Source of the DNA: Hyunsoonleella ulvae
GTDB lineage: Bacteria > Bacteroidota > Bacteroidia > Flavobacteriales > Flavobacteriaceae
Length of the DNA: 64,000 bases
Assembly: GCF_016827605.1 (NCBI RefSeq)
Contig: NZ_JAEPJQ010000001.1
Span: forward strand, 620,001 to 684,000
Direction: 5' to 3'
How positions within the stretch are numbered: the stretch's first letter is position 1; each line of letters starts with the position of its first letter. Shown one piece after another: positions 1-64,000 of the stretch. The notes under the pieces were generated by a model. The model was given only the letters and a program-made list of their open reading frames with translations, ran no database searches and was not told where the DNA came from. The translations under genes and the position numbers were made by a program.

Positions 1-1162
1 TGCGGGAGATCCTAATGGTTTTACTTTTGAAAATACTCATGCTGATATTTATCCATTAGCGTATGATGCTACGACATTTCAAATTGAAGGGTTTTGGAGA
101 GAGTCTTATAAAGCGATTAATAACGTTAATGCTATTATAAAAGTTGCGAGGACAAGTAGTTTAGCTAACAAAGATGCTTTTCTCGCAGAAGCACTTGGTA
201 TTAGAGCCATGTTGTATTATAACTTGTATCGCTTCTTTGCACCAGCTTATAATACAGATGCTAACGCTTTAGCAATTCCATACAAATTCGAAACGGAGGC
301 ACTTCTAGATACAAAGCCTAGAAACACGAATCAAGAGGTAATAGATTTTGTATTAAACGATTTATTAGAAGCAGCAAGTTTGGCTGAAAACGATGTTAAT
401 TCTTATAGAATGTCTAAAACAGCTATTGAAGCATTAACGGCTCGAGTATATCACGAAACAAACGATTTTTCTAATGCCATTACCTATGCGGAGCGTGCCT
501 TAACAGATGGCAGGTATATGCTTGATACCGATGCTACAGCCTTACAAAATCAATGGCAGCAGGACGATTCAAATGAAATCATTTTCAGAATTCGCTTTGA
601 AGAATCGGATGTTAGCTTTAACGCCGCCTTATTATCCATACCTTTATTTTTCAGTTTTCCGTATTTTGTGTCTGATGACCTTATAAATCTTTACGATCAA
701 ACCAATGACATTAGGTTTGCTACTTATTTTGAACCAGAGCCCTTTGGCTCAGGAGCTTTTTATCCCATAAAGCATGCTGGTACCAGAACTGCCGATGCAG
801 CTACTTTTAATCCAGGGGCAATAGATATTAAATTGATTCGCGTTCCAGAATTACACCTAATTCTTGCAGAAGCCTTTGACAAAACAGGAAATGCAGGTAT
901 GGCATTAAATCATTTAAATATTTTAAGAAATGCTAGAGGCTTGGGTGATTATGTAGGTAGCGATCTATCAAATGAAATTTTAGATGAACGCAGACGTGAA
1001 CTTGCTTTTGAAGGTTTTAGATTTACCGATTTAAAACGACTGGGACTTGGGTTTACAAGACCAGACGGTACATCATTAGCTCCAAATGCGGATCGTTTTG
1101 CCTTACCAATTCCGCAACTAGAAATAGACAGATCTGGTTTAGATCAAAATGATGGATATTAA
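1..1162 (+). CDS. SusD/RagB family nutrient-binding outer-membrane lipoprotein, 5' end missing
   Basis: C-terminal 386 codons of a SusD-like protein; the reading frame is open back to base 2, so the true start lies outside the window. SusD proteins are surface lipoproteins that sit on a TonB-dependent SusC transporter and bind its glycan or peptide ligand. Visible family signatures are RVPELHLILAEAF, LNILRNARGLGDY and the C-terminal ERRRELAFEGFRFTDLKR block. The signal peptide and lipobox would be upstream. The SusC partner is expected just upstream, outside the window. The ligand cannot be told from this fragment. Confidence 0.9.
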   Translation, partial: AGDPNGFTFENTHADIYPLAYDATTFQIEGFWRESYKAINNVNAIIKVARTSSLANKDAFLAEALGIRAMLYYNLYRFFAPAYNTDANALAIPYKFETEALLDTKPRNTNQEVIDFVLNDLLEAASLAENDVNSYRMSKTAIEALTARVYHETNDFSNAITYAERALTDGRYMLDTDATALQNQWQQDDSNEIIFRIRFEESDVSFNAALLSIPLFFSFPYFVSDDLINLYDQTNDIRFATYFEPEPFGSGAFYPIKHAGTRTADAATFNPGAIDIKLIRVPELHLILAEAFDKTGNAGMALNHLNILRNARGLGDYVGSDLSNEILDERRRELAFEGFRFTDLKRLGLGFTRPDGTSLAPNADRFALPIPQLEIDRSGLDQNDGY

Positions 1163-1163
1163 T

Positions 1164-1265
1164 ATGAATTTACTTTTATGGCAAGCTCTTTACCTATTAG
1201 GGCTATTGTTCATCTGCTTTTTAATTTATAGGGTTTATAAATATATGAGCAGAAACCCTAAATAA
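1164..1265 (+). CDS. 33-aa single-span membrane miniprotein (possible)
   Basis: Begins one base after the SusD stop and reads MNLLLWQALY followed by a hydrophobic stretch (about residues 3-23), then a basic tail ending RNPK. The shape is one membrane segment with a positive cytoplasmic end. Its tight coupling to the SusD gene and position before the terminator suggest translation from the same message. I do not recognise a family; it could be fortuitous. Confidence 0.4.
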   Translation: MNLLLWQALYLLGLLFICFLIYRVYKYMSRNPK

Positions 1266-1319
1266 TTTAAGAGGTGTACTAAATAAAATTTTATTTTTTT
1301 TTTGAGTTAGTCTTCAATT

Positions 1320-1359
1320 AATAAAGGTGGTACCATTAATCAACCACCTTTATTTTTTT
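1320..1359 (+). terminator. Rho-independent terminator after the SusD operon
   Basis: A perfect 12-bp stem (1320-1331 with 1343-1354), 11-nt loop, then a T run. It ends the SusD transcript before the amidohydrolase gene. Confidence 0.85.
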
Positions 1360-1385
1360 AGTCTCCCTGATATAAATTATATAGA

Positions 1386-2657
1386 ATGAAAAAAATATTG
1401 AAACTAAGTTTAGTCCTTTTGCTATGTATTGGTATTAACAAATCTTATGGGCAGTATCAAGCAAAAAAGGACTCTTTATTGGTTTTAAAAAACGGGTTTA
1501 TTATAAACCTAACTCCTAAAGGAGGCTTCATTAAAAAAGGAACCATTGTTATTGAAAAGGATAACATTAAAGAAGTAAACTACTTAAATGATGCCAAAAC
1601 TTATGACAATGCCAAAGTTATAGACCTCAACGGAAAGTATATTTTACCTGGTTTAATAGACACGCATGTACATTTAGCCACAGCTCCTAAAGAAGGCAGA
1701 AACGAGAACAATGCTTTTATGGAAAAGCAATTAAATAAAATGTTGTATTCTGGCATTACCACGGTACGTGATATGGCAGGAAATGCCATTATTCTTTCAG
1801 ATTATGCCAGAGCAAGCGATTTAAATCAAATCCCTGCGCCTTCAATTTTTTATGCTTCACAATTTGCAGGACCAAAGTATTTTGGTATGATACGAAGTTA
1901 TTCAACCAATACTAGAAGCAAAAGAGACAGACCTTGGGCGCAAACCATTGTAGATTCAACAAACATGCCTTTGGCAATAGCTAGAGCAAAGGGAGCTGGT
2001 GTTACGGGTATTAAAATTTATGCAAACTTAAAACCTTCGTTAGTTACAAAAATAGTTAAAGAAGCAAAAAAACAAGGGCTTCAATCTTGGAGTCATGCTG
2101 CAGTATTTCCAGCTTCTCCATTACAAATTGCAACAGCAAAAGTGAATACCATGTCTCATGCTTGGGATATGATGTATGGATTAAATACTACTGGCACTAT
2201 AACCCGAGCAGATTTAGCCAAAGATATTAATTATGATAAGCTGGATAGTTTATTATACATCATGAAGGATAACCATGTTATTCTTGATGCGACTAACTAT
2301 ATAGCAGAAAACAACAGGATGCACAATGGTGTAAACGTTACACAACGAGCACATAAACTAGGAGTTAAAGTAAGTGTAGGAACCGATTGGCCCTATATAT
2401 ACGAACCTGAAATTCCTTTTTATAAAGAATTAAGATTACTTATTGATAAATGCGGATTTACTACAGAAGAAGCACTATACAGCGCCACAAAAATAGGAGC
2501 CGAAAGTATTGGATTAACAGATAGAGGCGTTATAGAAAATGGGAAAAAAGCAGATATAATTGTCCTCAATAAAAATCCTATAAATAATATAGAAAACTTA
2601 AAAGACCTACATCTTTCCATTAAATCTGGAATCATTTATAAAAAAGAAACCCCATGA
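1386..2657 (+). CDS. Secreted amidohydrolase (imidazolonepropionase/prolidase-like)
   Basis: 423 aa with a Sec signal peptide (residues 1-22, ending SYGQ). Amidohydrolase superfamily metalloenzyme: LPGLIDTHVHLA carries the first two metal histidines (H94, H96), GIKIYANL holds the probable carbamylated lysine, the SHAA and SHAWD segments hold further histidines, and GTDWP holds the catalytic aspartate. Such periplasmic enzymes hydrolyse cyclic amides or dipeptides; the substrate cannot be assigned. The stop overlaps the next gene by ATGA, so it is co-translated with the TlpA-like lipoprotein that follows. Confidence 0.85.
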   Translation: MKKILKLSLVLLLCIGINKSYGQYQAKKDSLLVLKNGFIINLTPKGGFIKKGTIVIEKDNIKEVNYLNDAKTYDNAKVIDLNGKYILPGLIDTHVHLATAPKEGRNENNAFMEKQLNKMLYSGITTVRDMAGNAIILSDYARASDLNQIPAPSIFYASQFAGPKYFGMIRSYSTNTRSKRDRPWAQTIVDSTNMPLAIARAKGAGVTGIKIYANLKPSLVTKIVKEAKKQGLQSWSHAAVFPASPLQIATAKVNTMSHAWDMMYGLNTTGTITRADLAKDINYDKLDSLLYIMKDNHVILDATNYIAENNRMHNGVNVTQRAHKLGVKVSVGTDWPYIYEPEIPFYKELRLLIDKCGFTTEEALYSATKIGAESIGLTDRGVIENGKKADIIVLNKNPINNIENLKDLHLSIKSGIIYKKETP

Positions 2658-3745
2658 AAATACTAAATGCTTCACTGCTTATACTACTTTTATTTACTAG
2701 CTGTAAACCGTCTATAAAACCTAATCTTATTGGCAAAATAACCGATAATGACAACGTACAGCAAATAAAGCTAATTGGTCTGGAAAACGGTTATACCATT
2801 TTAGATTCAACTAGCGTAGTAAACCAAACCTTTAGTTTTAATCTTTCTTTTAAAAACAAACAACTTTTAAAACTTAGAACGAATGATCGTAAGGTGTCAA
2901 CACCCTTATTTTTTTATGAACCTGGTTTAAATTACACCTTTCATATTGAAAACAAGGAAGCTTTAATTCAAGCACCAGAAAACTCATTACAATATAAATA
3001 CAACGAGTTATTAAAAAAACTTAATCCGCTAAATGAAAAATTAAGTAAAATATCGCAAGACACAACACTAACCAAAGCAGAGCTTAATACACTATCGACC
3101 AAATATTTTACAGAGCAATTAAACATTAAAAAAAATTATATACGAACCCATCCAGAATCTTACATATCGCTTTACTTATTGAAAGATTTAGTCAGACTTG
3201 GTCCTATTTTAAGTTATCAAGAACTAAAAGACTTTTTTAATATTGTAAACATTGATGCACACAAAGGAAATCCTATGTTAGATTTTATTGGCGATAAACT
3301 AAAAACCATAGAAGCAAACAGAATAATAGGTAAAACTGCGCCTGCATTTTCGCTAAAAAGCCCAAACGGAAAAGTATACACTCTCGCAGATTTTAAAGGA
3401 GGGTATACACTTATAGACTTTTGGGCAAGTTGGTGTGCTCCATGTAGAGTAGCCAATAAAAATATTATTCCCTTGTATGAAAAATATAAAGATAAAGGCT
3501 TCAATATCATTTCAATATCCTTTGATGAGAATAAAGAAAAGTGGGTAAAAGCCATAGAAGAAGATAAAATTCCTTGGGTACAAGTATCGGATTTAAAAGG
3601 TTTTAAAAATTCTGAAATTAGGAGCCTTTATAAAGTAAAGCAATTACCTACAACCTATGTTTTAGATCCTGAAGGTAAGGTTGTTGATCAACATTTAAAG
3701 CACCATGAATTGGAAAACCTTCTTGAAACTATTTATCAAAACTAA
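2654..3745 (+). CDS. TlpA/ResA-like thioredoxin-fold lipoprotein
   Basis: 363 aa with a lipoprotein signal (LLLFTSC, Cys17 as the acylated residue). The N-terminal ~110 residues resemble the DUF4369 beta domain common in Bacteroidota; the C-terminal ~140 residues are a thioredoxin-like AhpC/TSA-TlpA domain with the redox motif WCAPC (Cys261, Cys264) and the cis-proline segment KQLPTTYV. Expected role: thiol-disulfide reductase at the outer face of the cell envelope. It overlaps the amidohydrolase stop by 4 bases and is followed 27 bp later by a paralogue. Confidence 0.85.
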   Translation: MKILNASLLILLLFTSCKPSIKPNLIGKITDNDNVQQIKLIGLENGYTILDSTSVVNQTFSFNLSFKNKQLLKLRTNDRKVSTPLFFYEPGLNYTFHIENKEALIQAPENSLQYKYNELLKKLNPLNEKLSKISQDTTLTKAELNTLSTKYFTEQLNIKKNYIRTHPESYISLYLLKDLVRLGPILSYQELKDFFNIVNIDAHKGNPMLDFIGDKLKTIEANRIIGKTAPAFSLKSPNGKVYTLADFKGGYTLIDFWASWCAPCRVANKNIIPLYEKYKDKGFNIISISFDENKEKWVKAIEEDKIPWVQVSDLKGFKNSEIRSLYKVKQLPTTYVLDPEGKVVDQHLKHHELENLLETIYQN

Positions 3746-3772
3746 TTTTACACCCTTTTAAAATTTACAACA

Positions 3773-4942
3773 ATGAAAAAAATATCAAACCTAATATACG
3801 TCTTAACTTTTATTTCAACCGTCATGGTGTCCTGCACCAGTTCTAAAGAGCAAAACAAATCAGTAATAAAAGGAACAATTAAGGGGTTGGGAAATAATTC
3901 TATTGTTTTAATGGACGCTAAATACCAGCCTTTAGATACTGTTCAGGCCAATAACGACAACTTTGTATTTGAACATAAATTAGACATAAGTGATCCTAAA
4001 ATGCAAGGTCTTTTTATACCCCAGTTATCAAATAAAAAAGACCGTGGTATGAGAGTGAATAAGACTTACTTCTTTGTAGATAGCAAAACAATTAACATTA
4101 CAGCATCAATTGTTAACGAAAATTTAGAAAACATAGAAGTTACGGGGTCTCCAGCCACAAAAGAATACAAGGACTTGGAGGCTAACTTCCCCGCCAGTAT
4201 TGAATTGGAAAAATATTCAAAACCATATAACGACGCATTTCATCTTTACAATAACGTAGAGAAAAGTGAAGATAATTTAAAAACATTGAAATATTATGGT
4301 AATATAATAGATTCGTTATATACGGAAAGAGGGAAAAATATAATAGATGCTATCGAGTACAACAAAGAAAGTATCGCCCTTTCCTATATCGTTTATCAAA
4401 ATTATGAAACTAAATCTGCTCCATTTATTAAAGACTTGCTAAATAAGTTTTCTCCAAATATTGAAGACTCCTATTATATTTCGCTTTTAAAAGAACAAGT
4501 GAAATTAAAAGAAAGTTCCTCTGTTGGTGCTATGGCTCCAGATTTTACACTGGTTGACGATACAAACAAAATTGTAAAACTTTCCGACTTTAAAGGGTCT
4601 TATGTTCTTATTGATTTTTGGGCCAGTTGGTGTGGCCCATGCAGACAGGAGATACCTCATTTAAAAAAGGCTTACAATACATTTAAAGATGAAGGGTTTC
4701 AAGTAGTTTCTGTTTCTATTGACAGGAAAAAGGAAGCTTGGGAAAAAGCTTTGAAAAAAGAACAATTGCCTTATATAAAATTATGGGATGAAAAAAAGGA
4801 AACCATGCAATTATACCAATATCAAAGTATCCCATATATTGTTTTAGTTTCTCCAGAGGGAAAAATACTAAAGATAAATAAAGGCTTAAGAGGTAATGCG
4901 TTAGAAGAAACTTTGAAAAATATCTTTTTAAATAAAAAGTGA
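3773..4942 (+). CDS. TlpA/ResA-like thioredoxin-fold lipoprotein, second copy
   Basis: 389 aa, same architecture as the preceding gene: lipobox TVMVSC (Cys21), DUF4369-like N-terminal domain, helical middle, then a thioredoxin-like domain with WCGPC (Cys287, Cys290) and the SIPYIVLV cis-proline segment. Tandem duplication with strong divergence outside the redox domain suggests different partners. Probably the last gene of the amidohydrolase transcript. Confidence 0.85.
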   Translation: MKKISNLIYVLTFISTVMVSCTSSKEQNKSVIKGTIKGLGNNSIVLMDAKYQPLDTVQANNDNFVFEHKLDISDPKMQGLFIPQLSNKKDRGMRVNKTYFFVDSKTINITASIVNENLENIEVTGSPATKEYKDLEANFPASIELEKYSKPYNDAFHLYNNVEKSEDNLKTLKYYGNIIDSLYTERGKNIIDAIEYNKESIALSYIVYQNYETKSAPFIKDLLNKFSPNIEDSYYISLLKEQVKLKESSSVGAMAPDFTLVDDTNKIVKLSDFKGSYVLIDFWASWCGPCRQEIPHLKKAYNTFKDEGFQVVSVSIDRKKEAWEKALKKEQLPYIKLWDEKKETMQLYQYQSIPYIVLVSPEGKILKINKGLRGNALEETLKNIFLNKK

Positions 4943-5303
4943 TTTCTAAAAACATAAGGCAAAGCATTAGCGAGTAAGTAAACTTACAAAGTGTTTCTTT
5001 AAGAAAAGTTCTATGAACCCACAATTAACTAAAGCAATGACCTGCTTTTATTGAGACTTTGATTAAAACCTATTAAACAAACTATTGCGTAAAATATGCT
5101 CTTGAGTATATTTTACACAAGTAATTGATAAACAGCATATTTATAGGGCTTCAGATTTAAAAGTTAAACCCTTCGAATTTCTAAAATTACCTCTGCTTAT
5201 AAAACCAGAGAACCCCGTTTTAGCTTATATATTTTTTTAACATTTTATTAGCAAGGGGGAAATGAAATTTAGGCGACATAACTTAAACACATAGAAAGAA
5301 TAA
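4943..5303. other. 361-bp intergenic region with one inverted repeat
   Basis: No convincing gene. A 9-bp inverted repeat (5089-5097 with 5108-5116, arms GTAAAATAT/ATATTTTAC) lies about 190 bp before the M16 gene and could be an operator or a weak hairpin. No T-rich terminator is obvious after the second TlpA gene. Confidence 0.35.
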
Positions 5304-8102
5304 ATGAAAAATATAATAAGTCTAGTTAGTGTATTACTATTTTTAAACCTTAATGCACAAAACTTAAACACACCTCTTCCACTTGACGAGAGTATCAAAA
5401 AAGGTGTTCTACCTAACGGAATGACCTATTACTTGCATAGTACAGATGTTGTTGAAGATGTAGCTAGTTACTACATTATTCAAAATGTAGGATCCATACT
5501 TGAAGATGATAACCAACAGGGATTGGCTCACTTTTTAGAGCACATGGCGTTTAATGGAACTAAGCATTTTCCGGGTAAAGGCATTTTTGATACTTTAGGA
5601 AAAGAAGGGATTGTATTTGGTAAAGATATCAATGCCTATACAAGTTTTGATGAAACAGTTTACAATATAGACAATATACCAACAACACCTGAGCTTATAA
5701 ATACAGGGTTGCACATCCTCCACGATTGGTCAAATTATTTATTATTAACCGAAGAAGAAATTGACGCGGAAAGAGGCGTAATTAAAGAAGAATGGCGTAC
5801 AAGACAAAATGGTGGAATGCGGATTATGCAACAAACTATTGGTACGGCCTATGGAAATTCCAAATATGCTAATAGACTTCCAATTGGTAAAATGGAGATT
5901 GTTGAAAATTTTGAATATAAGTCACTAAGAGACTTCTATCATGATTGGTACAGAACCGATTTACAAGCTATAGCCATTATTGGTGATTTTGATGTAAGTG
6001 AAATGGAGACTAAAATAAAGGAAAAGTTTTCATCCATTCCTGCGGTAAAAAATCCACCAGAACGCTATGTTGTTAAAATTGACGACAATGATAAGTTAGA
6101 TTATGCTATCGCTATGGATAAAGAAGTTTCAATAGCAAACATCCAGTTTAGTATAAGACATAAAAAAACTACTGATAAAAGCACAGCCACATACTTAAAG
6201 GATGCACTAGTAAATGGATTCATTTTTAACATTTTAAAAGAACGCTTTAGTAAAATATCACAGGAACCAGATGCGCCATTTGTAAATGTATCTCCAAGTT
6301 ATGCTAATCTAACCAGAGCGCATAAAACGTTTAGAGTGAATGTTACACCCAAAGAAAACAAACAGCAAGAGGCGTTTAAACTAGCTATGACTGAAATTAA
6401 CAGAGCTGTAAAATTTGGATTTACTAAATCGGAAATTAATAGAGCTGTTATAAAGTATAAAAGCTTATATGAAAAGCAAATTGCAAGGTTGGGTGATAGA
6501 TCTCACAGAAAAATTATAAACTCAATTAAAGCTAATTATTTAGAAAATACCCCTTTAACAGATTTAGCAAAAAAATATGAAATTGCTAAACCCATTCTTA
6601 ACAACATCACACAAGATGACTTACTAAAACAAATGCAGGAGCTTTACACTCCCAACAACAGAAGTGTTATTGTTACTGGTGTAGAAGGTAAAAACAATTT
6701 ATCTGAAACTGAAGCAGTTCAAATTATTGATGCCATTGAGAATGATGAGTCATTACAGCCATATAAAGAGGAAGCAGAGGTAAAACCTCTAATGACTGGG
6801 GTTAAACTAAAACCAGGTAAAATTGAGTCTACAAAGAAAAATAAGGCACTTGGTTTTACAACCTTCACTCTAAGTAATGGTATACGTGTGCATTATCAAT
6901 TTGTTGATAAAGATAAAAACAAGGTGTCATTAAGTGGACACAGTTATGGTGGTACGTCATTATTAGCCATAGACGATTTACCATCTGCAAGTGTGATGAC
7001 CAATGTAATGCCAATGTTTGGATTGGGTGAGTTTTCAGCAACAGAACTTCCTAAGGTTTTAGCTGGTAAAACAGCTATGGTAAAGTTCTTTTTAGGTGAC
7101 ATTACAGAATCTATTTATGGTTCTTCAACAACTAAAGATGTAGCAACTATGCTTCAACTATTAAATCTTCGCTTTACCAAACCTCGCTTTGATGAATCGG
7201 CTTATAAAGTGTTTTTACAACAATTGGATACTTATTTGGCATTTAAAGGCCAAGATTTAAAATCTAAAATGAAAGACAGCTTAAACATGACGTTATACGG
7301 TAATAATAATCCATATAAAAGAGTGTTCAATCAAGATTATGTAGATGACATCAGTTTTGAAAAAATTAAAGACATATACACTACTAGATATGCAGATGCT
7401 TCAGATTTTCAATTCTTTATTGTTGGGGATACACAAGAAGATGCTCTTAAGCCTTTGTTGGAGCAATATGTTGCCAGTATTCCAACAACTAATTCAAAAA
7501 CTGAAAATTATAAGGACAACTCAACAGAATGGTTAAATCCAAACATTGATAAAGACATTTATTTACCTATGGAAGATTTAAAAACTTCTGTTAGAATTGC
7601 TTTTAAAAAAGAAATGCCCTACTCCATTAAAAACTCGATAGTGATGAAGGCTTTAGTCGGTATTCTTCAGTTAAGGTATCTGGAGTCTTTGAGGGAGGAA
7701 GAAGGTGGTACATATAGTGCAAGTACAAGAGGCTCTTTGCTTAAAGAACCTAAATCATTAGCTTTTCTTTCAGTTAGCTTTGATTGTAACCCACATTTAG
7801 CCGAAAAACTAATAAGCATTGTTCATAAGGAGATTGAAACCATTAAAACTGGAGATATAAAGCAAGAAGATTTAGATAAAACATTGGCCAGCTTAATAAA
7901 AGAAAGAGAAGAAAGTAAAAGCTCTAACCAATATGAAATGTCTGCAATGAAAACGTTCATTATAGACGGCTATAACAGAAACGCTCCAGAAAATTTTGAG
8001 AACATTGTCAAAGCTATAACAATAGAAGATATTCAAAGTATAACAAAGGATTTGTTGGAAGACAATAAATCCTATGAAGTAGTTTTTAAACCTGAAATGT
8101 AA
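5304..8102 (+). CDS. M16 family zinc metallopeptidase (PqqL-like), two-halved
   Basis: 932 aa with a signal peptide ending LNLNAQ. The inverted zinc motif HXXEH is at residues 76-80 (HFLEH) and the distal glutamate lies in the EEEIDAERGVIKEEW segment. The full length matches fused two-repeat M16 proteases (each half ~450 aa); the C-terminal half keeps the fold but lacks HXXEH, and carries the LRYLESLREEEGGTYS segment typical of the R/Y substrate-clamp region. Likely a periplasmic peptidase degrading imported peptides. Monocistronic, with a terminator 75 bp downstream. Confidence 0.9.
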   Translation: MKNIISLVSVLLFLNLNAQNLNTPLPLDESIKKGVLPNGMTYYLHSTDVVEDVASYYIIQNVGSILEDDNQQGLAHFLEHMAFNGTKHFPGKGIFDTLGKEGIVFGKDINAYTSFDETVYNIDNIPTTPELINTGLHILHDWSNYLLLTEEEIDAERGVIKEEWRTRQNGGMRIMQQTIGTAYGNSKYANRLPIGKMEIVENFEYKSLRDFYHDWYRTDLQAIAIIGDFDVSEMETKIKEKFSSIPAVKNPPERYVVKIDDNDKLDYAIAMDKEVSIANIQFSIRHKKTTDKSTATYLKDALVNGFIFNILKERFSKISQEPDAPFVNVSPSYANLTRAHKTFRVNVTPKENKQQEAFKLAMTEINRAVKFGFTKSEINRAVIKYKSLYEKQIARLGDRSHRKIINSIKANYLENTPLTDLAKKYEIAKPILNNITQDDLLKQMQELYTPNNRSVIVTGVEGKNNLSETEAVQIIDAIENDESLQPYKEEAEVKPLMTGVKLKPGKIESTKKNKALGFTTFTLSNGIRVHYQFVDKDKNKVSLSGHSYGGTSLLAIDDLPSASVMTNVMPMFGLGEFSATELPKVLAGKTAMVKFFLGDITESIYGSSTTKDVATMLQLLNLRFTKPRFDESAYKVFLQQLDTYLAFKGQDLKSKMKDSLNMTLYGNNNPYKRVFNQDYVDDISFEKIKDIYTTRYADASDFQFFIVGDTQEDALKPLLEQYVASIPTTNSKTENYKDNSTEWLNPNIDKDIYLPMEDLKTSVRIAFKKEMPYSIKNSIVMKALVGILQLRYLESLREEEGGTYSASTRGSLLKEPKSLAFLSVSFDCNPHLAEKLISIVHKEIETIKTGDIKQEDLDKTLASLIKEREESKSSNQYEMSAMKTFIIDGYNRNAPENFENIVKAITIEDIQSITKDLLEDNKSYEVVFKPEM

Positions 8103-8174
8103 AAACAGTAATTAGTAACACCTTTCTAATAATTATTTGAGTTAGTCAGTCAATTTTTGATTTAAGAAAGAGTG

Positions 8175-8203
8175 AAAGGGCTGGTTTCAATCAGCCCTTT
8201 TTT
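8175..8203 (+). terminator. Rho-independent terminator after M16 peptidase gene
   Basis: Stem AAAGGGCTG / CAGCCCTTT with an 8-nt loop followed by T residues. Confidence 0.85.
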
Positions 8204-8300
8204 AATCAATCATCAAGTTATGAATGGTTAATTGAAAGCACCTCAAAATTTAAAAATAAGCAGACTTTATAAAAAACATTTTATTAGTTTTTAGTGTTAG

Positions 8301-8343
8301 AACTGCCCTGAATCTTAGCTCAATTTAGGGTAGTTCTTTTAAA
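8301..8343 (+). terminator. Second hairpin terminator just upstream of the aminotransferase operon
   Basis: A long stem (8301-8315 with 8325-8339, including G-T pairs) followed by TTTT. No gene lies between this and the terminator at 8175, so it is either a backup terminator or a leader hairpin/attenuator of the operon starting at about 8370. Confidence 0.5.
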
Positions 8344-8378
8344 ATAATAATGACATAATTAGTTGCGCAGTGAATTAT

Positions 8379-9881
8379 ATGAAACATATATATGGCAATA
8401 AGCAAAAAAAGACATCTAAATTAGAGCGTTTTTTTCAACCATTCAGAAATAACATTATTGGCATAGATGAAGCGTTTGATTCGCCTTACGGCAGAAAAAA
8501 GATTATTTATGCAGACTGGACTGCAAGCGGAAGGTTGTATAGACCCATTGAAGAAAAAATATCAAATGAAATAGGTCCCTACGTAGCCAATACCCATACC
8601 GAGACCTCAACCACAGGAGCGGCTATGACTTTGGCCTATCATGATGCCAGAAATATTATTAAGAATCATGTAAACGCATCTAAGGACGATGTATTAATTA
8701 CCGTCGGTACGGGAATGACAGGCGCCATTAATAAATTCCAACGTATTTTAGGGATTAAACTCAACGAAAATTTAAAAGATCATACTCAAATTCCAGAAGA
8801 AAAGAGACCTATTATTTTTGTGTCTCATATGGAACATCATTCTAACCAAACCTCATGGCTGGAAACCATAGCAAAAGTGATAGTGATACCTTCAAATAGC
8901 GATGGATTACCTTGTTTAAAAAGTTTAAAGGATTTACTGGAAAGACATAAAAATATTCCAATAAAAATCGCTGCCGTAACAGGTTGCTCTAACGTAACAG
9001 GCATTAAGACCAATTACCATGATATTGCTGAAATAATGCATAAAAATAATGGATTGTGCTTTGTAGATTTTGCATGTTCTGCCCCATATGTTCATATAGA
9101 CATGCATCCAGAACATAAAGACCAATATTTAGACGCTATTACGTTTTCTCCACATAAATTTTTAGGAGGCCCAGGAGCATCAGGGGTACTAATTTTTAAT
9201 AAAAAACTCTATAATAATTTAGTGCCGGACAATCCTGGTGGTGGCACAGTAAGTTACACAAACCCTTGGGGCGACCATGATTACATAGATGATATAGAGA
9301 CTAGAGAAGATGGGGGAACTCCTGGCTTTTTACAGGCTATTAAAATTGCATTGTCTATCCAGTTAAAAGAGCAAATGGGCGTAAAAAATATTTTGGATAG
9401 AGAGCATGAATTAAACAGGATTATTTTTAAAAGACTATCTAAAATAGACAACCTAAAAATTTTAGCTCCAAAACACAAAGACAGGCTAGGGGTATTTTCT
9501 TTTTATATAGAAAATGTGCATTATAATTTGGTGGTAAAACTTTTGAATGATTGCTTTGGAATTCAGACCCGAGGAGGATGTTCTTGTGCCGGTACTTATG
9601 GTCATTACCTCTTAAATGTTGATGAAACTACCTCTAAGGCTATTGAGCATAAAATCCTAGAAGGATGTTTAGTAGAACGCCCAGGTTGGATTCGTATGTC
9701 CATTCATCCTACCATGACGAATGATGAAATAGAGTTTATTTGTGAAGCTATAAAACAGATTGCAGAAAATATTGAATTATGGCAAAAACCTTATAAATAT
9801 AATGCCGAAAAAAATGAGTTTGAACATATAAATAACTTAAATACAGAAAGAGAAATAGTTAAAAATTGGTTTAAACTTTAG
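8379..9881 (+). CDS. PLP-dependent aminotransferase class V / cysteine-desulfurase-like
   Basis: About 500 aa. Fold-type I PLP enzyme: phosphate-binding NTHTETSTTGAAM region, VDFACSAPY with the PLP-pyridine aspartate, and SPHKFLGGPGASG with the Schiff-base lysine (about residue 260). The C-terminal half carries RGGCSCAG, a cysteine-rich loop where group II desulfurases place the active cysteine. ATG at 8379 is preferred; GTG three codons earlier (8370) is also possible. First gene of a three-gene operon with another PLP enzyme. Cysteine desulfurase/lyase or a related aminotransferase are both possible. Confidence 0.8.
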   Translation: MKHIYGNKQKKTSKLERFFQPFRNNIIGIDEAFDSPYGRKKIIYADWTASGRLYRPIEEKISNEIGPYVANTHTETSTTGAAMTLAYHDARNIIKNHVNASKDDVLITVGTGMTGAINKFQRILGIKLNENLKDHTQIPEEKRPIIFVSHMEHHSNQTSWLETIAKVIVIPSNSDGLPCLKSLKDLLERHKNIPIKIAAVTGCSNVTGIKTNYHDIAEIMHKNNGLCFVDFACSAPYVHIDMHPEHKDQYLDAITFSPHKFLGGPGASGVLIFNKKLYNNLVPDNPGGGTVSYTNPWGDHDYIDDIETREDGGTPGFLQAIKIALSIQLKEQMGVKNILDREHELNRIIFKRLSKIDNLKILAPKHKDRLGVFSFYIENVHYNLVVKLLNDCFGIQTRGGCSCAGTYGHYLLNVDETTSKAIEHKILEGCLVERPGWIRMSIHPTMTNDEIEFICEAIKQIAENIELWQKPYKYNAEKNEFEHINNLNTEREIVKNWFKL

Positions 9882-9911
9882 TTATTTCCAATAACATAAA
9901 TTTTATTTCAA

Positions 9912-10139
9912 ATGATTAGTAGAAGTGTTATTCTTTATAAAATAAGTACTGATATCCTATTAAATGAAGACGCTCTGGCCCAATTTATAAGGATATATAA
10001 ATTACAAATATTAAATTTACAAAAAAGGCATACTATAATAGCATTTACAGGGACTTATGAAGAAATTGAAGAGATAACCGCACTGTTATATCCTTATGGG
10101 ATAATTGAAAGTTCTAAATCCAATGAGGTAAAAATTTAA
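9912..10139 (+). CDS. 75-aa protein of unknown function between two PLP enzymes
   Basis: Starts MISRSVILYK and ends EVKI. Alternating hydrophobic strands and one amphipathic helix (TYEEIEEITALLYPYGIIES) give a small alpha/beta pattern reminiscent of ACT-like ligand-binding modules, but I do not recognise the family. It is 30 bp after the aminotransferase and 25 bp before the decarboxylase, so probably a partner or regulator of one of them. Confidence 0.6.
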   Translation: MISRSVILYKISTDILLNEDALAQFIRIYKLQILNLQKRHTIIAFTGTYEEIEEITALLYPYGIIESSKSNEVKI

Positions 10140-10164
10140 TAACCTAATATTTAATTCATAGAAC

Positions 10165-11649
10165 ATGATAGATAAACCTTTTTTGAATAAAGAAACAGAA
10201 GGTACCAATAAAGAAATGGTTTTATCAAAACAAGAAATGCTAGACTATGGATATCAAATAGTTGACACTATTGTGGAACACTTTGAAACGCAGCATTTAA
10301 AAGCCCCTGTTTCTGTATCAACAAGAGAAGAAATGGATAGCGTGTTTCTTGAGGAGGCTCCTGAAAATCCCATGAATGCGATTGATGTCCTAGAGTTTGT
10401 AAAAGAAAAGGTGTTCTCAGAGACCACAAATGTTGCTCATCCAAAGTTTTTTTCCTTCGTTCCAAGCCCTAGTAATTTCATTAGTGCAATGTCCGATAGT
10501 TTGGCTACGGGATTTAACATATTTTCTGGTGGATGGTCTACCTCTGCTGCTGCTGAATTAGAGATTGTCTGTATAAATTGGCTCTTAAAACTATTTAATT
10601 TTCCTGTAAAAAAGGGAGGGGGTATTTTTACCAGCGGGGGATCAATGGCAAACCTAACTGCATTAGTAACAGCAAGAAGAGAAAAGCTTGGTGAAAACTT
10701 TGAAAATGGAACAATTTATATGTCCGATCAAACACACTCATCAAATATAAAGGCAATTAGAGTTATTGGTCTTAAAAAAGAACAGGTAAGAATTATACCG
10801 ACAGACTTAGAATTTAAAATGTCCTTAAATAAATTGCGAAATGCAATTGCCAAAGATAAATTAATGGGATTTAAACCATTTTGTATAATAGCCAATGCAG
10901 GAACAACAAATACAGGTTCTGTGGATAATTTATTTGAAATATCCAAGATTTGTAAAGCAGAAAAGATATGGCTACATGTTGATGCAGCATATGGAGGCGG
11001 GGCTATTTTATCAACTAAAGGTACTCTTGCTTTAAAAGGGATAGAAAAAGCCAATTCCATAACAATTGATCCACATAAGTGGTTTTATCAGCCATATGAA
11101 ATAGGATGTCTTCTAGTTAGAAATCACAAATGGCTGAGTAATACTTTTACTGAAAAACCCGAATATTTAAAAGATATAGAGGGTAACCAGTCAGAAATTA
11201 ACTTCTATGATTATGGAATTCAATTAACACGAAGATTTAGAGCTTTAAAGTTTTATATGTCAATTAAAACTTTTGGTTTAAAAGCTTTTAGGGAAGCGGT
11301 AACCTATAACATTGAATTGGCTGAAAAAACCGAACAGTTAATTCGAAAAAGTAAGTACTGGGAAATCGTAGCTCCAGCAAACCTTGCAATTATTAACTTT
11401 AGATACAATCCTGTAGATACGGATTATAAGGAAAATGAACTAGATAGAATTAACCAGGCGATATCGCAGCGCATTGGTAATCAAAAAAGTGCTATGCTCG
11501 TTACAACAATTCTTCAAAATCAAATTGTGTTAAGAATGTGCCTAATTAATCCAAGAACGACGATTAATTCTATAAAAGAGACGTTAAAACTATGCCACAC
11601 CTTTGCGATTGAAATATCAAAAACAGCTGGCGATGCCGTAAAGAAATAA
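10165..11649 (+). CDS. Pyridoxal-dependent group II amino-acid decarboxylase
   Basis: 494 aa. Matches aromatic-L-amino-acid/tyrosine/glutamate decarboxylases: GIFTSGGSMANLTAL binds PLP phosphate, HVDAAYGG (271-278) holds the PLP-nitrogen aspartate, and IDPHKW holds the Schiff-base lysine (K305). AHPKFFSFVP in the N-terminal part is a family signature. It removes the carboxylate from an amino acid (probably aromatic) to give an amine. The substrate is not decidable from sequence alone. Third gene of the PLP operon, closed by a terminator. Confidence 0.85.
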   Translation: MIDKPFLNKETEGTNKEMVLSKQEMLDYGYQIVDTIVEHFETQHLKAPVSVSTREEMDSVFLEEAPENPMNAIDVLEFVKEKVFSETTNVAHPKFFSFVPSPSNFISAMSDSLATGFNIFSGGWSTSAAAELEIVCINWLLKLFNFPVKKGGGIFTSGGSMANLTALVTARREKLGENFENGTIYMSDQTHSSNIKAIRVIGLKKEQVRIIPTDLEFKMSLNKLRNAIAKDKLMGFKPFCIIANAGTTNTGSVDNLFEISKICKAEKIWLHVDAAYGGGAILSTKGTLALKGIEKANSITIDPHKWFYQPYEIGCLLVRNHKWLSNTFTEKPEYLKDIEGNQSEINFYDYGIQLTRRFRALKFYMSIKTFGLKAFREAVTYNIELAEKTEQLIRKSKYWEIVAPANLAIINFRYNPVDTDYKENELDRINQAISQRIGNQKSAMLVTTILQNQIVLRMCLINPRTTINSIKETLKLCHTFAIEISKTAGDAVKK

Positions 11650-11699
11650 GCAGATAAATTAAAATCAAATCACTAATAACGACTAAATTTAATGATTTT

Positions 11700-11728
11700 T
11701 AAAAACCACCTCTTAGGTGGTTTTTTAT
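11700..11728 (+). terminator. Terminator of the PLP operon
   Basis: Stem AAAAACCACC / GGTGGTTTTT with a 5-nt loop and a T run. It separates this operon from the convergent minus-strand NAD/ADP-ribose operon. Confidence 0.85.
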
Positions 11729-11761
11729 TTAATATAGATTATGAAGTTATACTACTTACTG

Positions 11762-12403
11762 TTACATGCAACTTAACTTTAATCTTATAGAAGTGTCCAT
11801 GTTTTTTGGGATATAGGGCTTTTCATCTGGAATAATGAGTTTATCCAATTCATTATTTAGAACATGTTGGTATTGTTGTTTTACAAATTCAGATATATCT
11901 TCAATTGCTAAAATATCATCCTTTGCATACTTCTCAATATCTTCATTTCTTATTCCAAGCTGAATCGCTCTTCGTTCTAATTTAGCACCGTATGGGTCGT
12001 GGTCTGGATCCCATTGCAATCTAATATTCGAGTTTTTTACGGCATCTTGCCAATTCTCTCTATCATTGTAAATATCAGCTTGATAACTTGAATAAACGGC
12101 ATCATTTAGATAACGTTCGAACACTTCACGTTTAAGATGAATAGCCAACACCACCTCCTGTCCCTCTCTCGTTCCCCAGCCATTACGGTACATCATCCAA
12201 AGGAAATTAGGTTTAATCCAAGTCATTCGGTTTAAGCTGAAAGCACCACCGAAAAACTGGTTTTTAGCTGCAAAGTTTCCGATTTCTGGTCCATAGGATT
12301 GATATACGATGATTTTATTTTCATCATATTGCGCCATAATATGATGTCCTTTTTGAGGCCATTTTTTTAGTTGTTCTTTATATGTCTTTACTCTCAGTTT
12401 CAT
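11762..12403 (-). CDS. DUF4291 family protein
   Basis: 213 aa, full family length. Family signatures read in order: HIMAQYDENKIIVYQSY, GGAFSLNRMTWIKPNFLWMM, GWGTREGQEVVLAIHL and LQWDPDHDPYGAKLERRAIQ. No experimentally known function that I can cite with certainty; from its gene neighbours an ADP-ribose or NAD-linked role is inferred. Its start lies 26 bp inside the ADP-ribosylglycohydrolase gene, so the two are translationally coupled, and it is the last gene of the operon. Confidence 0.85.
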   Translation of the reverse strand: MKLRVKTYKEQLKKWPQKGHHIMAQYDENKIIVYQSYGPEIGNFAAKNQFFGGAFSLNRMTWIKPNFLWMMYRNGWGTREGQEVVLAIHLKREVFERYLNDAVYSSYQADIYNDRENWQDAVKNSNIRLQWDPDHDPYGAKLERRAIQLGIRNEDIEKYAKDDILAIEDISEFVKQQYQHVLNNELDKLIIPDEKPYIPKNMDTSIRLKLSCM

Positions 12404-13346
12404 TTTCTAATGATTTATGAAATCTAAATATTAAATCTTCGATTTCATCATATTTAACAAGCTTATCTCTCCATGTTTTTGGTATAGAGTTTATACCATA
12501 ATACAAACCTGCTAAACCACCTGCAATCGCTGCTGTTGTATCTGTATCTTCTCCAAGATTTATTGCTTTCATTACTGCATCTTCGTAATTATTCATGTTT
12601 ATAAAGCACCAAAGTGATGCCTTCAAAGAATTTACGACATATCCACTTCCCGAAATACGGTCTTCTTCAATACTATAAATATCATCTTCAAGAATATCAA
12701 AGTAAAACCCTAATTCTTGCGGATTTAAATCTTTAGTGTTTAGAAAAGTCTTCACTCTATTTTTAATGATTTGATATGCTTCAATCTTATTACTATTTAC
12801 AAGTAGCTCTAGTGCGTATTCTACATAAATAAAACAGGCAATAACAGAGCGTAAATGTGCATGTGTTAAGGACGAAATATTTTTAACTATTTGATACCTT
12901 TCATCAATCCCCTCAATATCTTTTATAAAATACACTAGTGGTAAGATTCTCATTAAAGAACCATTGCCATTTGAATATTCATCCATTCCACCACAAATTT
13001 CAGGGGTATGTCCTTTTTTCATGTAGAAGATAGATTGCCTTGTTGTAACCCCTATATCAAATACATGTCCATGAGGCGTCCAATAAGATTCATCATACCA
13101 CTCGATGAATTTATCTGCTATATTTTTCGTATTGTAACCTTCTAATAATCCCTCCATCAAACAAAATGTAAGAGAGCTATCATCTGACCAAGTACCAGCT
13201 GGTTGATTATGACTCCCATAACCTATCATCTCCTTTGCAGGTCGTTCTTTCATTTCATCTCTGGATAAGAATTCATAAGGCACGCCTAGAGCATCACCAA
13301 CCGCAACACCAATTATTCCGCCTCTTATTTTCTCTAATAAATCCAT
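12378..13346 (-). CDS. ADP-ribosylglycohydrolase (DraG/ARH/crystallin-J1 family)
   Basis: 322 aa. Removes ADP-ribose from modified proteins, nucleic acids or small molecules using two Mg ions. Metal-binding signatures are intact: GDALGVPYEF (residues 18-27), GTWSDDSSLTF with the SDD cluster at 54-56, NGSLMRILPL, and GEDTDT at 265-270 followed by the glycine-rich AGGLAGLYYG. No sign of inactivation. Two bases separate it from the upstream 138-aa gene and it overlaps the DUF4291 gene. Confidence 0.92.
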   Translation of the reverse strand: MDLLEKIRGGIIGVAVGDALGVPYEFLSRDEMKERPAKEMIGYGSHNQPAGTWSDDSSLTFCLMEGLLEGYNTKNIADKFIEWYDESYWTPHGHVFDIGVTTRQSIFYMKKGHTPEICGGMDEYSNGNGSLMRILPLVYFIKDIEGIDERYQIVKNISSLTHAHLRSVIACFIYVEYALELLVNSNKIEAYQIIKNRVKTFLNTKDLNPQELGFYFDILEDDIYSIEEDRISGSGYVVNSLKASLWCFINMNNYEDAVMKAINLGEDTDTTAAIAGGLAGLYYGINSIPKTWRDKLVKYDEIEDLIFRFHKSLENETESKDI

Positions 13347-13348
13347 GA

Positions 13349-13765
13349 CTACTTGACTTCAGTATTTTTGATAATATCATTTATGACTTTATCATGAGTT
13401 TCTTTAAACTGTTTCCCTAAAAAGGTTTTAGTAATTTCTATTTTTCCTTGTATCTGATTATTAAAATTTTCCATTTCCTCTGATGGAATCCATAATTCAT
13501 TATGAATTTTTCCGCCTACATTTTGCACCTCAAAACCATCAATATATTCTGCATTCACTTCAAACTTAGTTACGTAACCTGAATATCCAGAAAATTCATC
13601 AGTAGTATTCCATTTTAAAGCAATTTCGCAAGCATATTCTTCATTCATCACAGGGTAAAATATAGGTTGCCAATCTAACCTTGGGGGAAATTTGGAGAAA
13701 TCACTTGCAATTATTAGTTCTAATTCCTTTAATCCAATTGGTCTGTATAATTTTATAGTTTTCAT
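13349..13765 (-). CDS. Crystallin-J1-associated protein (often annotated ADP-ribosylation/crystallin J1)
   Basis: 138 aa. Conserved family blocks are LYRPIGLKELELI, FPPRLDWQPIFYPVMNEEYA, GYVTKFEVNAEYI and HNELWIPSEEMENFN. The family is usually found beside ADP-ribosylglycohydrolases, from which its annotation derives; its biochemical activity is not known to me. The start overlaps the macrodomain stop (ATGA), and the end is 2 bp before the glycohydrolase start, so it is an integral member of the operon. Confidence 0.75.
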   Translation of the reverse strand: MKTIKLYRPIGLKELELIIASDFSKFPPRLDWQPIFYPVMNEEYACEIALKWNTTDEFSGYSGYVTKFEVNAEYIDGFEVQNVGGKIHNELWIPSEEMENFNNQIQGKIEITKTFLGKQFKETHDKVINDIIKNTEVK

Positions 13766-14275
13766 TGTTTTAATAATTTACTGTACAGCTCGAAGTTTTC
13801 TCTGTCAAAACAAACAAAAGTGACTTCTTCAACTACTTTTTGTTCTTTAAAACTATTTATGCTTTGTAAAGCAATTTGAGCAGCTAAAACTTTTGGAAAT
13901 TTATAAATTCCTGTACTTATATTTGGAAAAGCAATACTTCTAATATTGTTTTCTATTGCTAGATTCATTGAATTTATATAGCATTTGCTTAATAGCTTTT
14001 CTTTTTCTATTCCTCCTTTATTCCAAACAGGACCAACTGTGTGAATTACATATCTAGCCTCTAAACTTCCTGCTGTAGTTATAACCGCTTCTCCAATCTT
14101 ACATTTCCCTTGTTTATTCCTAATTTCTTGACAGGCTTTTAAAACTTCTGAGCCTCCTTTTAGGTGGATAGCACCATCAACTCCAGAACCAACCTAACAA
14201 TGAAGAGTTAGCAGCATTAACAATAGCGTCAATTTTTATTGCTGTAATATCAGATTGTATGACTTTTATTTTCAT
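13762..14275 (-). pseudogene. Macrodomain protein (ADP-ribose binding/hydrolysing), interrupted by a one-base frameshift
   Basis: From ATG at 14275, directly after the NAD-kinase-like stop, the frame reads MKIKVIQSDI and the ADP-ribose motif IVNAANSSLLG, then runs into W-F-W-S-stop. Dropping one base at about 14187-14195 (plus-strand AACCAACC) restores GGSGVDGAIHLKGGS and an uninterrupted frame to 13762, including AGSLEARYVIHTVGPVW and IAFPNISTGIYKFP. All macrodomain signatures are therefore present in two frames. Either a true inactivating or slippage-corrected frameshift, or a sequencing error. Downstream genes remain coupled by ATGA overlap. Confidence 0.85.
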
Positions 14276-15199
14276 TTATATAATCAAGTTTGCTTTTTCA
14301 TCCGCTATCCCAATTTCAACATGGCTTCCTGAATTGAAATTCAAAAAATCAGATTCGATACCATCACTAAAAATAACGCCTTTAGTTGGCATATTAGATT
14401 CAATTTTTAATGTTTGCTTTTTAGTTATTATTCCAAAACCAATATTTGTTTGGGTAACCTTACTTAAGAACGGTTCTCTAACCACAAATACTAATTTATT
14501 ATCACCCCAATCCATTTGGGCTCGATTTTCTCTTTCACTTACTGTACTATGTCCAATTATATTATTCTTCATATTAAATATTGAACTCAACCAACCTGTA
14601 GAGCCTGCACCAGTAGAAACAATAACCCCGCTTGATGACTGTCTTTCTTTTTTACCTTTAAACTCAATATCATATCTAGATGATACATGAGAATCAGCTC
14701 CTATATAAAAATCATTAAAAGCTAACAAAGTCTGACCATCATTTAATACTGCTTTAGCCATAGTTACTTGTTTAGTTGCATATTCGCCTTTTAGAACATT
14801 TTTTATAACTGTGCTTAAATCATCTGGAGTATGTTTCAATAAAACACCATCATAGCGTTCAGAATCAGGATTCACTCCTATTATCGGTAAACCATTCACA
14901 TACTTAGCTGTATTAGCTACTAAACCATCTTGACCTATAGCCAGAACCAAATCTTGTTCAGTAAAAATATAGGTGGGCAAAAACGAGCGGTCAATAACTT
15001 TATATTTCAAGCGTTTTGAAATGGTCTTTTGGATTTTATTCAGAGACTGATAGAAGGTATCATGTTCTATCTCATAATATCCAAAATTCCCTTCAGACCG
15101 CTCAATATAAAACTTGGCTTGGGCTTTTGAATTAAACCTTTCAATCAGCTGCTCAAGCCTAGTTTTATCTCTTATTATGATTACTCGTTCAAAGTTCAT
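14276..15199 (-). CDS. NAD-kinase-like protein with a variant GQDG motif
   Basis: 307 aa with the diacylglycerol kinase/NAD kinase fold. The usual nucleotide motif GGDG is replaced by GQDG (residues 89-92, context LAIGQDGLVA); the second signature is kept as STGAGSTGW, and IIGVNPDSERYDGVL resembles the NAD kinase IGVN segment. It could phosphorylate NAD or a related nucleotide, or act on an ADP-ribose derivative. Placement between an SPFH protein (4 bp upstream) and a macrodomain fits a specialised NAD-salvage role rather than the housekeeping NAD kinase. Confidence 0.75.
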   Translation of the reverse strand: MNFERVIIIRDKTRLEQLIERFNSKAQAKFYIERSEGNFGYYEIEHDTFYQSLNKIQKTISKRLKYKVIDRSFLPTYIFTEQDLVLAIGQDGLVANTAKYVNGLPIIGVNPDSERYDGVLLKHTPDDLSTVIKNVLKGEYATKQVTMAKAVLNDGQTLLAFNDFYIGADSHVSSRYDIEFKGKKERQSSSGVIVSTGAGSTGWLSSIFNMKNNIIGHSTVSERENRAQMDWGDNKLVFVVREPFLSKVTQTNIGFGIITKKQTLKIESNMPTKGVIFSDGIESDFLNFNSGSHVEIGIADEKANLII

Positions 15200-15203
15200 T
15201 CCC

Positions 15204-16217
15204 TTATGATTTACTATTCACAATAGCATCTAATAACTCAGGAGATATATTAAGATTCCCTATTTTATCAGCATTCTCAGCCAACTCTCTGAAAGCTAAA
15301 GCTATGTTATTACTTGGGTCATTTCCATTATTACTGATAGCCATTAGCGTTTTCCAATCTAGTTCTTTGTAAGGCTTCAATCTAGCATTAAGAACATACT
15401 CATTCATGTCAGCCTCTTTCTTTTCATTGGTTACCTGAATATCTATTAACTCTTTTTTCTGTTCTTCTAAAGCTATGCTAGAAGTCATTCCCATCTCTTT
15501 AAGTTTCTGCTCGTTTTGCTGCTTTACGACATCTGTTTCCATCTTCTTTTCAACAATTTGTTTTTGCTTCTCTTCAACAGCTATCTCAGTATTAAGTTCA
15601 CTTTCCTTTATCATACGTTCTTGCTCCACTGCAAAGTTTCTACGCTCGTATATAGCTTGGTCAGCTTCCTTTTGTAAAGACTCTCTCATTTGAGCTTCTA
15701 AAGCACGAGCCATTTCGGGATTAGGAGTGACACCTAGCACATTTACACTTAATATTTCTAGACCAAGCATTTGAACAGTCTTAGATTTCTGAATACTCTC
15801 AAATATTTCAGTTTCAATTGCCTCAAGCTGTCGCAATGCTTCTTTCAAACTTAAACGTTGTATAATAGATGCACTAGCTGTTTGAGCCTCATTAATGATA
15901 CGTTGTTGAATTTTTTCGTGGTCATTCTTCAAATACTGTTTTTTCTTATTTACAGTAAAATCTAACGTTTCTGCTAGTTGTTTTGGATTTTGAATCTTAT
16001 ATGTAACCTGCCCTTGTAAAGTAACTTCTTGATAGTCTTTTGTAGTTTCATTGAATACAAATTGAAAATCATTACTCTGTACAGGAATAGAAACAATTGA
16101 TGAATTTGGAGAAAAATAAAAGAATGATAAACCTCTTCCTTCTTTCTTGATTTTACCTCCTTTATAATGAATCACATAGTTCATTGAATCGAATTTGATA
16201 TAATTTATTCCTAACAT
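15204..16217 (-). CDS. SPFH/band-7 domain protein
   Basis: 337 aa. Residues about 20-185 form an SPFH (stomatin/prohibitin/flotillin) domain; about 180-275 are a charged Glu/Lys/Gln-rich coiled coil; the tail ends NISPELLDAIVNSKS. There is no N-terminal transmembrane helix, unlike classical stomatins, so it may be cytoplasmic or peripherally attached. SPFH proteins assemble into large rings or scaffolds. First gene of the downstream half of the NAD/ADP-ribose operon, with its own promoter and two operator-like sites in the 125 bp before it. Confidence 0.85.
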   Translation of the reverse strand: MLGINYIKFDSMNYVIHYKGGKIKKEGRGLSFFYFSPNSSIVSIPVQSNDFQFVFNETTKDYQEVTLQGQVTYKIQNPKQLAETLDFTVNKKKQYLKNDHEKIQQRIINEAQTASASIIQRLSLKEALRQLEAIETEIFESIQKSKTVQMLGLEILSVNVLGVTPNPEMARALEAQMRESLQKEADQAIYERRNFAVEQERMIKESELNTEIAVEEKQKQIVEKKMETDVVKQQNEQKLKEMGMTSSIALEEQKKELIDIQVTNEKKEADMNEYVLNARLKPYKELDWKTLMAISNNGNDPSNNIALAFRELAENADKIGNLNISPELLDAIVNSKS

Positions 16218-16242
16218 AACTTTGGGTTTTAAATTATTAATT

Positions 16243-16319
16243 TGCGTAATTATAACACAAATATAGATTGAGAAAATAAATCCACCAAATATATTTTGCG
16301 TTTTTTTTACACAAATAAA
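16243..16319 (-). promoter_or_regulatory. Promoter of the SPFH-DUF4291 operon with two NrtR-type operator candidates
   Basis: Read on the minus strand: TTTG (16286-16289), 20-bp spacer, TATATTTG (16258-16265), a perfect Bacteroidota sigma-A promoter. A dyad of the form TGCGTA-N5-TACGCA with mismatches covers 16243-16259 and shares the TG of the -7 box; a second copy (16297-16313, TGCGTT-N5-TACACA) similarly overlaps a weaker TTTATTTG box (16312-16319). The same dyad, perfect, lies before the Nudix gene. Confidence 0.65.
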
Positions 16320-16342
16320 CTAAATATCTGATTTACATATAT

Positions 16343-17020
16343 TTAAATTTCAAAAAATATCCCCTCTTTTTTAAGTTGGAAGTAACGTTTCTGATTAAAC
16401 TGGAATAAATTAGCAGGTCTTCCTGAACCTTTTGATACTTTTTCAGCAAGTTCGTCAAGCACATTTAGGCTTATTATTTTCTTTCTAAAATTACGCCTGT
16501 CAATTTCTCGACCCAATAGTGTAGTATATAGTTTTTCTAAATCTGAAAATGGGAATTTCTTATCAAGCAACTCAAAACCTATGGGCTCATAAGTGATTTT
16601 ATCTTGTAATCTCTTTATGGCCATATTTAAAATCTCCTCATGGTCAAATGAAAGCTCAGGCAGCTCATTAATATTAAACCATAGAACTTCAGAAGCATCT
16701 GTGGATGCAAATATTTTAAATGTATTAGGTCTCACTAAACCAAAATAAGCAATAGATACCACTCTCCCTCTAGGGTCTCGTGTTGGTTTCCCAAATGTAT
16801 ACAATTGCTCAAGGTAATTTATTTTAACCCCCGTCTCTTCTTGCAGTTCTCTTTCTACAGCTTCCTCTAAGGATTCATCATTTAAAACAAATCCCCCAGG
16901 GATAGCCCATTTACTTTTAAAGGGTTTATACTTTCGTTTAATTAATAACACTGAAATTTCCCCTTCTTCATAACCAAATACAACTGCATCGACAGAAAGT
17001 TTTATAGACTGCTTACTCAT
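16343..17020 (-). CDS. NrtR-like Nudix hydrolase/transcriptional regulator
   Basis: 225 aa. N-terminal Nudix domain with a complete Nudix box at residues 43-65 (GFVLNDE, then REL-Q-EETGV), so catalysis is possible; C-terminal ~75 residues form the winged-helix-like domain typical of NrtR, the ADP-ribose-responsive repressor of NAD genes. Perfect palindromes before this gene and imperfect ones before the SPFH gene make autoregulation and operon control likely. It follows the DUF6493 gene by 34 bp, a gap that holds its own -7 box. Confidence 0.85.
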   Translation of the reverse strand: MSKQSIKLSVDAVVFGYEEGEISVLLIKRKYKPFKSKWAIPGGFVLNDESLEEAVERELQEETGVKINYLEQLYTFGKPTRDPRGRVVSIAYFGLVRPNTFKIFASTDASEVLWFNINELPELSFDHEEILNMAIKRLQDKITYEPIGFELLDKKFPFSDLEKLYTTLLGREIDRRNFRKKIISLNVLDELAEKVSKGSGRPANLFQFNQKRYFQLKKEGIFFEI

Positions 17021-17021
17021 A

Positions 17022-17044
17022 TGCGTAGTTTATACGCAAAAATA
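17022..17044 (-). promoter_or_regulatory. Perfect palindromic operator overlapping the -7 box of the Nudix regulator gene
   Basis: TGCGTA-GTTTA-TACGCA (17022-17038) ends one base from the start codon and shares two bases with a consensus TATTTTTG -7 element (17037-17044, minus strand). A protein bound here would block the promoter, consistent with autorepression by the NrtR-like protein. Confidence 0.7.
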
Positions 17045-17054
17045 AATATTTTGT

Positions 17055-20000
17055 TTAACTTAACTGTAATTTGCCAATAGTAGTTTTAAGTGTTTTTACT
17101 TCTTCCCACTTTTCTAGTTTATCTTTTGATAACTGACTTAATTCTACTTTAGGTGAGCTTAGCTTTAATTCCACGAATATCTCTAGTAATTTCTTAACTC
17201 CTCTGATAGGCTCATCATTCATATTCCCAATCATGTTATCTAAAAGACTTAACAATGCGTCATTATGCTTCTTGGATATATTGAATAAGTTTGCTGTCAA
17301 TAAGTCTGTAAATCGTTTAAGAGGGGCATACTCACCCAATTCTAATTTACCTAAAATTTGACCTAGTAATAAATTGTTAATTTTGTTTTCAGAGTTTGCT
17401 TTAATCCATATCTCAGCAGCAAGTTCTCTTGCCACTTTATGACTACACAAAAGTCCGGTTGCCAAAAACAGATATGTAGATTCCTTAAAATCATTTCTAT
17501 ACCAGATTTCATAAAGTCCTTTTAGCAAATTGACCATATTCTTTTTACTGGTTTCATCAAAAAAAGTAGATTCTTTAAGATTATTATGAATAACATGACT
17601 CAAGAACATACTTGGATTATTTGGTAAGAGAAATAAAAATTTCACATCATCATGCGGATGAATTGTAGTATAATATTTTTGCTTTTTAAAGTACATGTAA
17701 TCATAAATACTGCTAACTTTAATCTTCTTTTTCTTTTTATTGAATACACCTATAATACTTGAAACAATTGATTCTGATTCACTCTTTTGATTATTAAAAT
17801 CTTTAAATTTTAACTCTTTGCTAGTTCTAAGGAATTCTCTTGATCCTTGTTTACCCTTACTGTAGTCATATCTATTGTGATAAATATCCCTAGGTTTACA
17901 CTCCCAATTATAAAACCCCATTTCTTTGTTTAATGGATTGACTAAATATTTTTGAAAGTATTTAATTTCCTCAGCATCATTTCTACTCAACACACTTTGA
18001 AGCCATAATTCTGGTCTTGAAATATCTACATCTTGAATTTTCAATTGGTTAAGATGATACTTTAAAACCTTTTTAATATCAATGTCTTTTATCATATTAA
18101 TATTCTCAATAATATCAAATGAATATTCATTTATTGGCAACCTCCCCATCGCAATTTGAAAATCGTAACGATTAATCTCTTCATTGCTTTTTTCATATGA
18201 AATGATTCTGTCAATTAAAGTATTAGGAGCAATCCAACATGGTGCATGTGTTGGTGTAGACATTAGATCTAGAGTCAAACCTTTCTTAATTAGAGATTTA
18301 GACTTTATAAATAAAAAATGGTGTATTTGATATATGTAATCTGGAATAGGTTGGTTTTCTATTTGTCTTAATCTTTCCTTATAATGGGAACTATAGTATC
18401 TATCTTCCTTAAACTTTTTGATTTTTTGGGTCTTAGCCTTTTTAAAACTTGCGAGTTCAGAAGGATACTCTTTCATTAAAATTTCAGCAAAATCATTTAT
18501 GTAGTAGGCTGCTTCCGATTCCAAATTTCCAATCCGGCTATTCCAATCAAAATTCATGGAAAGGTCAAAAGAACGCTTAAATATAGGCTCCAGTTTAGCA
18601 ACATTATCTTTATTTAAAAGCGGATAAAGTTTTGGCAAATAGCTAAGCAATAAATCTATATGATACACTTCATTATTATCAATAGACTGACTTACAAAAA
18701 AGATTAAATCATCTAATGATTCAAGCTTGGGCAATTCTGTTTCTATTGATAAAATTTCCGTTTCTTCTATATCATAGATTTCTTCTTCAACTTCTTCTGA
18801 GGTTTCAATGTATGCCTTTAAAATCTCCCTTGACGAGTGGAATAGACTATCTGCATATAGATTTACTTCATCAAACAGCTCTTGTTTTTTAGGGTCTCCG
18901 TATTTCTCTATTATTTTCGCTGCTCTTAATTGAATTTTCTCATCAACATTTATCAAAGCTTCTGCTGCTTTTTCACATACAAAAATATTGAAAGCTTTAT
19001 GAGTTTTAGCAATTTTATCTAAAATCATAAGTGTTGAATTAACTACGGATTTTGTTTCAGAGTTTAAAAGAATTGATGCATTTTCAACAAAGACTTCATG
19101 CTTAAACTTTTTATGATTAGCAACTAGTTTAAAATATTTAAGAACCGTATTTATTACCTTGGAATGAGGTGAATTTAAAGCTGTAAAAAATTCATCTTGT
19201 AAATTCAATATTTCATCTTGAGAAGGACTTAATTTTATTAACAAATCAAAAAACCAACCGCTGAGTGTTTTATTAAACCCTTTGGTGGATGAATAGATTG
19301 TAGCAATTAAAACCCTTTTTCTGTCCAACTTATTTTCATCTGTTAGATTGGCAATTGTATCAATCCATATATCATTCCCTCCTTTATAATTCTCTAGATG
19401 TAAATAGTTATAGTAGTTATTAATTGTAGATTCTTCTTCAAACAAAAACCATATATGTTCATCTAATGTCTCTTTATACTTATGAAGAACTTCAGGCTTA
19501 TAAAAATTTCTGTTTTTATTTTTCTCTCGCTTATTTTCAACAATGGCATTTGGAAGTTTTGCCACAATTAAAGATTGAGATGGTTGCAAAAGACCTTTTT
19601 TGAACAACACCATTAATTTATCATAATTTACATGCCATGGTAGTTCTTCATTAATGAGGTCTCCATACCATTTGGGAAGGTACCAAGGGATGATATTTTC
19701 CAAATAATAATCATCCGTACAGGAATGGGCTAGTCCCGCTTTTTTAGCATCACTTTTATTAAAACAAACAAAACAGGCTTTATTTGTAAGTTCTCTTTGA
19801 GTTTCAGTATGAGAAGGTTTATACGATTCGAATATACCGAATTTGCTTTTTTCTTTAACAATTTTATATCCAAAAACCTCTTTTCTAAAAGCTCTTAGAA
19901 ACGGAACAAGTTCCTTTTTATCTTTTGGCGTAAGTTTTTTTAAAAATGGGATGATGTCTCTTTCCTTAAGGACAATAGTTTCTAATTCTTTTTCAAGCAT
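17055..20000 (-). CDS. Large DUF6493-like / HEAT-like protein
   Basis: 981 aa from ATG at 20000 (a TTG two codons earlier overlaps the SWIM stop). Predominantly alpha-helical, with helical-repeat-like stretches around residues 200-450 (HEAT/ARM type) and a Cys/His cluster near the N-terminus (CFVCFNKSDAKKAG then AHSC). The C-terminal third contains conserved-looking LLLGQILGKLELGEYAPLKRF. I believe it belongs to the Bacteroidota DUF6493 group, which occurs next to SWIM-finger genes as here; this recalls the E. coli yehI-yehQ pair (HEAT/WGR protein plus SWIM protein). Function unknown, probably a scaffold. Confidence 0.7.
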   Translation of the reverse strand: MLEKELETIVLKERDIIPFLKKLTPKDKKELVPFLRAFRKEVFGYKIVKEKSKFGIFESYKPSHTETQRELTNKACFVCFNKSDAKKAGLAHSCTDDYYLENIIPWYLPKWYGDLINEELPWHVNYDKLMVLFKKGLLQPSQSLIVAKLPNAIVENKREKNKNRNFYKPEVLHKYKETLDEHIWFLFEEESTINNYYNYLHLENYKGGNDIWIDTIANLTDENKLDRKRVLIATIYSSTKGFNKTLSGWFFDLLIKLSPSQDEILNLQDEFFTALNSPHSKVINTVLKYFKLVANHKKFKHEVFVENASILLNSETKSVVNSTLMILDKIAKTHKAFNIFVCEKAAEALINVDEKIQLRAAKIIEKYGDPKKQELFDEVNLYADSLFHSSREILKAYIETSEEVEEEIYDIEETEILSIETELPKLESLDDLIFFVSQSIDNNEVYHIDLLLSYLPKLYPLLNKDNVAKLEPIFKRSFDLSMNFDWNSRIGNLESEAAYYINDFAEILMKEYPSELASFKKAKTQKIKKFKEDRYYSSHYKERLRQIENQPIPDYIYQIHHFLFIKSKSLIKKGLTLDLMSTPTHAPCWIAPNTLIDRIISYEKSNEEINRYDFQIAMGRLPINEYSFDIIENINMIKDIDIKKVLKYHLNQLKIQDVDISRPELWLQSVLSRNDAEEIKYFQKYLVNPLNKEMGFYNWECKPRDIYHNRYDYSKGKQGSREFLRTSKELKFKDFNNQKSESESIVSSIIGVFNKKKKKIKVSSIYDYMYFKKQKYYTTIHPHDDVKFLFLLPNNPSMFLSHVIHNNLKESTFFDETSKKNMVNLLKGLYEIWYRNDFKESTYLFLATGLLCSHKVARELAAEIWIKANSENKINNLLLGQILGKLELGEYAPLKRFTDLLTANLFNISKKHNDALLSLLDNMIGNMNDEPIRGVKKLLEIFVELKLSSPKVELSQLSKDKLEKWEEVKTLKTTIGKLQLS

Positions 20001-20002
20001 AT

Positions 20003-21349
20003 TCAAATATCTTTTGCTTTTTTCTTTACTGCTAAAATATGTTTACAAGCGCCTCGCTCACCTTGGTTTTTACTAAACCAAGTACAAGTACATCTTTGTT
20101 CGTCTCCATTTATAACGACATAATGTTGAACGCCACTCCCCTCTACTTTAGCTTCTATTTTGTTATCTTTCTTTAGCGTAATTTGAACCTTATTTTCTTC
20201 TAAAAGCTTCTCTGCACCTTTGAGTCTTGGGTTCAATGACAAAATTCTTTCTAGCTTAAAAGGTAACCTTCTGTAAAAGAACCCATTTTTAGCTAAGTCA
20301 TACCCCAATAATCCCATAGCTGATAATTTAGTGGACAGTTTTTCTATTTTGGATATATCTATCCCTTCCTCAAAAGACATTAATGCAGGATTAAACTCCT
20401 GATTGGTATAAGAGTAATTATCAAATGCTTGCACTAATGAATCTGGCAAGTCTTCTATTAAAGATTCTAAAGCAGCACCCTCACCTGAAAAGCCTCTCCA
20501 AAAATCTCTTGAAACAGAAAACACAAAATTCAATTCGTCAAAACATAAAATAAAAGTTACTGATTGCATGTCCTGATGCGGAAAAACTTTTAGTTCATTT
20601 ATCAATGGAATAAGTGACTGAAGTAATTTCAATCTATGAATACCACCTATACAAACAGCATTTGATGCCTTAAGAGGGCTAAATAAATATTTGCTCCCTC
20701 GCTTTATAAGATAATAGTCTGTCTTTACTTTTCCAGCAGGAATAGTTTTAAATAATTGAATGGCTTGAATTCGATTTAGAGTTTGCGCATAATCGGACTC
20801 TGAAAAATAATGTTGTACTGTTGTTAAACCCTTAATCCATTTACTAGGTAATGGTACTTTACGTTCTACAAAACTTTCTCCTCCTTTGTGAAACCCGACT
20901 TCTTTTTGACCAACAGATAAAATAAGGTCGTCATTTTTCTTGATTTTACCCAGTTCTGAAATTAAAGGTGTATTAAAATCAACATTGGTAGTTCCATTCT
21001 CTATAAATTCTCCATCTTGTCCATTTTCCAATACATCAACTCTCGCATAAACCCCTGCACAATGGGAAAACCCTTCAAATCTTATTTGATTGTTACCTGC
21101 CGTAACTATTGGGTCTTTTAATAATGCTAATTGAAAAGGCGATAAATTAAAACTTGACTGAACAATATTAGATAAGGTTATCAAACATCTTGACAACTCA
21201 TAAGGGTTATTCAATTTCCCCCAGAAAAAACAAGGAGAACTTCCTTTGTCAACCTCATTAAATTTTGAAAGCAGAAGGTTCTCCTTACCTTGCTTTTTTT
21301 CTATACTAGAAAGTGAATTGTATTTGTAACTTAATGTGTCTACAGACAT
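20003..21349 (-). CDS. SWIM zinc-finger protein
   Basis: 448 aa. The C-terminal SWIM finger has C420, C422, C435 and H437 (CTC ... ACKH), a CxCx(n)CxH zinc site that binds nucleic acid or protein. The N-terminal ~400 residues are of unknown fold. Its stop lies 2 bp from the DUF6493 ATG, so the two are co-translated. SWIM proteins of this kind occur beside MoxR ATPase/VWA ternary systems in other bacteria, but no MoxR or VWA gene is adjacent here. Confidence 0.85.
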   Translation of the reverse strand: MSVDTLSYKYNSLSSIEKKQGKENLLLSKFNEVDKGSSPCFFWGKLNNPYELSRCLITLSNIVQSSFNLSPFQLALLKDPIVTAGNNQIRFEGFSHCAGVYARVDVLENGQDGEFIENGTTNVDFNTPLISELGKIKKNDDLILSVGQKEVGFHKGGESFVERKVPLPSKWIKGLTTVQHYFSESDYAQTLNRIQAIQLFKTIPAGKVKTDYYLIKRGSKYLFSPLKASNAVCIGGIHRLKLLQSLIPLINELKVFPHQDMQSVTFILCFDELNFVFSVSRDFWRGFSGEGAALESLIEDLPDSLVQAFDNYSYTNQEFNPALMSFEEGIDISKIEKLSTKLSAMGLLGYDLAKNGFFYRRLPFKLERILSLNPRLKGAEKLLEENKVQITLKKDNKIEAKVEGSGVQHYVVINGDEQRCTCTWFSKNQGERGACKHILAVKKKAKDI

Positions 21350-21478
21350 ACTTTTTGCTTCTTATGTAGTTAAAGTATGTCAATTTAAATAATTGTTTTT
21401 ACATAAATAGAAAATTAGATTAATTAATCAATCCATTTAATATTTTGGTAAAACGTATTGAAGAGAGGTACAGTTTTT

Positions 21479-21494
21479 GCTAATAATTATTAGC
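21479..21494. promoter_or_regulatory. Perfect 16-bp palindrome between divergent genes
   Basis: GCTAATAATTATTAGC lies 22 bp before the lipoprotein gene at 21517 and about 130 bp before the divergent SWIM gene. A dimeric regulator site is plausible; no known regulator can be named. Confidence 0.4.
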
Positions 21495-21516
21495 CATAAT
21501 CATCAATTCTAAACTT

Positions 21517-22983
21517 ATGAGACATTTATTTGTATTACTCATCATTATGCTCCCCATACTGGTATCTTGTCAAGAACAAAACACAAACCTTAAAATCAGC
21601 AAGCAAACCAAAAAAATTGTCAAAAAGATTGAAAATGTAAACGAATTAATGGGGTCAGCTGTTTACTATGGAGGAATCCGACCAAAACAATATGACAATT
21701 TCTCTCAGCTAAGAAAAACAGCAAATAAGGATGAATTAATAATTTTAACCGACCATAAAAATGCGGTTGTTAGGTGTTATGCATTTTGGGCGTTATCAAA
21801 TGATAAAACGGTTAATTTGCTTCCAATAATACTAGACCATTTAAATGATGATGAACTCGTTAGCACTCAATTTGGGTGTATAGGAGGTCAGGAGAAAGTC
21901 GGAGATTTTTTTATAAGTATGGCTAGACGCCCTCCTGTAGATAATGATTCCGCTGGATTAACCGAAAAAGAGTTTAGGCTCTTAGACAGTATTCTCATTT
22001 ACAAGAAAAATAATCTCAGTTCTAGGTCTAGAGCAATTGAAAGAATAGATGCAACCAATTCTCATTATCAGAAAATTAGAAATCTAGTTATAGAAGATAA
22101 AGACCAAAGTGCTCTTGTAAAACTTGCAAAGTACAATAAAGAAGAAGACATAGAGTTAATTTTAAACAATAAGATTGATTACGATTCAGAGGAAAGTGGT
22201 TTTTTCTACACTTATAAGGCTATTAGTAATTTCCCTCATCCTTCATTTTTACCATTACTCAAAACTAATTTAGGTAAGACTCTAGATAACTCGCATTACA
22301 GTAATGAATGGGCACAATTATACAGAGCTATAGCCAGTTACAAAAGCAAAGAAGCATGTAAATTACTTGAAATCCCTTTTGCCCAAGTAGAACATCAAAG
22401 TATAAGAAAATACCATTTAAATTATGTCTTTGCTGCTTTAAACGAGTTTAAGTCTGAGTTTTATAATGACTTACTATGGAGACTATGGAAGGACGAAAAA
22501 AGAATTTCCCCTGACGTATACAGCTATTTAAATAATATAGATTCCGAGAGAGCATTTGCATTAACAAAAGAAACACTTAAAAACCCTAATAATATTTCTA
22601 TTCTTGATTATGGATATGACGAATTCGAGTCATCAAAAAGCCTTACGGAAACCATGTTAGATTTGATTTTAGAAAAAGATAAAGACTTTGGCTATCAATT
22701 GATTCATGACAATATTAAAAAATCTAATGTTCACAATTTCCCTTTGTATGCAAACAAAGCAGGGAGTTTAAGACGACAATTATTTGTTCAACCGCTATTA
22801 GATATTCTTCATAAAGAATGGAACGCTCATATTTATTTAGCTGCAACAAAAGCTTTAATCAATTATGGTCGCAAGGATATAAATCAGAAAATAATTGAAG
22901 CCAAATCTATAAACCCAAAACTTACTCAAGACTGGGGAGGAGAAGCTTTCAATAAATTACTAAAAGATTACAAGATTGAATAG
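21517..22983 (+). CDS. HEAT-like repeat lipoprotein of unknown function
   Basis: 488 aa with a lipoprotein signal peptide (LPILVSC, Cys18). The mature part is helical; segments such as HKNAVVRCYAFWALSNDKTVN resemble HEAT/PBS-lyase-like repeats. It is divergent from the SWIM-DUF6493 operon and precedes the tRNA-like array. No catalytic motif is seen. It may be cargo of the same island or an unrelated envelope protein. Confidence 0.65.
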   Translation: MRHLFVLLIIMLPILVSCQEQNTNLKISKQTKKIVKKIENVNELMGSAVYYGGIRPKQYDNFSQLRKTANKDELIILTDHKNAVVRCYAFWALSNDKTVNLLPIILDHLNDDELVSTQFGCIGGQEKVGDFFISMARRPPVDNDSAGLTEKEFRLLDSILIYKKNNLSSRSRAIERIDATNSHYQKIRNLVIEDKDQSALVKLAKYNKEEDIELILNNKIDYDSEESGFFYTYKAISNFPHPSFLPLLKTNLGKTLDNSHYSNEWAQLYRAIASYKSKEACKLLEIPFAQVEHQSIRKYHLNYVFAALNEFKSEFYNDLLWRLWKDEKRISPDVYSYLNNIDSERAFALTKETLKNPNNISILDYGYDEFESSKSLTETMLDLILEKDKDFGYQLIHDNIKKSNVHNFPLYANKAGSLRRQLFVQPLLDILHKEWNAHIYLAATKALINYGRKDINQKIIEAKSINPKLTQDWGGEAFNKLLKDYKIE

Positions 22984-23275
22984 TAATAGAAAGAGATAGG
23001 TACAGTATTACGGATTTGTAACAATAATTAAGGTAAAAAGAAAAACCTATAATTCAATTGAATTTTAATTGTATTAAGGGCTCTTTATATCTAATGATAT
23101 TGAGATTTAATCAATAAGTAACTGAGTCACTGCAGCTGTATTAGTCGCCCACTTCAAGTCACAACATTCATCAGCATATTCAGCATCAGAAACAATTTCT
23201 AATCCTAGGCTTCAGCTTTAAGCGTTAGGCGATTACTAATACTCAATTTACTATTTAATTTATTTTTAAAATTAG
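22984..23275 (-). pseudogene. Intergenic region with a possible coding remnant downstream of the tRNA-like array
   Basis: On the minus strand, bases about 23215 to 23107 encode LGLEIVSDAEYADECCD then LKWATNTAAVTQLLID and a stop; a one-base shift near 23210 would join it to upstream LSISNRLTLKAEA. The composition looks protein-coding but no start is visible and I do not recognise the family. It could be the tail of a gene truncated when the array arose. The rest of the region shows nothing else. Confidence 0.3.
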
Positions 23276-23348
23276 CAGGAATAGCAAGATTCGAACTCGC
23301 ATCTTTGGGGGTCGTAACCCAATATTTTATCCATTAAACTATACTCCT
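23276..23348 (-). tRNA. tRNA-Arg(ACG)-like, last unit of the array
   Basis: 73 nt. Acceptor AGGAGTA pairs with TATTCCT (one G-T), discriminator G, no encoded CCA. The D arm and T arm (GAGTTCGAATC) are near normal. Anticodon ACG sits in an arm that is perfect only with an 8-nt loop (stem TTGGG/CCCAA); a 7-nt loop gives a mismatch. Least altered of the 3'-end units. Confidence 0.7.
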
Positions 23349-23354
23349 AAATTA

Positions 23355-23530
23355 TGGAACAAACAGGAATCGAATACCGAATCAAGTCCGGCACAGGCTC
23401 TGTATCTTCGGATTTTAACTCAATGAATTCTATTTGATAAATAGGGTTCGTTGAATTCTCAAGTTCATTTCAGTCCGTCGCATTGACCAACCCTTCGACT
23501 TCGCTCAGGACAGGCTTTTGCTATTGTTCC
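23355..23530 (-). tRNA. tRNA-Phe(GAA)-like with inserts in D, anticodon and T loops
   Basis: 176 nt enclosed by a perfect 7-bp acceptor (GGAACAA/TTGTTCC). Three insertions: a 25-bp palindromic REP-like block in the D loop (23491-23515), a 54-bp element in the anticodon loop (23414-23467) and a CCGG-type hairpin in the T arm (about 23366-23392). Removing the 54-bp element leaves CGGA-CTGAAAA-TCCG, a canonical Phe loop with anticodon GAA. No encoded CCA. Confidence 0.7.
23414..23467 (+). repeat. 54-bp anticodon-loop element, copy 1 (in Phe-like unit)
   Basis: Read on the plus strand it begins TTTAACTCA, has the core ATTTGATAAAT and TTCGTTGAATTC, and ends TCA followed by another TTT. It aligns without gaps to the copies at 24451-24504 and (inverted) 24007-24060. 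The core folds back on itself as a hairpin. Orientation is antisense to the host tRNA. Confidence 0.85.
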
Positions 23531-23533
23531 TTT

Positions 23534-23608
23534 TGGGGTGACTTCGGGATTCGAACCCTGTTCTTCTCATTCACAGTGAGATGTTTTACCAAATAAACTA
23601 AAGACACC
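23534..23608 (-). tRNA. tRNA-His(GUG)
   Basis: Includes G-1 opposite C73, the tRNA-His identity pair, and an encoded CCA (23534-23536). Anticodon arm TCTCA-CTGTGAA-TGAGA gives GTG. T arm CAGGGTTCGAATCCCG is normal. The acceptor has one T-T mismatch (positions 4:69), otherwise the most normal unit of the array. Confidence 0.85.
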
Positions 23609-23616
23609 ATATGTTG

Positions 23617-23689
23617 TAAACTCGATAGAACTCAAACCTATACCTTCCCGCCTTTAGCGGGATATGCTCACCATTTACATCACGAGTCT
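23617..23689 (-). tRNA. tRNA-like unit with anticodon AAA and a palindromic anticodon stem
   Basis: 73 nt cloverleaf: acceptor AGACTCG/CGAGTTT, D stem ATGT/GCAT with a GG-containing loop, T arm ATAGG-TTTGAGT-TCTAT, discriminator A. The anticodon arm TCCCG-CTAAAGG-CGGGA would read AAA, an unusual A34 anticodon; this arm equals the palindrome CCCGC-N-GCGGG seen as intergenic repeats in relatives, so it may have replaced the original arm. Confidence 0.6.
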
Positions 23690-23692
23690 ATA

Positions 23693-23862
23693 TACTCCAC
23701 CTTGGATTAGTTCGTATGGTAAATATTTCAATAAATATGTACTCATGAATGCTATGCATTTCGAACCAAGACTACACGGGGCTTAAATCAGAGCTTCGCT
23801 CGGTGCCTTCGTAAAAGCAATTGTTTTTACTCGACAATCTCTTCCAGTTGGGCTAGTGGAGC
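23693..23862 (-). tRNA. Grossly expanded tRNA-like unit (170 nt), identity unclear
   Basis: Acceptor GCTCCAC pairs with GTGGAGT, discriminator A, and the T stem CTTGG/CCAAG (23766-23770 with 23701-23705) is intact, but the T loop starts TTCGAA and then carries about 52 extra bases containing two hairpins. The D/anticodon part also contains two palindromes (GTAAAA/TTTTAC and GAGC/GCTC). A TTTAAG segment could be a UAA (Leu) anticodon but no clean stem supports it. Confidence 0.5.
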
Positions 23863-23868
23863 ATAGTA

Positions 23869-23938
23869 TGGGGAGAGAGATTCGAACTCTCAAAATCCTG
23901 ATTCTAAGTCAGGCGTGTTTGCCAATTTCACCATCCCC
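23869..23938 (-). tRNA. tRNA-Leu(UAG)-like with shortened acceptor and no long variable arm
   Basis: 70 nt. Anticodon arm CCTGA-CTTAGAA-TCAGG (TAG) and D arm GTGAAATTGGCAAACAC are Leu-like, but the variable arm is reduced to about 5 nt where Leu tRNAs have a long arm, and the acceptor appears to be 5 bp (GGGGA/TCCCC) stacked on a 5-bp T stem GAGAG/CTCTC. Confidence 0.65.
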
Positions 23939-23952
23939 ACATTTATTAATCG

Positions 23953-24092
23953 TATTCCGTAGGATTCCGAGCATGTCTCGGACCAACCCCTAATTCCACA
24001 TAGAAATGAGCATTCGAATTCAACGAATCTGATTTATCAAATCTATACACCTGAGTTAAAGTGTGGCGTCTTAACCATTTGACCAACGGAAC
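23953..24092 (-). tRNA. tRNA-Glu(UUC)-like with 54-bp element in the anticodon loop and a hairpin in the T loop
   Basis: 140 nt. Acceptor GTTCCGT/ACGGAAT and D arm TGGTCAAATGGTTAAGACG match bacterial tRNA-Glu. As written the loop would show TTA, but excising the 54-bp element (24007-24060) leaves CCACA-CTTTCTA-TGTGG with anticodon TTC, agreeing with the Glu body. The T loop carries CCGAG-ACATG-CTCGG (about 23968-23982). Confidence 0.7.
24007..24060 (-). repeat. 54-bp anticodon-loop element, copy 2, inverted (in Glu-like unit)
   Basis: Same element as at 23414 and 24451 but read on the minus strand, i.e. sense to its host tRNA. Flanked by AAA (plus strand) on both sides. Shares TTTAACTCA, ATTTGATAAAT, GATTCGTTGAATTCG and CTCA with copy 3; the left arm differs (GGTGTATAG). 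Confidence 0.85.
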
Positions 24093-24098
24093 ATTTCG

Positions 24099-24141
24099 TC
24101 TGAGAAGCAGGATTAACTTCGTTTTTCCTGCTAGGTCTCAG
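24099..24141 (-). tRNA. tRNA remnant: acceptor/T-arm minihelix without D and anticodon arms
   Basis: 43 nt: CTGAGA pairs with TCTCAG and GCAGG with CCTGC around a 15-nt loop; nothing remains of D or anticodon arms. The 3' end (CCTGCTTCTCAG then ACGAAA) is a duplicate of the 3' end of the Pro unit at 24181. Just upstream (24147-24175) is a separate near-perfect AATCAAAT-type hairpin. Confidence 0.5.
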
Positions 24142-24180
24142 TGCTAATCAAATTCAAGTAAACTTGATTTGATTGTTTCG

Positions 24181-24252
24181 TCTGAGAAGCAGGATTCGAA
24201 CCTGCGACCTCTCGCTTCCAAAGCGAACAAACAACCACCGTTATCTTCCCAG
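24181..24252 (-). tRNA. tRNA-Pro(UGG)-like
   Basis: 72 nt. Acceptor CTGGGAA/TTCTCAG (one G-T), anticodon arm TCGC-TTTGGAA-GCGA giving TGG, T arm GCAGG-TTCGAAT-CCTGC perfect. The D arm is weak (AAC/GTT with a GGTG loop). Discriminator A, no CCA. Confidence 0.75.
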
Positions 24253-24257
24253 AGAAA

Positions 24258-24323
24258 GTACCACACGGTTACCAATTATAACCTATAGCTATTCGAGAGA
24301 CAGTCGAATAACTATTGTGGTAC
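24258..24323 (-). tRNA. D-armless tRNA-Asp(GUC)-like unit
   Basis: 66 nt closed by a perfect 8-bp stem GTACCACA/TGTGGTAC. One extended anticodon arm TATTCGA-CTGTCTC-TCGAATA shows U33 and anticodon GTC; a T-arm-like GGTTA-TAATTGG-TAACC follows. There is no D arm, an architecture known for some metazoan mitochondrial tRNAs but abnormal in bacteria. Confidence 0.55.
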
Positions 24324-24326
24324 AAG

Positions 24327-24409
24327 TGGAAGTGGTAGGACTCGAACCTACAAGCTCCGAAGAGACCAGATTTACAGTCTGGCGAGCCAACCAATTGCTC
24401 AACACTTCC
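24327..24409 (-). tRNA. tRNA-Tyr(GUA)
   Basis: 83 nt. Acceptor GGAAGTG/CACTTCC, anticodon arm CCAGA-CTGTAAA-TCTGG (GTA), class II variable arm (TCTCTTCGGAG), T arm GTAGG-TTCGAGT-CCTAC. Discriminator A. Close to normal. Confidence 0.82.
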
Positions 24410-24412
24410 TTT

Positions 24413-24542
24413 TGGAGACAAGGATGAGATTCGAACTCATAAATGACGGATTTAACTCAACGAAAGCTATTTGATAAATAGGATTCGTTGAATTCGTAAA
24501 CTCATTTGCAATCCGTAGCCTTAACCATTCAGCCACCTTGTC
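24413..24542 (-). tRNA. tRNA-Cys(GCA) with 54-bp element in the anticodon loop
   Basis: Acceptor GACAAGG/CCTTGTC, discriminator T (the Cys identity base U73) and encoded CCA (24413-24415). D arm TGGCTGAATGGTTAAGGCT and T arm TGAGTTCGAATCTCA are normal. The 54-bp element (24451-24504) splits the anticodon loop; without it the arm is CGGA-TTGCAAA-TCCG with anticodon GCA. The insertion sits on the 3' side of the anticodon, near the 37/38 position used by archaeal and eukaryotic tRNA introns. Confidence 0.8.
24451..24504 (+). repeat. 54-bp anticodon-loop element, copy 3 (in Cys unit)
   Basis: Starts TTTAACTCAACGAAAG, core CTATTTGATAAATAG, then GATTCGTTGAATTCG, ends CTCA followed by TTT. Best-folding copy: AACTCAACGAA pairs with TTCGTTGAATT (a G-T/A-type mismatch allowed) around the inner CTATTT/AAATAG stem. 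Confidence 0.88.
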
Positions 24543-24553
24543 TTTCTTTATTG

Positions 24554-24642
24554 CGGAGAGCAAAGGAATCGAACCTTCATCACGCCTCGGCGTGAACTTG
24601 ATTAGCAGTCAAGCGTAACAAACCAATATTTACCTACTCTCC
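24554..24642 (-). tRNA. tRNA-Ser(GCU)-like
   Basis: 89 nt. Acceptor GGAGAGT/GCTCTCC, discriminator G (Ser identity), anticodon arm CTTGA-CTGCTAA-TCAAG (GCT), T arm AAGG-TTCGATT-CCTT. The long variable arm is a palindrome CACGCC-GA-GGCGTG similar to the block that replaces the T arm of the next unit upstream. The D arm is poorly paired. Confidence 0.75.
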
Positions 24643-24651
24643 ATTATTTTG

Positions 24652-24749
24652 TCTGAGAGATCACGCTCTAGCGTGACAACCTCTCGCTTCCAAAGCGAGT
24701 AAACCAATCATCCCTTCGGCTACGCTCAGGACAGGCTTCATCCTCTCAG
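24652..24749 (-). tRNA. tRNA-Pro(UGG)-like with palindromic D-loop and T-arm replacements
   Basis: 98 nt. Acceptor CTGAGAG/CTCTCAG and anticodon arm CTCGC-TTTGGAA-GCGAG (TGG) are intact. The D loop holds a 25-bp REP-like block (24712-24736) that differs at two positions from the block in the Phe-like unit (23491-23515). The T arm is replaced by TCACGC-TAGA-GCGTGA, so there is no TTCGA loop. Confidence 0.65.
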
Positions 24750-24754
24750 TTTTG

Positions 24755-24841
24755 CGGAAGGAGTGGGAATCGAACCCACACGAGTCGTTAACTCCTAACT
24801 GTTTTCAAGACAGCGACCACCACCTATTGGCTTGTCCTTCC
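24755..24841 (-). tRNA. tRNA-Ser(UGA), first unit of the array
   Basis: 87 nt. Acceptor GGAAGGA/TCCTTCC, discriminator G, anticodon arm CTGT-CTTGAAA-ACAG (TGA), class II variable arm, T arm GTGGG-TTCGATT-CCCAC. It begins only 13 bases after the U-tract of the terminator-like hairpin at 24859, leaving no room for a separate promoter. Confidence 0.82.
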
Positions 24842-24858
24842 AAATCATATCCATAAAA

Positions 24859-24884
24859 AAAGCACCTCTTTTTGGGAGGTGCTC
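24859..24884 (-). terminator. Terminator-like hairpin directly before the tRNA-like array
   Basis: Minus strand: AGCACCTC-CCAAAAA-GAGGTGCT followed by seven T. Ends the module that begins near 25078; the array could be reached by read-through or after processing of this hairpin. Confidence 0.8.
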
Positions 24885-25078
24885 TACTTTTTATTGTGTT
24901 ATATTAAATCAATTCATAACATAAGTATTCTCCCTAAATCGCAACATATTTTGCTCATAACTATAAAACAGCTCTAAGTACTTCGGCGAGCGAAGACATA
25001 AACTAAATGATAAACTATGTTGTAAATGAGATGTCATTATTCTTTTATTATTTGTTGTTTTTTGACATTGCAAATATG
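24885..25078 (-). ncRNA. Candidate small RNA or small ORF, module 2
   Basis: About 220 nt from a promoter-like CATATTTGC (25070-25078 region, minus strand) to the terminator at 24859. It resembles module 1 at 25285-25477: both start CATATTTGCAA, share TAGAGC-GT and AATAT-GCGATT-AGG blocks, and end with a hairpin plus TTTTTTTATGGA. A 42-codon frame (ATG at 25037, MTSHLQHSLS to NTYVMN) covers much of it. RNA or peptide cannot be decided. It also contains a CTTCG-CTCGC-CGAAG hairpin. Confidence 0.4.
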
Positions 25079-25284
25079 AAACCAATTTTTGAAACATACA
25101 AGAAAAATTTCAATTTAAATTATTGATTATCAATTACTTATGTTGTTTTTAAACAATAGAATTCCTGTCCGTATATCTACGGATATTGAACATTTTATAC
25201 AACAGTCTGTCTCCCAATTGTTTTCAGTTTCAATTTTCTATGTTACCTTTTTCTAGCTTCTAAACATTATTTTAAAAATTTCCA

Positions 25285-25477
25285 TAAAAAAAGCGCCCAG
25301 TTTTACTTGGACGCCTAAAATTTATAATGATTTATGGTCAATAATTGCTGCTAATTACTTCAAAAAACCACATAGCGTCCTAATCGCTCACTATATTCTG
25401 AACGAAAAACATAGAGACACGGCTCTATTTGTTGACTTGTATGTAATCTTTGTAATATCATTTGCTTTGCAAATATG
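25285..25477 (-). ncRNA. Candidate small RNA or small ORF, module 1, with terminator
   Basis: Starts after the nucleotidyltransferase gene with TTTG and CATATTTGC on the minus strand and ends in the hairpin AGGCGTCC/GGGCGCT plus seven T (25285-25316). A 33-codon frame (MILQRLHTSQQ to RYVVF) is possible. Related to module 2. Lies between the RNA-repair operon and the tRNA-like array. The stretch 25079-25284 between the two modules shows nothing else. Confidence 0.4.
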
Positions 25478-25492
25478 AGACTTTTTTTCAAA

Positions 25493-26554
25493 TCAATTCT
25501 TTTCTTTATAAAAACGCTCTCTGGTATGAATTAATAAATCGTTTATTTTATCTAAGTCTGGTCTTTCAGGCAAACTAGAAGCAGCATATAACGCTTCTAA
25601 TTCTAATTTTCGCTGTTCTGCCCAACTCACCAACTCGTCATATTCAAACTTACCATGCTTTACATCTAATAGGAATTCCCTATCCGAACGCCTTACATTA
25701 ATTATTCTTTCGGAAGCTATCTCCTTTGCCATGTGCAATAGCCTAAACGTATGCATCATGTTTTTGGAATCGTAATTTTTACCATGAGACACGGTTGTTT
25801 TATAGCGTTCTTCATTGCGTTTTTCAACCCAATCCCAATATTCCTTGTACTTTTTGCAATATGTTGAATAACCATCTTTGTTAAAGAATAGCATACCTAT
25901 AGCTTCTTCTCCCTTCGGTATAGAACTTAGAGCAACATCATTGGCTCTTTCATTCTTTATGATGCCTTTATAAGGAATCTCTAAACTATGATATAGATTA
26001 TTACAATCTTTAAGATGTGAAATATTAGCTATCCCACAATTTTCTTGTTTTATGTTTTTAATTTCCAAGAAAGTGCGCAAAGGCATTGTTTTTCCGCTTT
26101 CATACACCAAACAAAAATCTAAAACTGACTTGCGTTCCTTTTCAACTGGGTTTACAATTTTCTTTTCTAAACCTCTTGCTTTTTTGATTTGAGCATAAGC
26201 GTAATTAGCGAATGACTTTTCACATTGTTTAGACAAAAAATCATCTAATTTTATGTCATCAAATATCGGGTGCTTGTAAAGTATACATTCATCAGGCACA
26301 TTCAATAATTCTAAGATATTGGGATTATTTTTTGAACAAAGTTCTATAAACTTTCGTAGTTCGTAATAAACAATATCGTTAGATTCATTATTGATTTGAC
26401 CAATATAATCCAACCCATAAAATTGTGCTTTAGGAAGAATGAACACACCTCTTATATCTGTATCTGATGTAGGTGTGTCCAATCCATAAGCTCTACTTCC
26501 ACTTATACATTCAAAAATAATATGCCCTGATGCTTTTAATGCTTCTAGTGTCAT
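25493..26554 (-). CDS. Nucleotidyltransferase of the DNA polymerase beta-like superfamily
   Basis: 353 aa. N-terminal minimal nucleotidyltransferase core: ISGSRAYGLDTPTSDTDIRG has the GS motif (19-20) and the two catalytic aspartates (D31, D33). A helical C-terminal region with conserved NMMHTFRLLHMAKEI follows. Such enzymes transfer a nucleotide to RNA ends or to proteins. Last gene of the RNA-repair operon; its start overlaps the RlaP-like stop (TAATG). Probable substrate: broken RNA ends, by context. Confidence 0.85.
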   Translation of the reverse strand: MTLEALKASGHIIFECISGSRAYGLDTPTSDTDIRGVFILPKAQFYGLDYIGQINNESNDIVYYELRKFIELCSKNNPNILELLNVPDECILYKHPIFDDIKLDDFLSKQCEKSFANYAYAQIKKARGLEKKIVNPVEKERKSVLDFCLVYESGKTMPLRTFLEIKNIKQENCGIANISHLKDCNNLYHSLEIPYKGIIKNERANDVALSSIPKGEEAIGMLFFNKDGYSTYCKKYKEYWDWVEKRNEERYKTTVSHGKNYDSKNMMHTFRLLHMAKEIASERIINVRRSDREFLLDVKHGKFEYDELVSWAEQRKLELEALYAASSLPERPDLDKINDLLIHTRERFYKEKN

Positions 26555-27300
26555 TATTTTAGTGTTTTTAAAAACAGCTCATTAAAATCAGCTGGATTAG
26601 ATTTTCTATTAGCTAATTTATCTTTAACGCTGTTATTTTCATTAACTATATGTTTTACTAAATGTATTAAATCTGCTTCTACAGGGTCATTGCTTTTTTC
26701 AACACGTTCACTTTTTAAAGCGATAAGTGCATCTAATTTTGAATGATAGCTATCATCGATTAATGAATACATCTCCCTGAACAACACAGGTGGAATCGTT
26801 TCATTTTTATAAATCCAATTAGCACAAAGCGCAGTTCGGATAGCATAAAAGAAACTCTTCAATGTCATTTTTTCTGAGCCCAATGTTTCCTCAAAATTTT
26901 TATTCATACTATGAAAATGATAAAATCCAGAAACAGGGTTAAAGTTAGCATTTGCAACTTTTTTTATGGCATTTAAGAAATCATTATCTGCCCGATATAC
27001 AATTGGCGAAAATAACCATCCTGTGAAAGATGCGTTTGACTTTGCCAAAAGTCGCAATGCTTTGCGGATATCCCAACCTGAACCATCCAAATCATCTTCA
27101 GTCATAAATTGTATGGTATCGGTTTGCTCCCAAAGGTTTAAATACCATTCTTCTGAGTATTTGTAAACAAATCGTATATCATAATCGGAATCCGGAGAAG
27201 CAAAGCCCCAAGCCCTACTTCCTGATTCAACTGCGAATAAGATTTCTATGTTTTTATTTCGCTCTATTTCTGAGAGCTTATTTAATATTTTTGTTTTCAT
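26554..27300 (-). CDS. RlaP-type nucleotidyltransferase (RNA-repair pathway, Pol-beta family)
   Basis: 248 aa. Catalytic block VESGSRAWGFASPDSDYDIR at 24-43 with D39 and D41; the following DDLDGSGWDIRKALRLLAKSNAS segment is typical of RlaP-like proteins, which are linked by gene context to RtcB RNA repair. It overlaps the upstream membrane-protein gene by 23 bp and the downstream nucleotidyltransferase by 1 bp. Two different nucleotidyltransferases side by side suggest successive steps in rebuilding RNA ends. Confidence 0.88.
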   Translation of the reverse strand: MKTKILNKLSEIERNKNIEILFAVESGSRAWGFASPDSDYDIRFVYKYSEEWYLNLWEQTDTIQFMTEDDLDGSGWDIRKALRLLAKSNASFTGWLFSPIVYRADNDFLNAIKKVANANFNPVSGFYHFHSMNKNFEETLGSEKMTLKSFFYAIRTALCANWIYKNETIPPVLFREMYSLIDDSYHSKLDALIALKSERVEKSNDPVEADLIHLVKHIVNENNSVKDKLANRKSNPADFNELFLKTLK

Positions 27301-27765
27301 TTTCTAAATTTTTTACAGACCTTTCAATTATATCTATGAAAGATTTTGCATCATTTTTTCTTTTATAAAAGTGCTTGAAAGTACCGAAATGAATTTTATG
27401 AAAAAGCTGTCCGTTTTTAATTTTAACCAACCTTGGGAAATTTTGACCATTACAATCTTCAATCATATGATTGATTAAAATATCATTCTCATAATGATTT
27501 TTAACTTCAACAAAAGTTAGTTCTTCAAATTTATCCTTTAGCAAGGAAGAAAAATCGACATTATTATACCTAGCATACATAAAAAATATTTGATTATCAT
27601 TTTCATGACACAATCTTTTTAGATTTTTTTTGTCCTTTATTTTACTTATCAAATACCGTAAATAAAATATTATTCCAAAGGGAATTAAAACGATAACTCC
27701 TATAATTATCAAAGGAATAACAATAGCGATTTTAAAAATATCTGATACAGCTTTAAACAGTTTCA

Positions 27766-27766
<1 letters not shown>
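27278..27766 (-). CDS. Membrane-anchored protein of unknown function in the RtcB operon
   Basis: 162 aa. A long hydrophobic segment (about residues 10-38) is followed by basic KIKDKKNLKR and a ~115-residue soluble domain containing RYNNVDFSSLLKDKFEE and HKIHFGTFKHFYKRK. I do not recognise the family. Coupled to RtcB (stop/start overlap TAATG) and to the RlaP gene (23-bp overlap), so it belongs to the repair operon and may tether it to the membrane. Confidence 0.65.
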
Positions 27767-29163
<1,397 letters not shown>

Positions 29164-29247
29164 TTAAGCTCCGTTAGCTTCCCCGTCTAACGGAGCACTA
29201 CTTTTAAAGTCTTTCAAAAGACTTATTCATGATTCCGATACAAATAT

Positions 29248-29282
29248 TTTATCTATATGCGCAATATTTTTGCGTAGATAAA
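29248..29282. promoter_or_regulatory. Dyad operator/promoter between rtcB and the WYL regulator
   Basis: TTTATCTA (29248-29255) and TAGATAAA (29275-29282) form a perfect 8-bp inverted repeat; nested inside is CGCAA-TATTT-TTGCG. It includes a consensus -7 box TATTTTTG for the WYL gene, continued as TATTTTTGCGTA, the same 12-mer as in the Nudix regulator promoter. Likely operator of the WYL protein. Confidence 0.65.
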
Positions 29283-29314
29283 TTTATTCCTTATTTTTCA
29301 TTAAAATTTCATCT

Positions 29315-30328
29315 ATGGCTTTAAATAAAAATGCACTTATACGCTATAAGACCATTGACAAATGTCTTCAAAACAATTATAGGCAATGGACATTAGATGA
29401 TTTAATAGAAGCCTGTTCTGATGCCTTATATGAATATGAAGGTAGAGCTATTAATGTTAGTAAGCGAACAGTTCAGTTGGACATTCAAATGATGCGCAGC
29501 GATAAATTAGGCTACAATGCACCTATAGTTGTCTATAACAAAAAGTTCTACAAATACGAAGACGAAGATTACTCCCTAACTGATATTCCCTTGAATGAGA
29601 ATGACATGAATGTGCTTTCTGAAACTGTAGAAATGCTAAAACAGTTTAAAGATTTCTCTTTATTTTCTGAATTAGGGGGTATCATTCAACGCTTGGAAGA
29701 TAAAGTGTATACGGAAAAGACAGACCAATCCGCTATCATTCATTTGGATAAAAATGAAAAATTAAAAGGTTTAGAGCATTTGGATGTTTTATATCAGGCA
29801 ATCATCAAAAAAATGGTTTTAAAAATAAAATATCAGTCTTTTAAAGCTAGAGAGGCTTCTGAAATCATATTTCATCCCTACATATTAAAAGAGTTTAATA
29901 ACCGTTGGTTTCTAATAGGAAGACCCGGAGTTGAAGCTAAAAAAACTATAGTTACTTTTGCTTTAGATAGAATAGTTTCTATTGACTATGATACTTCGAT
30001 TACTTATAAGAATGATAATTTTAATGGAGATGAATATTACAGAGATGTTATTGGTGTAACAGTTTCTAATACCCGAGCAGAGCGAATTCAGTTTTGGATT
30101 GACAAAAAAAATGCGCCTTATGTAATCACTAAACCTTTCCATCGCTCCCAGCGACTAATAAAGAAAACTGAAGATGGTATCATTTTTAATATTTTTGTTC
30201 AGATTAACTTTGAGCTTGAACGCTTAATTTTAGGATTTGGCGATTCTATTGAAGTTATTAAACCAAAACGTCTTAGAGATAGAATGAAACAGAAGTTGGA
30301 AAAAGCAGCAGGTTTTTACAAAGAATAA
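29315..30328 (+). CDS. WYL-domain transcriptional regulator
   Basis: 337 aa: N-terminal winged helix (about 1-75, NVSKRTVQLDIQMMRSD), a WYL domain (about 150-240, containing KIKYQSFKARE and FNNRWFLIGRPG) and a C-terminal WCX-like extension. WYL domains bind nucleic acid or nucleotide ligands and control defence and repair operons. Divergent from rtcB with a shared 163-bp control region, hence probably its regulator. Confidence 0.88.
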   Translation: MALNKNALIRYKTIDKCLQNNYRQWTLDDLIEACSDALYEYEGRAINVSKRTVQLDIQMMRSDKLGYNAPIVVYNKKFYKYEDEDYSLTDIPLNENDMNVLSETVEMLKQFKDFSLFSELGGIIQRLEDKVYTEKTDQSAIIHLDKNEKLKGLEHLDVLYQAIIKKMVLKIKYQSFKAREASEIIFHPYILKEFNNRWFLIGRPGVEAKKTIVTFALDRIVSIDYDTSITYKNDNFNGDEYYRDVIGVTVSNTRAERIQFWIDKKNAPYVITKPFHRSQRLIKKTEDGIIFNIFVQINFELERLILGFGDSIEVIKPKRLRDRMKQKLEKAAGFYKE

Positions 30329-30366
30329 TCCAAAAAACCATTTAACCGTACAATTATAAAAACAAG

Positions 30367-30410
30367 AAATCCGCAACTTATTAATTAATAATTAGTTACG
30401 GATTTTCTTT
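30367..30410. terminator. Bidirectional terminator between WYL gene and tRNA-Leu
   Basis: Arms AAATCCGCAACT (30367-30378) and AGTTACGGATTT (30394-30405) pair with one mismatch; T-rich on the plus side. Confidence 0.6.
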
Positions 30411-30411
30411 G

Positions 30412-30496
30412 TACTGAAGGCGGGACTTGAACCCGCACGGCCATAATGGCCATTGGATTTTAAGTCCAACGTGTCTACCAATTCCACCACTTCAGC
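30412..30496 (-). tRNA. tRNA-Leu(UAA)
   Basis: Canonical class II cloverleaf: acceptor GCTGAAG/CTTCAGT, anticodon arm TTGGA-CTTAAAA-TCCAA (TAA), variable arm TGGCCATTATGGCCG, T arm GCGGG-TTCAAGT-CCCGC, discriminator A, no CCA encoded. A useful normal control for the aberrant array 5.5 kb away. Confidence 0.95.
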
Positions 30497-30528
30497 AACT
30501 TAATTGGTATATTTTAAGAAAGTATCAG

Positions 30529-30600
30529 AGCGAAAGACGGGATTTGAACCCGCGACCCTCACCTTGGCAAGGTGATGCTCTACCCCTGAGCTACTTTCGC
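30529..30600 (-). tRNA. tRNA-Gly(GCC)
   Basis: Canonical: acceptor GCGAAAG, D arm AGCTCAGGGGTAGAGC, anticodon arm TCACC-TTGCCAA-GGTGA (GCC), T arm GCGGG-TTCAAAT-CCCGT, discriminator T. Same orientation as the Leu tRNA 32 bp downstream, probably co-transcribed. Confidence 0.95.
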
Positions 30601-30717
30601 AGTATATTTATGAACATGCAATCTCTCGATTGCGAACCTACCTGCTCGTTAGGCAGGTGCAAATTTAAACTATTTCTAGAAAAAGCAAAGCCTTTCTGAA
30701 AAATAAATGCAACTTTT

Positions 30718-33330
30718 TTAAGCTTGTTTCTTTTTTACAAGTATTCGCTTAATTTCATTAAGTTTCATAAGTGCTTCTACAGGTGTAAGTGTGTCAATAT
30801 CGGTATGTAGAATTTCGTCTTTGATGTTTTCAAGCAACGGGTCATCTAAATTAAAGAAACTTAATTGCATATCATCGCTTAGGGTTTTTACCTTATCTGT
30901 TAACTCTTCGCTTGAATGTGATTTTTCTAACTTCTCCAAAATTTTATTGGCACGTCTCAACACTTGCTGGGGCATTCCCGCCATTTTTGCTACATGTATA
31001 CCAAAACTATGTGCGCTTCCACCTTCAACCAATTTTCTTAAAAATAAAACATTGTCTTTGAGCTCTTTTACAGAGACATTGTAATTTTTTATACGCCCAA
31101 AGGTTTCACACATTTCGTTAAGTTCGTGATAATGGGTAGCAAAAAGTGTTTTTGGCCTCGCAGGATGTTCGTGCAAATATTCGCTAATGGCCCAAGCAAT
31201 TGAAATACCATCATAGGTACTGGTACCTCGTCCTATTTCGTCTAAAAGCACCAAACTTCTATCAGATATATTATTTAAAATAGAAGCTGTTTCGTTCATT
31301 TCTACCATAAATGTAGATTCCCCCATAGAAATATTATCACTCGCCCCAACTCTGGTAAAAATTTTATCTACCACACCTATTTTAGCTTCTTTTGCTGGTA
31401 CAAAACTTCCTATTTGTGCCAATAATACAATTAAGGCAGTTTGTCTTAAAATTGCAGACTTACCAGACATGTTTGGTCCAGTAATCATGATAATTTGTTG
31501 AGTCGTTCTATCTAGAAACACGTCGTTCGCTATATAGGCTTCTCCAATAGGTAATTGTTTTTCAATAACTGGGTGACGGCCATCTTTGATATCCAAATCA
31601 AAAGTATCGTCAATCTTTGGATACACGTAATTATTATCTTTTGCCAATTGTGCAAAACCGCATAAACAATCTAACTGTCCTACTAAGTAAGCATTTTGTT
31701 GCACAGCTTTAATGTATTGATGCATCCATGCTATCAACTCTGAGAACAATTGCTGTTCAATCGTCAAAATACGCTCTTCTGCTCCTAAAATTTTAGCTTC
31801 ATACTCTTTGAGCTCCTCAGTAATATAACGCTCAGCGCTCACTAAGGTTTGCTTTCTAATCCAATCTTCAGGAACCTTATCTTTATGCGTATTTCTTACC
31901 TCAATATAATAGCCAAACACATTGTTAGATGCGATTTTAAGTGATGTAATTCCTGTACGCTCACTCTCCCGCTCTAGCATATTGTCCAAGTAATCTTTTC
32001 CTGATTTTGACAAATCCCTGAGTTCATCCAATTCTGAAGAAAACCCCGTTGCAATGGTATGTCCTTTTAAAACATTTACAGGTGCTTCTTCGTTAAGTGT
32101 TAATTTAATTTTATCCCTTAAAATGTCGCAACTTTGAAGATTATCTCCAATAATTCTTAGAGATTCATTTTTAGAACCTGAAGCCACACTTTTAATAGGC
32201 ACAATAGCTTCTAACGAATTTTTAAGTTGTATAACCTCTCTTGGGTTTACTTTTCCTGTGGCGGTTTTAGAAATTAAACGTTCTAAATCTCCAATGTGTT
32301 TGATATGATTTTGAATCTTTTGGAAGACATCCTCTTGCTTAACCAAAAAATCGACTACCTCGTGGCGTTGTTTAATTTTGTCAATATGCTTTAGTGGTAA
32401 TGCCAACCAGCGTTTTAACAACCTTCCACCCATGGGAGATATGGTTTTATCAATCACATTTAACAGTGTAACGGCATTATTGTTTGTAGAATTATACAAC
32501 TCCAAATTTCTGATGGTAAACTTGTCCATCCACACATAATCATCTTCCGCTATACGTGCAATAGATGTAATATGCTGCAATTTATGATGCTGTGTTTCTC
32601 CTAAATAGTGTAATATGGATCCCGAAGCTATAATACCTTCGTATAAATCTTCAATACCAAAACCTTTTAGTGTTTTTGTATTGAAATGCTTGGTTAAAGT
32701 TTCGTAAGCATAATCGGTTTGATATACCCAGTCTTCTAAATAAAATGTATGAAAGTCATCTCCAAAAGTTTCAAGGAACAATGCCTTTTTTTGTTTAGAA
32801 ACTAAAACTTCACTAGGATTAAAATTTTGAAGTAGCTTATCAACATACTCTGCATTTCCTTGAGAGGTTAAAAACTCTCCTGTTGAAATATCCAGAAACG
32901 ACACACCAATATATTTCTTATCAAAATATACTGAGCACAAAAAGTTGTTAGACTTTGATACTAAAACCTCATCATTTAAAGCAACTCCGGGAGTTACTAA
33001 TTCCGTAACACCACGTTTTACAATTGTTTTAGTTTGCTTTGGGTCCTCTAACTGATCGCAAATAGCAACACGTTCTCCTGCTTTTACCAGCTTTGGCAAA
33101 TATGTATTAAGCGAATGATGCGGAAATCCTGCCAACTCTGTTTCGCTCTCACTACCCGCACCACGTTTGGTTAAAATAATACCTAAAATACCAGCGGCTT
33201 TCACAGCATCACTCCCAAAAGTCTCATAAAAATCACCTACACGAAACAATAATAAAGCATCGGGATATTTAGCTTTAATAGCATTGTATTGTTTCATTAA
33301 AGGGGTTTCTTTTTTTGCTTTTTTAGCCAA
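30718..33330 (-). CDS. mutS: DNA mismatch repair protein MutS
   Basis: About 870 aa from a TTG start at 33330 ([16 protein letters not shown], matching relatives); an ATG 16 codons upstream is possible. Mismatch-contacting FYE motif in VGDFYETFG, connector and lever domains, Walker [21 protein letters not shown] Walker B/signature region, and ATHYHEL. Recognises base mismatches and starts repair with MutL. Ends 118 bp from tRNA-Gly; divergent from the TrmH-like methylase. Confidence 0.95.
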
Positions 33331-33508
33331 TGGAAAGTTGTTTTTAAGTGTTACTTTTGACAAAATTGTAGCATGCAATGTACTATTAATTTCATGTTTT
33401 TTTAAGCTGAAAAACTACAAGTTATCTACAATTAAAGTGAGATTTCAACAATTAATAAAAAGACCTGTTAGGTTTTCGGAACTTGACAAGTCTGAAGTGA
33501 AACAAAAA

Positions 33509-34039
33509 GTGAGGAAACTAAAAAATAGTGAATTAGACAGATTAAGTGTTGACGGCTTTAAATCAGCAAAAAAAGCACCAATCATCATTATTCTTGACAA
33601 TATCAGGAGCTTGAACAACATCGGTTCAGTATTTAGAACGAGCGATGCCTTTTTAATTGAAAAGATTTATCTCTGCGGTATTACTGCAAAACCGCCCCAT
33701 AAAGACATCCATAAAACCGCATTGGGAAGTACTGAAACTGTAGACTGGGCATATTTTGAAAGCACATTGGATGTAGTTGAAAAACTAAAAACCGAAAAGG
33801 TAAAAATATGTAGTATTGAACAAGCTGAAAATGCCGTCATGCTCAACGATTTTAACGTTGAAAATAACACCAAGTATGCCTTAGTTTTTGGCAACGAAGT
33901 AAAAGGCGTTGCTCAAGATGTTGTTAGTGCCAGTGATACTGTAATTGAAATTCCCCAATTTGGCACCAAACATTCTTTAAACATCTCTGTTAGTTGTGGT
34001 GTGGTAATTTGGGATTTATTTAGCAAAATGAAAGCATAA
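33509..34039 (+). CDS. TrmH/SpoU-family RNA methyltransferase
   Basis: 176 aa from a GTG start (MRKLKNSELDRL, as in relatives); longer in-frame starts exist upstream (GTG at 33437) but add non-conserved sequence. SPOUT signatures: NIRSLNNIGSVFRTSDAF, KTALGSTETVDW, ALVFGNEVKGVA and IPQFGTKHSLNISVSCGVV, forming the trefoil-knot AdoMet site. Likely 2'-O-methylates tRNA or rRNA. Its pairing with mutS is common in Flavobacteriaceae. Confidence 0.88.
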   Translation: MRKLKNSELDRLSVDGFKSAKKAPIIIILDNIRSLNNIGSVFRTSDAFLIEKIYLCGITAKPPHKDIHKTALGSTETVDWAYFESTLDVVEKLKTEKVKICSIEQAENAVMLNDFNVENNTKYALVFGNEVKGVAQDVVSASDTVIEIPQFGTKHSLNISVSCGVVIWDLFSKMKA

Positions 34040-34042
34040 AAG

Positions 34043-34867
34043 ATGATTGCAAAAAAAATAAACAAACATAAATTAATACTTAAAAGACGGTTAGAGCAGA
34101 AGAAAACTTTAGATGAAATGTCTAAAATTAAAAATGACACACTTCAACTTTTTATACACGTTTTTGCTAGTGTAAAACAGCAAAAATTTACTGATGATGA
34201 CATAGCAGTATTTAAGAGATGTGAATACTACAGACACTCCCTTTTGAAGGATGATAGAAAAGTGAAATATGATATTTTTGGTTTAAACGAAACTGCATTA
34301 GTTTCAGAAATATGTGCCAAAGCTGCATCTAAACCTAAGTGGTGTCAGCTATTATATGAGATAGCAAAAAAATTAGATAATCCATTTGTTTTTGAAATTG
34401 GCACTAATTTGGGTATCTCTGGAACATATTTATTGGAGGCTTTAAAAAATAAACAAGGATTTTTCACAACTATGGAAGGCTTACCAAAACTTTGTGAAAT
34501 AGCTTCAAATCAATTTAGTACAATTACTACTGAAGACAATTTTCAGGTTATTCAAGGACTGTATGACGATACGTTTCCAAAAGTGATGCAACAAGAGCAT
34601 AAGTACAACCTAATTTTTATTGATGGCAATCATAAAAAGAAACCAACTCTAGAATATTTTTATGCCTTAAAAACGAAAATGCGTACACCTTCAATTTTTG
34701 TTTTTGATGATATTTATTGGAGCTCTGAAATGATAGAGGCTTGGACTATCATAAAAAAAGATAGTGATATTAATTTCTCTATTGATTTATACGAGCAAGG
34801 TATTGCAATAATTGACAAAGATGAAATTATTAAAAACCAGAACTTTAACTTACACCTCTCCTATTAA
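34043..34867 (+). CDS. Class I SAM-dependent O-methyltransferase-like protein
   Basis: 274 aa, starting 3 bp after the TrmH stop. Rossmann motif I FEIGTNLGISGTYL near residue 116, acidic strand-2 TTMEG, and LIFIDGNHKK, the DGxH element of O-methyltransferase-type enzymes. Conserved FVFDDIYW near the end. Substrate unknown. Probably co-transcribed with the TrmH-like gene. Confidence 0.75.
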   Translation: MIAKKINKHKLILKRRLEQKKTLDEMSKIKNDTLQLFIHVFASVKQQKFTDDDIAVFKRCEYYRHSLLKDDRKVKYDIFGLNETALVSEICAKAASKPKWCQLLYEIAKKLDNPFVFEIGTNLGISGTYLLEALKNKQGFFTTMEGLPKLCEIASNQFSTITTEDNFQVIQGLYDDTFPKVMQQEHKYNLIFIDGNHKKKPTLEYFYALKTKMRTPSIFVFDDIYWSSEMIEAWTIIKKDSDINFSIDLYEQGIAIIDKDEIIKNQNFNLHLSY

Positions 34868-34892
34868 GTAAAAATTAAATTGAGCTAAAATT

Positions 34893-35552
34893 GTGAGTAA
34901 AACAACAAAAAAGCCTTGGCCCACCAAAGATGTCATGACTCAAATATATGACAAGCACCTTTGGGGCGGTGACGCACATGACTATTACTCGGGTTTCGGT
35001 TCTCATGATAATACTATTGTAAAACCATATTTAGAAGCTGTCATTAATTTTTTAAAATCTTTCACAGAACCTTTAACTGTATGCGATTTGGGCTGTGGTG
35101 ATTTTAATATTGGTAAGCACCTAGTAGAGTTTACGGAGAAATATATTGCGGTAGATATAGTTGAGCCACTTATTGAAAGAAATAAAACCTTATTTAAATA
35201 TGACAACTTAGAGTTTCAATGTTTAGATATTTCAAAAGATGAACTACCTTCAGGTGATTGTGCTATATTAAGAAATGTGCTTCAACATCTATCTAATAGT
35301 GAAATACAAGACATTGTTAATAAATTAGAAAGTTTTAAATATCTTATTCTTACAGAACACATTCCAAAAGGTAATTTTATACCCAACAAGGATATCATAG
35401 CTGGGCAAGGTATTCGCTTAAAACAAAATAGCGGTGTCAATTTAACAAAAGTTCCGTTTAATTTAAGAACCAAAAAAGAGCAACACCTAGTAAACTATTT
35501 CTTAGACAAGCCAAACAGTAATATTATAACGTATTTATATCAGTTGTCATAA
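34893..35552 (+). CDS. Class I SAM-dependent methyltransferase
   Basis: 219 aa with GTG start. Motif I VCDLGCGDFNIGKHL, motif II YIAVDIVEP, then CAILRNVLQHLSNSEI. N-terminal HLWGGDAHDYYSGFGSHD segment is shared with small-molecule/sugar-modifying methylases. Substrate unknown. Last gene before a bidirectional terminator. Confidence 0.75.
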   Translation: MSKTTKKPWPTKDVMTQIYDKHLWGGDAHDYYSGFGSHDNTIVKPYLEAVINFLKSFTEPLTVCDLGCGDFNIGKHLVEFTEKYIAVDIVEPLIERNKTLFKYDNLEFQCLDISKDELPSGDCAILRNVLQHLSNSEIQDIVNKLESFKYLILTEHIPKGNFIPNKDIIAGQGIRLKQNSGVNLTKVPFNLRTKKEQHLVNYFLDKPNSNIITYLYQLS

Positions 35553-35585
35553 AAAAAGCTACCTCTTTTCAGGTAGCCTTTTTTA
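35551..35585. terminator. Bidirectional terminator
   Basis: GCTACCT (35558-35564) pairs with AGGTAGC (35571-35577), 6-nt loop, A-run before and T-run after, so it serves the convergent methylase and lipoprotein genes. Confidence 0.88.
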
Positions 35586-35622
35586 TAGTATGTACTTAAT
35601 ACGCTTCTAACTCAAATTCAAA

Positions 35623-36552
35623 TTAGTTTTGAACTCTATCATGCGTAGTATTCGCCCATCTAATCTGTGCTCTGCCGCCTCTAACTCGGTATGCACCATA
35701 TCTAATTTTTGATTGCGTTCCTCTTTCAGGATCAGGGATATTCCAATTAAAGGCTTCACCTCCAATTATAGCATTACAATAATGTACTTTTTTAGAAGAA
35801 TCGCTTGGGTCTACTTTAAAACCTACCTCTAACACGAAAGAGGTTATTTCATTTTTATTAACTCTTTTAAGCAGAACTACTTCTCTACCGCTTCCTGAAC
35901 CACCACGTTCTAAGATGCGTTCGGCATAAATATCAAATGCCACTTGCTTATCAGCATTACTACCTGTACCGTAAACAGGATGTGCTCTATATAAACAAAT
36001 AGCAGGATCTGGAGATCCACCACCACCAGTATGTTGTCCTTTAGCTTGTGCTATGTAAGAACCATCTTGACTAAAAGAACCTGCATCACCAACTTCAAGA
36101 ATTCTAAAGTCTCCTGTAAATTTTACAGATGATCCTACATTAGAGTTGGCTATAGGTAACGAGCGCTCCATTCTAGGCTGTAGGGTATTCGCTGCGTCTT
36201 GATTATTAGAGCCGTCTGTTATATTGTAAACTCCCCATGTAACGCCATCAATGATACTTTCACTATAATTAGAGTAACAAGTTCTATCATCAATAGTTCC
36301 TACATTTACAGGGTTTGGTAAATCGTCCGAAGTTCTGGTAGCATTTGCGCCTTCTGGTGTACAAGTGGTAATTTCTCTTGTATCTTCATCACTTGCTACT
36401 AGAGGATCTGGGTCAGGTTCAGGATCAGTATCATCTGGAATAACTATTTCTAGATCATCATTCACAGAATCTCCATCACTGCTGCAAGAAAATAAACTTA
36501 CACAAATAGAGAAAGCTAATATTAACTGTATTTTTAAATTTACTTTTTTCAT
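35623..36552 (-). CDS. Secreted lipoprotein, possible polysaccharide-lyase-like jelly roll
   Basis: About 309 aa from ATG 36552 (an ATG 7 codons earlier is less likely). Lipobox SLFSC, then an Asp/Pro/Glu-rich linker (DDTDPEPDPDP) as in surface lipoproteins. The C-terminal ~230 residues are beta-rich with YIAQAKGQH, FVLEVGFKVD, and KIRYGAYRVRGGRAQIRW, reminiscent of beta-jelly-roll polysaccharide lyases (PL7/PL13 type), but no catalytic set can be assigned with confidence. Confidence 0.6.
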   Translation of the reverse strand: MKKVNLKIQLILAFSICVSLFSCSSDGDSVNDDLEIVIPDDTDPEPDPDPLVASDEDTREITTCTPEGANATRTSDDLPNPVNVGTIDDRTCYSNYSESIIDGVTWGVYNITDGSNNQDAANTLQPRMERSLPIANSNVGSSVKFTGDFRILEVGDAGSFSQDGSYIAQAKGQHTGGGGSPDPAICLYRAHPVYGTGSNADKQVAFDIYAERILERGGSGSGREVVLLKRVNKNEITSFVLEVGFKVDPSDSSKKVHYCNAIIGGEAFNWNIPDPERGTQSKIRYGAYRVRGGRAQIRWANTTHDRVQN

Positions 36553-36666
36553 AAAACAATACTTTTTTTTCAAATATAATAACCTATTTTTTATTATCTG
36601 TCCTGAACAATGCTGTAAACCTTACAATTCGCAGGTTTTTTTATGTCAACTATGACAATTAACCAT

Positions 36667-37791
36667 CTAAAACAATTGTTTTAACACCCACAGATAATCT
36701 TCTCTTTGATTCACAAAATCTTTATCAGTAATATCAATAATTTTCACATTTAAGTCGGTTTGGGTTTTTAAAAACTCCAAATATCCTGAATTAATATGCT
36801 CCAAATAGTCATTTTCAATATTCTGTTCATACTCGCGTCCGCGTTGTTTTATATTCTCTTGTAACCGTTCTGTGTTCTGATAGAGATACACATAGAGTTC
36901 TGGCTTTTTAATGTCTTTATACATTAAATTAAACAGCTTTCTATATAGGGTAAACTCGTCTCCTTTTAGAGTAATTTTAGAAAAAATCAACGATTTAATA
37001 ACGTAATAGTCGCTAACAATAAAATGCTTAAACAAATCTAGTTGTGATAAATCGTCTGAAATTTGCTGATACCGATCTGCCAAAAACGACATTTCTAAAG
37101 GAAATGCGTACCTATTAGCATCTTCATAAAATTTGGGTAAAAAGGGATTATCTGCAAAACGTTCTAATATTAATTTTGCATTAAAATCTTGAGCTATTTT
37201 TGTAGCTAAACTTGTTTTCCCTGCGCCTATATTACCCTCTACAGCTATATAATTATATTTAGAAAAGTTGTACTGTCTGCTTGGATTCTTTAACCAAATA
37301 TTACTGGGCTCCAGCAGAGATTCATCTTCACATTCTTCTAAAAGAACTGATATTTCTTTTCCTAATTTTGGGTGTATTACTTTTGAAGCTATATCATTTA
37401 AAGGTAATAATACAAACCTGCGTTTTTGCATTTCTGGATGTGGCACCTGCAGTGTTTTAGTATTAATAACATCATCCTCTGCTAACACAATATCTAAATC
37501 GATAGTTCTTGCTTCATAACCCTCTTTTTTACTTCGGGTTCTTCCTAAATTAGTTTCAATCTCCAATAATCTATCTAAAACATTTTGGGGTTTAAAATCG
37601 CTTTCTAAAACCAAACAACAGTTTAAAAAATCATCGCCTTCGAAACCAAAAGCTGGCGATTTATAAACTTTAGAAATGAGCTTTATGTTACCTATGTGTT
37701 GGTAAATAGCATCTACAGCTAGCTGCAAGTTTTTAAACTTATTGCCTTTGTTACTTCCAAGAGCAATATAAAATGTTTTGGATGTAGTCAT
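36667..37791 (-). CDS. folK: FolK-deoxynucleoside kinase fusion
   Basis: 374 aa. Residues ~1-160: HPPK (FolK) with ALGSNKGNKFKNL, RTIDLDIVL and VPHPEMQKRRFVL, which pyrophosphorylates 6-hydroxymethyl-dihydropterin in folate synthesis. Residues ~175-374: deoxynucleoside kinase with P-loop VEGNIGAGKTSLA and DRYQQISDDL, salvaging deoxynucleosides. This fusion is usual in Bacteroidota. Monocistronic, divergent from the LuxR-type gene. Confidence 0.93.
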   Translation of the reverse strand: MTTSKTFYIALGSNKGNKFKNLQLAVDAIYQHIGNIKLISKVYKSPAFGFEGDDFLNCCLVLESDFKPQNVLDRLLEIETNLGRTRSKKEGYEARTIDLDIVLAEDDVINTKTLQVPHPEMQKRRFVLLPLNDIASKVIHPKLGKEISVLLEECEDESLLEPSNIWLKNPSRQYNFSKYNYIAVEGNIGAGKTSLATKIAQDFNAKLILERFADNPFLPKFYEDANRYAFPLEMSFLADRYQQISDDLSQLDLFKHFIVSDYYVIKSLIFSKITLKGDEFTLYRKLFNLMYKDIKKPELYVYLYQNTERLQENIKQRGREYEQNIENDYLEHINSGYLEFLKTQTDLNVKIIDITDKDFVNQREDYLWVLKQLF

Positions 37792-37874
37792 GAAGAAGCA
37801 AAATACTAAAATCTAAACAGATTTAAGCTATATTGAGCAATGCAATTTTTAAGGAATTTTATTAGTTTTAGTCT

Positions 37875-38285
37875 ATGAAAAAAACCATTATCGTTTTTTC
37901 AGGATTAATATTGGCAATAGTACTTTTATTTCAAATTAGTACCTACTCTATCTATGCAGGACATCTTAAAATTGAGTTAGTTATAGTCATTATCGCTGTT
38001 CTTTTTTTAATACTTGGAATTTATATTAATAAAAAAAGTCTACATCAATTAAAGCCTGAATTAAAAACAATAGATTATAAAAAAATACAAGAGTTAGAAA
38101 TTACATCAAGGGAATATGAAGTATTGCAGTCGATTTCAGAAGGGTTATCCAACAAAGAAATAGCTGATAAGTTATTCCTATCAGAAAGCACCATAAAAAC
38201 CCATGTGTCTAATCTGCTAGTAAAACTAAATGCAAAACGACGAACACAAGCACTACAAATTGCAAAATCCTACCAGATTATTTAA
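37875..38285 (+). CDS. Membrane-anchored LuxR-type DNA-binding protein
   Basis: 136 aa: two hydrophobic helices (about 5-20 and 34-52), a short linker, then a LuxR/GerE helix-turn-helix (about 72-132) with LTSREYEVLQSISEGLSNK-like pattern and STIKTHVSNLLVKLNAKRRT. No receiver domain. A membrane-bound transcription regulator sensing an unknown signal; followed by a run of small VOC and membrane-protein genes it may control. Confidence 0.85.
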   Translation: MKKTIIVFSGLILAIVLLFQISTYSIYAGHLKIELVIVIIAVLFLILGIYINKKSLHQLKPELKTIDYKKIQELEITSREYEVLQSISEGLSNKEIADKLFLSESTIKTHVSNLLVKLNAKRRTQALQIAKSYQII

Positions 38286-38397
38286 AAATTCATACTTTTA
38301 AACTAAGATACTAATGGTTTGGTACTTTAGTATGACCCTTTTTTCTACTGACATTCCTAGTTTTGTTTTTAAATTAATTCATTAAAAAATAAGTAAT

Positions 38398-38769
38398 ATG
38401 AAATTAGGTGCATTTTCTGTGAGTTTGAGTGTAAAAGACATCCATAAATCCAAAGCATTTTACGAGCATTTGGGTTTTAGTGTTTTTGCTGGAGATATTG
38501 AACGCAATTATCTTATCATGAAAAACGGTAATGCTCTTGTAGGGCTATTTCAAGGTATGTTTGAGCAAAACATTTTAACCTTTAATCCTGGTTGGGACGA
38601 AAATGCTAATACACTTGAAACCTTTGACGATGTTAGAGACATACAAAAACACTTAAAAAACAACAATATAACATTAGAAAGAGAGGCTGACGGCAACACA
38701 TCTGGACCTGCTAGCCTTGTTTTAACTGATCCTGATGGTAATACTATTTTAATTGATCAACATGTTTAA
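38398..38769 (+). CDS. VOC family (glyoxalase/bleomycin-resistance-like) protein
   Basis: 123 aa, one betaalphabetabetabeta pair set. SVSLSVKDIHKSKAFYEHLGF is the family N-terminus and LTDPDGNTILIDQHV the C-terminal metal-ligand strand. Dimeric VOC proteins act as lyases, dioxygenases or drug-binding proteins; no specific role can be set. Starts a same-strand run to 40968. Confidence 0.85.
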   Translation: MKLGAFSVSLSVKDIHKSKAFYEHLGFSVFAGDIERNYLIMKNGNALVGLFQGMFEQNILTFNPGWDENANTLETFDDVRDIQKHLKNNNITLEREADGNTSGPASLVLTDPDGNTILIDQHV

Positions 38770-38787
38770 TAACTAAAATAGAAAAGT

Positions 38788-39246
38788 ATGAAAGCCACAG
38801 TTTTAAAATATGGATTATTGGGATGCATTACAGGATTTTTAATTTTTATAGTCCATCTGGCATTTAGTAAGAATATAGACTTCGGAATCCTTGAAATACT
38901 AGGTTATATTTCAATTTTTATCTCCCTTTCCTTTATTTACTTTGGAATTAAGCATTATAGAGATAAGGTAAATGATGGTAAAATTTCACTGGGAAAAGCA
39001 ATAGTTATTGGCTTACTGATTTCTGTTTTAGTAGGTATTGGCATTGGAATAGCCGACTATATTTATACAAAAATCATAAACCCAAACTTTTTTGATGAAT
39101 ATGCAAAAATGTTAATTGCTCAAGGGCGTGAAGATGAATTGATGGAGATGACAAGTTTTATTGCTGCACTATTTATGGTAGCTCTTGTTACCACTATAGG
39201 GTTTATTATTTCTTTAATTTCAGGTTTAATACTTCAACGTAAATAG
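38788..39246 (+). CDS. DUF4199-type four-helix membrane protein
   Basis: 152 aa with four hydrophobic segments (about 5-25, 35-52, 65-90 and 125-148) and the YFGIKHYRDKVNDGKISLGKA loop typical of DUF4199. Function unknown. 18 bp after the VOC gene and 6 bp before the next gene, so co-transcribed. Confidence 0.75.
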   Translation: MKATVLKYGLLGCITGFLIFIVHLAFSKNIDFGILEILGYISIFISLSFIYFGIKHYRDKVNDGKISLGKAIVIGLLISVLVGIGIGIADYIYTKIINPNFFDEYAKMLIAQGREDELMEMTSFIAALFMVALVTTIGFIISLISGLILQRK

Positions 39247-39252
39247 AAACTT

Positions 39253-39711
39253 ATGCAATACGAAGCTACATCTCCTGAAGATTACATTAGTCAGGTCCCA
39301 AAAGAAAGACGTGCTACTTTAGAGAAGCTTAGACAGCTTATCAATAAAAACCTCCCTAAGGGATTTGAAGAAGGCATCATTTACAAAATGATAGGCTATT
39401 ATGTACCACATTCTGTATATCCCGATGGGTATCATTGCGGCCCTAAAACACCATTACCATTTATGAGTTTTGCATCTCAAAAAAACTCCATTAACCTATA
39501 CCATAGCGGTATTTATGCTAAACAGGAATTGCACGATTGGTTTGTAGACGAATATCCTAAACACTGTAAACGAAAACTAGATATGGGCAAAAGCTGTATT
39601 CGTTTTAAATATTTAGATGATATCCCTTTTGATTTGATTGAAGCACTCGTTAAAAAAATGACTTGTGAGGAATGGATTGAAATTTATGAAAGTGCCATAA
39701 AGAAAAAATAA
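39253..39711 (+). CDS. DUF1801-family protein (YdhG/YjbR-like fold)
   Basis: 152 aa. Family blocks: SPEDYISQVPKERRATLEKL, FEEGIIYKMIGYYVP, and KSCIRFKYLDDIPFDLI. Small cytoplasmic protein with no known activity; some family members have iron- or frataxin-like proposals, which I cannot test here. Confidence 0.8.
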   Translation: MQYEATSPEDYISQVPKERRATLEKLRQLINKNLPKGFEEGIIYKMIGYYVPHSVYPDGYHCGPKTPLPFMSFASQKNSINLYHSGIYAKQELHDWFVDEYPKHCKRKLDMGKSCIRFKYLDDIPFDLIEALVKKMTCEEWIEIYESAIKKK

Positions 39712-39792
39712 TATTTACTTAACAACATAAACTTTAGTTGTATATACGAGTAGGTAGGTCTACTGATAAAAATTATAACAATATACTTTAAA

Positions 39793-40179
39793 ATGAAAAA
39801 AAGAGTTACTGGAATAGGTGGGTTATTTTTTAAAACCAAAGATCCCAAAGCGGCGAAAGAATGGTATAAGAAGCATCTTGGATTTAACACTGATGATTAC
39901 GGTTGTACCTTCTGGTGGAAGGATAATGAAGGAAAAAAGTGCTCTACACAATGGAGTCCGTTTCCTGAAGACACCAAATATTACGCACCTTCTAAGAAGG
40001 ACTTTATGTTTAATTATCGTGTTGAAAACCTAGAGGCATTATTAGACGTATTAAAACAAGAAGGCGTTACAATTGTTGGGGATATGGAAGAGTATGAGTA
40101 TGGTAAATTTGGTTGGATTTTAGATAATGACGGTAATAAAATTGAGCTTTGGGAACCTATAGATAGTGCTTTTTTGTAA
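39793..40179 (+). CDS. VOC family protein, second copy
   Basis: 128 aa. GGLFFKTKDPKAAKEWYKKHLGF and the C-terminal LDNDGNKIELWEP show the VOC fold with a likely metal-ligand glutamate. Not closely similar to the VOC gene at 38398. Confidence 0.85.
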   Translation: MKKRVTGIGGLFFKTKDPKAAKEWYKKHLGFNTDDYGCTFWWKDNEGKKCSTQWSPFPEDTKYYAPSKKDFMFNYRVENLEALLDVLKQEGVTIVGDMEEYEYGKFGWILDNDGNKIELWEPIDSAFL

Positions 40180-40203
40180 TTTAGCATTTATAAGAAACAA
40201 CTC

Positions 40204-40968
40204 TTGTCTTACCTAGAAATTCTTCAATCACACGGTTTAACTCAACTACAATGGGTGGCTATTATTCTGGCTGCATTTATTTTAGGTTTTTCTAAATCTG
40301 GAATTAAAGGCATTGGCATTGTTATTATATTAATTCTGGCCTTTGTATTTGGAGAAAAAGCGTCTACTGGAATTTTATTACCAATGCTCATCTCTGCCGA
40401 TATTGTTGCTGTAAGCTACTATAACAGACACACCCAATGGCGGTTTATAAAAAAGCTTATACCTTCTATGATAATTGGGGTTTTAGTTGGAGTTTGGGTA
40501 GGAGATATTATCTCTGAAACTGTATTCAAGCGTGTTATGGCTATTATTATCATAGCATCCTTGGGAATCATGCTGTTTTTTGAAAAACAAAACACTAACT
40601 CAATTCCTAAAAACAAAGCTTTTTCTAATTCTGCGGGGTTTTTAGCAGGATTTACTACTATGATAGGCAATTTAGCAGGACCTATTTCTAATATCTACTT
40701 TTTGGCTATGCGCTTGCCAAAAAATGAGTTTATAGGCACTGGTGCTTGGTTGTTTTTTATCATTAATGTATTTAAACTGCCGTTTCATTTCTTTGTATGG
40801 AAAACAGTAACAAAAGAAAGCCTTGTTCTTAATTTAACATTAATTCCAGCAATTTTAATAGGCTTTTTTCTTGGTGCTAAATTGGTAAAGAAAATCTCGA
40901 ATGTTAATTACAGAAAATTTATAATTATTGTTACGGCCATTGGAGGTATACTAATGTTGTTCCGATAA
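40204..40968 (+). CDS. TauE/SafE family sulfite/anion exporter
   Basis: 254 aa, about eight membrane helices; FILGFSKSGIKGIG and the repeated GxxxG-rich PMLISADIVAV and GFTTMIGNLAGPISNIY segments fit TauE/SafE. Predicted to move sulfonates or sulfite across the inner membrane. TTG start at 40204 is chosen because it precedes conserved YLEILQSHG; no better ATG exists upstream. Confidence 0.82.
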   Translation: MSYLEILQSHGLTQLQWVAIILAAFILGFSKSGIKGIGIVIILILAFVFGEKASTGILLPMLISADIVAVSYYNRHTQWRFIKKLIPSMIIGVLVGVWVGDIISETVFKRVMAIIIIASLGIMLFFEKQNTNSIPKNKAFSNSAGFLAGFTTMIGNLAGPISNIYFLAMRLPKNEFIGTGAWLFFIINVFKLPFHFFVWKTVTKESLVLNLTLIPAILIGFFLGAKLVKKISNVNYRKFIIIVTAIGGILMLFR

Positions 40969-41059
40969 ATAGTAACGATTTTAAACTTTGAAATACAAAT
41001 ACCTTAGTAATAACCTTATTTTTTATTACATTTAAATACTAATCAAAAAAATAAAAATC

Positions 41060-41536
41060 ATGTCAGACGAAAAAAACTTAAGTGACGATTTAAACGATAT
41101 GCTAGATGATGCCAAAGATGGTGCTAAAAAAGCAGCGGATAAAGCCAGTGAAATGGCAGGCGAAGCCAAGGAAAAAGCGAAAGAATTTGCCAGTGACGCC
41201 AAAGAGACTGCTACTGAATTTGCTGAAGATGCTAAAGAAGTATTAAGTGATGGAAAGAACGTGGCAATAATAGCTCACATTACATTTATTGGATGGATAA
41301 TAGCATTGATTATGAATAGTAGTAATAAAACCGAACTGGGTTCATTTTATATTAGACAAATGCTAGGATTAGTCTTAATATCTTTTGTGGGGAGCTTTAT
41401 TCCTATTTTAAATATTATACTTTGGATTGTCCTGCTAATATTATGGATTATGAGTTTAGTTGGTGCTTTAGGAGGAGATAAAAAACTTACTCCTGTTTTA
41501 GGAGAGCATTTTCAAAATTGGTTCAAAGCACTATAA
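41060..41536 (+). CDS. DUF4870-like membrane protein with Ala/Lys-rich helical N-terminus
   Basis: 158 aa. Residues 1-70 form an 11-mer-like amphipathic helix (KDGAKKAADKASEMAGEAKEK...), resembling LEA or apolipoprotein repeats; residues 72-150 hold three hydrophobic segments of DUF4870 type. Probably a stress-related envelope protein. Followed by a terminator. Confidence 0.7.
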   Translation: MSDEKNLSDDLNDMLDDAKDGAKKAADKASEMAGEAKEKAKEFASDAKETATEFAEDAKEVLSDGKNVAIIAHITFIGWIIALIMNSSNKTELGSFYIRQMLGLVLISFVGSFIPILNIILWIVLLILWIMSLVGALGGDKKLTPVLGEHFQNWFKAL

Positions 41537-41545
41537 ATATAGATT

Positions 41546-41580
41546 AAAGTCCATTGATTAAATTTCTTTGGACTTTTTTT
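41546..41580 (+). terminator. Rho-independent terminator
   Basis: AAAGTCCA (41546-41553) pairs with TGGACTTT (41569-41576), then a T run. Confidence 0.85.
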
Positions 41581-41595
41581 AGTCAATTTATTATT

Positions 41596-41631
41596 GTAAT
41601 ATTGCAATATTACGTTTTATTTATATATTTG
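41596..41631 (+). promoter_or_regulatory. Promoter of the arsenic-type cluster with perfect palindromic operator
   Basis: GTAATATTGCAATATTAC (41596-41613) is a perfect 18-bp palindrome. It covers the -33 region of a promoter whose -7 box is TATATTTG (41624-41631) with ATTG 19 bp upstream. Placement fits repression by the ArsR-family protein encoded 20 bp downstream. Confidence 0.75.
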
Positions 41632-41650
41632 TAATTATAATTAGATATTT

Positions 41651-41974
41651 ATGGGAGCATCAAAACTACATATCTATTCAGAAGAGATCAATGAAATGGC
41701 TACCATAGCCAAGGTGTTTGCTCATCCAGCACGTATTTCTATTCTACAATATATTAGTAAGCAGGACTCTTGTATCTGTAATGATATTGTAGATGAAATA
41801 GGTTTATCTCAACCCACAATTTCACAACATTTAAAGGTAATTAACGAAGCTGGTTTATTAAAGGGAAATTTTGAAGGTAAGAGTATTTGTTACTGTTTAA
41901 ATGTAGAACGGTTTCAAGAGTTCCAGATGCAACTCAACAACTTTTTTAACACAACAGCATCAAATTGCTGTTAA
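41651..41974 (+). CDS. ArsR/SmtB family metalloregulator
   Basis: 107 aa winged helix. SCICNDIVDEIGLSQPTISQHLKVI has the CxC metal-binding pair in the recognition-helix region, as in arsenic-sensing ArsR, and a terminal SNCC adds further cysteines. Binds DNA without metal and releases on As(III) or similar. Likely controls itself and the next two genes through the upstream palindrome. Confidence 0.9.
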   Translation: MGASKLHIYSEEINEMATIAKVFAHPARISILQYISKQDSCICNDIVDEIGLSQPTISQHLKVINEAGLLKGNFEGKSICYCLNVERFQEFQMQLNNFFNTTASNCC

Positions 41975-41999
41975 GGTTTAATGGATAAAAATAATAAAA

Positions 42000-42491
42000 A
42001 TGAAAACACAAGATTTATTTTCAATTTTAGAAGCACATAGAGACAAAACACTACTTTTTGAGTATGCTGAAGGTATGTTTGTTGGTGCTAATTATCATAT
42101 TACTGAAGTAAAGCATGTTACCATAGACTCTGTGGACTGTGGTGCTGGAACTGATAGTTGGAAAGAAACTATAATTCAGCTTTGGGAAAGTCCGCAAGAA
42201 CATGAAAAAACAGAATATATGTCTGTTTTAAAAGCTTTAGGTATTTTAAATAAAGTAGGGCGCATAAAACCTTTTGTGTTAAATGCCGAAGTTAAGTTTG
42301 AATACAGTAACGACACCTTCCATACTGCGCAATTGTTTGTTAACGATTTCGAAATACGCGGCCATAACTTAATTGTTAAATTAGCCGTTAAAAAAACAGA
42401 CTGTAAAGCAAAAGAGGCTTGTGGTATAAGTGTAGATGAAAAAGAAGCAGTTGGCGAATCGTGTTGTGCCCCAAATAGTGGGTGTTGTTAA
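42000..42491 (+). CDS. DUF6428 family protein with Cys-rich tail
   Basis: 163 aa. SILEAHRDKTLLFEYAEGMFVGANYHITEVKHV is the family N-terminus; the tail ends CCAPNSGCC, a probable metal-binding site. Always-near-ArsR context in Flavobacteriaceae is my recollection. Function unknown; likely metal handling. Confidence 0.75.
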   Translation: MKTQDLFSILEAHRDKTLLFEYAEGMFVGANYHITEVKHVTIDSVDCGAGTDSWKETIIQLWESPQEHEKTEYMSVLKALGILNKVGRIKPFVLNAEVKFEYSNDTFHTAQLFVNDFEIRGHNLIVKLAVKKTDCKAKEACGISVDEKEAVGESCCAPNSGCC

Positions 42492-42639
42492 TAACTCCCA
42501 TAATATCTCGCAATCTTATTTAAAAAAACTATAGCTTTTATTTTCCTGTATAAAGGAGTCTAAAAGAATTTTAAGCATAAAAAAGATTCCTAACAAAGTT
42601 TATCATAAGTGATAGTCTAAATTTAGGAATGATAAAAAC

Positions 42640-43260
42640 ATGAAAAACAAATTATTCCAAGATATTTCTAATCTTATTGAAACTTTAGATACAGATTCAA
42701 TTTCTGAAGAAAGAAAAGTAATTTTAAATCAATTATCAGATTACATTAAAAATAGAATTGTTTCAGGAGAAGCTATTCGTTTAAATTTTATCTGTACACA
42801 TAATTCGAGACGAAGTCATCTAACGCAAATTTGGGCACAAACTATGGCTACTTATTTTAATATTAGCAATGTGTTTTGTTATTCTGGAGGTACAGAGGCC
42901 ACTGCAATGTTTCCTAAGGTTGCTGAGACTTTAACAAACCAAGGTTTTAAAATTGGGAAACTTTCAGAGGAAGATAATCCAGTTTATTCCGTTAAATTTT
43001 CAGAGACTGCCCATCCAGTAGTGGCATTTTCAAAAAAGTACGATACTGAATTTAATCCAACTTCTGGTTTTGCTGCGATCATGACGTGTTCTTCTGCAGA
43101 TGAAGGTTGCCCAATGGTGTTTGGCAGCGATGGACGTATTGCACTTACGTATGAAGACCCAAAAAAGTCTGATGGTACACCACAGCAAACAGAAACTTAT
43201 TTAGAGCGTAGTTTACAAATTGCTACTGAGATGAAGTTTGTGTTTTCTAGTTTGAAGTAA
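42640..43260 (+). CDS. Low-molecular-weight phosphatase-like arsenate reductase
   Basis: 206 aa. The P-loop CX5R is present in FICTHNSRRSHL, and MTCSSADEGCPMVFGSDGRIA supplies further cysteines and the general-acid-like aspartate region. The N-terminal 45 residues are an added helical segment. Member of the protein-tyrosine-phosphatase-like ArsC group seen in ars operons. No arsenite transporter gene follows. Confidence 0.82.
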   Translation: MKNKLFQDISNLIETLDTDSISEERKVILNQLSDYIKNRIVSGEAIRLNFICTHNSRRSHLTQIWAQTMATYFNISNVFCYSGGTEATAMFPKVAETLTNQGFKIGKLSEEDNPVYSVKFSETAHPVVAFSKKYDTEFNPTSGFAAIMTCSSADEGCPMVFGSDGRIALTYEDPKKSDGTPQQTETYLERSLQIATEMKFVFSSLK

Positions 43261-43287
43261 AATTAATATCACATAATATTCAATATA

Positions 43288-43318
43288 AAAGAGGCCTAAA
43301 ACTAGACCTCTTTTTTTC
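43288..43318. terminator. Terminator after arsenic-type cluster
   Basis: AAAAGAGGCCT pairs with AGACCTCTTTT with one mismatch, followed by T residues; it can serve both converging genes. Confidence 0.75.
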
Positions 43319-43319
43319 A

Positions 43320-43571
43320 TTATAATAATTCTGCTTTCACATCTTCAGGAAGCTTTCTCCAATTTAAATCCATTACCGCACCTTGTAACGAATACAAATA
43401 ATAACATTTAGGAATGGTTTTATTAGGGTGCATCTCACAAATGTCTATATAGGCTTGTTTAGGAGTTCGTTCAGCTAGATCTGCCAAAGTGAAAATGCCG
43501 ATATCATTTAAAGTTCTTTCAATTGTTGCTCCTATATTTTTCGCTTTGTGTAATGTTTGCATTGTCTCCAT
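43320..43571 (-). CDS. TfoX C-terminal-domain protein
   Basis: 83 aa. HKAKNIGATIERTLNDIGI and TPKQAYIDICEMHP match the TfoX/Sxy C-terminal domain (helix-hairpin-helix-like). Only this domain is present. Small regulator or adaptor; function not established. Confidence 0.75.
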   Translation of the reverse strand: METMQTLHKAKNIGATIERTLNDIGIFTLADLAERTPKQAYIDICEMHPNKTIPKCYYLYSLQGAVMDLNWRKLPEDVKAELL

Positions 43572-43575
43572 TTTT

Positions 43576-44034
43576 TCACTCAGGTTTTGTATAAGTTACT
43601 AAATCAATGCCCACACCATTGGGATCTATAATGGCAAAATGTCTGTCGCCCCAAGGTTCACTTCTTAATTCAAAAGCTATATCAACACCTTTTTCCTTTA
43701 TTGTTTTGTAAAACTCGTCTACATTTTCAACTTCAATGGTTATGTAAACACCATTACCATTAAAAGCGGGTTTGAAAATAGGTTGTTGACTTGGGTGATT
43801 TGGTTTCAAAAAGCTCAATTCTGCTTGTCCGTTAGGTGTGTGCATCAAAAGGTAAAAATCGTTTTCAAAAGCTACTCCAAAATCCAAAATTTCGGTGTAA
43901 AAGGCTTTGGTCTCTTCTAGTTTTTCTGTAATAATTCCTGCATTTAGTTTCATAGTATTTAATTTTTGATGTTCAACTTGACTTTGCGCTATTCCAGTAA
44001 TTACTGCAAAAGCTAAAATGATAATTCGTTTCAT
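43576..44034 (-). CDS. Exported VOC family protein
   Basis: About 152 aa from ATG 44034, giving a signal peptide MKRIIILAFAVITGIAQSQ; an ATG 16 codons earlier would precede it with non-signal sequence. The VOC domain (AGIITEKLEETKAFYTEILDF to IIDPNGVGIDLVTY) follows. A periplasmic location is unusual for this mostly cytoplasmic family. 4 bp from the TfoX-like gene downstream. Confidence 0.75.
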   Translation of the reverse strand: MKRIIILAFAVITGIAQSQVEHQKLNTMKLNAGIITEKLEETKAFYTEILDFGVAFENDFYLLMHTPNGQAELSFLKPNHPSQQPIFKPAFNGNGVYITIEVENVDEFYKTIKEKGVDIAFELRSEPWGDRHFAIIDPNGVGIDLVTYTKPE

Positions 44035-44195
44035 CTGTATATATTTATTGTTTCTTATCGGTTCGATGTAAATCGCCATCAAACATTTTGGTAGGTATTA
44101 CAAATTGTCATAGTGGCTCATTTCATAGTTCTAATATTTTGTTGATACAAATTTAGAAGCTATGCTAGAGGAAAAATTGTAAAAAACGGACAAGC

Positions 44196-45008
44196 TTACT
44201 TAAACGCTTGCGATGGTGTTACACCGTAAAAGGTTTTAAAATCTTTGATGAAATGTGCTTGATCGTAAAACCCAACATCAAAAAATAGTTTTTGGGCTTT
44301 CAAGCTTTGGGAAGATGGTTTCATGTTTAAAAAGTGCTGAAACCGTACTACTTTACCAAATGCTTTTGGTGTTGTGCCGATGTAATAATTGAATACGCGT
44401 CTTAGTTGACGAGGACTCAACCCTGTATCCAAGCCATTTTCGGTTTCAATATTTCCAGAGGTTTTGAATATGAGCTGTAGTGCTTTAAAAAATCGATTGT
44501 CAAAATCGAATGATTGATTTAAAATATAGGGTGCAACAATGTAATTCAATTTTTTAGCTACAGTTGAAAAAGATTCTGAAGGATTAATACTTGTTTTTAA
44601 TTGGGTTGCAATCTCAGGAAGAATATCCTTCAACGCTTGGTCTTGATTGCTCAATGTTTTAGCATCAATTTGAAATACTAAAGGAAATATTGATGGTAAA
44701 AACCGAATACCAATATAGTTAAACTCTTTTCCGATTGGGAATTCAGTATATTTTCTACAAAAACCCATCACAAAGCTTTCCTTTAGGTTATTATGATTGA
44801 AAAAGATATCGATACAACCGTCTGATACCACACGATAAATAAATGAAGATTCCAGTTGCTGCTTGGTTTTTAACTGCCAAAAGCAGTAAATGAAATTTTG
44901 CAACTGTTTTTCTGGATGAACTTCTGTGTAGATAATACTGTTGTCTGATAATCCGACACTTGGTTGAATAGGTCTATAATAGTCTTTTATGAACTTAATG
45001 GTGTTCAT
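44196..45008 (-). CDS. AraC family transcriptional regulator
   Basis: 270 aa. N-terminal ~150 residues form a DUF6597-like sensor domain; C-terminal AraC double HTH with LSPRQLRRVFNYYIGTTPKAF and FDVGFYDQAHFIKDFKTFYGVTPSQAFK. The start overlaps the stop of the upstream CPD-containing gene by 4 bp. Confidence 0.88.
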   Translation of the reverse strand: MNTIKFIKDYYRPIQPSVGLSDNSIIYTEVHPEKQLQNFIYCFWQLKTKQQLESSFIYRVVSDGCIDIFFNHNNLKESFVMGFCRKYTEFPIGKEFNYIGIRFLPSIFPLVFQIDAKTLSNQDQALKDILPEIATQLKTSINPSESFSTVAKKLNYIVAPYILNQSFDFDNRFFKALQLIFKTSGNIETENGLDTGLSPRQLRRVFNYYIGTTPKAFGKVVRFQHFLNMKPSSQSLKAQKLFFDVGFYDQAHFIKDFKTFYGVTPSQAFK

Positions 45009-46027
45009 TGTTCAATAATGTCTAACCCATAACCAAAAGGTAATAAATCTCCAACGCGCTGCTCTGCAATTTTACCAGCGAAAATTACCTTATCTGCTTC
45101 TGTATAATTACCGTAATAGTCAATTAAAATTGAAGGTGTCTCAAACTTAATACTCGATTTTCCCCAACTCTTAAAAAGAATATTTAAAGGTTGCGATAAT
45201 GAAACACGTTTTATTTCGGTATTGCCTTTTGGTTCTACATGAAAGTATTTCCATGGATCTACAGGGGTATTTTTAGAATAGATTTGATATTTGTTTTCTT
45301 TAAATTTTTGGATATAAAGGGCACGCATAAATTGTAGTTTAGAACCATCATACGCCTTTCTTCTATTTTTGCGTGCTTTTTTCTTATCAAAATCCTCAAA
45401 ATCTTGGTAATACGAATTACCTAGAAATCCTACTCTTTTCACACTGAAGGCTCCTTGGTTTGGAGTTGGGGGATTAAATTCTAATGTAAAGGAATTTAGA
45501 TCGTAAGTTAGATTGTATTGTAATGCGTTATTTGTAATACGTAAAGGAGCTTTAGAATGAGCTGTTAATACTCTTTCTTTTTTGTTGTAACGTAGTATAA
45601 TATCATCCTCGTTTAGAATAGTGCAAGATTTACCAAACCTCGAAAGTCCTAAAAATTCTCTTCTAAAAAATCGAAGCTTTTGCTTTCGTGTTAGTCCGTC
45701 ATTGGCATTTACAACAACTTCTTCCAAACTTTCGTAGTCTTCTTCTAGTAAAATCATTAAAGTATTACTCGTTCTATAATTAGTAACGACCTGTTTTTTA
45801 TAACCCAAAAAGGATATAATTAAGGGTGATTTTATAGCATCAGAATATTTTATAGAAAATTTACCATCACTGTTGGTAATTACTCCTAGGGTTGTATTAT
45901 CAAAATAAACAGTAGCTGTTTCAATTGGGGTTTTGGTTTTGGAATCTAAAACAGTACCTGAAAGCGTCTGGGAATACCCAATTAAATTGGTTAAAATAAC
46001 TACTAAAAGAAAGAAATTAGCCCTCAT
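45005..46027 (-). CDS. Secreted carboxypeptidase-like regulatory-domain protein
   Basis: 340 aa. Signal peptide (LTNLIGYSQ), then a CarbopepD_reg_2-like beta domain (LSGTVLDSKTKTPIETATVY ... VITNSDGKFSIKY) as in the N-terminus of TonB receptors, followed by ~230 residues without a barrel. Outer-membrane associated, role unknown. Overlaps the upstream acyltransferase gene by 11 bp. Confidence 0.78.
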   Translation of the reverse strand: MRANFFLLVVILTNLIGYSQTLSGTVLDSKTKTPIETATVYFDNTTLGVITNSDGKFSIKYSDAIKSPLIISFLGYKKQVVTNYRTSNTLMILLEEDYESLEEVVVNANDGLTRKQKLRFFRREFLGLSRFGKSCTILNEDDIILRYNKKERVLTAHSKAPLRITNNALQYNLTYDLNSFTLEFNPPTPNQGAFSVKRVGFLGNSYYQDFEDFDKKKARKNRRKAYDGSKLQFMRALYIQKFKENKYQIYSKNTPVDPWKYFHVEPKGNTEIKRVSLSQPLNILFKSWGKSSIKFETPSILIDYYGNYTEADKVIFAGKIAEQRVGDLLPFGYGLDIIEQ

Positions 46028-47846
46028 TGTTTTCCATAAGCTTTTGTTCTAACTCAGCTTGGAATTCTTCCATTACGGGTCTAACAGTACTCTCAGGTAA
46101 ATCAGCTATTTTAATGTACATTAATCCGTCCACGGAATTATTAAAGAGTGGATCTACATTAAATGCTACCAATTTTGCATTTTGCTTTATGTATTTCTTT
46201 AAGAGAACTGGGAGTCTTAAAGCTCCAGGTTCTATCTCATCGATAAACTTATCAAATTTGTTTAAATCTGCTGCTGTTTCATCAAAAACAAAGTCTTTAT
46301 CTGCATCCTTTAATTTTACTTTAAACTCCTTTTTAGGACGTACATATTGTGCCAAATAAGGGTCGTAATAGTGTGACTTCATAAACTCAATCATCAAGGA
46401 TTTTGAGAAGTTTGAGAATTGGTTACTAATGCTTACCCCTCCTATTAAATAGTTATGTTCGGGATAGCGCAAGGTAGTATGGACAATACCTTTCCAAAGT
46501 AAAAATAAAGGCATTGGTTTTTGCTGGTACTCTTTAATGATAAAAGCACGCCCCATTTCTATGGACTCACTCATCATTTTATAAAGTTCTGGCTCAAATC
46601 TAAATAAATCCTGTAGGTAAAAACCATTTATACCATATCGTGCAAATATTTTAGAACCTAACCCCATTCTGTAGGCTCCTGCTATAATTTTCTTGTCATT
46701 ATCCCACAAAAACATATGATGGTAATAGTTATCAAAATCATCTAAGTCTATGGCTTCGTTGGTACCTTCTCCCACTTCCCTAAATGTAATTTCCCTTAAC
46801 CTGCCTATTTCTCTTAGGATGTTGGGGATTTTTTTAGCATCTGCTAAAAACACCTCATAATTTTTACTTTCTAAAAGTCTGGACTTATCCTGCCTCAAGG
46901 ATTCCACCTCCTCAATCATTATAGTATTATCAACTGGTGTGACTATATTCTTTGGAGGTTTAGGTACTTTTAATGATGATGATATATTATCTAGAATTTT
47001 GGATTTATCCTCAAAAGCATTAGACAGCATATAAGTCTTCTTTCTGATGAATTCTGAAAAATCCTCTAATGCAGTATACTCTTTTTGGTCTTTTACCGAA
47101 ATAGGTTTTCCTATTCTAACTTTTATGGTTCTTCGCTTTTGGGTTAACAACTCCGAAGGTAGTTTTGCTGTTCTAAACGTATCACTTATTTTAGAAAGCT
47201 TGTAAAATAATTTGCTGTTTTTTGCGTGAAAATAAATAGGTACAATAGGTACTTCTGCCTTTTTAACCAACTTCATGGCTGCTTCTTCCCAAGGTTTATC
47301 TACTACTAATTTTCCATCTTTATAAGTTGAAACCTCACCTGCTGGGAAAATACCTAGTGGGTGACCTTCACGCAAATGCAAAATAGCATTCTTAAAACCT
47401 GCTATACTGGATTTTGCATCCTTTCTGTCTTCAAAAGGATTAACAGGCATAATGTAGGGCTTTAACGGCAAAATACGATGCAATAAAAAATTAGCTATTA
47501 TCTTAAAATCTGCACGTTGCTCTAACATTAATTTTAACAATAAAATTCCATCTATTCCACCCAAAGGATGATTAGAAATAGTAATGTAAGCACCGTCTTT
47601 GGGTAAGCGTTTTATATCTTCTTCTGGTATTTCAAACTTAATTTGAAAATCCTCTAAAATAGCATTTAAAAATTCAAGATCGCTTAAATGTTTATTACGC
47701 TTGTAGATTTTATTTAGCGTAGAAATTTTAAGTACCTTCATGAGTATCCAACCTATAAAAGTACCTAAAAACCCATACTTATCAAGCTGTATAGCCGTAG
47801 CAACTTCTTTTGCTGTTACCAATCCAATATCTTGCTGTTTCCCCAT
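46017..47846 (-). CDS. Bifunctional acyltransferase (GNAT plus PlsC), OlsF-like
   Basis: 609 aa. N-terminal ~270 residues are a PlsC-type acyltransferase with the motif NHPLGGIDG (H and D of HXnD) and GIFPAGEVST; C-terminal ~300 residues are an OlsB-like GNAT acyltransferase with REITFREVGEGTNEAIDLDD and FVDEIEPGALRLPVLL-like blocks. OlsF enzymes with this layout make ornithine lipids in Serratia and Flavobacterium. The product here may be ornithine, glycine or lysine lipid. Confidence 0.8.
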   Translation of the reverse strand: MGKQQDIGLVTAKEVATAIQLDKYGFLGTFIGWILMKVLKISTLNKIYKRNKHLSDLEFLNAILEDFQIKFEIPEEDIKRLPKDGAYITISNHPLGGIDGILLLKLMLEQRADFKIIANFLLHRILPLKPYIMPVNPFEDRKDAKSSIAGFKNAILHLREGHPLGIFPAGEVSTYKDGKLVVDKPWEEAAMKLVKKAEVPIVPIYFHAKNSKLFYKLSKISDTFRTAKLPSELLTQKRRTIKVRIGKPISVKDQKEYTALEDFSEFIRKKTYMLSNAFEDKSKILDNISSSLKVPKPPKNIVTPVDNTIMIEEVESLRQDKSRLLESKNYEVFLADAKKIPNILREIGRLREITFREVGEGTNEAIDLDDFDNYYHHMFLWDNDKKIIAGAYRMGLGSKIFARYGINGFYLQDLFRFEPELYKMMSESIEMGRAFIIKEYQQKPMPLFLLWKGIVHTTLRYPEHNYLIGGVSISNQFSNFSKSLMIEFMKSHYYDPYLAQYVRPKKEFKVKLKDADKDFVFDETAADLNKFDKFIDEIEPGALRLPVLLKKYIKQNAKLVAFNVDPLFNNSVDGLMYIKIADLPESTVRPVMEEFQAELEQKLMENNEG

Positions 47847-47869
47847 TAGCGTAAAAGTAATAAATAAAA

Positions 47870-49120
47870 CTATTTGGTAACTATTTGTACTGTTTCTTGT
47901 GTTAATTGTTTTAATAACAGCGTCTTGCCTTCTTCTAACTTTTTTAAAGCCTCATTATTGTAATGTCTAATGGTATATAAAGCAACGTTTTCATGACAGG
48001 TTACTTTAAATTTAGCCTTAAGATGTTGCAATAGTTGCTCTAGGTTATTAAAAATATTATCTATACAAACCGAAAAGCTTATAGCTGAGTTTTGTATCAC
48101 ATCTACTTTCATTTTATAGGTATGCAGTAACTGAAAAATTTCGCTAATGTTGTCTTCAACGATATATGAAAAATCTAAGGAGGATAATGACAATAACACC
48201 TGATTCTTTTTCACTATAAAGCATGGTATATTTGGTTGTAAGGCAGTGCCTTTACCTACACGGGTACCTTCTTCTTTTGGATTTAAAAAAGATTTAACAT
48301 ACAACGGGATTTCCTTACGCTGAAGTGGTTGTAAAGTTTTAGGATGAATAACTGAAGCCCCATAAAAGGCTAATTCTATGGCTTCTTCATAAGATATTTG
48401 ATGCAATAATTGGGCATTATCAAAATATCTAGGGTCAGCATTTAAAACACCTGGAACATCTTTCCAAATTGTTACACTTTTGGCATTAAGGCAATAGGCA
48501 TAAATTGCTGCAGTGTAATCACTTCCCTCTCTTCCCAATGTGGTTGTAAAATTGTTAGCATCGCTCCCCAGAAAACCTTGGGTAATATTTAAACTACTCT
48601 TTTTAAAGTTAGAAGCAATGTTATGCTGTGTCTCCTCCCAATTTACATTAGCGCGTCTGTAGTAACTATCTGTTTTAACCTGCATTCTGGCATCAATCCA
48701 TTGTGTTTTTATATTAATACTATCCAGATAAGCACTAATAATGGTAGTGGATACTAATTCTCCAAAACAGACAATTTGGTCGTAAACAAAATTATAATTT
48801 GGCGATTTATTAGTGCTTAAAATAGCATCAAGCTCTCTAAAAAGCATATTTGTTTTTTTAAAAACGGGATGGGATTCGTTTTCAAATAAGTCCAGTAAAA
48901 TATTATTGTGAAATTTAATTACCTCTTGTAAAGCACTCTTAAGATGCGTTTTTTTATTAAAGTAATTATATATCACAGCCTCAAGAGCATTAGTAGTTTT
49001 ACCCATTGCAGAAACTACTACTAGGGTGTTTTTGTAGCCAACGGTTTGCAAGACTGTTGCCATGTTTTTAATACCATTAGCATCTTTTACTGAAGCGCCA
49101 CCAAACTTAAATACTTGCAT
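47870..49120 (-). CDS. Aspartate kinase
   Basis: 416 aa. KFGGASVKD at the N-terminus, LGREGSDYTAA and DVPGVLNADPR kinase motifs, then a C-terminal regulatory (ACT-like) part starting about residue 300. Catalyses the first step of the aspartate pathway (lysine, threonine, methionine). Monofunctional, without a homoserine dehydrogenase domain. Two bases separate it from the GNAT gene. Confidence 0.9.
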   Translation of the reverse strand: MQVFKFGGASVKDANGIKNMATVLQTVGYKNTLVVVSAMGKTTNALEAVIYNYFNKKTHLKSALQEVIKFHNNILLDLFENESHPVFKKTNMLFRELDAILSTNKSPNYNFVYDQIVCFGELVSTTIISAYLDSINIKTQWIDARMQVKTDSYYRRANVNWEETQHNIASNFKKSSLNITQGFLGSDANNFTTTLGREGSDYTAAIYAYCLNAKSVTIWKDVPGVLNADPRYFDNAQLLHQISYEEAIELAFYGASVIHPKTLQPLQRKEIPLYVKSFLNPKEEGTRVGKGTALQPNIPCFIVKKNQVLLSLSSLDFSYIVEDNISEIFQLLHTYKMKVDVIQNSAISFSVCIDNIFNNLEQLLQHLKAKFKVTCHENVALYTIRHYNNEALKKLEEGKTLLLKQLTQETVQIVTK

Positions 49121-49121
49121 G

Positions 49122-49601
49122 CTATAATTTAGAAATATACTGCTTTATACCTTCTTCGTTTAATTGTACTACATTCCAATCACGCATTACATTAGCGCCA
49201 TTTTTTTCATAAAACTTAATTGCGGGTTCGTTCCAATCTAAAACCTCCCAATTGATACGTTTAACACCTAATTTATGTCCATATTTAACAACTTCATCTA
49301 ATAATTTAGACCCTAAACCATATCCCCGCATAGCTTCACTTACTATTAAATCCTCTAGATGAATAGCTCTACCTTTCCACGTAGAATAGCGATTATACAC
49401 CAAAGCGATACCTTCTATTTTAGCATCGACCTCAGCAACAAAGCAGTGAAATTGGGGTTGCTTACCAAAACCATCACGTTCTAAATCTTCTATAGTAACT
49501 TCAACAGCCTCAGGTTCATTTTCAAAAACAGCTAGTTCTTTTATTAGGTTTAATACCTGTGACATATCCTCTTTTTTCGAGTCTCTAATTATCAATTCCA
49601 T
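49122..49601 (-). CDS. GNAT family N-acetyltransferase
   Basis: 159 aa. HLEDLIVSEAMRGYGLGSKLL contains the acetyl-CoA pyrophosphate-binding R/Q-x-x-G-x-G/A motif. WEVLDWNEPAIKFYEKNGA is typical of diamine (SSAT-like) acetyltransferases. Substrate unproven. Upstream of aspartate kinase in one transcript. Confidence 0.88.
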   Translation of the reverse strand: MELIIRDSKKEDMSQVLNLIKELAVFENEPEAVEVTIEDLERDGFGKQPQFHCFVAEVDAKIEGIALVYNRYSTWKGRAIHLEDLIVSEAMRGYGLGSKLLDEVVKYGHKLGVKRINWEVLDWNEPAIKFYEKNGANVMRDWNVVQLNEEGIKQYISKL

Positions 49602-49722
49602 AACTTATCTGTATAGAATTCAAATATAGTTTAAAGTTCATATTTTATTATACTTATAAATTACGAAAACGTTGTAATTCTTGAAATTTTATAGATATTT
49701 GTATTACTAAACTCAAACATTT

Positions 49723-50730
49723 ATGTCGCAAAAGAAGCAAACTTTAGGAGAATTTATTATTGAAAACCAGTCATCATTTAAATATTCATCTGGGGAATTA
49801 TCAAGTCTTTTAAACTCTATTCGTTTAGCAGCCAAGGTAGTTAATCATGAAGTAAACAAAGCAGGATTGGTGGATATTATTGGTGCTGTAGGAGATACAA
49901 ATATTCAAGGTGAAGATCAACAAAAATTAGATGTTTATGCTAATGATAAATTTATACAAACCCTTACGCGACGTAACATAATTTGTGGCTTGGCTAGCGA
50001 AGAAGAAGATGATTTTATTGCCATAAATAGCCAAGATGAAAATCACCAAAACAAATATGTAGTACTTATAGATCCCTTAGATGGCTCTTCTAATATTGAT
50101 GTAAATGTCTCCGTTGGAACCATTTTCTCAATATACCGCAGAGTAACTCCAATAGGTACACCTGTACAGTTAGAAGACTTTCTACAGAAGGGAAGTGAAC
50201 AAGTAGCTGCTGGATATGTGGTTTATGGGACCTCTACCATGCTTGTTTATACCACTGGAGACGGTGTTAATGGGTTTACTTTAAACCCTGCAATAGGGTC
50301 TTTCTATTTATCTCACCCCGATATGAAGTTCCCAGAAGATGGCACTATTTATTCTGTAAATGAAGGGAATTACCTTGATTTCCCTAAAGGCATAAAAAAC
50401 TATATAAAATATTGTCAAGCCGAAGAAGGAGAGCGACCATATACATCTAGATATATTGGTTCTTTAGTTTCAGATTTCCATAGAAATATGATCAAAGGTG
50501 GCGTGTATTTATATCCTCAAGGTTCCAGAAACCCTAATGGTAAACTTCGATTGCTTTATGAATGTAATCCTATGGCTTTTTTAGCTGAACAAGCTAACGG
50601 AAAAGCAAGTGATGGCTTTACCCGAATTATGGATATAGAGCCTACGGAATTACACCAACGCGTCCCTTTTATTTGTGGAAGCATAAATATGGTAGATAAA
50701 GTTGAAGAATTTATGCGGGATGCACAATAA
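49723..50730 (+). CDS. fbp: Fructose-1,6-bisphosphatase class I
   Basis: 335 aa, full length. [25 protein letters not shown] is the metal/phosphate site signature; [19 protein letters not shown] and [22 protein letters not shown] complete the active site. Gluconeogenic dephosphorylation of fructose 1,6-bisphosphate. Monocistronic, with a promoter region at about 49690-49715 (ATATTTG) and its own terminator. Confidence 0.95.
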
Positions 50731-50762
50731 AAAAAGCAAATCGATAAAGATTTGCTTTTTAA
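50731..50762. terminator. Bidirectional terminator after fbp
   Basis: AAAGCAAATC / GATTTGCTTT stem with a 6-nt loop, A-run and T-run on either side; serves fbp and the opposing repeat-protein gene. Confidence 0.85.
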
Positions 50763-50797
50763 TAATTCCCTAAGAGGAATCTTGTTGAAATAGCAAC

Positions 50798-52015
50798 TTA
50801 GTTTTTTACTATTTTAAAGGACGCACTGCCTGTATCAGTTTTTATATTCAAAATATAAATACCTTGATTCAAACTAGTTAAATCTAAAATATTTTTATGC
50901 CCTGTGTTTGAATAGACTGTTTTCCCTATTGCATCATATATCTCTGTCTTTGTTATTTTGATATTATTAGGTGTATTTATCACTAACCTATCAGAAAACG
51001 GATTTGGATATAGTTTTGTGAGTCTAAATAAACTACTCTCTGTACTAAGGCTCGCATCAATATTAAAACTCGCAGAATCATAAATAGACCAGTCTCCATT
51101 TGTATCTTGAACCCTTATATAAAAAATATGATCTCCTTCTGCTAGTCCAGATGAATCGATATTGAGTGTTTGGGTAGATAAAGATGGATTACTAAAAACT
51201 ACAGAAGTTCCGTTTCCTACACCTGGATCTGTATCAATAAAATACTCGGCTGCACTAATTTCATCAGGAGATACATCAAAATCTTTAATATAAATAACTT
51301 GCCTATCATACAAACTCCAATTCCCAGAACTATCTTGGGTTCTTAAATAAAAATTATGAAACCCTTCGGGTAATCCAGTAGTCGCAATAGAGAACGTTTG
51401 CGTTAAGGTTCCAGAATTGGTATCCACACTCAATGATGTTCCATTTCCTATACCGGGATCAGTATTAAAAAAATATTCTGCAGCTGTAATTGTATATGCA
51501 TCAAAATGCTTTACATAGAATACCTCTCTATCGTATAAACTCCAACTATTATCAGTATTTAAGGTTCTAATGTAAAGATTATGAAACCCTTCAGATAATG
51601 CATTCGTTGGAATAGTAAATGTTTGCGTTAATTGCCCTGTATTACTATTTACAGTTAAAGCTATTCCGTTTCCTACTCCTGGATCTGTATTAAAAAAATA
51701 CTCAGCCGCCGTTATATTTGAAGTTAAAAAACTTTTGAGGTAAAAGCTTTTTCTGTCATACAAACTCCAATTGTTATCACTATTGTATGTACGAACATAT
51801 AAACTGTGAAATCCATCTGAGAGGCCTGTAGTAGGAATGGAAAATGTTTGCGTTAGTTGTCCCGTATTACTATTTATAACTAATGCTGTACCGTTACCAA
51901 CTCCTGGGTCTGTATTAAAAAAATACTCGGCATTAGTTATGGTTTGCGAAAAGCAAAAGCAAACACTAAATAGTAAAAAGACACTCGATAAAAGTCGTCC
52001 CATATTAATTAGCAT
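50798..52015 (-). CDS. T9SS-exported protein with four ~70-residue repeats
   Basis: 405 aa. Signal peptide ending CFCFSQ. Four tandem repeats, each with (S/T)AAEYFFNTDPGVGNG-type start, a TQTF segment, GLxEGFHxxYxR and NWSLYDR end (repeat starts near residues 28, 98, 170 and 245). The C-terminal ~75 residues (LYPNPFSDRLVI ... GIYILNIKTDTGSASFKIVKN) are a Por-secretion type A sorting domain. Likely displayed at the surface. Its start lies 11 bp inside the preceding gene. Confidence 0.85.
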   Translation of the reverse strand: MLINMGRLLSSVFLLFSVCFCFSQTITNAEYFFNTDPGVGNGTALVINSNTGQLTQTFSIPTTGLSDGFHSLYVRTYNSDNNWSLYDRKSFYLKSFLTSNITAAEYFFNTDPGVGNGIALTVNSNTGQLTQTFTIPTNALSEGFHNLYIRTLNTDNSWSLYDREVFYVKHFDAYTITAAEYFFNTDPGIGNGTSLSVDTNSGTLTQTFSIATTGLPEGFHNFYLRTQDSSGNWSLYDRQVIYIKDFDVSPDEISAAEYFIDTDPGVGNGTSVVFSNPSLSTQTLNIDSSGLAEGDHIFYIRVQDTNGDWSIYDSASFNIDASLSTESSLFRLTKLYPNPFSDRLVINTPNNIKITKTEIYDAIGKTVYSNTGHKNILDLTSLNQGIYILNIKTDTGSASFKIVKN

Positions 52016-53036
52016 TTGTATCGATAGTTACACTTAAGTTAGCCTCTGGAGCAATTCTATCAGTGATATTTGTAATTTTTACAGTAGGAATGCCATTTGT
52101 AAAACCAGAGTTGTTAAAGCTAAATACACTACCATCATAAATTCCCATATCTACGCCTCCTGTCCCTGAACCAATTGCTGGAGAACCAGCTTGTAAATTA
52201 TAATTATCTATAGCCGGGTTAAAACTTGTATCGTCTGCACTCACAAAATTTGGGTTTTGGTCGTTTATGTTATTCGAGCCAGAAAGCGCCGTAATACTTC
52301 CAGATCCCAGATTATAAGTTAAACAGTTTTCGAAAATTACACCTGCTGCATTTGGATCGAAACTACTAGACCTGTTAAAATAAAATATATTATTTTGAGC
52401 TGTTACACTACCATCTACACTACGGGCATTATATACTGGATAATCAAAATAAGGACCTAAAAAAACATTGTTTTTAATAGTAATAGAATTATAATTTTTA
52501 AGCCCAATGTAATACAGAATTATATTGTTAGATATTATAGCATTTGTATAATTATTATTATTACTTGATGCACTTGTGCTACCTATTTGATAAATAATGT
52601 TTCCTCTAACCAGTATATCATCAACTCCTGCATTAGAAAACAACAAAACACTATCAATATAACAGTTTTCAATAACTATTCCTGTAAGTACCGTACTGTT
52701 ATTGGTATATACATCATCAGTTATATATAGTCCACTAAATTTACTATTTGATGCATTGTCTAAGAGTACTATGTCATCTATAAAGGTTTTTTTATCTGCA
52801 TCCCCATGGCTAAAACCAATAATTGTGAGTTGTTTATTGATGTTAATGATACCATAATTAGTTTCAGAGGCGTGCACATAAATAGTATCTCCATTACTAG
52901 CTGCAGAAATTGCGCTTTGCAAATCACTGTATTGCGCATTTGCTCCCACAGAGTTATCAACTGTAATGATATTTTGCGCTCCAGATATAAAGGATAAGAG
53001 TAATGCAGTTGCTAAAATTGTAATTTTTGTTTTCAT
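52005..53036 (-). CDS. Secreted right-handed beta-helix protein
   Basis: 343 aa with signal peptide (FISGAQ). YSDLQSAISAASNGDTIYVHA is the usual start of pectate-lyase-like parallel beta helices; short Asn-rich strands (NVFLG, NIFYF, NNIIL) follow. No sorting domain at its C-terminus, which ends IDTNAN inside the next gene; a -1/+1 shift could in principle join it to the repeat protein. Probably surface adhesin or sugar-binding. Confidence 0.75.
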   Translation of the reverse strand: MKTKITILATALLLSFISGAQNIITVDNSVGANAQYSDLQSAISAASNGDTIYVHASETNYGIININKQLTIIGFSHGDADKKTFIDDIVLLDNASNSKFSGLYITDDVYTNNSTVLTGIVIENCYIDSVLLFSNAGVDDILVRGNIIYQIGSTSASSNNNNYTNAIISNNIILYYIGLKNYNSITIKNNVFLGPYFDYPVYNARSVDGSVTAQNNIFYFNRSSSFDPNAAGVIFENCLTYNLGSGSITALSGSNNINDQNPNFVSADDTSFNPAIDNYNLQAGSPAIGSGTGGVDMGIYDGSVFSFNNSGFTNGIPTVKITNITDRIAPEANLSVTIDTNAN

Positions 53037-53078
53037 TGTTTTTGTTTTATGGATTAATAAATTTTTAAGTGTTTATTT

Positions 53079-53591
53079 TTAAAAGTAATAGTGGATACCG
53101 CCACCGCCATTAAAGCCGCCAATAGATCCAACACCATCGAAGGAAATATTAGTGTAACCTAATTCGAAAGAAAACGCTAAGCCTTCAATAAAGTCGTTAA
53201 AGGTCCATTCTATACCGCCTCCCGCACCTATAGCTATAGAATTTTGGTTGAATGATCCTCCAAAAAAATCATATTTGTACGTCCAGTATCCTACTTGTCC
53301 GTATACATACGGTTGGTATTCAGCGAAATCTAAATCTCCAGATGTAAAATTGTAGGCATACCTTCCTGTAATAGACAAACTACTTTGACCAGAGAAAGAG
53401 AAACCGTAATTAGCCGAACCTACAATGAGTTGTCCCGTATGCGTCTCAGTGAAGTTGTATTTTAATGATGCGCCATAATTTAAGGACGTCCAAGCCAAAC
53501 CTGCTCCAAAAGAGCCTGCCTCTGACATTTGAGCATTAACTGTAAAGTGACTAGAAATAATTAAAGCGAAGACGCATATTATTTTTTTCAT
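53079..53591 (-). CDS. Small outer-membrane beta-barrel protein
   Basis: 170 aa. Signal peptide (FTVNAQ), Gly/aromatic-rich amphipathic strands (GSFGAGLAWTSLNYGASLKYNF ... in pieces) and a final aromatic GGGIHYYF, as in OmpW/OmpX-like barrels. 42 bp before the beta-helix gene; likely same transcript. Confidence 0.75.
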   Translation of the reverse strand: MKKIICVFALIISSHFTVNAQMSEAGSFGAGLAWTSLNYGASLKYNFTETHTGQLIVGSANYGFSFSGQSSLSITGRYAYNFTSGDLDFAEYQPYVYGQVGYWTYKYDFFGGSFNQNSIAIGAGGGIEWTFNDFIEGLAFSFELGYTNISFDGVGSIGGFNGGGGIHYYF

Positions 53592-53650
53592 GATGTATTT
53601 GTTTTATGTTTACCACAAACATAATTTCAATACGTTTTTCATGATTACGG

Positions 53651-53671
53651 GTAGCCATAAAACGAGGCTAC
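53651..53671. other. GTAGCC/GGCTAC hairpin in a 203-bp intergenic region
   Basis: Six-bp arms with a 9-nt loop, no T-run. Could be operator or 5'-leader structure of the barrel gene. The rest of 53592-53794 shows nothing. Confidence 0.3.
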
Positions 53672-53794
53672 AACTTCGTTAATTAAGATAAAATGAGTAA
53701 AAAAATCGTTAAGAAACACATTTTGGAAAAAGATGTTTTCAAATGAATAATTAGGCAATTAGAATAATTGAGATTTTAAATTTAGGTAAGCTAT

Positions 53795-54928
53795 TTAATA
53801 GTTATCAAACTTCCAAATACCATTTACATTAACCAATTTACCCTCCCAACTATTACCTTTTAGTCTTAAAAAACTAAAGAAATGGCTACTATTTTTAGAA
53901 CTATTTTGAGCTTGGTAAGCCGCTTGCTGTTTAATGTAGTTCTCTCGTCCTTGCTCTGTTAATGTAAGTCTTACCAATGCTTCGGTTTTTGTATGGGATA
54001 CAATCTCTACATCTGTACTAAAACCATAACTGTACGAACTTGCTTCTATGGAGTTTAACGTGGTGTATAATTTAGGGGTTGATGTATTTTTAATAGTTAT
54101 TTGAGATTTACTATTTAATCCCCTAATAAATAATTGTGCACTAGATTTAATTTTATCTAATACAACAGAGTTGTCATTTCTATTCTTGTTACTGGATGTA
54201 TTCTGCGTGCTTTTAGGGAGTACACAGCTAGGAGGTGTTTTACTATAGGTGCCATTGGATACTGATAAGGTTTTGTAATACACCGAGCGCATTTCTATGG
54301 CCCCATCCCCTGTTATTTTATTGCCCAAAATATATTTACACCAATGGTTTTGTTTATTGGCATTATTAAAGGCTACACACAACAAAATAGTTTTGGGTAA
54401 GGTAGTGTAAAGAAGGTTAGAACTAGTAAAATCTAAACTTACTGTACCATTAGCATCTATACTACTTTCTTGTTTTACAGAAATTGTTTGTTGCTCTTTT
54501 CCATAAGAAAGGGTAGCATTAACTGTAACATCTTTTGCCGCAGCAGCTCCAGAATTAGCAAGCTTTAAAAAAAATTTACGTTTGTCTTTTAGCCATACAA
54601 AACTATCGTCTACTAAATGTAATTTTGCTGTAGTTAGTGGTGCTTTTTGTGTTATAGCCCCACTACTTTTCTGTTCTGAGGTTTTGGACTTAGCAGGTAC
54701 TACCTGCATTTTCGTTTTTTCTATTTTATCTGTATCAACCTTAGGTATGGAATCTGCTACTTCTTTATTTTGAGAAGTATCAATTAAAGCATCATTGTTT
54801 GTAGTATTGTCTGTTTTCTCTTCGTCAAACACATAATCCGTGAGCTTAAAAAGCACTAGAGCCATTACTAAAATTTTAGAGATGGTAGCAAGCCAAAATT
54901 TTATTTTACGTTCTGTTTTTAAGTTCAT
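53795..54928 (-). CDS. Membrane-anchored protein of unknown function
   Basis: 377 aa. One transmembrane helix (about residues 9-27), a Lys/Ser/Thr-rich linker to ~100, then a beta-rich domain with LKLANSGAAAAKDVTVNA (CARDB-like flavour), and a C-terminal region ending WEGKLVNVNGIWKFDNY. No family recognised. Starts 9 bp after the coiled-coil gene and shares its promoter. Confidence 0.6.
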   Translation of the reverse strand: MNLKTERKIKFWLATISKILVMALVLFKLTDYVFDEEKTDNTTNNDALIDTSQNKEVADSIPKVDTDKIEKTKMQVVPAKSKTSEQKSSGAITQKAPLTTAKLHLVDDSFVWLKDKRKFFLKLANSGAAAAKDVTVNATLSYGKEQQTISVKQESSIDANGTVSLDFTSSNLLYTTLPKTILLCVAFNNANKQNHWCKYILGNKITGDGAIEMRSVYYKTLSVSNGTYSKTPPSCVLPKSTQNTSSNKNRNDNSVVLDKIKSSAQLFIRGLNSKSQITIKNTSTPKLYTTLNSIEASSYSYGFSTDVEIVSHTKTEALVRLTLTEQGRENYIKQQAAYQAQNSSKNSSHFFSFLRLKGNSWEGKLVNVNGIWKFDNY

Positions 54929-54937
54929 CCTTTTCTA

Positions 54938-55678
54938 TTAAATCAAATCATCAACCAAATCCTCTTCTAAACCTTCAAAATCATTTAAAAATTCTTCAAA
55001 AATATCTTCAGTACTTACCGCATCATAGTTAATTGATACGAAAAACAAGCCTATAGCTCCCAAAGTATTGTTAGCAAAATTTGCCTGTTTTAATTTACGT
55101 TGCAATTCTTCAATTTTTATTTCTAAATGTGCAATCATTCTGGTTTTAATAGCCAAATCATCATTCATTTTTTCCTGTAAATTCTCAAAACGCATTAGTA
55201 ACTTCTGTTCCATGTTGGCCACTAAGGTTTTTAACGTTTGTTCTTCTACATCTTTTTTAAACGATATATACTGCTCTTGCTGCTCTTCTATAAAAGCAAT
55301 CTTTTCAGGTTTAGATTTAAAAACTGCTTGTATTACTTCATGCTTAGGTGTATGCTGTTTATAATAATCTTGTATTTCTTTTTGATGTGTTTTAGCAATT
55401 TTTAAAAATCGTTCTTCAGGGTTTTCAAAATAATAACCACAAAGCGTATTTAATGTTTTTACTGATGGTTTGTAAACTTTTTGCTCTAGTTTATCTTTTT
55501 GCAATGCTTCTCTAAGATCAAAAGCACGCTTTATGGTTCGTGCATCAATTTCCTTTCTATCTGCCACCCCTTCATCTGCTATTTTCTTATAGTCAATTTC
55601 AGGTTCATCAGCCAAGATCAGGTCTGTAATATAAATAAATGCGGGCAGGTATGTTTCTGAGAGTCTTGTGATTGGCAT
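54938..55678 (-). CDS. Coiled-coil protein of unknown function
   Basis: 246 aa. N-terminal ~95 residues contain DARTIKRAFDLREAL and SVKTLNTLCGYYFENPEERF, resembling a small helical DNA-binding-like module found in assorted Bacteroidota proteins; about 120-205 is a coiled coil; the tail is acidic (EEFLNDFEGLEEDLVDDL). Function unknown. First gene of a two-gene minus-strand unit, divergent from the lipoprotein at 55882. Confidence 0.6.
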   Translation of the reverse strand: MPITRLSETYLPAFIYITDLILADEPEIDYKKIADEGVADRKEIDARTIKRAFDLREALQKDKLEQKVYKPSVKTLNTLCGYYFENPEERFLKIAKTHQKEIQDYYKQHTPKHEVIQAVFKSKPEKIAFIEEQQEQYISFKKDVEEQTLKTLVANMEQKLLMRFENLQEKMNDDLAIKTRMIAHLEIKIEELQRKLKQANFANNTLGAIGLFFVSINYDAVSTEDIFEEFLNDFEGLEEDLVDDLI

Positions 55679-55881
55679 ACGCCAAATGTAAATAAAAAAC
55701 TTAAAAAATCTGTCAAAATGCAGTACGTCATATCCTTCATGACGGTCATGACAGCACTTTCATACCCCTAAACTATTCCTTTGTCATGTACTTGAAAAGT
55801 CATACCGGTTAACACTTTAGCAAGTATGTAAACGTCCCAAAACTTTCTTAACCGCAAGTTTAATTTTTAAAATTTAATATT

Positions 55882-56040
55882 ATGAAAAGTGTATTTAAAA
55901 TAGTGTGTTTAGGGGTTTTATTAGCTATATCTGCAACCTCATGTACAAAAACAGATTTGGAAGCTGAAAATGAGGAATTGGTACCTGTGCAAACTGAGGG
56001 AGGAGATCAAGAAGTAAAACCAGTACCCACAGACGACTAA
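55882..56040 (+). CDS. 52-aa small lipoprotein
   Basis: MKSVFKIVCLGVLLAISATSC is a full lipoprotein signal with Cys21 after ATS; the 31-residue mature part is acidic (ENEELVPVQTEGGD). Own promoter region with several GTCAT repeats (55711-55803) and a strong terminator. Too small for a known family; a candidate envelope-stress or signalling peptide. Confidence 0.7.
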   Translation: MKSVFKIVCLGVLLAISATSCTKTDLEAENEELVPVQTEGGDQEVKPVPTDD

Positions 56041-56068
56041 TATATTGTGCTTATCTTGATTATTAATT

Positions 56069-56100
56069 AAAAACCGTACATCTTGTACGGTTTTTTTTAT
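56069..56100 (+). terminator. Terminator after small lipoprotein gene
   Basis: AAACCGTACA (56071-56080) and TGTACGGTTT (56084-56093) pair perfectly, then eight T. Confidence 0.9.
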
Positions 56101-56152
56101 TAGATTTATAGGATATTTAGTGTATAATACTTCATAAGGCATATTTTCTACT

Positions 56153-58075
56153 TTGCGTCTCTCAATCAAATATAATACCCTCCTAGCATTTATCTTTATT
56201 ATGTGCTTTTTAGGTTGTGTAAACAATAAAATGCCTGAAAAAGAGCTTGCCCCCCATCTTTTATTAGAATTAAGCAAAAAGCAGTCAAAACTTGATGACC
56301 AACTAAGTCTACTCAACAAGGCTTTTAAAATTTCCCAACAACGCAAATTAGATTCTATACACCTAACTATTATCTTTAAGAAAAGTATCGTTCATTTAGG
56401 ACTACATCAGAAGGATAGCTTTTGCTATTACAATAAATTATTACTTAAACAGTCTCAAACACTAAATAATAAACACTACAATGGCAGAGCATTTTACAAT
56501 TTAGGTTATTATTATGATGAGTTTACTACTTTATCTGACAGTACTTTTTACTATTATAGCCGTGCCAAAAATAATTTTATTGCTATTAGAGATTCTTCCA
56601 AAGTTGGAAAAAGCTTACTAAGTATTGCTCTATTACAAAAAAATCAAACTAATTTTTTCAGTGCTAAAGAAAGTTTAACAGAAGCTATAATTTATCTAAA
56701 TAAGAATACAGATAAAAAGTATTTAGCTTCTGCATATAATGAGTTGGGAACAAATAATCTTAAATTATTAAACTATTCTGACGCCATAAGATATCATAAA
56801 AAAGCTATTGAAATAACTGAATCTAAAAGTGACGTCATTAGTTATAAAAATAATTTAGCCTTTTCATATATTGAAAAAAATCGCCATGTTGATGCCATAC
56901 CAATACTACAAAAAATATTAAAGGATTCCCTATTACAAAAAGACTCTGAGCTTTATGCTAGGGCATTACATAATTTAAGTTATGCGCAATGGCTAAACGG
57001 TAATAAAAAAGTATTGCCAGCTTTTTTAAAAGCACTACATATTCGTAAAGAAATAAACGACAAACGCGGACAATTACAAAGTTATACTGATTTAGCAAAA
57101 TACCACTCTAAAACAAACCCTGATAAAGCGAGCAAATATCTAGATACTTTAATACTTATTTCTAAAGTGCTGAGAAGTCCTAGGGCTGAAACTGATGCTT
57201 TGAAACTTTATATGGCATTATATCCTAAACAGGTAACTTATAAAGACCGCTATATCTTTTTAAAAGACAGTTTGTACAATCAAGAGCTAAAAGTAAAAAC
57301 CCAGTTTGCCAAAATGCAATACGACGATGAGCAAGAAAAAGCACAAATACAACAATTACAACAACAAGCCGTAGAAGAAAAAGCAGCATTAGCCGTACAA
57401 AAAACACAAAAAACACTGTTTTTGTCGCTTAGTGGTTTGCTTTTAATTGCCGGTATATCCTTATACTATGCCTTAAGGCAACGCCACAAAAAAGAAAAAT
57501 TAAAAGAGGTTTACAAAACAGAACAACTCATTAGTAAACGGTTGCATGATGAGCTCTCTAACGATATCTATGGTTTAATGGCAACCATAGAACAAAACCC
57601 CAATAAAGACAAAAATTATTTACTGGATAATTTAGAAAAAATATATGGCCAAACCCGATCAATATCCCACGATAACAGGGAAATTGCTACCGGTGCTGCA
57701 TTTGCTGAAGAGCTTAAAGATGCGCTAAGTACCTTTTACAACAAAGAGACCAATGTGGTTGTAAGCGGATTAAATTCTATCTCTTGGGAAAACCTATCAG
57801 ACCACAAATGTATCGCTATACATAGAACACTTAAAGAATTTATGGTAAACATGAAAAAGCATAGTGAAGCTACAGTAGTTGCTATAAATTTTAAAAATGA
57901 AAGTAAACTAATACGTATTAGTTATTCTGATAATGGTATTGGTTTACAAGAAGATCAAAAATTAGGTGTTGGGCTTAAAAATACGGTTTCCCGTATTGAA
58001 GGTGTTAATGGGAAAATTACATTTGATTCTGAAACAGGTAATGGAACAACTATTACCATTACAATTCCTAAATAG
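56153..58075 (+). CDS. TPR-containing sensor histidine kinase
   Basis: 640 aa from a TTG start (MRLSIKYNTLLAF). N-terminal signal/lipobox-like FLGC, tetratricopeptide repeats (about 60-350; e.g. SAYNELGTNNLKLLNYSDAIRYHKKA in pieces), coiled coil, one transmembrane helix (about 422-442), then a HisKA_3-type phosphoacceptor (KRLHDELSNDIYGLM) and HATPase with YSDNGIGL and GVGLKNTVSRIE. NarL-family kinase; the stop is 9 bp before its response regulator. Confidence 0.88.
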   Translation: MRLSIKYNTLLAFIFIMCFLGCVNNKMPEKELAPHLLLELSKKQSKLDDQLSLLNKAFKISQQRKLDSIHLTIIFKKSIVHLGLHQKDSFCYYNKLLLKQSQTLNNKHYNGRAFYNLGYYYDEFTTLSDSTFYYYSRAKNNFIAIRDSSKVGKSLLSIALLQKNQTNFFSAKESLTEAIIYLNKNTDKKYLASAYNELGTNNLKLLNYSDAIRYHKKAIEITESKSDVISYKNNLAFSYIEKNRHVDAIPILQKILKDSLLQKDSELYARALHNLSYAQWLNGNKKVLPAFLKALHIRKEINDKRGQLQSYTDLAKYHSKTNPDKASKYLDTLILISKVLRSPRAETDALKLYMALYPKQVTYKDRYIFLKDSLYNQELKVKTQFAKMQYDDEQEKAQIQQLQQQAVEEKAALAVQKTQKTLFLSLSGLLLIAGISLYYALRQRHKKEKLKEVYKTEQLISKRLHDELSNDIYGLMATIEQNPNKDKNYLLDNLEKIYGQTRSISHDNREIATGAAFAEELKDALSTFYNKETNVVVSGLNSISWENLSDHKCIAIHRTLKEFMVNMKKHSEATVVAINFKNESKLIRISYSDNGIGLQEDQKLGVGLKNTVSRIEGVNGKITFDSETGNGTTITITIPK

Positions 58076-58084
58076 CGCGCATTC

Positions 58085-58753
58085 ATGTTTAAAAAAATAC
58101 TCCTTGTTGAAGATATAGACAGTATTGGGCACGGCATGTCCCTAAAACTAGAACAGGATTTAGATATTAAAAATATCACAATGACCCAATATTGTGATGA
58201 TGCCTATTTAAAGTTTTTAAAAGCAGAACAAGATCAAGCTCCATTCGATTTAATAATTACCGACCTTTCCTTTAAAAAAGACTATAAAAATAGTAGTATT
58301 TCATCTGGAGAACAATTAATTAAAAAATTGCGCAACCAAAACTATAACATCCCTATAGTAGTATATTCTGTAGAGGAGCGCCCTACGGTTGTTAAAAAGT
58401 TAATAGATTGGTACGATATTTCAGCCTACGTTTTTAAAGGCCGTAACAGCACTAAAAATATGATTGATGCGCTTAAATCCGTAAAAACAGGAAAACACTT
58501 TATATCTTCTGAAGTAACGGCTACGTTTCAAAAAAATGAGGTCTTTACCCTTGAGGAGTTTGACACTATTATACTTCGTGAGCTCTCTAAAGGAAAGACA
58601 CAAGAGGAAATTTCTGCGTATCTAAAATCTAAGGATATATCTCCAAGTAGTTTAAGTTCTATTGAAAAACGACTTAACAGATTGAAAGATGAACTTAAGG
58701 CAAAAACTACAATACAGTTAATCGCCAATGCCAAAGATTTAGGTTTAATATAA
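58085..58753 (+). CDS. Response regulator with helical output domain
   Basis: 222 aa. Receiver: LLVEDIDSI start, phosphoacceptor Asp in LIITDLSF, conserved YSVEE and FKGRNS (Lys of the switch). Output part (about 150-222) has FDTIILRELSKGKTQEEISAYL and SIEKRLNRLKDELKAKTTIQLIANAKDLGLI, a LuxR-like HTH. Partner of the kinase just upstream. Likely targets include the small lipoprotein and the protease/VWA genes nearby (inferred). Confidence 0.88.
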   Translation: MFKKILLVEDIDSIGHGMSLKLEQDLDIKNITMTQYCDDAYLKFLKAEQDQAPFDLIITDLSFKKDYKNSSISSGEQLIKKLRNQNYNIPIVVYSVEERPTVVKKLIDWYDISAYVFKGRNSTKNMIDALKSVKTGKHFISSEVTATFQKNEVFTLEEFDTIILRELSKGKTQEEISAYLKSKDISPSSLSSIEKRLNRLKDELKAKTTIQLIANAKDLGLI

Positions 58754-58898
58754 TTCTTACTTCTTTTTTATTTAAACTATTATTTATGCGCCTTAGCGCA
58801 AAACCCTCCTGTTTTACGGGTTCCCGTATTTACTCAGAAATCATACTATCTAGGTTTGTTAGTGTACTATTTTAATAACCACTAAAAAGCAACCAATA

Positions 58899-60449
58899 AT
58901 GAAAACTAATCTAAAGCCTTTATGGTATGGAGTACTCCTATTTTGTACTCAATTCCTATTTGCGCAAAAGGAAGAAATCTGGGAAGAAGCCACAGTTTTT
59001 GAATTCGCAGCACCCTATAAAACCATTACTATAAACTACGATGAAGAAAACTTTGTTTTTGATGTTACCGACAAAACAAAATTTCTCGTCGGCAAAAAAA
59101 AATCTATCCCAAAAGAAAACATCTCGATAGGCAGCACTGTAAATGTGGGCATAGCAATTGAAAACAGAAAACGTGTATTAACAAAAGTTATATTGGATAA
59201 AGATGATCATGGTGAGGTTAAAAAATTTGAAGGTGTATTTGAATCTTTCGAGGGGGATAATGCCGTTATCGATGGAAGAAAAGTAGCATTAACGAATGAC
59301 ACCACTATTGAGTGTAAAGGAGAATCAGATTGCGCCTGTAGTAAAGGACGAAGTTTTTTAGGTTTTGATGAACTACAGTTAGGTAGTTTCCTAACTGTTT
59401 ATGGCGAGCAAAATAATGACGGCGTTTATATGGCCTCCAAAATAGAAGTATGTAAAAACACTTATGGTAAGGTTGACCAAGAGTTTATGATGAGTTTAAG
59501 AAACGATTTTGATGCCTCTAACCTCAATCAATATAAAAGTATACCAAGTAATGTGTTTAAAGCTGCTCATGGACTACACAATGGCACTATAAAAATGGGA
59601 AACTTGGAATTTAAGTTGTTAGATGATATTCGTATTCAAGGATACATTAACATGATAGGGAATAGCGTACTCCCTGCATATGCTAAAGAAGAGAGCTTTT
59701 CTGAGAAACATGACGTGATTTTTAGATTTTATGTTATTGAAAACGAGATACCAAATGCTTCTGCCCTACCAAATGGCATGATTTTTATTCACACCGGCTT
59801 ATTAAAACTAATGGAAAATGAAGCCCAAATAGCTGCTGTTTTAGGTCATGAAATTGCTCACGTAACCTACGAACATGGCATAAAAAGGTATAAAACCACA
59901 AGGTTTACCAATAGCAACTTAGGTAAAAAAACCTCTAAATGGATAAAGAAGACTTTTAAGAAGAAAATAAATCTGAACGAGGATTCTGTTCTGGGTGGTG
60001 CTTTAGATACGGCTTTAGAGCATACAACTCCCGATACGGTAATGAGTTTATTTAATAAAAAGAATGAAACACAATCTGATAGAGCTGGTCTTTACTATAT
60101 GGTAGAAGCAGGTTACGACCCAAGAGAAGCTGCAAACTTCTGGAACATCATGAAAGACTATACAGGTAATCAAAAGTTTATGAATAAAATCTTTACCTCC
60201 ACTTTGGGTATGGTAAACAATATACAAACAGATTTAGATGAGACAGATTATAGTGCTTTGGGAAAAGACGGGATGGATCTTTTGGTAAAAAATTTAATGG
60301 AAACCATCTACACATCACATCCATTGGCAATAAAAAGATTAGGTGCCATCAATACCTTGCTAAGCACTACATATTCTGATACGGATTTTTCGAAGTTAGA
60401 AACGGGAGAGGAGCCTTTTATGAATTATTTAGGAATCTTTAAACAATAG
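58899..60449 (+). CDS. M48 family metalloprotease with N-terminal extension
   Basis: 516 aa. Signal peptide (FLFAQ). Residues ~30-190 are a beta-rich extension containing CKGESDCACSKG; the C-terminal part is an Ste24/BepA-like M48 protease with HEIAHVTYEHG (HExxH) and third-ligand glutamate in NETQSDRAGLYYM. BepA-type periplasmic proteases survey outer-membrane proteins. Two bases before the VWA gene. Confidence 0.88.
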   Translation: MKTNLKPLWYGVLLFCTQFLFAQKEEIWEEATVFEFAAPYKTITINYDEENFVFDVTDKTKFLVGKKKSIPKENISIGSTVNVGIAIENRKRVLTKVILDKDDHGEVKKFEGVFESFEGDNAVIDGRKVALTNDTTIECKGESDCACSKGRSFLGFDELQLGSFLTVYGEQNNDGVYMASKIEVCKNTYGKVDQEFMMSLRNDFDASNLNQYKSIPSNVFKAAHGLHNGTIKMGNLEFKLLDDIRIQGYINMIGNSVLPAYAKEESFSEKHDVIFRFYVIENEIPNASALPNGMIFIHTGLLKLMENEAQIAAVLGHEIAHVTYEHGIKRYKTTRFTNSNLGKKTSKWIKKTFKKKINLNEDSVLGGALDTALEHTTPDTVMSLFNKKNETQSDRAGLYYMVEAGYDPREAANFWNIMKDYTGNQKFMNKIFTSTLGMVNNIQTDLDETDYSALGKDGMDLLVKNLMETIYTSHPLAIKRLGAINTLLSTTYSDTDFSKLETGEEPFMNYLGIFKQ

Positions 60450-60451
60450 TT

Positions 60452-61948
60452 ATGAAACAGTTTATTGGACTAAGTACACTATGCTGTATCATACTTTCTG
60501 TAGTATGGCATGTTCCAAAAACAGCACACTACCAAACCCACTCTAAATTAGACATGCCTTTAAAAGATTCTATAGTAAACAAGTCGTCTACTATATTTCT
60601 TATAGATAAATCTGGAAGCATGGCTACAAAAGGAGAAAGTGGAAAACCCAAATGGGAAGAGGCCAAAGAAGCTGCTTTAAAGGCAACATCTTCCATTTTA
60701 AAAGGAGATGGCGAAAATCAACAAGTTGCTTTTTTAACATTCTCTGGAGGCTGTGTTGAAGATCCTACCAAACAGCAAAACTTAAAATTTAGTAGCGATT
60801 ATAAAGATATCGCACAACAACTTAAAGCTATTGGAAGACCAGGAGGAGGCACGCCCTTACACGAAGCTGTAATTTCAGCTAAAAAACGGCTTCAAGATTA
60901 CAGCTCTAACTATGGAGATGGCGATGTTTCCAAACTCATTGTTTTGAGTGATGGGGTGGCAACTTGTGGGCAGATAAGACCTAAAGATGTTTATGGTACA
61001 GGGACTACAATGGTAACCATAGGTGCTAACACCCCTACTACAAACACTCCAACCAGAAGTAGAACTAAACAACAGCCTAATAACCCTAAAAGCAGCACTC
61101 ATGGTAAAAATTCATATAACAATGCATCCTCGCAAATAAGCTCTTTTGTTGGTAATGCTAATATTCCTGTTAAGTATTTTACCATTGGTTTTGATATTAA
61201 ACCAGGGTCGCCCGCAGAACGCGATCTACAATATTTAGCTGGCCAATCTGGTGGTAAATACCTAAATACACAAAACGAGTTTGAGCTTACTAGGGCATTT
61301 ACGAAGTTTTTTAAAGTTTACTATCCAAAACCACAAAGTAGCATCCAAAATTTAGACTTTGAAAAAGCACACCTGTTCCTTACTGGTGTGGAAGCTATTG
61401 AAGGCGAAAAATACAGAAAAGCAAAGCAATTATTTGAAGATTTCTACAAGGAGCATCAAAATGACTTTAATGCTGCATTTAACTTGGCATTAATGTACGA
61501 GGCGAATGATTTTCATTTACAAGCTATTGAAAAATTTGAAACTTATCTGACGCTTCATCCTAAAGCTGAAGATAAAGATTGGGTTATTGAGCAAATACAG
61601 CTATTGCAAAACGATATGCTAAATTTTTATGATTACACTAAAAAACTTTTAAAAACAGATTTAGAATATTTAGAACACCACTTTAAGAAAATACAAAATG
61701 GAGAAAGTCTAGCCTTAGCTTATGAGTTCACTGGGTTTATAAAAGAAAAGGAATTTTACTATAAAGATTTGCCTTCCAAATTAGGGCTTGAAAGTAGGTC
61801 TAAACAAGAGTTATGTAACACCATACAGTCAGGTTTAAATAAATGCGCTAAATACATTAAAAAGGATCCTGAAAACTGGGACAAAAATGCAACAGCCCCT
61901 CTCTCTTTGGTGTTTTTTAACCTAGAGATGCTTATCAATGCGCTATAA
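60452..61948 (+). CDS. VWA-domain protein with C-terminal TPRs
   Basis: 498 aa. N-terminal hydrophobic segment, then a von Willebrand A domain with complete MIDAS (FLIDKSGSM, GGGTPLHEA, VLSDGV), interrupted by a Thr/Asn/Lys-rich insertion (about 190-225), and a tail with TPR-like helices (AAFNLALMYEANDFHLQAIEKF). Binds partner proteins via a metal ion; likely works with the M48 protease upstream. Confidence 0.82.
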   Translation: MKQFIGLSTLCCIILSVVWHVPKTAHYQTHSKLDMPLKDSIVNKSSTIFLIDKSGSMATKGESGKPKWEEAKEAALKATSSILKGDGENQQVAFLTFSGGCVEDPTKQQNLKFSSDYKDIAQQLKAIGRPGGGTPLHEAVISAKKRLQDYSSNYGDGDVSKLIVLSDGVATCGQIRPKDVYGTGTTMVTIGANTPTTNTPTRSRTKQQPNNPKSSTHGKNSYNNASSQISSFVGNANIPVKYFTIGFDIKPGSPAERDLQYLAGQSGGKYLNTQNEFELTRAFTKFFKVYYPKPQSSIQNLDFEKAHLFLTGVEAIEGEKYRKAKQLFEDFYKEHQNDFNAAFNLALMYEANDFHLQAIEKFETYLTLHPKAEDKDWVIEQIQLLQNDMLNFYDYTKKLLKTDLEYLEHHFKKIQNGESLALAYEFTGFIKEKEFYYKDLPSKLGLESRSKQELCNTIQSGLNKCAKYIKKDPENWDKNATAPLSLVFFNLEMLINAL

Positions 61949-62000
61949 ATAAAACTATAACAAACATAAATCATCATCAAAATTTAAACATCTACTAAAA

Positions 62001-63326
62001 ATGAAAAACTACAACAAACATTTACTACTTATATTTCTATTCATTATAACTTTTAGTTATGGTCAAACTAACGAGAAAGAACTGGATAAACTAAGTATAA
62101 TAACAAATTTATCCATGAAGGATAATCCAAAACACTGGGATTTTTCCAGAGCCATAAACACTTCTCTAAAAGCATCTTCGTATAAAAGCCTAGCAAAAAC
62201 TTATTTAAAAAAAAATGATAATCAACTTGCCATGTTGAGTTTAATGACCGGTATCTCTAAAACAAAAAAGCGAGGTCAAATAAAAAGGTTTAAAAAATTA
62301 CTAACTAACGATTTTGTTACTTCTACATTTAATGAGTGGTCTAAAGAACAGCAAGAACTTGAAAAATCTATCACAACAAAAGACTTTATAGAAAGAGTTA
62401 AAGAGCAACTTAAACTAATTCATCATTTAAAATATTTAAGAAAGGTAAATGAACTCATAACTGCTTCAGAAAACTTAGAGGACTATAAATCAATATCTGT
62501 TGATAAAAAAATAGATGAAGACCTACAGAATTCTTATGAACAGAATAAGGCCGCCATTGCACCATATTATTATGAATTAGCTCAGAACCTTGAAAGTAAA
62601 GCTCAAACAAAATCCGATTGGAAAAAAGTAAGGGCCTACTATGGCATAACCAATGTATACCTTAAAGGGCATCAAGACGCAGATAAAAAAGAAAAAAATG
62701 CTTTAGAGCATTCTATATATACTCTAAATGTGAGGCCAGAGGATATAAAATCTCAAAAATACAGGCGTTTAGATAAATCACTCCAATTATTAATTACCGA
62801 TAGAGTTTCACAGACTTTAAATAATGGTGCTTTACCCCATTTAAAACTTTATGCCCCAGAAACCTTAACTGATTTTTCCATCCACTTAAAAATATCTGAC
62901 ATTGATGTACAACATGGAAGTGTAAAATCTACAAATGTAGATTACGAAAGAGAGATAGTAACTGGTAAAGACGATAATGGTAACGAAATTAAAAAAAGTG
63001 TAAGCGCTAGCGCTGTAATTTATTCAAAAGAAAGTAAATCTAGGTTAATGATTTCGCTAGAAATAAGAGACAACACTTCACATGAGATTATGTTTTCTAA
63101 AGTTTTTAGTGGTCTAAACCAATGGCATGATAGGTGGTACAAATTAAAAGGGGATAAAGATGCTTTAACAAAAAAACAAAACAGAGCATTACCATATTCT
63201 ACTACACCGAAAGAAACACCATCTGATTTAAATATGATTCAAAATGCTGTGGAATCGGAACTAAAAAATATGATTGACTTTTTAAACTCCAAATTCATTT
63301 ACCGAAAAGGAAGTATTTCGTATTAA
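62001..63326 (+). CDS. Secreted protein of unknown function
   Basis: 441 aa. Signal peptide (ITFSYGQ), then helical repeats (about 40-250) and a C-terminal beta-rich part with TDFSIHLKISDIDVQHGS and SASAVIYSKESKSRLMISLEI. No family recognised. 52 bp after the VWA gene and probably in its transcript. Confidence 0.65.
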   Translation: MKNYNKHLLLIFLFIITFSYGQTNEKELDKLSIITNLSMKDNPKHWDFSRAINTSLKASSYKSLAKTYLKKNDNQLAMLSLMTGISKTKKRGQIKRFKKLLTNDFVTSTFNEWSKEQQELEKSITTKDFIERVKEQLKLIHHLKYLRKVNELITASENLEDYKSISVDKKIDEDLQNSYEQNKAAIAPYYYELAQNLESKAQTKSDWKKVRAYYGITNVYLKGHQDADKKEKNALEHSIYTLNVRPEDIKSQKYRRLDKSLQLLITDRVSQTLNNGALPHLKLYAPETLTDFSIHLKISDIDVQHGSVKSTNVDYEREIVTGKDDNGNEIKKSVSASAVIYSKESKSRLMISLEIRDNTSHEIMFSKVFSGLNQWHDRWYKLKGDKDALTKKQNRALPYSTTPKETPSDLNMIQNAVESELKNMIDFLNSKFIYRKGSISY

Positions 63327-63380
63327 ATTTTACCTTATCCAGATTGTAAAAACATATAAATATCATACTAAAACAAACAA

Positions 63381-63409
63381 AAAATGCGAACTGTTAGTTC
63401 GCATTTTTT
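63381..63409. terminator. Bidirectional terminator
   Basis: AATGCGAAC / GTTCGCATT stem with 5-nt loop, A-run before and T-run after; between the converging secreted-protein and gltD genes. Confidence 0.88.
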
Positions 63410-63433
63410 ATGTTATATATTAGGCTCGTAGTT

Positions 63434-64000
63434 TTAATGTAATCCTACTAAATCGCCTGACGCATCTTTGGTTGGCAAATCAGATTTACCCATTAAATAT
63501 AAATCTACTTGTCTTGCTGCTTCTCTTCCTTCAGAAATAGCCCAAACGATTAGTGATTGTCCGCGGCGCATATCTCCAGCCGTAAAGATATTAGGTATAT
63601 TAGTTTGGTACTTGCCATACTCTGCTTTGTAATTAGAACGCGCATCAGTTTGAATACCTAACTTGTCGGCCAATGTGCTTTCTGGACCTGTAAAACCTAA
63701 TGCCAATAATGCTAAATCGCAAGGCCATGTTTTTTCGGTACCTTCAATTTCAATTAATTGAGGGCGTTGCCCTGGCACCATTTTCCACTCAACATTTACA
63801 GTTTTTAAACCTGTAAGCTTATTATCTTTATCTGTAATAAACTCTTTAGTGTTAATCAACCAATTACGTTCCACACCTTCTTCATGAGAAGACGATGTTT
63901 TTAACTGTAAAGGCCAAAAAGGCCATGGCGTTGTTGGGGAACGATGTCCTGGTGGTTTAGGCATAATTTCAAAATTAACCACCGATTTAGCTCCATGTCT
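63434..64000 (-). CDS. gltD: Glutamate synthase small subunit (GltD), C-terminal part
   Basis: Frame is open to the window edge, so the 5' part is missing. HGAKSVVNFEIMPKPP, LLALGFTGPE and NIFTAGDMRRGQSLIVWAISEGREAARQVDLYL are hallmarks of the GltD flavin/NADPH domain that feeds electrons to GltB for glutamate synthesis. gltB is expected upstream on the minus strand, outside the window. Confidence 0.93.
   Translation of the reverse strand, partial: RHGAKSVVNFEIMPKPPGHRSPTTPWPFWPLQLKTSSSHEEGVERNWLINTKEFITDKDNKLTGLKTVNVEWKMVPGQRPQLIEIEGTEKTWPCDLALLALGFTGPESTLADKLGIQTDARSNYKAEYGKYQTNIPNIFTAGDMRRGQSLIVWAISEGREAARQVDLYLMGKSDLPTKDASGDLVGLH

Follow-up and report, generated by a model that had tools for sequence, protein, structure and literature searches.

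Textbook cases of transcription attenuation sense one amino acid or a few, and known leader peptides repeat the codons of one or few amino acids. The attenuators of amino-acid operons (trp, his, phe; Phe_leader, RF01859) resemble the locus described here in having a translated short ORF (predicted here), an intrinsic terminator whose 5' arm may pair alternatively, and leader codons that match what the operon supplies. They differ in that a leader here lists up to 18 tRNA species (arrays L043 and L045), and in that the operon product is the tRNAs themselves. The Rfam Phe_leader model matched the second leader module of our locus at 22.5 bits (E = 0.28), far below its cut-off of 55. Damage to tRNA, the signal considered below, is inflicted by many anti-phage nucleases, colicins and toxins.

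The Anabaena trn operon is described in excerpts of PMC10272220 as a silent extra tRNA operon that is turned on under translational stress, with rtcB in the same regulon. The spare tRNA operon and the rtcB link are shared with our locus; control differs, being exerted there by TrcR, a ribbon-helix-helix repressor (PMC10272220, excerpts), and the same excerpts mention no attenuation, leader, terminator or antitermination. Judged from these excerpts, the trn operon appears to be the nearest functional parallel. The RtcR-controlled RNA repair operon is also alike, as an RNA-repair ligase operon reported to be regulated by damaged tRNAs, but it has the CARF-type activator RtcR, whereas here a WYL-domain gene stands beside rtcB and the array has cis leaders (PMC7790460, excerpts). 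Phage tRNA clusters have been proposed to escape anticodon nucleases, their extra tRNAs replacing those depleted by tRNases; they are phage-borne, with no translation-coupled switch mentioned in the excerpts, whereas the arrays here lie in bacterial genomes (PMC10264068, excerpts). Against this background, the two modules described below (M1 and M2) are, with good confidence, read as two ribosome-mediated transcription attenuators in tandem that guard an array of reserve tRNAs.

The window (the whole stretch of 64,000 nucleotides from Hyunsoonleella ulvae that was analysed) lies within a 4.06-Mb genome, and the nearest relatives of its RtcB are mostly from Flavobacteriaceae. On the minus strand the order is rtcB, a protein without Pfam match, two RlaP nucleotidyltransferases, M1, M2 and the tRNA array; the WYL-domain gene adjoins rtcB and points away from it.

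25493..29151, minus strand: RNA-repair genes upstream of the modules, whole block
27766-29151, minus strand: RtcB
27278-27766, minus strand: hypothetical protein without Pfam match
26554-27300, minus strand: RlaP
25493-26554, minus strand: second RlaP
23275..24841, minus strand: tRNA array, the supposed regulated output (ARAGORN, Rfam)

An RtcR-type rtcBA repair operon has rtcA and the sigma-54 activator gene rtcR beside rtcB; the neighbours of rtcB in the window are instead the two RlaP, the protein without Pfam match and a WYL/WCX-domain protein. The modules belong to the tRNA array and not to the repair operon, because in L102 and L107 modules and array stay together, with RtcB and RtcB2 separating the modules from RlaP.

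Within the array, ARAGORN called tRNAs for Ser-tga, Ser-gct, Tyr, Pro, Leu-tag, Phe and His, and further tRNA matches were unclear or made by Rfam only. The array is partly degenerate in the window's genome; several relatives have 11-18 recognisable tRNAs. In the genome stretches examined, 34 tRNA genes lie outside the array, plus two at 30411-30600. This host set includes versions of the array's Ser, Tyr, Pro, Leu-tag, Phe and His tRNAs, from which the array's tRNA bodies differ in sequence. Two array tRNA genes seem, by eye, to carry insertions: a Cys-like one of 127 nt (24416-24542, minus strand; matched by Rfam, not by ARAGORN), lengthened within the anticodon arm, and a Pro-like one (24650-24750, minus strand), interrupted by CGGCTACGCTCAGGACAGGCTT. 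The inserted sequence in these two genes may reflect decay or introns.

An initial annotation, made from the letters of the window, had placed two related modules between the repair operon and the array. Both are present on the minus strand and begin, as it said, with CATATTTGCAA (at 25477 in M1 and 25078 in M2); they are tandem short units, each with a promoter-like box, a short frame and its own terminator. The flavobacterial -7 promoter consensus is TAnnTTTG.

25470..25477, minus strand: M1 promoter -7 box CATATTTG, by sequence, with one mismatch to TAnnTTTG
25360..25461, minus strand: M1 leader ORF of 33 aa, MILQRLHTSQQIEPCLYVFRSEYSERLGRYVVF (ATG frame; related frames in six loci)
25373..25381, minus strand: M1 arm A AGGACGCTA, codons 28-30, predicted to pair with the terminator 5' arm (duplex -13.7, z -2.8)
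25308..25316, minus strand: M1 arm B AGGCGTCCA, the terminator 5' arm
25286..25315, minus strand: M1 intrinsic terminator GGCGTCCAAGTAAAACTGGGCGCTTTTTTT, with ATGGA after it
25102..25223, minus strand: conserved element of ~115 bp, between the M1 terminator and the M2 promoter
25071..25078, minus strand: M2 promoter -7 box CATATTTG
24909..25037, minus strand: M2 leader ORF of 42 aa, MTSHLQHSLSFSLCLRSPKYLELFYSYEQNMLRFRENTYVMN (ATG frame)
24929..24935, minus strand: M2 candidate arm A, AGGGAGA, with a weak potential pairing (5 bp) to CTCCC in the terminator
24855..24884, minus strand: M2 intrinsic terminator GAGCACCTCCCAAAAAGAGGTGCTTTTTTT, with ATGGA after it, 13 nt before the first array tRNA

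For M2, an extent of 24859-25078 had been given; the upper end stands, and the lower end falls a few bases before the end of the T-run. The TAGAGC-GT and AATAT..GCGATT(T)AGG blocks were found in both modules, and M1 arm A (core AGGACGC) sits in the GCGATT-AGG block. The proposed relatedness of M1 and M2 held for the whole modules (local score 76 vs. 36.4±6.3, reached by 0/500 shuffles), mostly through the likeness of promoters and terminators. The interiors scored 39 vs. 30.2±5.1, which 31/500 shuffles reached, so that they are only marginally related, and similarity between M1 and M2 was dropped as the main evidence. What is conserved across relatives is architecture and codon content. DNA homologous to the module stretch over nearly its full length occurs in 3/119 other genomes, at 83-90% identity.

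Both peptide frames were found by tblastn, in the same order, upstream of tRNA arrays in L010, L011, L012, L086, L102 and L107 (M2 match weak in the last two, E = 0.008). Arrays were defined as runs of at least 4 tRNAs, and 36 were collected among the loci examined, 26 from 80 RtcB loci and 10, the window included, through module DNA searches. As in known attenuators, a short ORF stands just before an intrinsic terminator upstream of the presumed regulated genes, with at least one such unit at 36/36 arrays (M1 type at 34, M2 at 31, and a third type, M3, with a leader of 25 aa, at 5). Terminators take the form AAGCGTCCAA..TTGGGCGCTT in M1, AAAGCACCTCCC..GAGGTGCTTT in M2 and GAATCCGAAGCA..TGTTTCGGATTT in M3. 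Leader ORFs are 33 and 42 codons long in the window and 33-46 in relatives. They stop 16-44 nt before the terminator in the 36 arrays (22-44 nt for M1 and M2), a range that is partly selected, since the choice of ORF starts favoured lengths close to a target and required a terminator gap of 15-46 nt; the starts of the first leader of L042 and of the L053 M2 are possibly wrong. A protein gene lies between leaders and array in at least four loci (L048, L051, L052, L084), and probably in L017.

A strict M1-terminator pattern matched in 5/395 genomes of the class; it is too strict for a census and misses the window's own M1, the match in the window's genome being a gene-end terminator. As hold-outs, 3/4 of the other genomes had the match before a tRNA array, with leaders of both the M1 and the M2 type (L146 in the same family, L148 and L149 in other families). 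There the isotype was represented in the leader in 39/42 isotype-leader checks: 6/7 and 5/7 for L146, 7/7 and 7/7 for L149, and 7/7 and 7/7 for L148, which was counted by eye and whose M1 has a GTG start, outside the ATG-only scan. The misses were Trp in both L146 leaders and Arg in the L146 M2. Neither an array nor a checklist leader was seen in the 3-kb stretch of L147, and sites L150 and L151 (G389) had leader units with no tRNA within 3 kb.

Codon content was analyzed in non-redundant sets of 24 M1 and 24 M2 leaders, with wobble rules fixed in the script and tRNAs without a clear three-letter anticodon left out. Leader codons correspond to the operon product: M1 holds a readable codon for 229/229 array tRNA species and M2 for 224/232, eight being without a codon. 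The random-codon control gave 163±6 (M1) and 169±6 (M2), and frames +1, +2 and antisense gave 159-174 for M1 and 159-177 over both leaders. Synonymous recoding gave 215±3 and 214±3, with the observed value reached in 0/500 for each. Leaders match their own array, because array exchange between loci lowers the counts (M1, 213.6±3.0, max 224, 0/5000; M2, 209.9±3.3, 1/5000; kinship of loci left in). Mean coverage of the array's amino acids was 1.00 (M1) and 0.99 (M2), against 0.77 and 0.78 for random protein windows (0/2000). The peptide sequences diverge, and their codons amount to a checklist of the tRNAs encoded downstream. The sensing part of the leader precedes arm A: M1 residues 2-26 cover 320/323 isotypes and the remainder 160/323 (all 34 loci), and the M2 sensing part covers 264/301 with 168/301 for the remainder.

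Codon choice is partly isoacceptor-specific and mixed overall. Pro codons CCA/CCG stand to CCT/CCC as 50:12 (genes 51%, p = 2e-6) and Ser codons TCA/TCG to TCT/TCC as 45:15 (genes 49%, p = 7e-5), biases that are expected since the array has Pro-tgg and Ser-tga and the host also Pro-ggg and Ser-gga. Within Pro, CCG outnumbers CCA 42:8 (genes 19% CCG, p = 3e-22). Leu codons showed no enrichment of CTA/CTG over CTT/CTC (38:34, p = 0.63). For Ile, ATA makes up 58/99 sensor codons (58:41; genes 24%), even though the array tRNA-Ile mostly carry the gat anticodon, which is not expected to read ATA. The leaders are also poor in Asp (0.57 and 0.53 of background), despite a tRNA-Asp in most arrays.

On the preferred reading, each leader ORF would be translated, and its codons call for almost all tRNA species of the array. 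As long as these tRNAs are intact, the ribosome would reach the end of the ORF and cover arm A, the terminator would form, and the array would stay off. Should a listed tRNA be lost, most likely through cleavage by an anticodon nuclease, the ribosome would stall upstream; arm A could then pair with the emerging terminator 5' arm, the terminator would fail, and transcription would enter the array and supply intact tRNA copies. The leaders, the terminators, the codon checklist and the position of arm A can be read from the DNA itself. From them we infer a switch of termination by stalling, tRNA damage as its signal, and a rescue of translation by the array tRNAs.

The signal could also be general amino-acid starvation, sensed as uncharged tRNA, in place of tRNA destruction. 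Known attenuators with the same anatomy answer to uncharged tRNA, and a leader holding most amino acids (a mean of 18.2 distinct ones in M1) would answer almost any shortage. The genes downstream, however, are tRNAs, which bring no relief of starvation, and leader content follows the particular array, as the permutation indicates, and partly also its isoacceptors, as seen for Pro and Ser. M1 and M2 are poor in Ala, Gly and Val (Thr being low mainly in M1), and the context is RNA repair (RtcB, RlaP, and RtcB2 with related leaders). Starvation sensing is therefore considered unlikely.

The initial annotation had also allowed that the short frames encode small proteins. The frames look real, given the narrow stop-terminator distance in relatives and the pooled pN/pS over independent pairs (0.54 for M1, 0.57 for M2); the leader peptides are constrained, but loosely. 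Functional small proteins with terminators as ordinary gene ends would account for frame conservation, for a Cys enrichment of 4.5-4.7 fold, and for similar terminators seen at ordinary gene ends (L145). Residue order is strongly divergent, however, while the codon set matches the downstream tRNA genes; part of that match is lost on synonymous recoding, and the ORFs stop 22-44 nt before their terminators (with 15-46 nt as the selection rule). Ordinary small proteins are thus highly improbable, and attenuation by the leaders is retained.

The antiterminator that attenuation would need was examined by folding. M1 arm A, in the last third of the ORF, is complementary to the terminator 5' arm. Against dinucleotide shuffles, the A:B duplex had a mean z of -2.4 in M1 (below -1 in 32/34), -1.6 in M2 (21/31) and -3.8 in M3 (5/5); the M1 of L068 and L105 are without a good arm A (z -0.1 and -0.4). 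In the window's M2 the best duplex lies elsewhere than the candidate arm, at codons 22-25 (AGAGCTGTTTTATA, z -0.9). An early stall was modelled with RNA free only from a mid-ORF codon and the terminator 3' arm not yet made. Upstream pairing of the 5' arm then exceeded 0.5 in 34/34 M1 (shuffles 44%), 5/5 M3 (33%) and 19/31 M2 (43%), the window's M2 being among the 12 that fell short (0.36).

With the 3' arm made, equilibrium favours the terminator, and upstream pairing (A:B) wins in 7/70; equilibrium folding was rejected as proof of a switch on this count. Since the full-length RNA prefers the terminator at equilibrium, antitermination would have to be kinetic. In the M1 terminator stem 99.6% of cells are paired, and 6 pairs have changes on both sides (0/500 shuffles). 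Covariation of the 12-pair M1 A:B helix barely exceeded that of shuffles (65.9% vs. 64.6±0.8% paired; 29/500 reached the score), and the case for the M1 antiterminator therefore rests on duplex z and position; the first six pairs of the helix are well kept (150/162 cells). M2 arms were not aligned by automatic MAFFT, hence M2 is not in the pair counts. Leader and codon content are well supported. Because folding and covariation results were mixed, the exact antiterminator is provisional, above all in M2, the window's own included.

The spacer between the modules has three recognisable parts, a CAATTGGGAGACAG block, a small hairpin ATCCGTnnnnnACGGACAGG and a palindrome TTGATAATCAA (25123-25133); its motif is CAATTG[AG]GAGACAG and the palindrome consensus YTGANNNTCAR. 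The motif search gave 46 loose matches, of which 16 with first bases off the motif were dropped and 30 were left; alignment and pair counts used 20/30 rows, the window's row being without the first four columns. Two short stems are paired in 93.8% of cells, with 10 cells changed on both sides (0/500 shuffles). A second copy lies in the same genome (L009:4213-4327), before a TPR-protein gene. Where a true box was scored, the spacer stood 92-95 nt from the second promoter (93 in the window), and since this distance is constant the spacer fits a promoter-linked element. Our reading is that it serves to regulate the second promoter; it may be an operator, or a structured RNA, perhaps for processive antitermination.

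Tandem structured small RNAs acting in trans with the repair proteins, Y-RNA-like as first suggested, are the least credible reading: the modules adjoin the RtcB operon, each has its own promoter and terminator, and the spacer has two short stems with some covariation, but no Rfam family matched at gathering score (weak matches only), the M1 and M2 interiors are marginally alike (31/500 shuffles), the signal is strongly frame- and codon-specific, and the structured spacer keeps a fixed distance from the second promoter, as a promoter-linked element would. A Y RNA or other known RNA was rejected, Rfam at gathering score having returned tRNA models only; in a permissive Rfam scan all matches were far below gathering score and none was a Y RNA. 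No TROVE-type (Ro60/Rsr) Pfam family was found among the ten neighbouring proteins scanned.

Leader units are not confined to tRNA arrays. On both strands of 80 RtcB loci, 102 leader+terminator units were counted, 101 on the rtcB strand and 1 opposite; a few of the 102 are possibly ordinary gene ends, and the L083 unit at 18702 is one. With RtcB2 defined here as <40% identity to the window's RtcB, a leader unit lies within 3 kb upstream of 20/20 RtcB2 genes (seen in L040, L045, L060, L102, L107 and others). Most consist of a leader of ~20 aa before an M1-type terminator, of one of ~27 aa before an M3-type terminator, or of both. Another gene often stands between unit and RtcB2, and in L068 an M2-type unit precedes RtcB2 with a tRNA in between. 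Related units upstream of RtcB2 are a point of likeness to the RtcB2-PrfH system, from which the present case differs in that the first leaders are mostly ~20 aa and not checklist-looking (PMC9223846, excerpts). By sequence, the RtcB2 leaders do not look like tRNA checklists, and they may sense a different fault, e.g. damaged ribosomes. PrfH-like (RF-1 domain) and PcfJ-like proteins follow other units (one of each scanned). M3 leaders also occur before a TPR-protein gene (L009, L145), including in the window's genome, where the unit is:

L009:4375-5250 (G000:C1:1053374-1054249): own-genome M3 leader MLKYYIAFQDWSCNPELWLRLRFFL and terminator before the TPR protein

In the same locus, the gene at L009:7773-8945 encodes a putative CBASS-type nucleotidyltransferase.

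We lean, by a modest step, towards a broader proposal: that codon-checklist attenuators form a tRNA-integrity alarm of Bacteroidota, in which leaders would inventory vulnerable tRNAs and be rewritten with the array, and related leaders would serve as switches of a larger regulon for RNA and ribosome repair (tRNA arrays, RtcB2 operons, the TPR-protein gene). If true, ribosome-stalling damage would be converted directly to transcription of its own remedy, a sensor of tRNA damage that needs no protein. Attenuation would be put to a new use by a leader that checks a dozen or more tRNAs at once and governs the expression of the very tRNAs it checks, and this would offer a reason why tRNA arrays stand beside RNA-repair genes. 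Each leader could serve as a genomic record of the tRNAs under attack in its lineage, and the proposal predicts the outcomes of single-codon swaps. Ribosome-mediated attenuation is already known; a multi-tRNA checklist guarding the tRNAs that it lists is, to our knowledge, new. Among the matches listed for full-text literature (outside which lie subscription journals and most preprints), there was no description of leader-peptide control of tRNA arrays.

Two further observations concern the genes beyond the array. An SPFH/Band-7 protein is encoded at 15204-16217 of the window, and similar-looking proteins were seen by eye downstream of arrays or leaders in L071, L099 and L103; a slipin-family gene is among the TrcR-affected genes of Anabaena (PMC10272220, excerpts). 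At 17055-21349, on the same strand as the array, the window encodes a DUF6493/DUF7824/DUF7825 protein and a SWIM zinc-finger protein.
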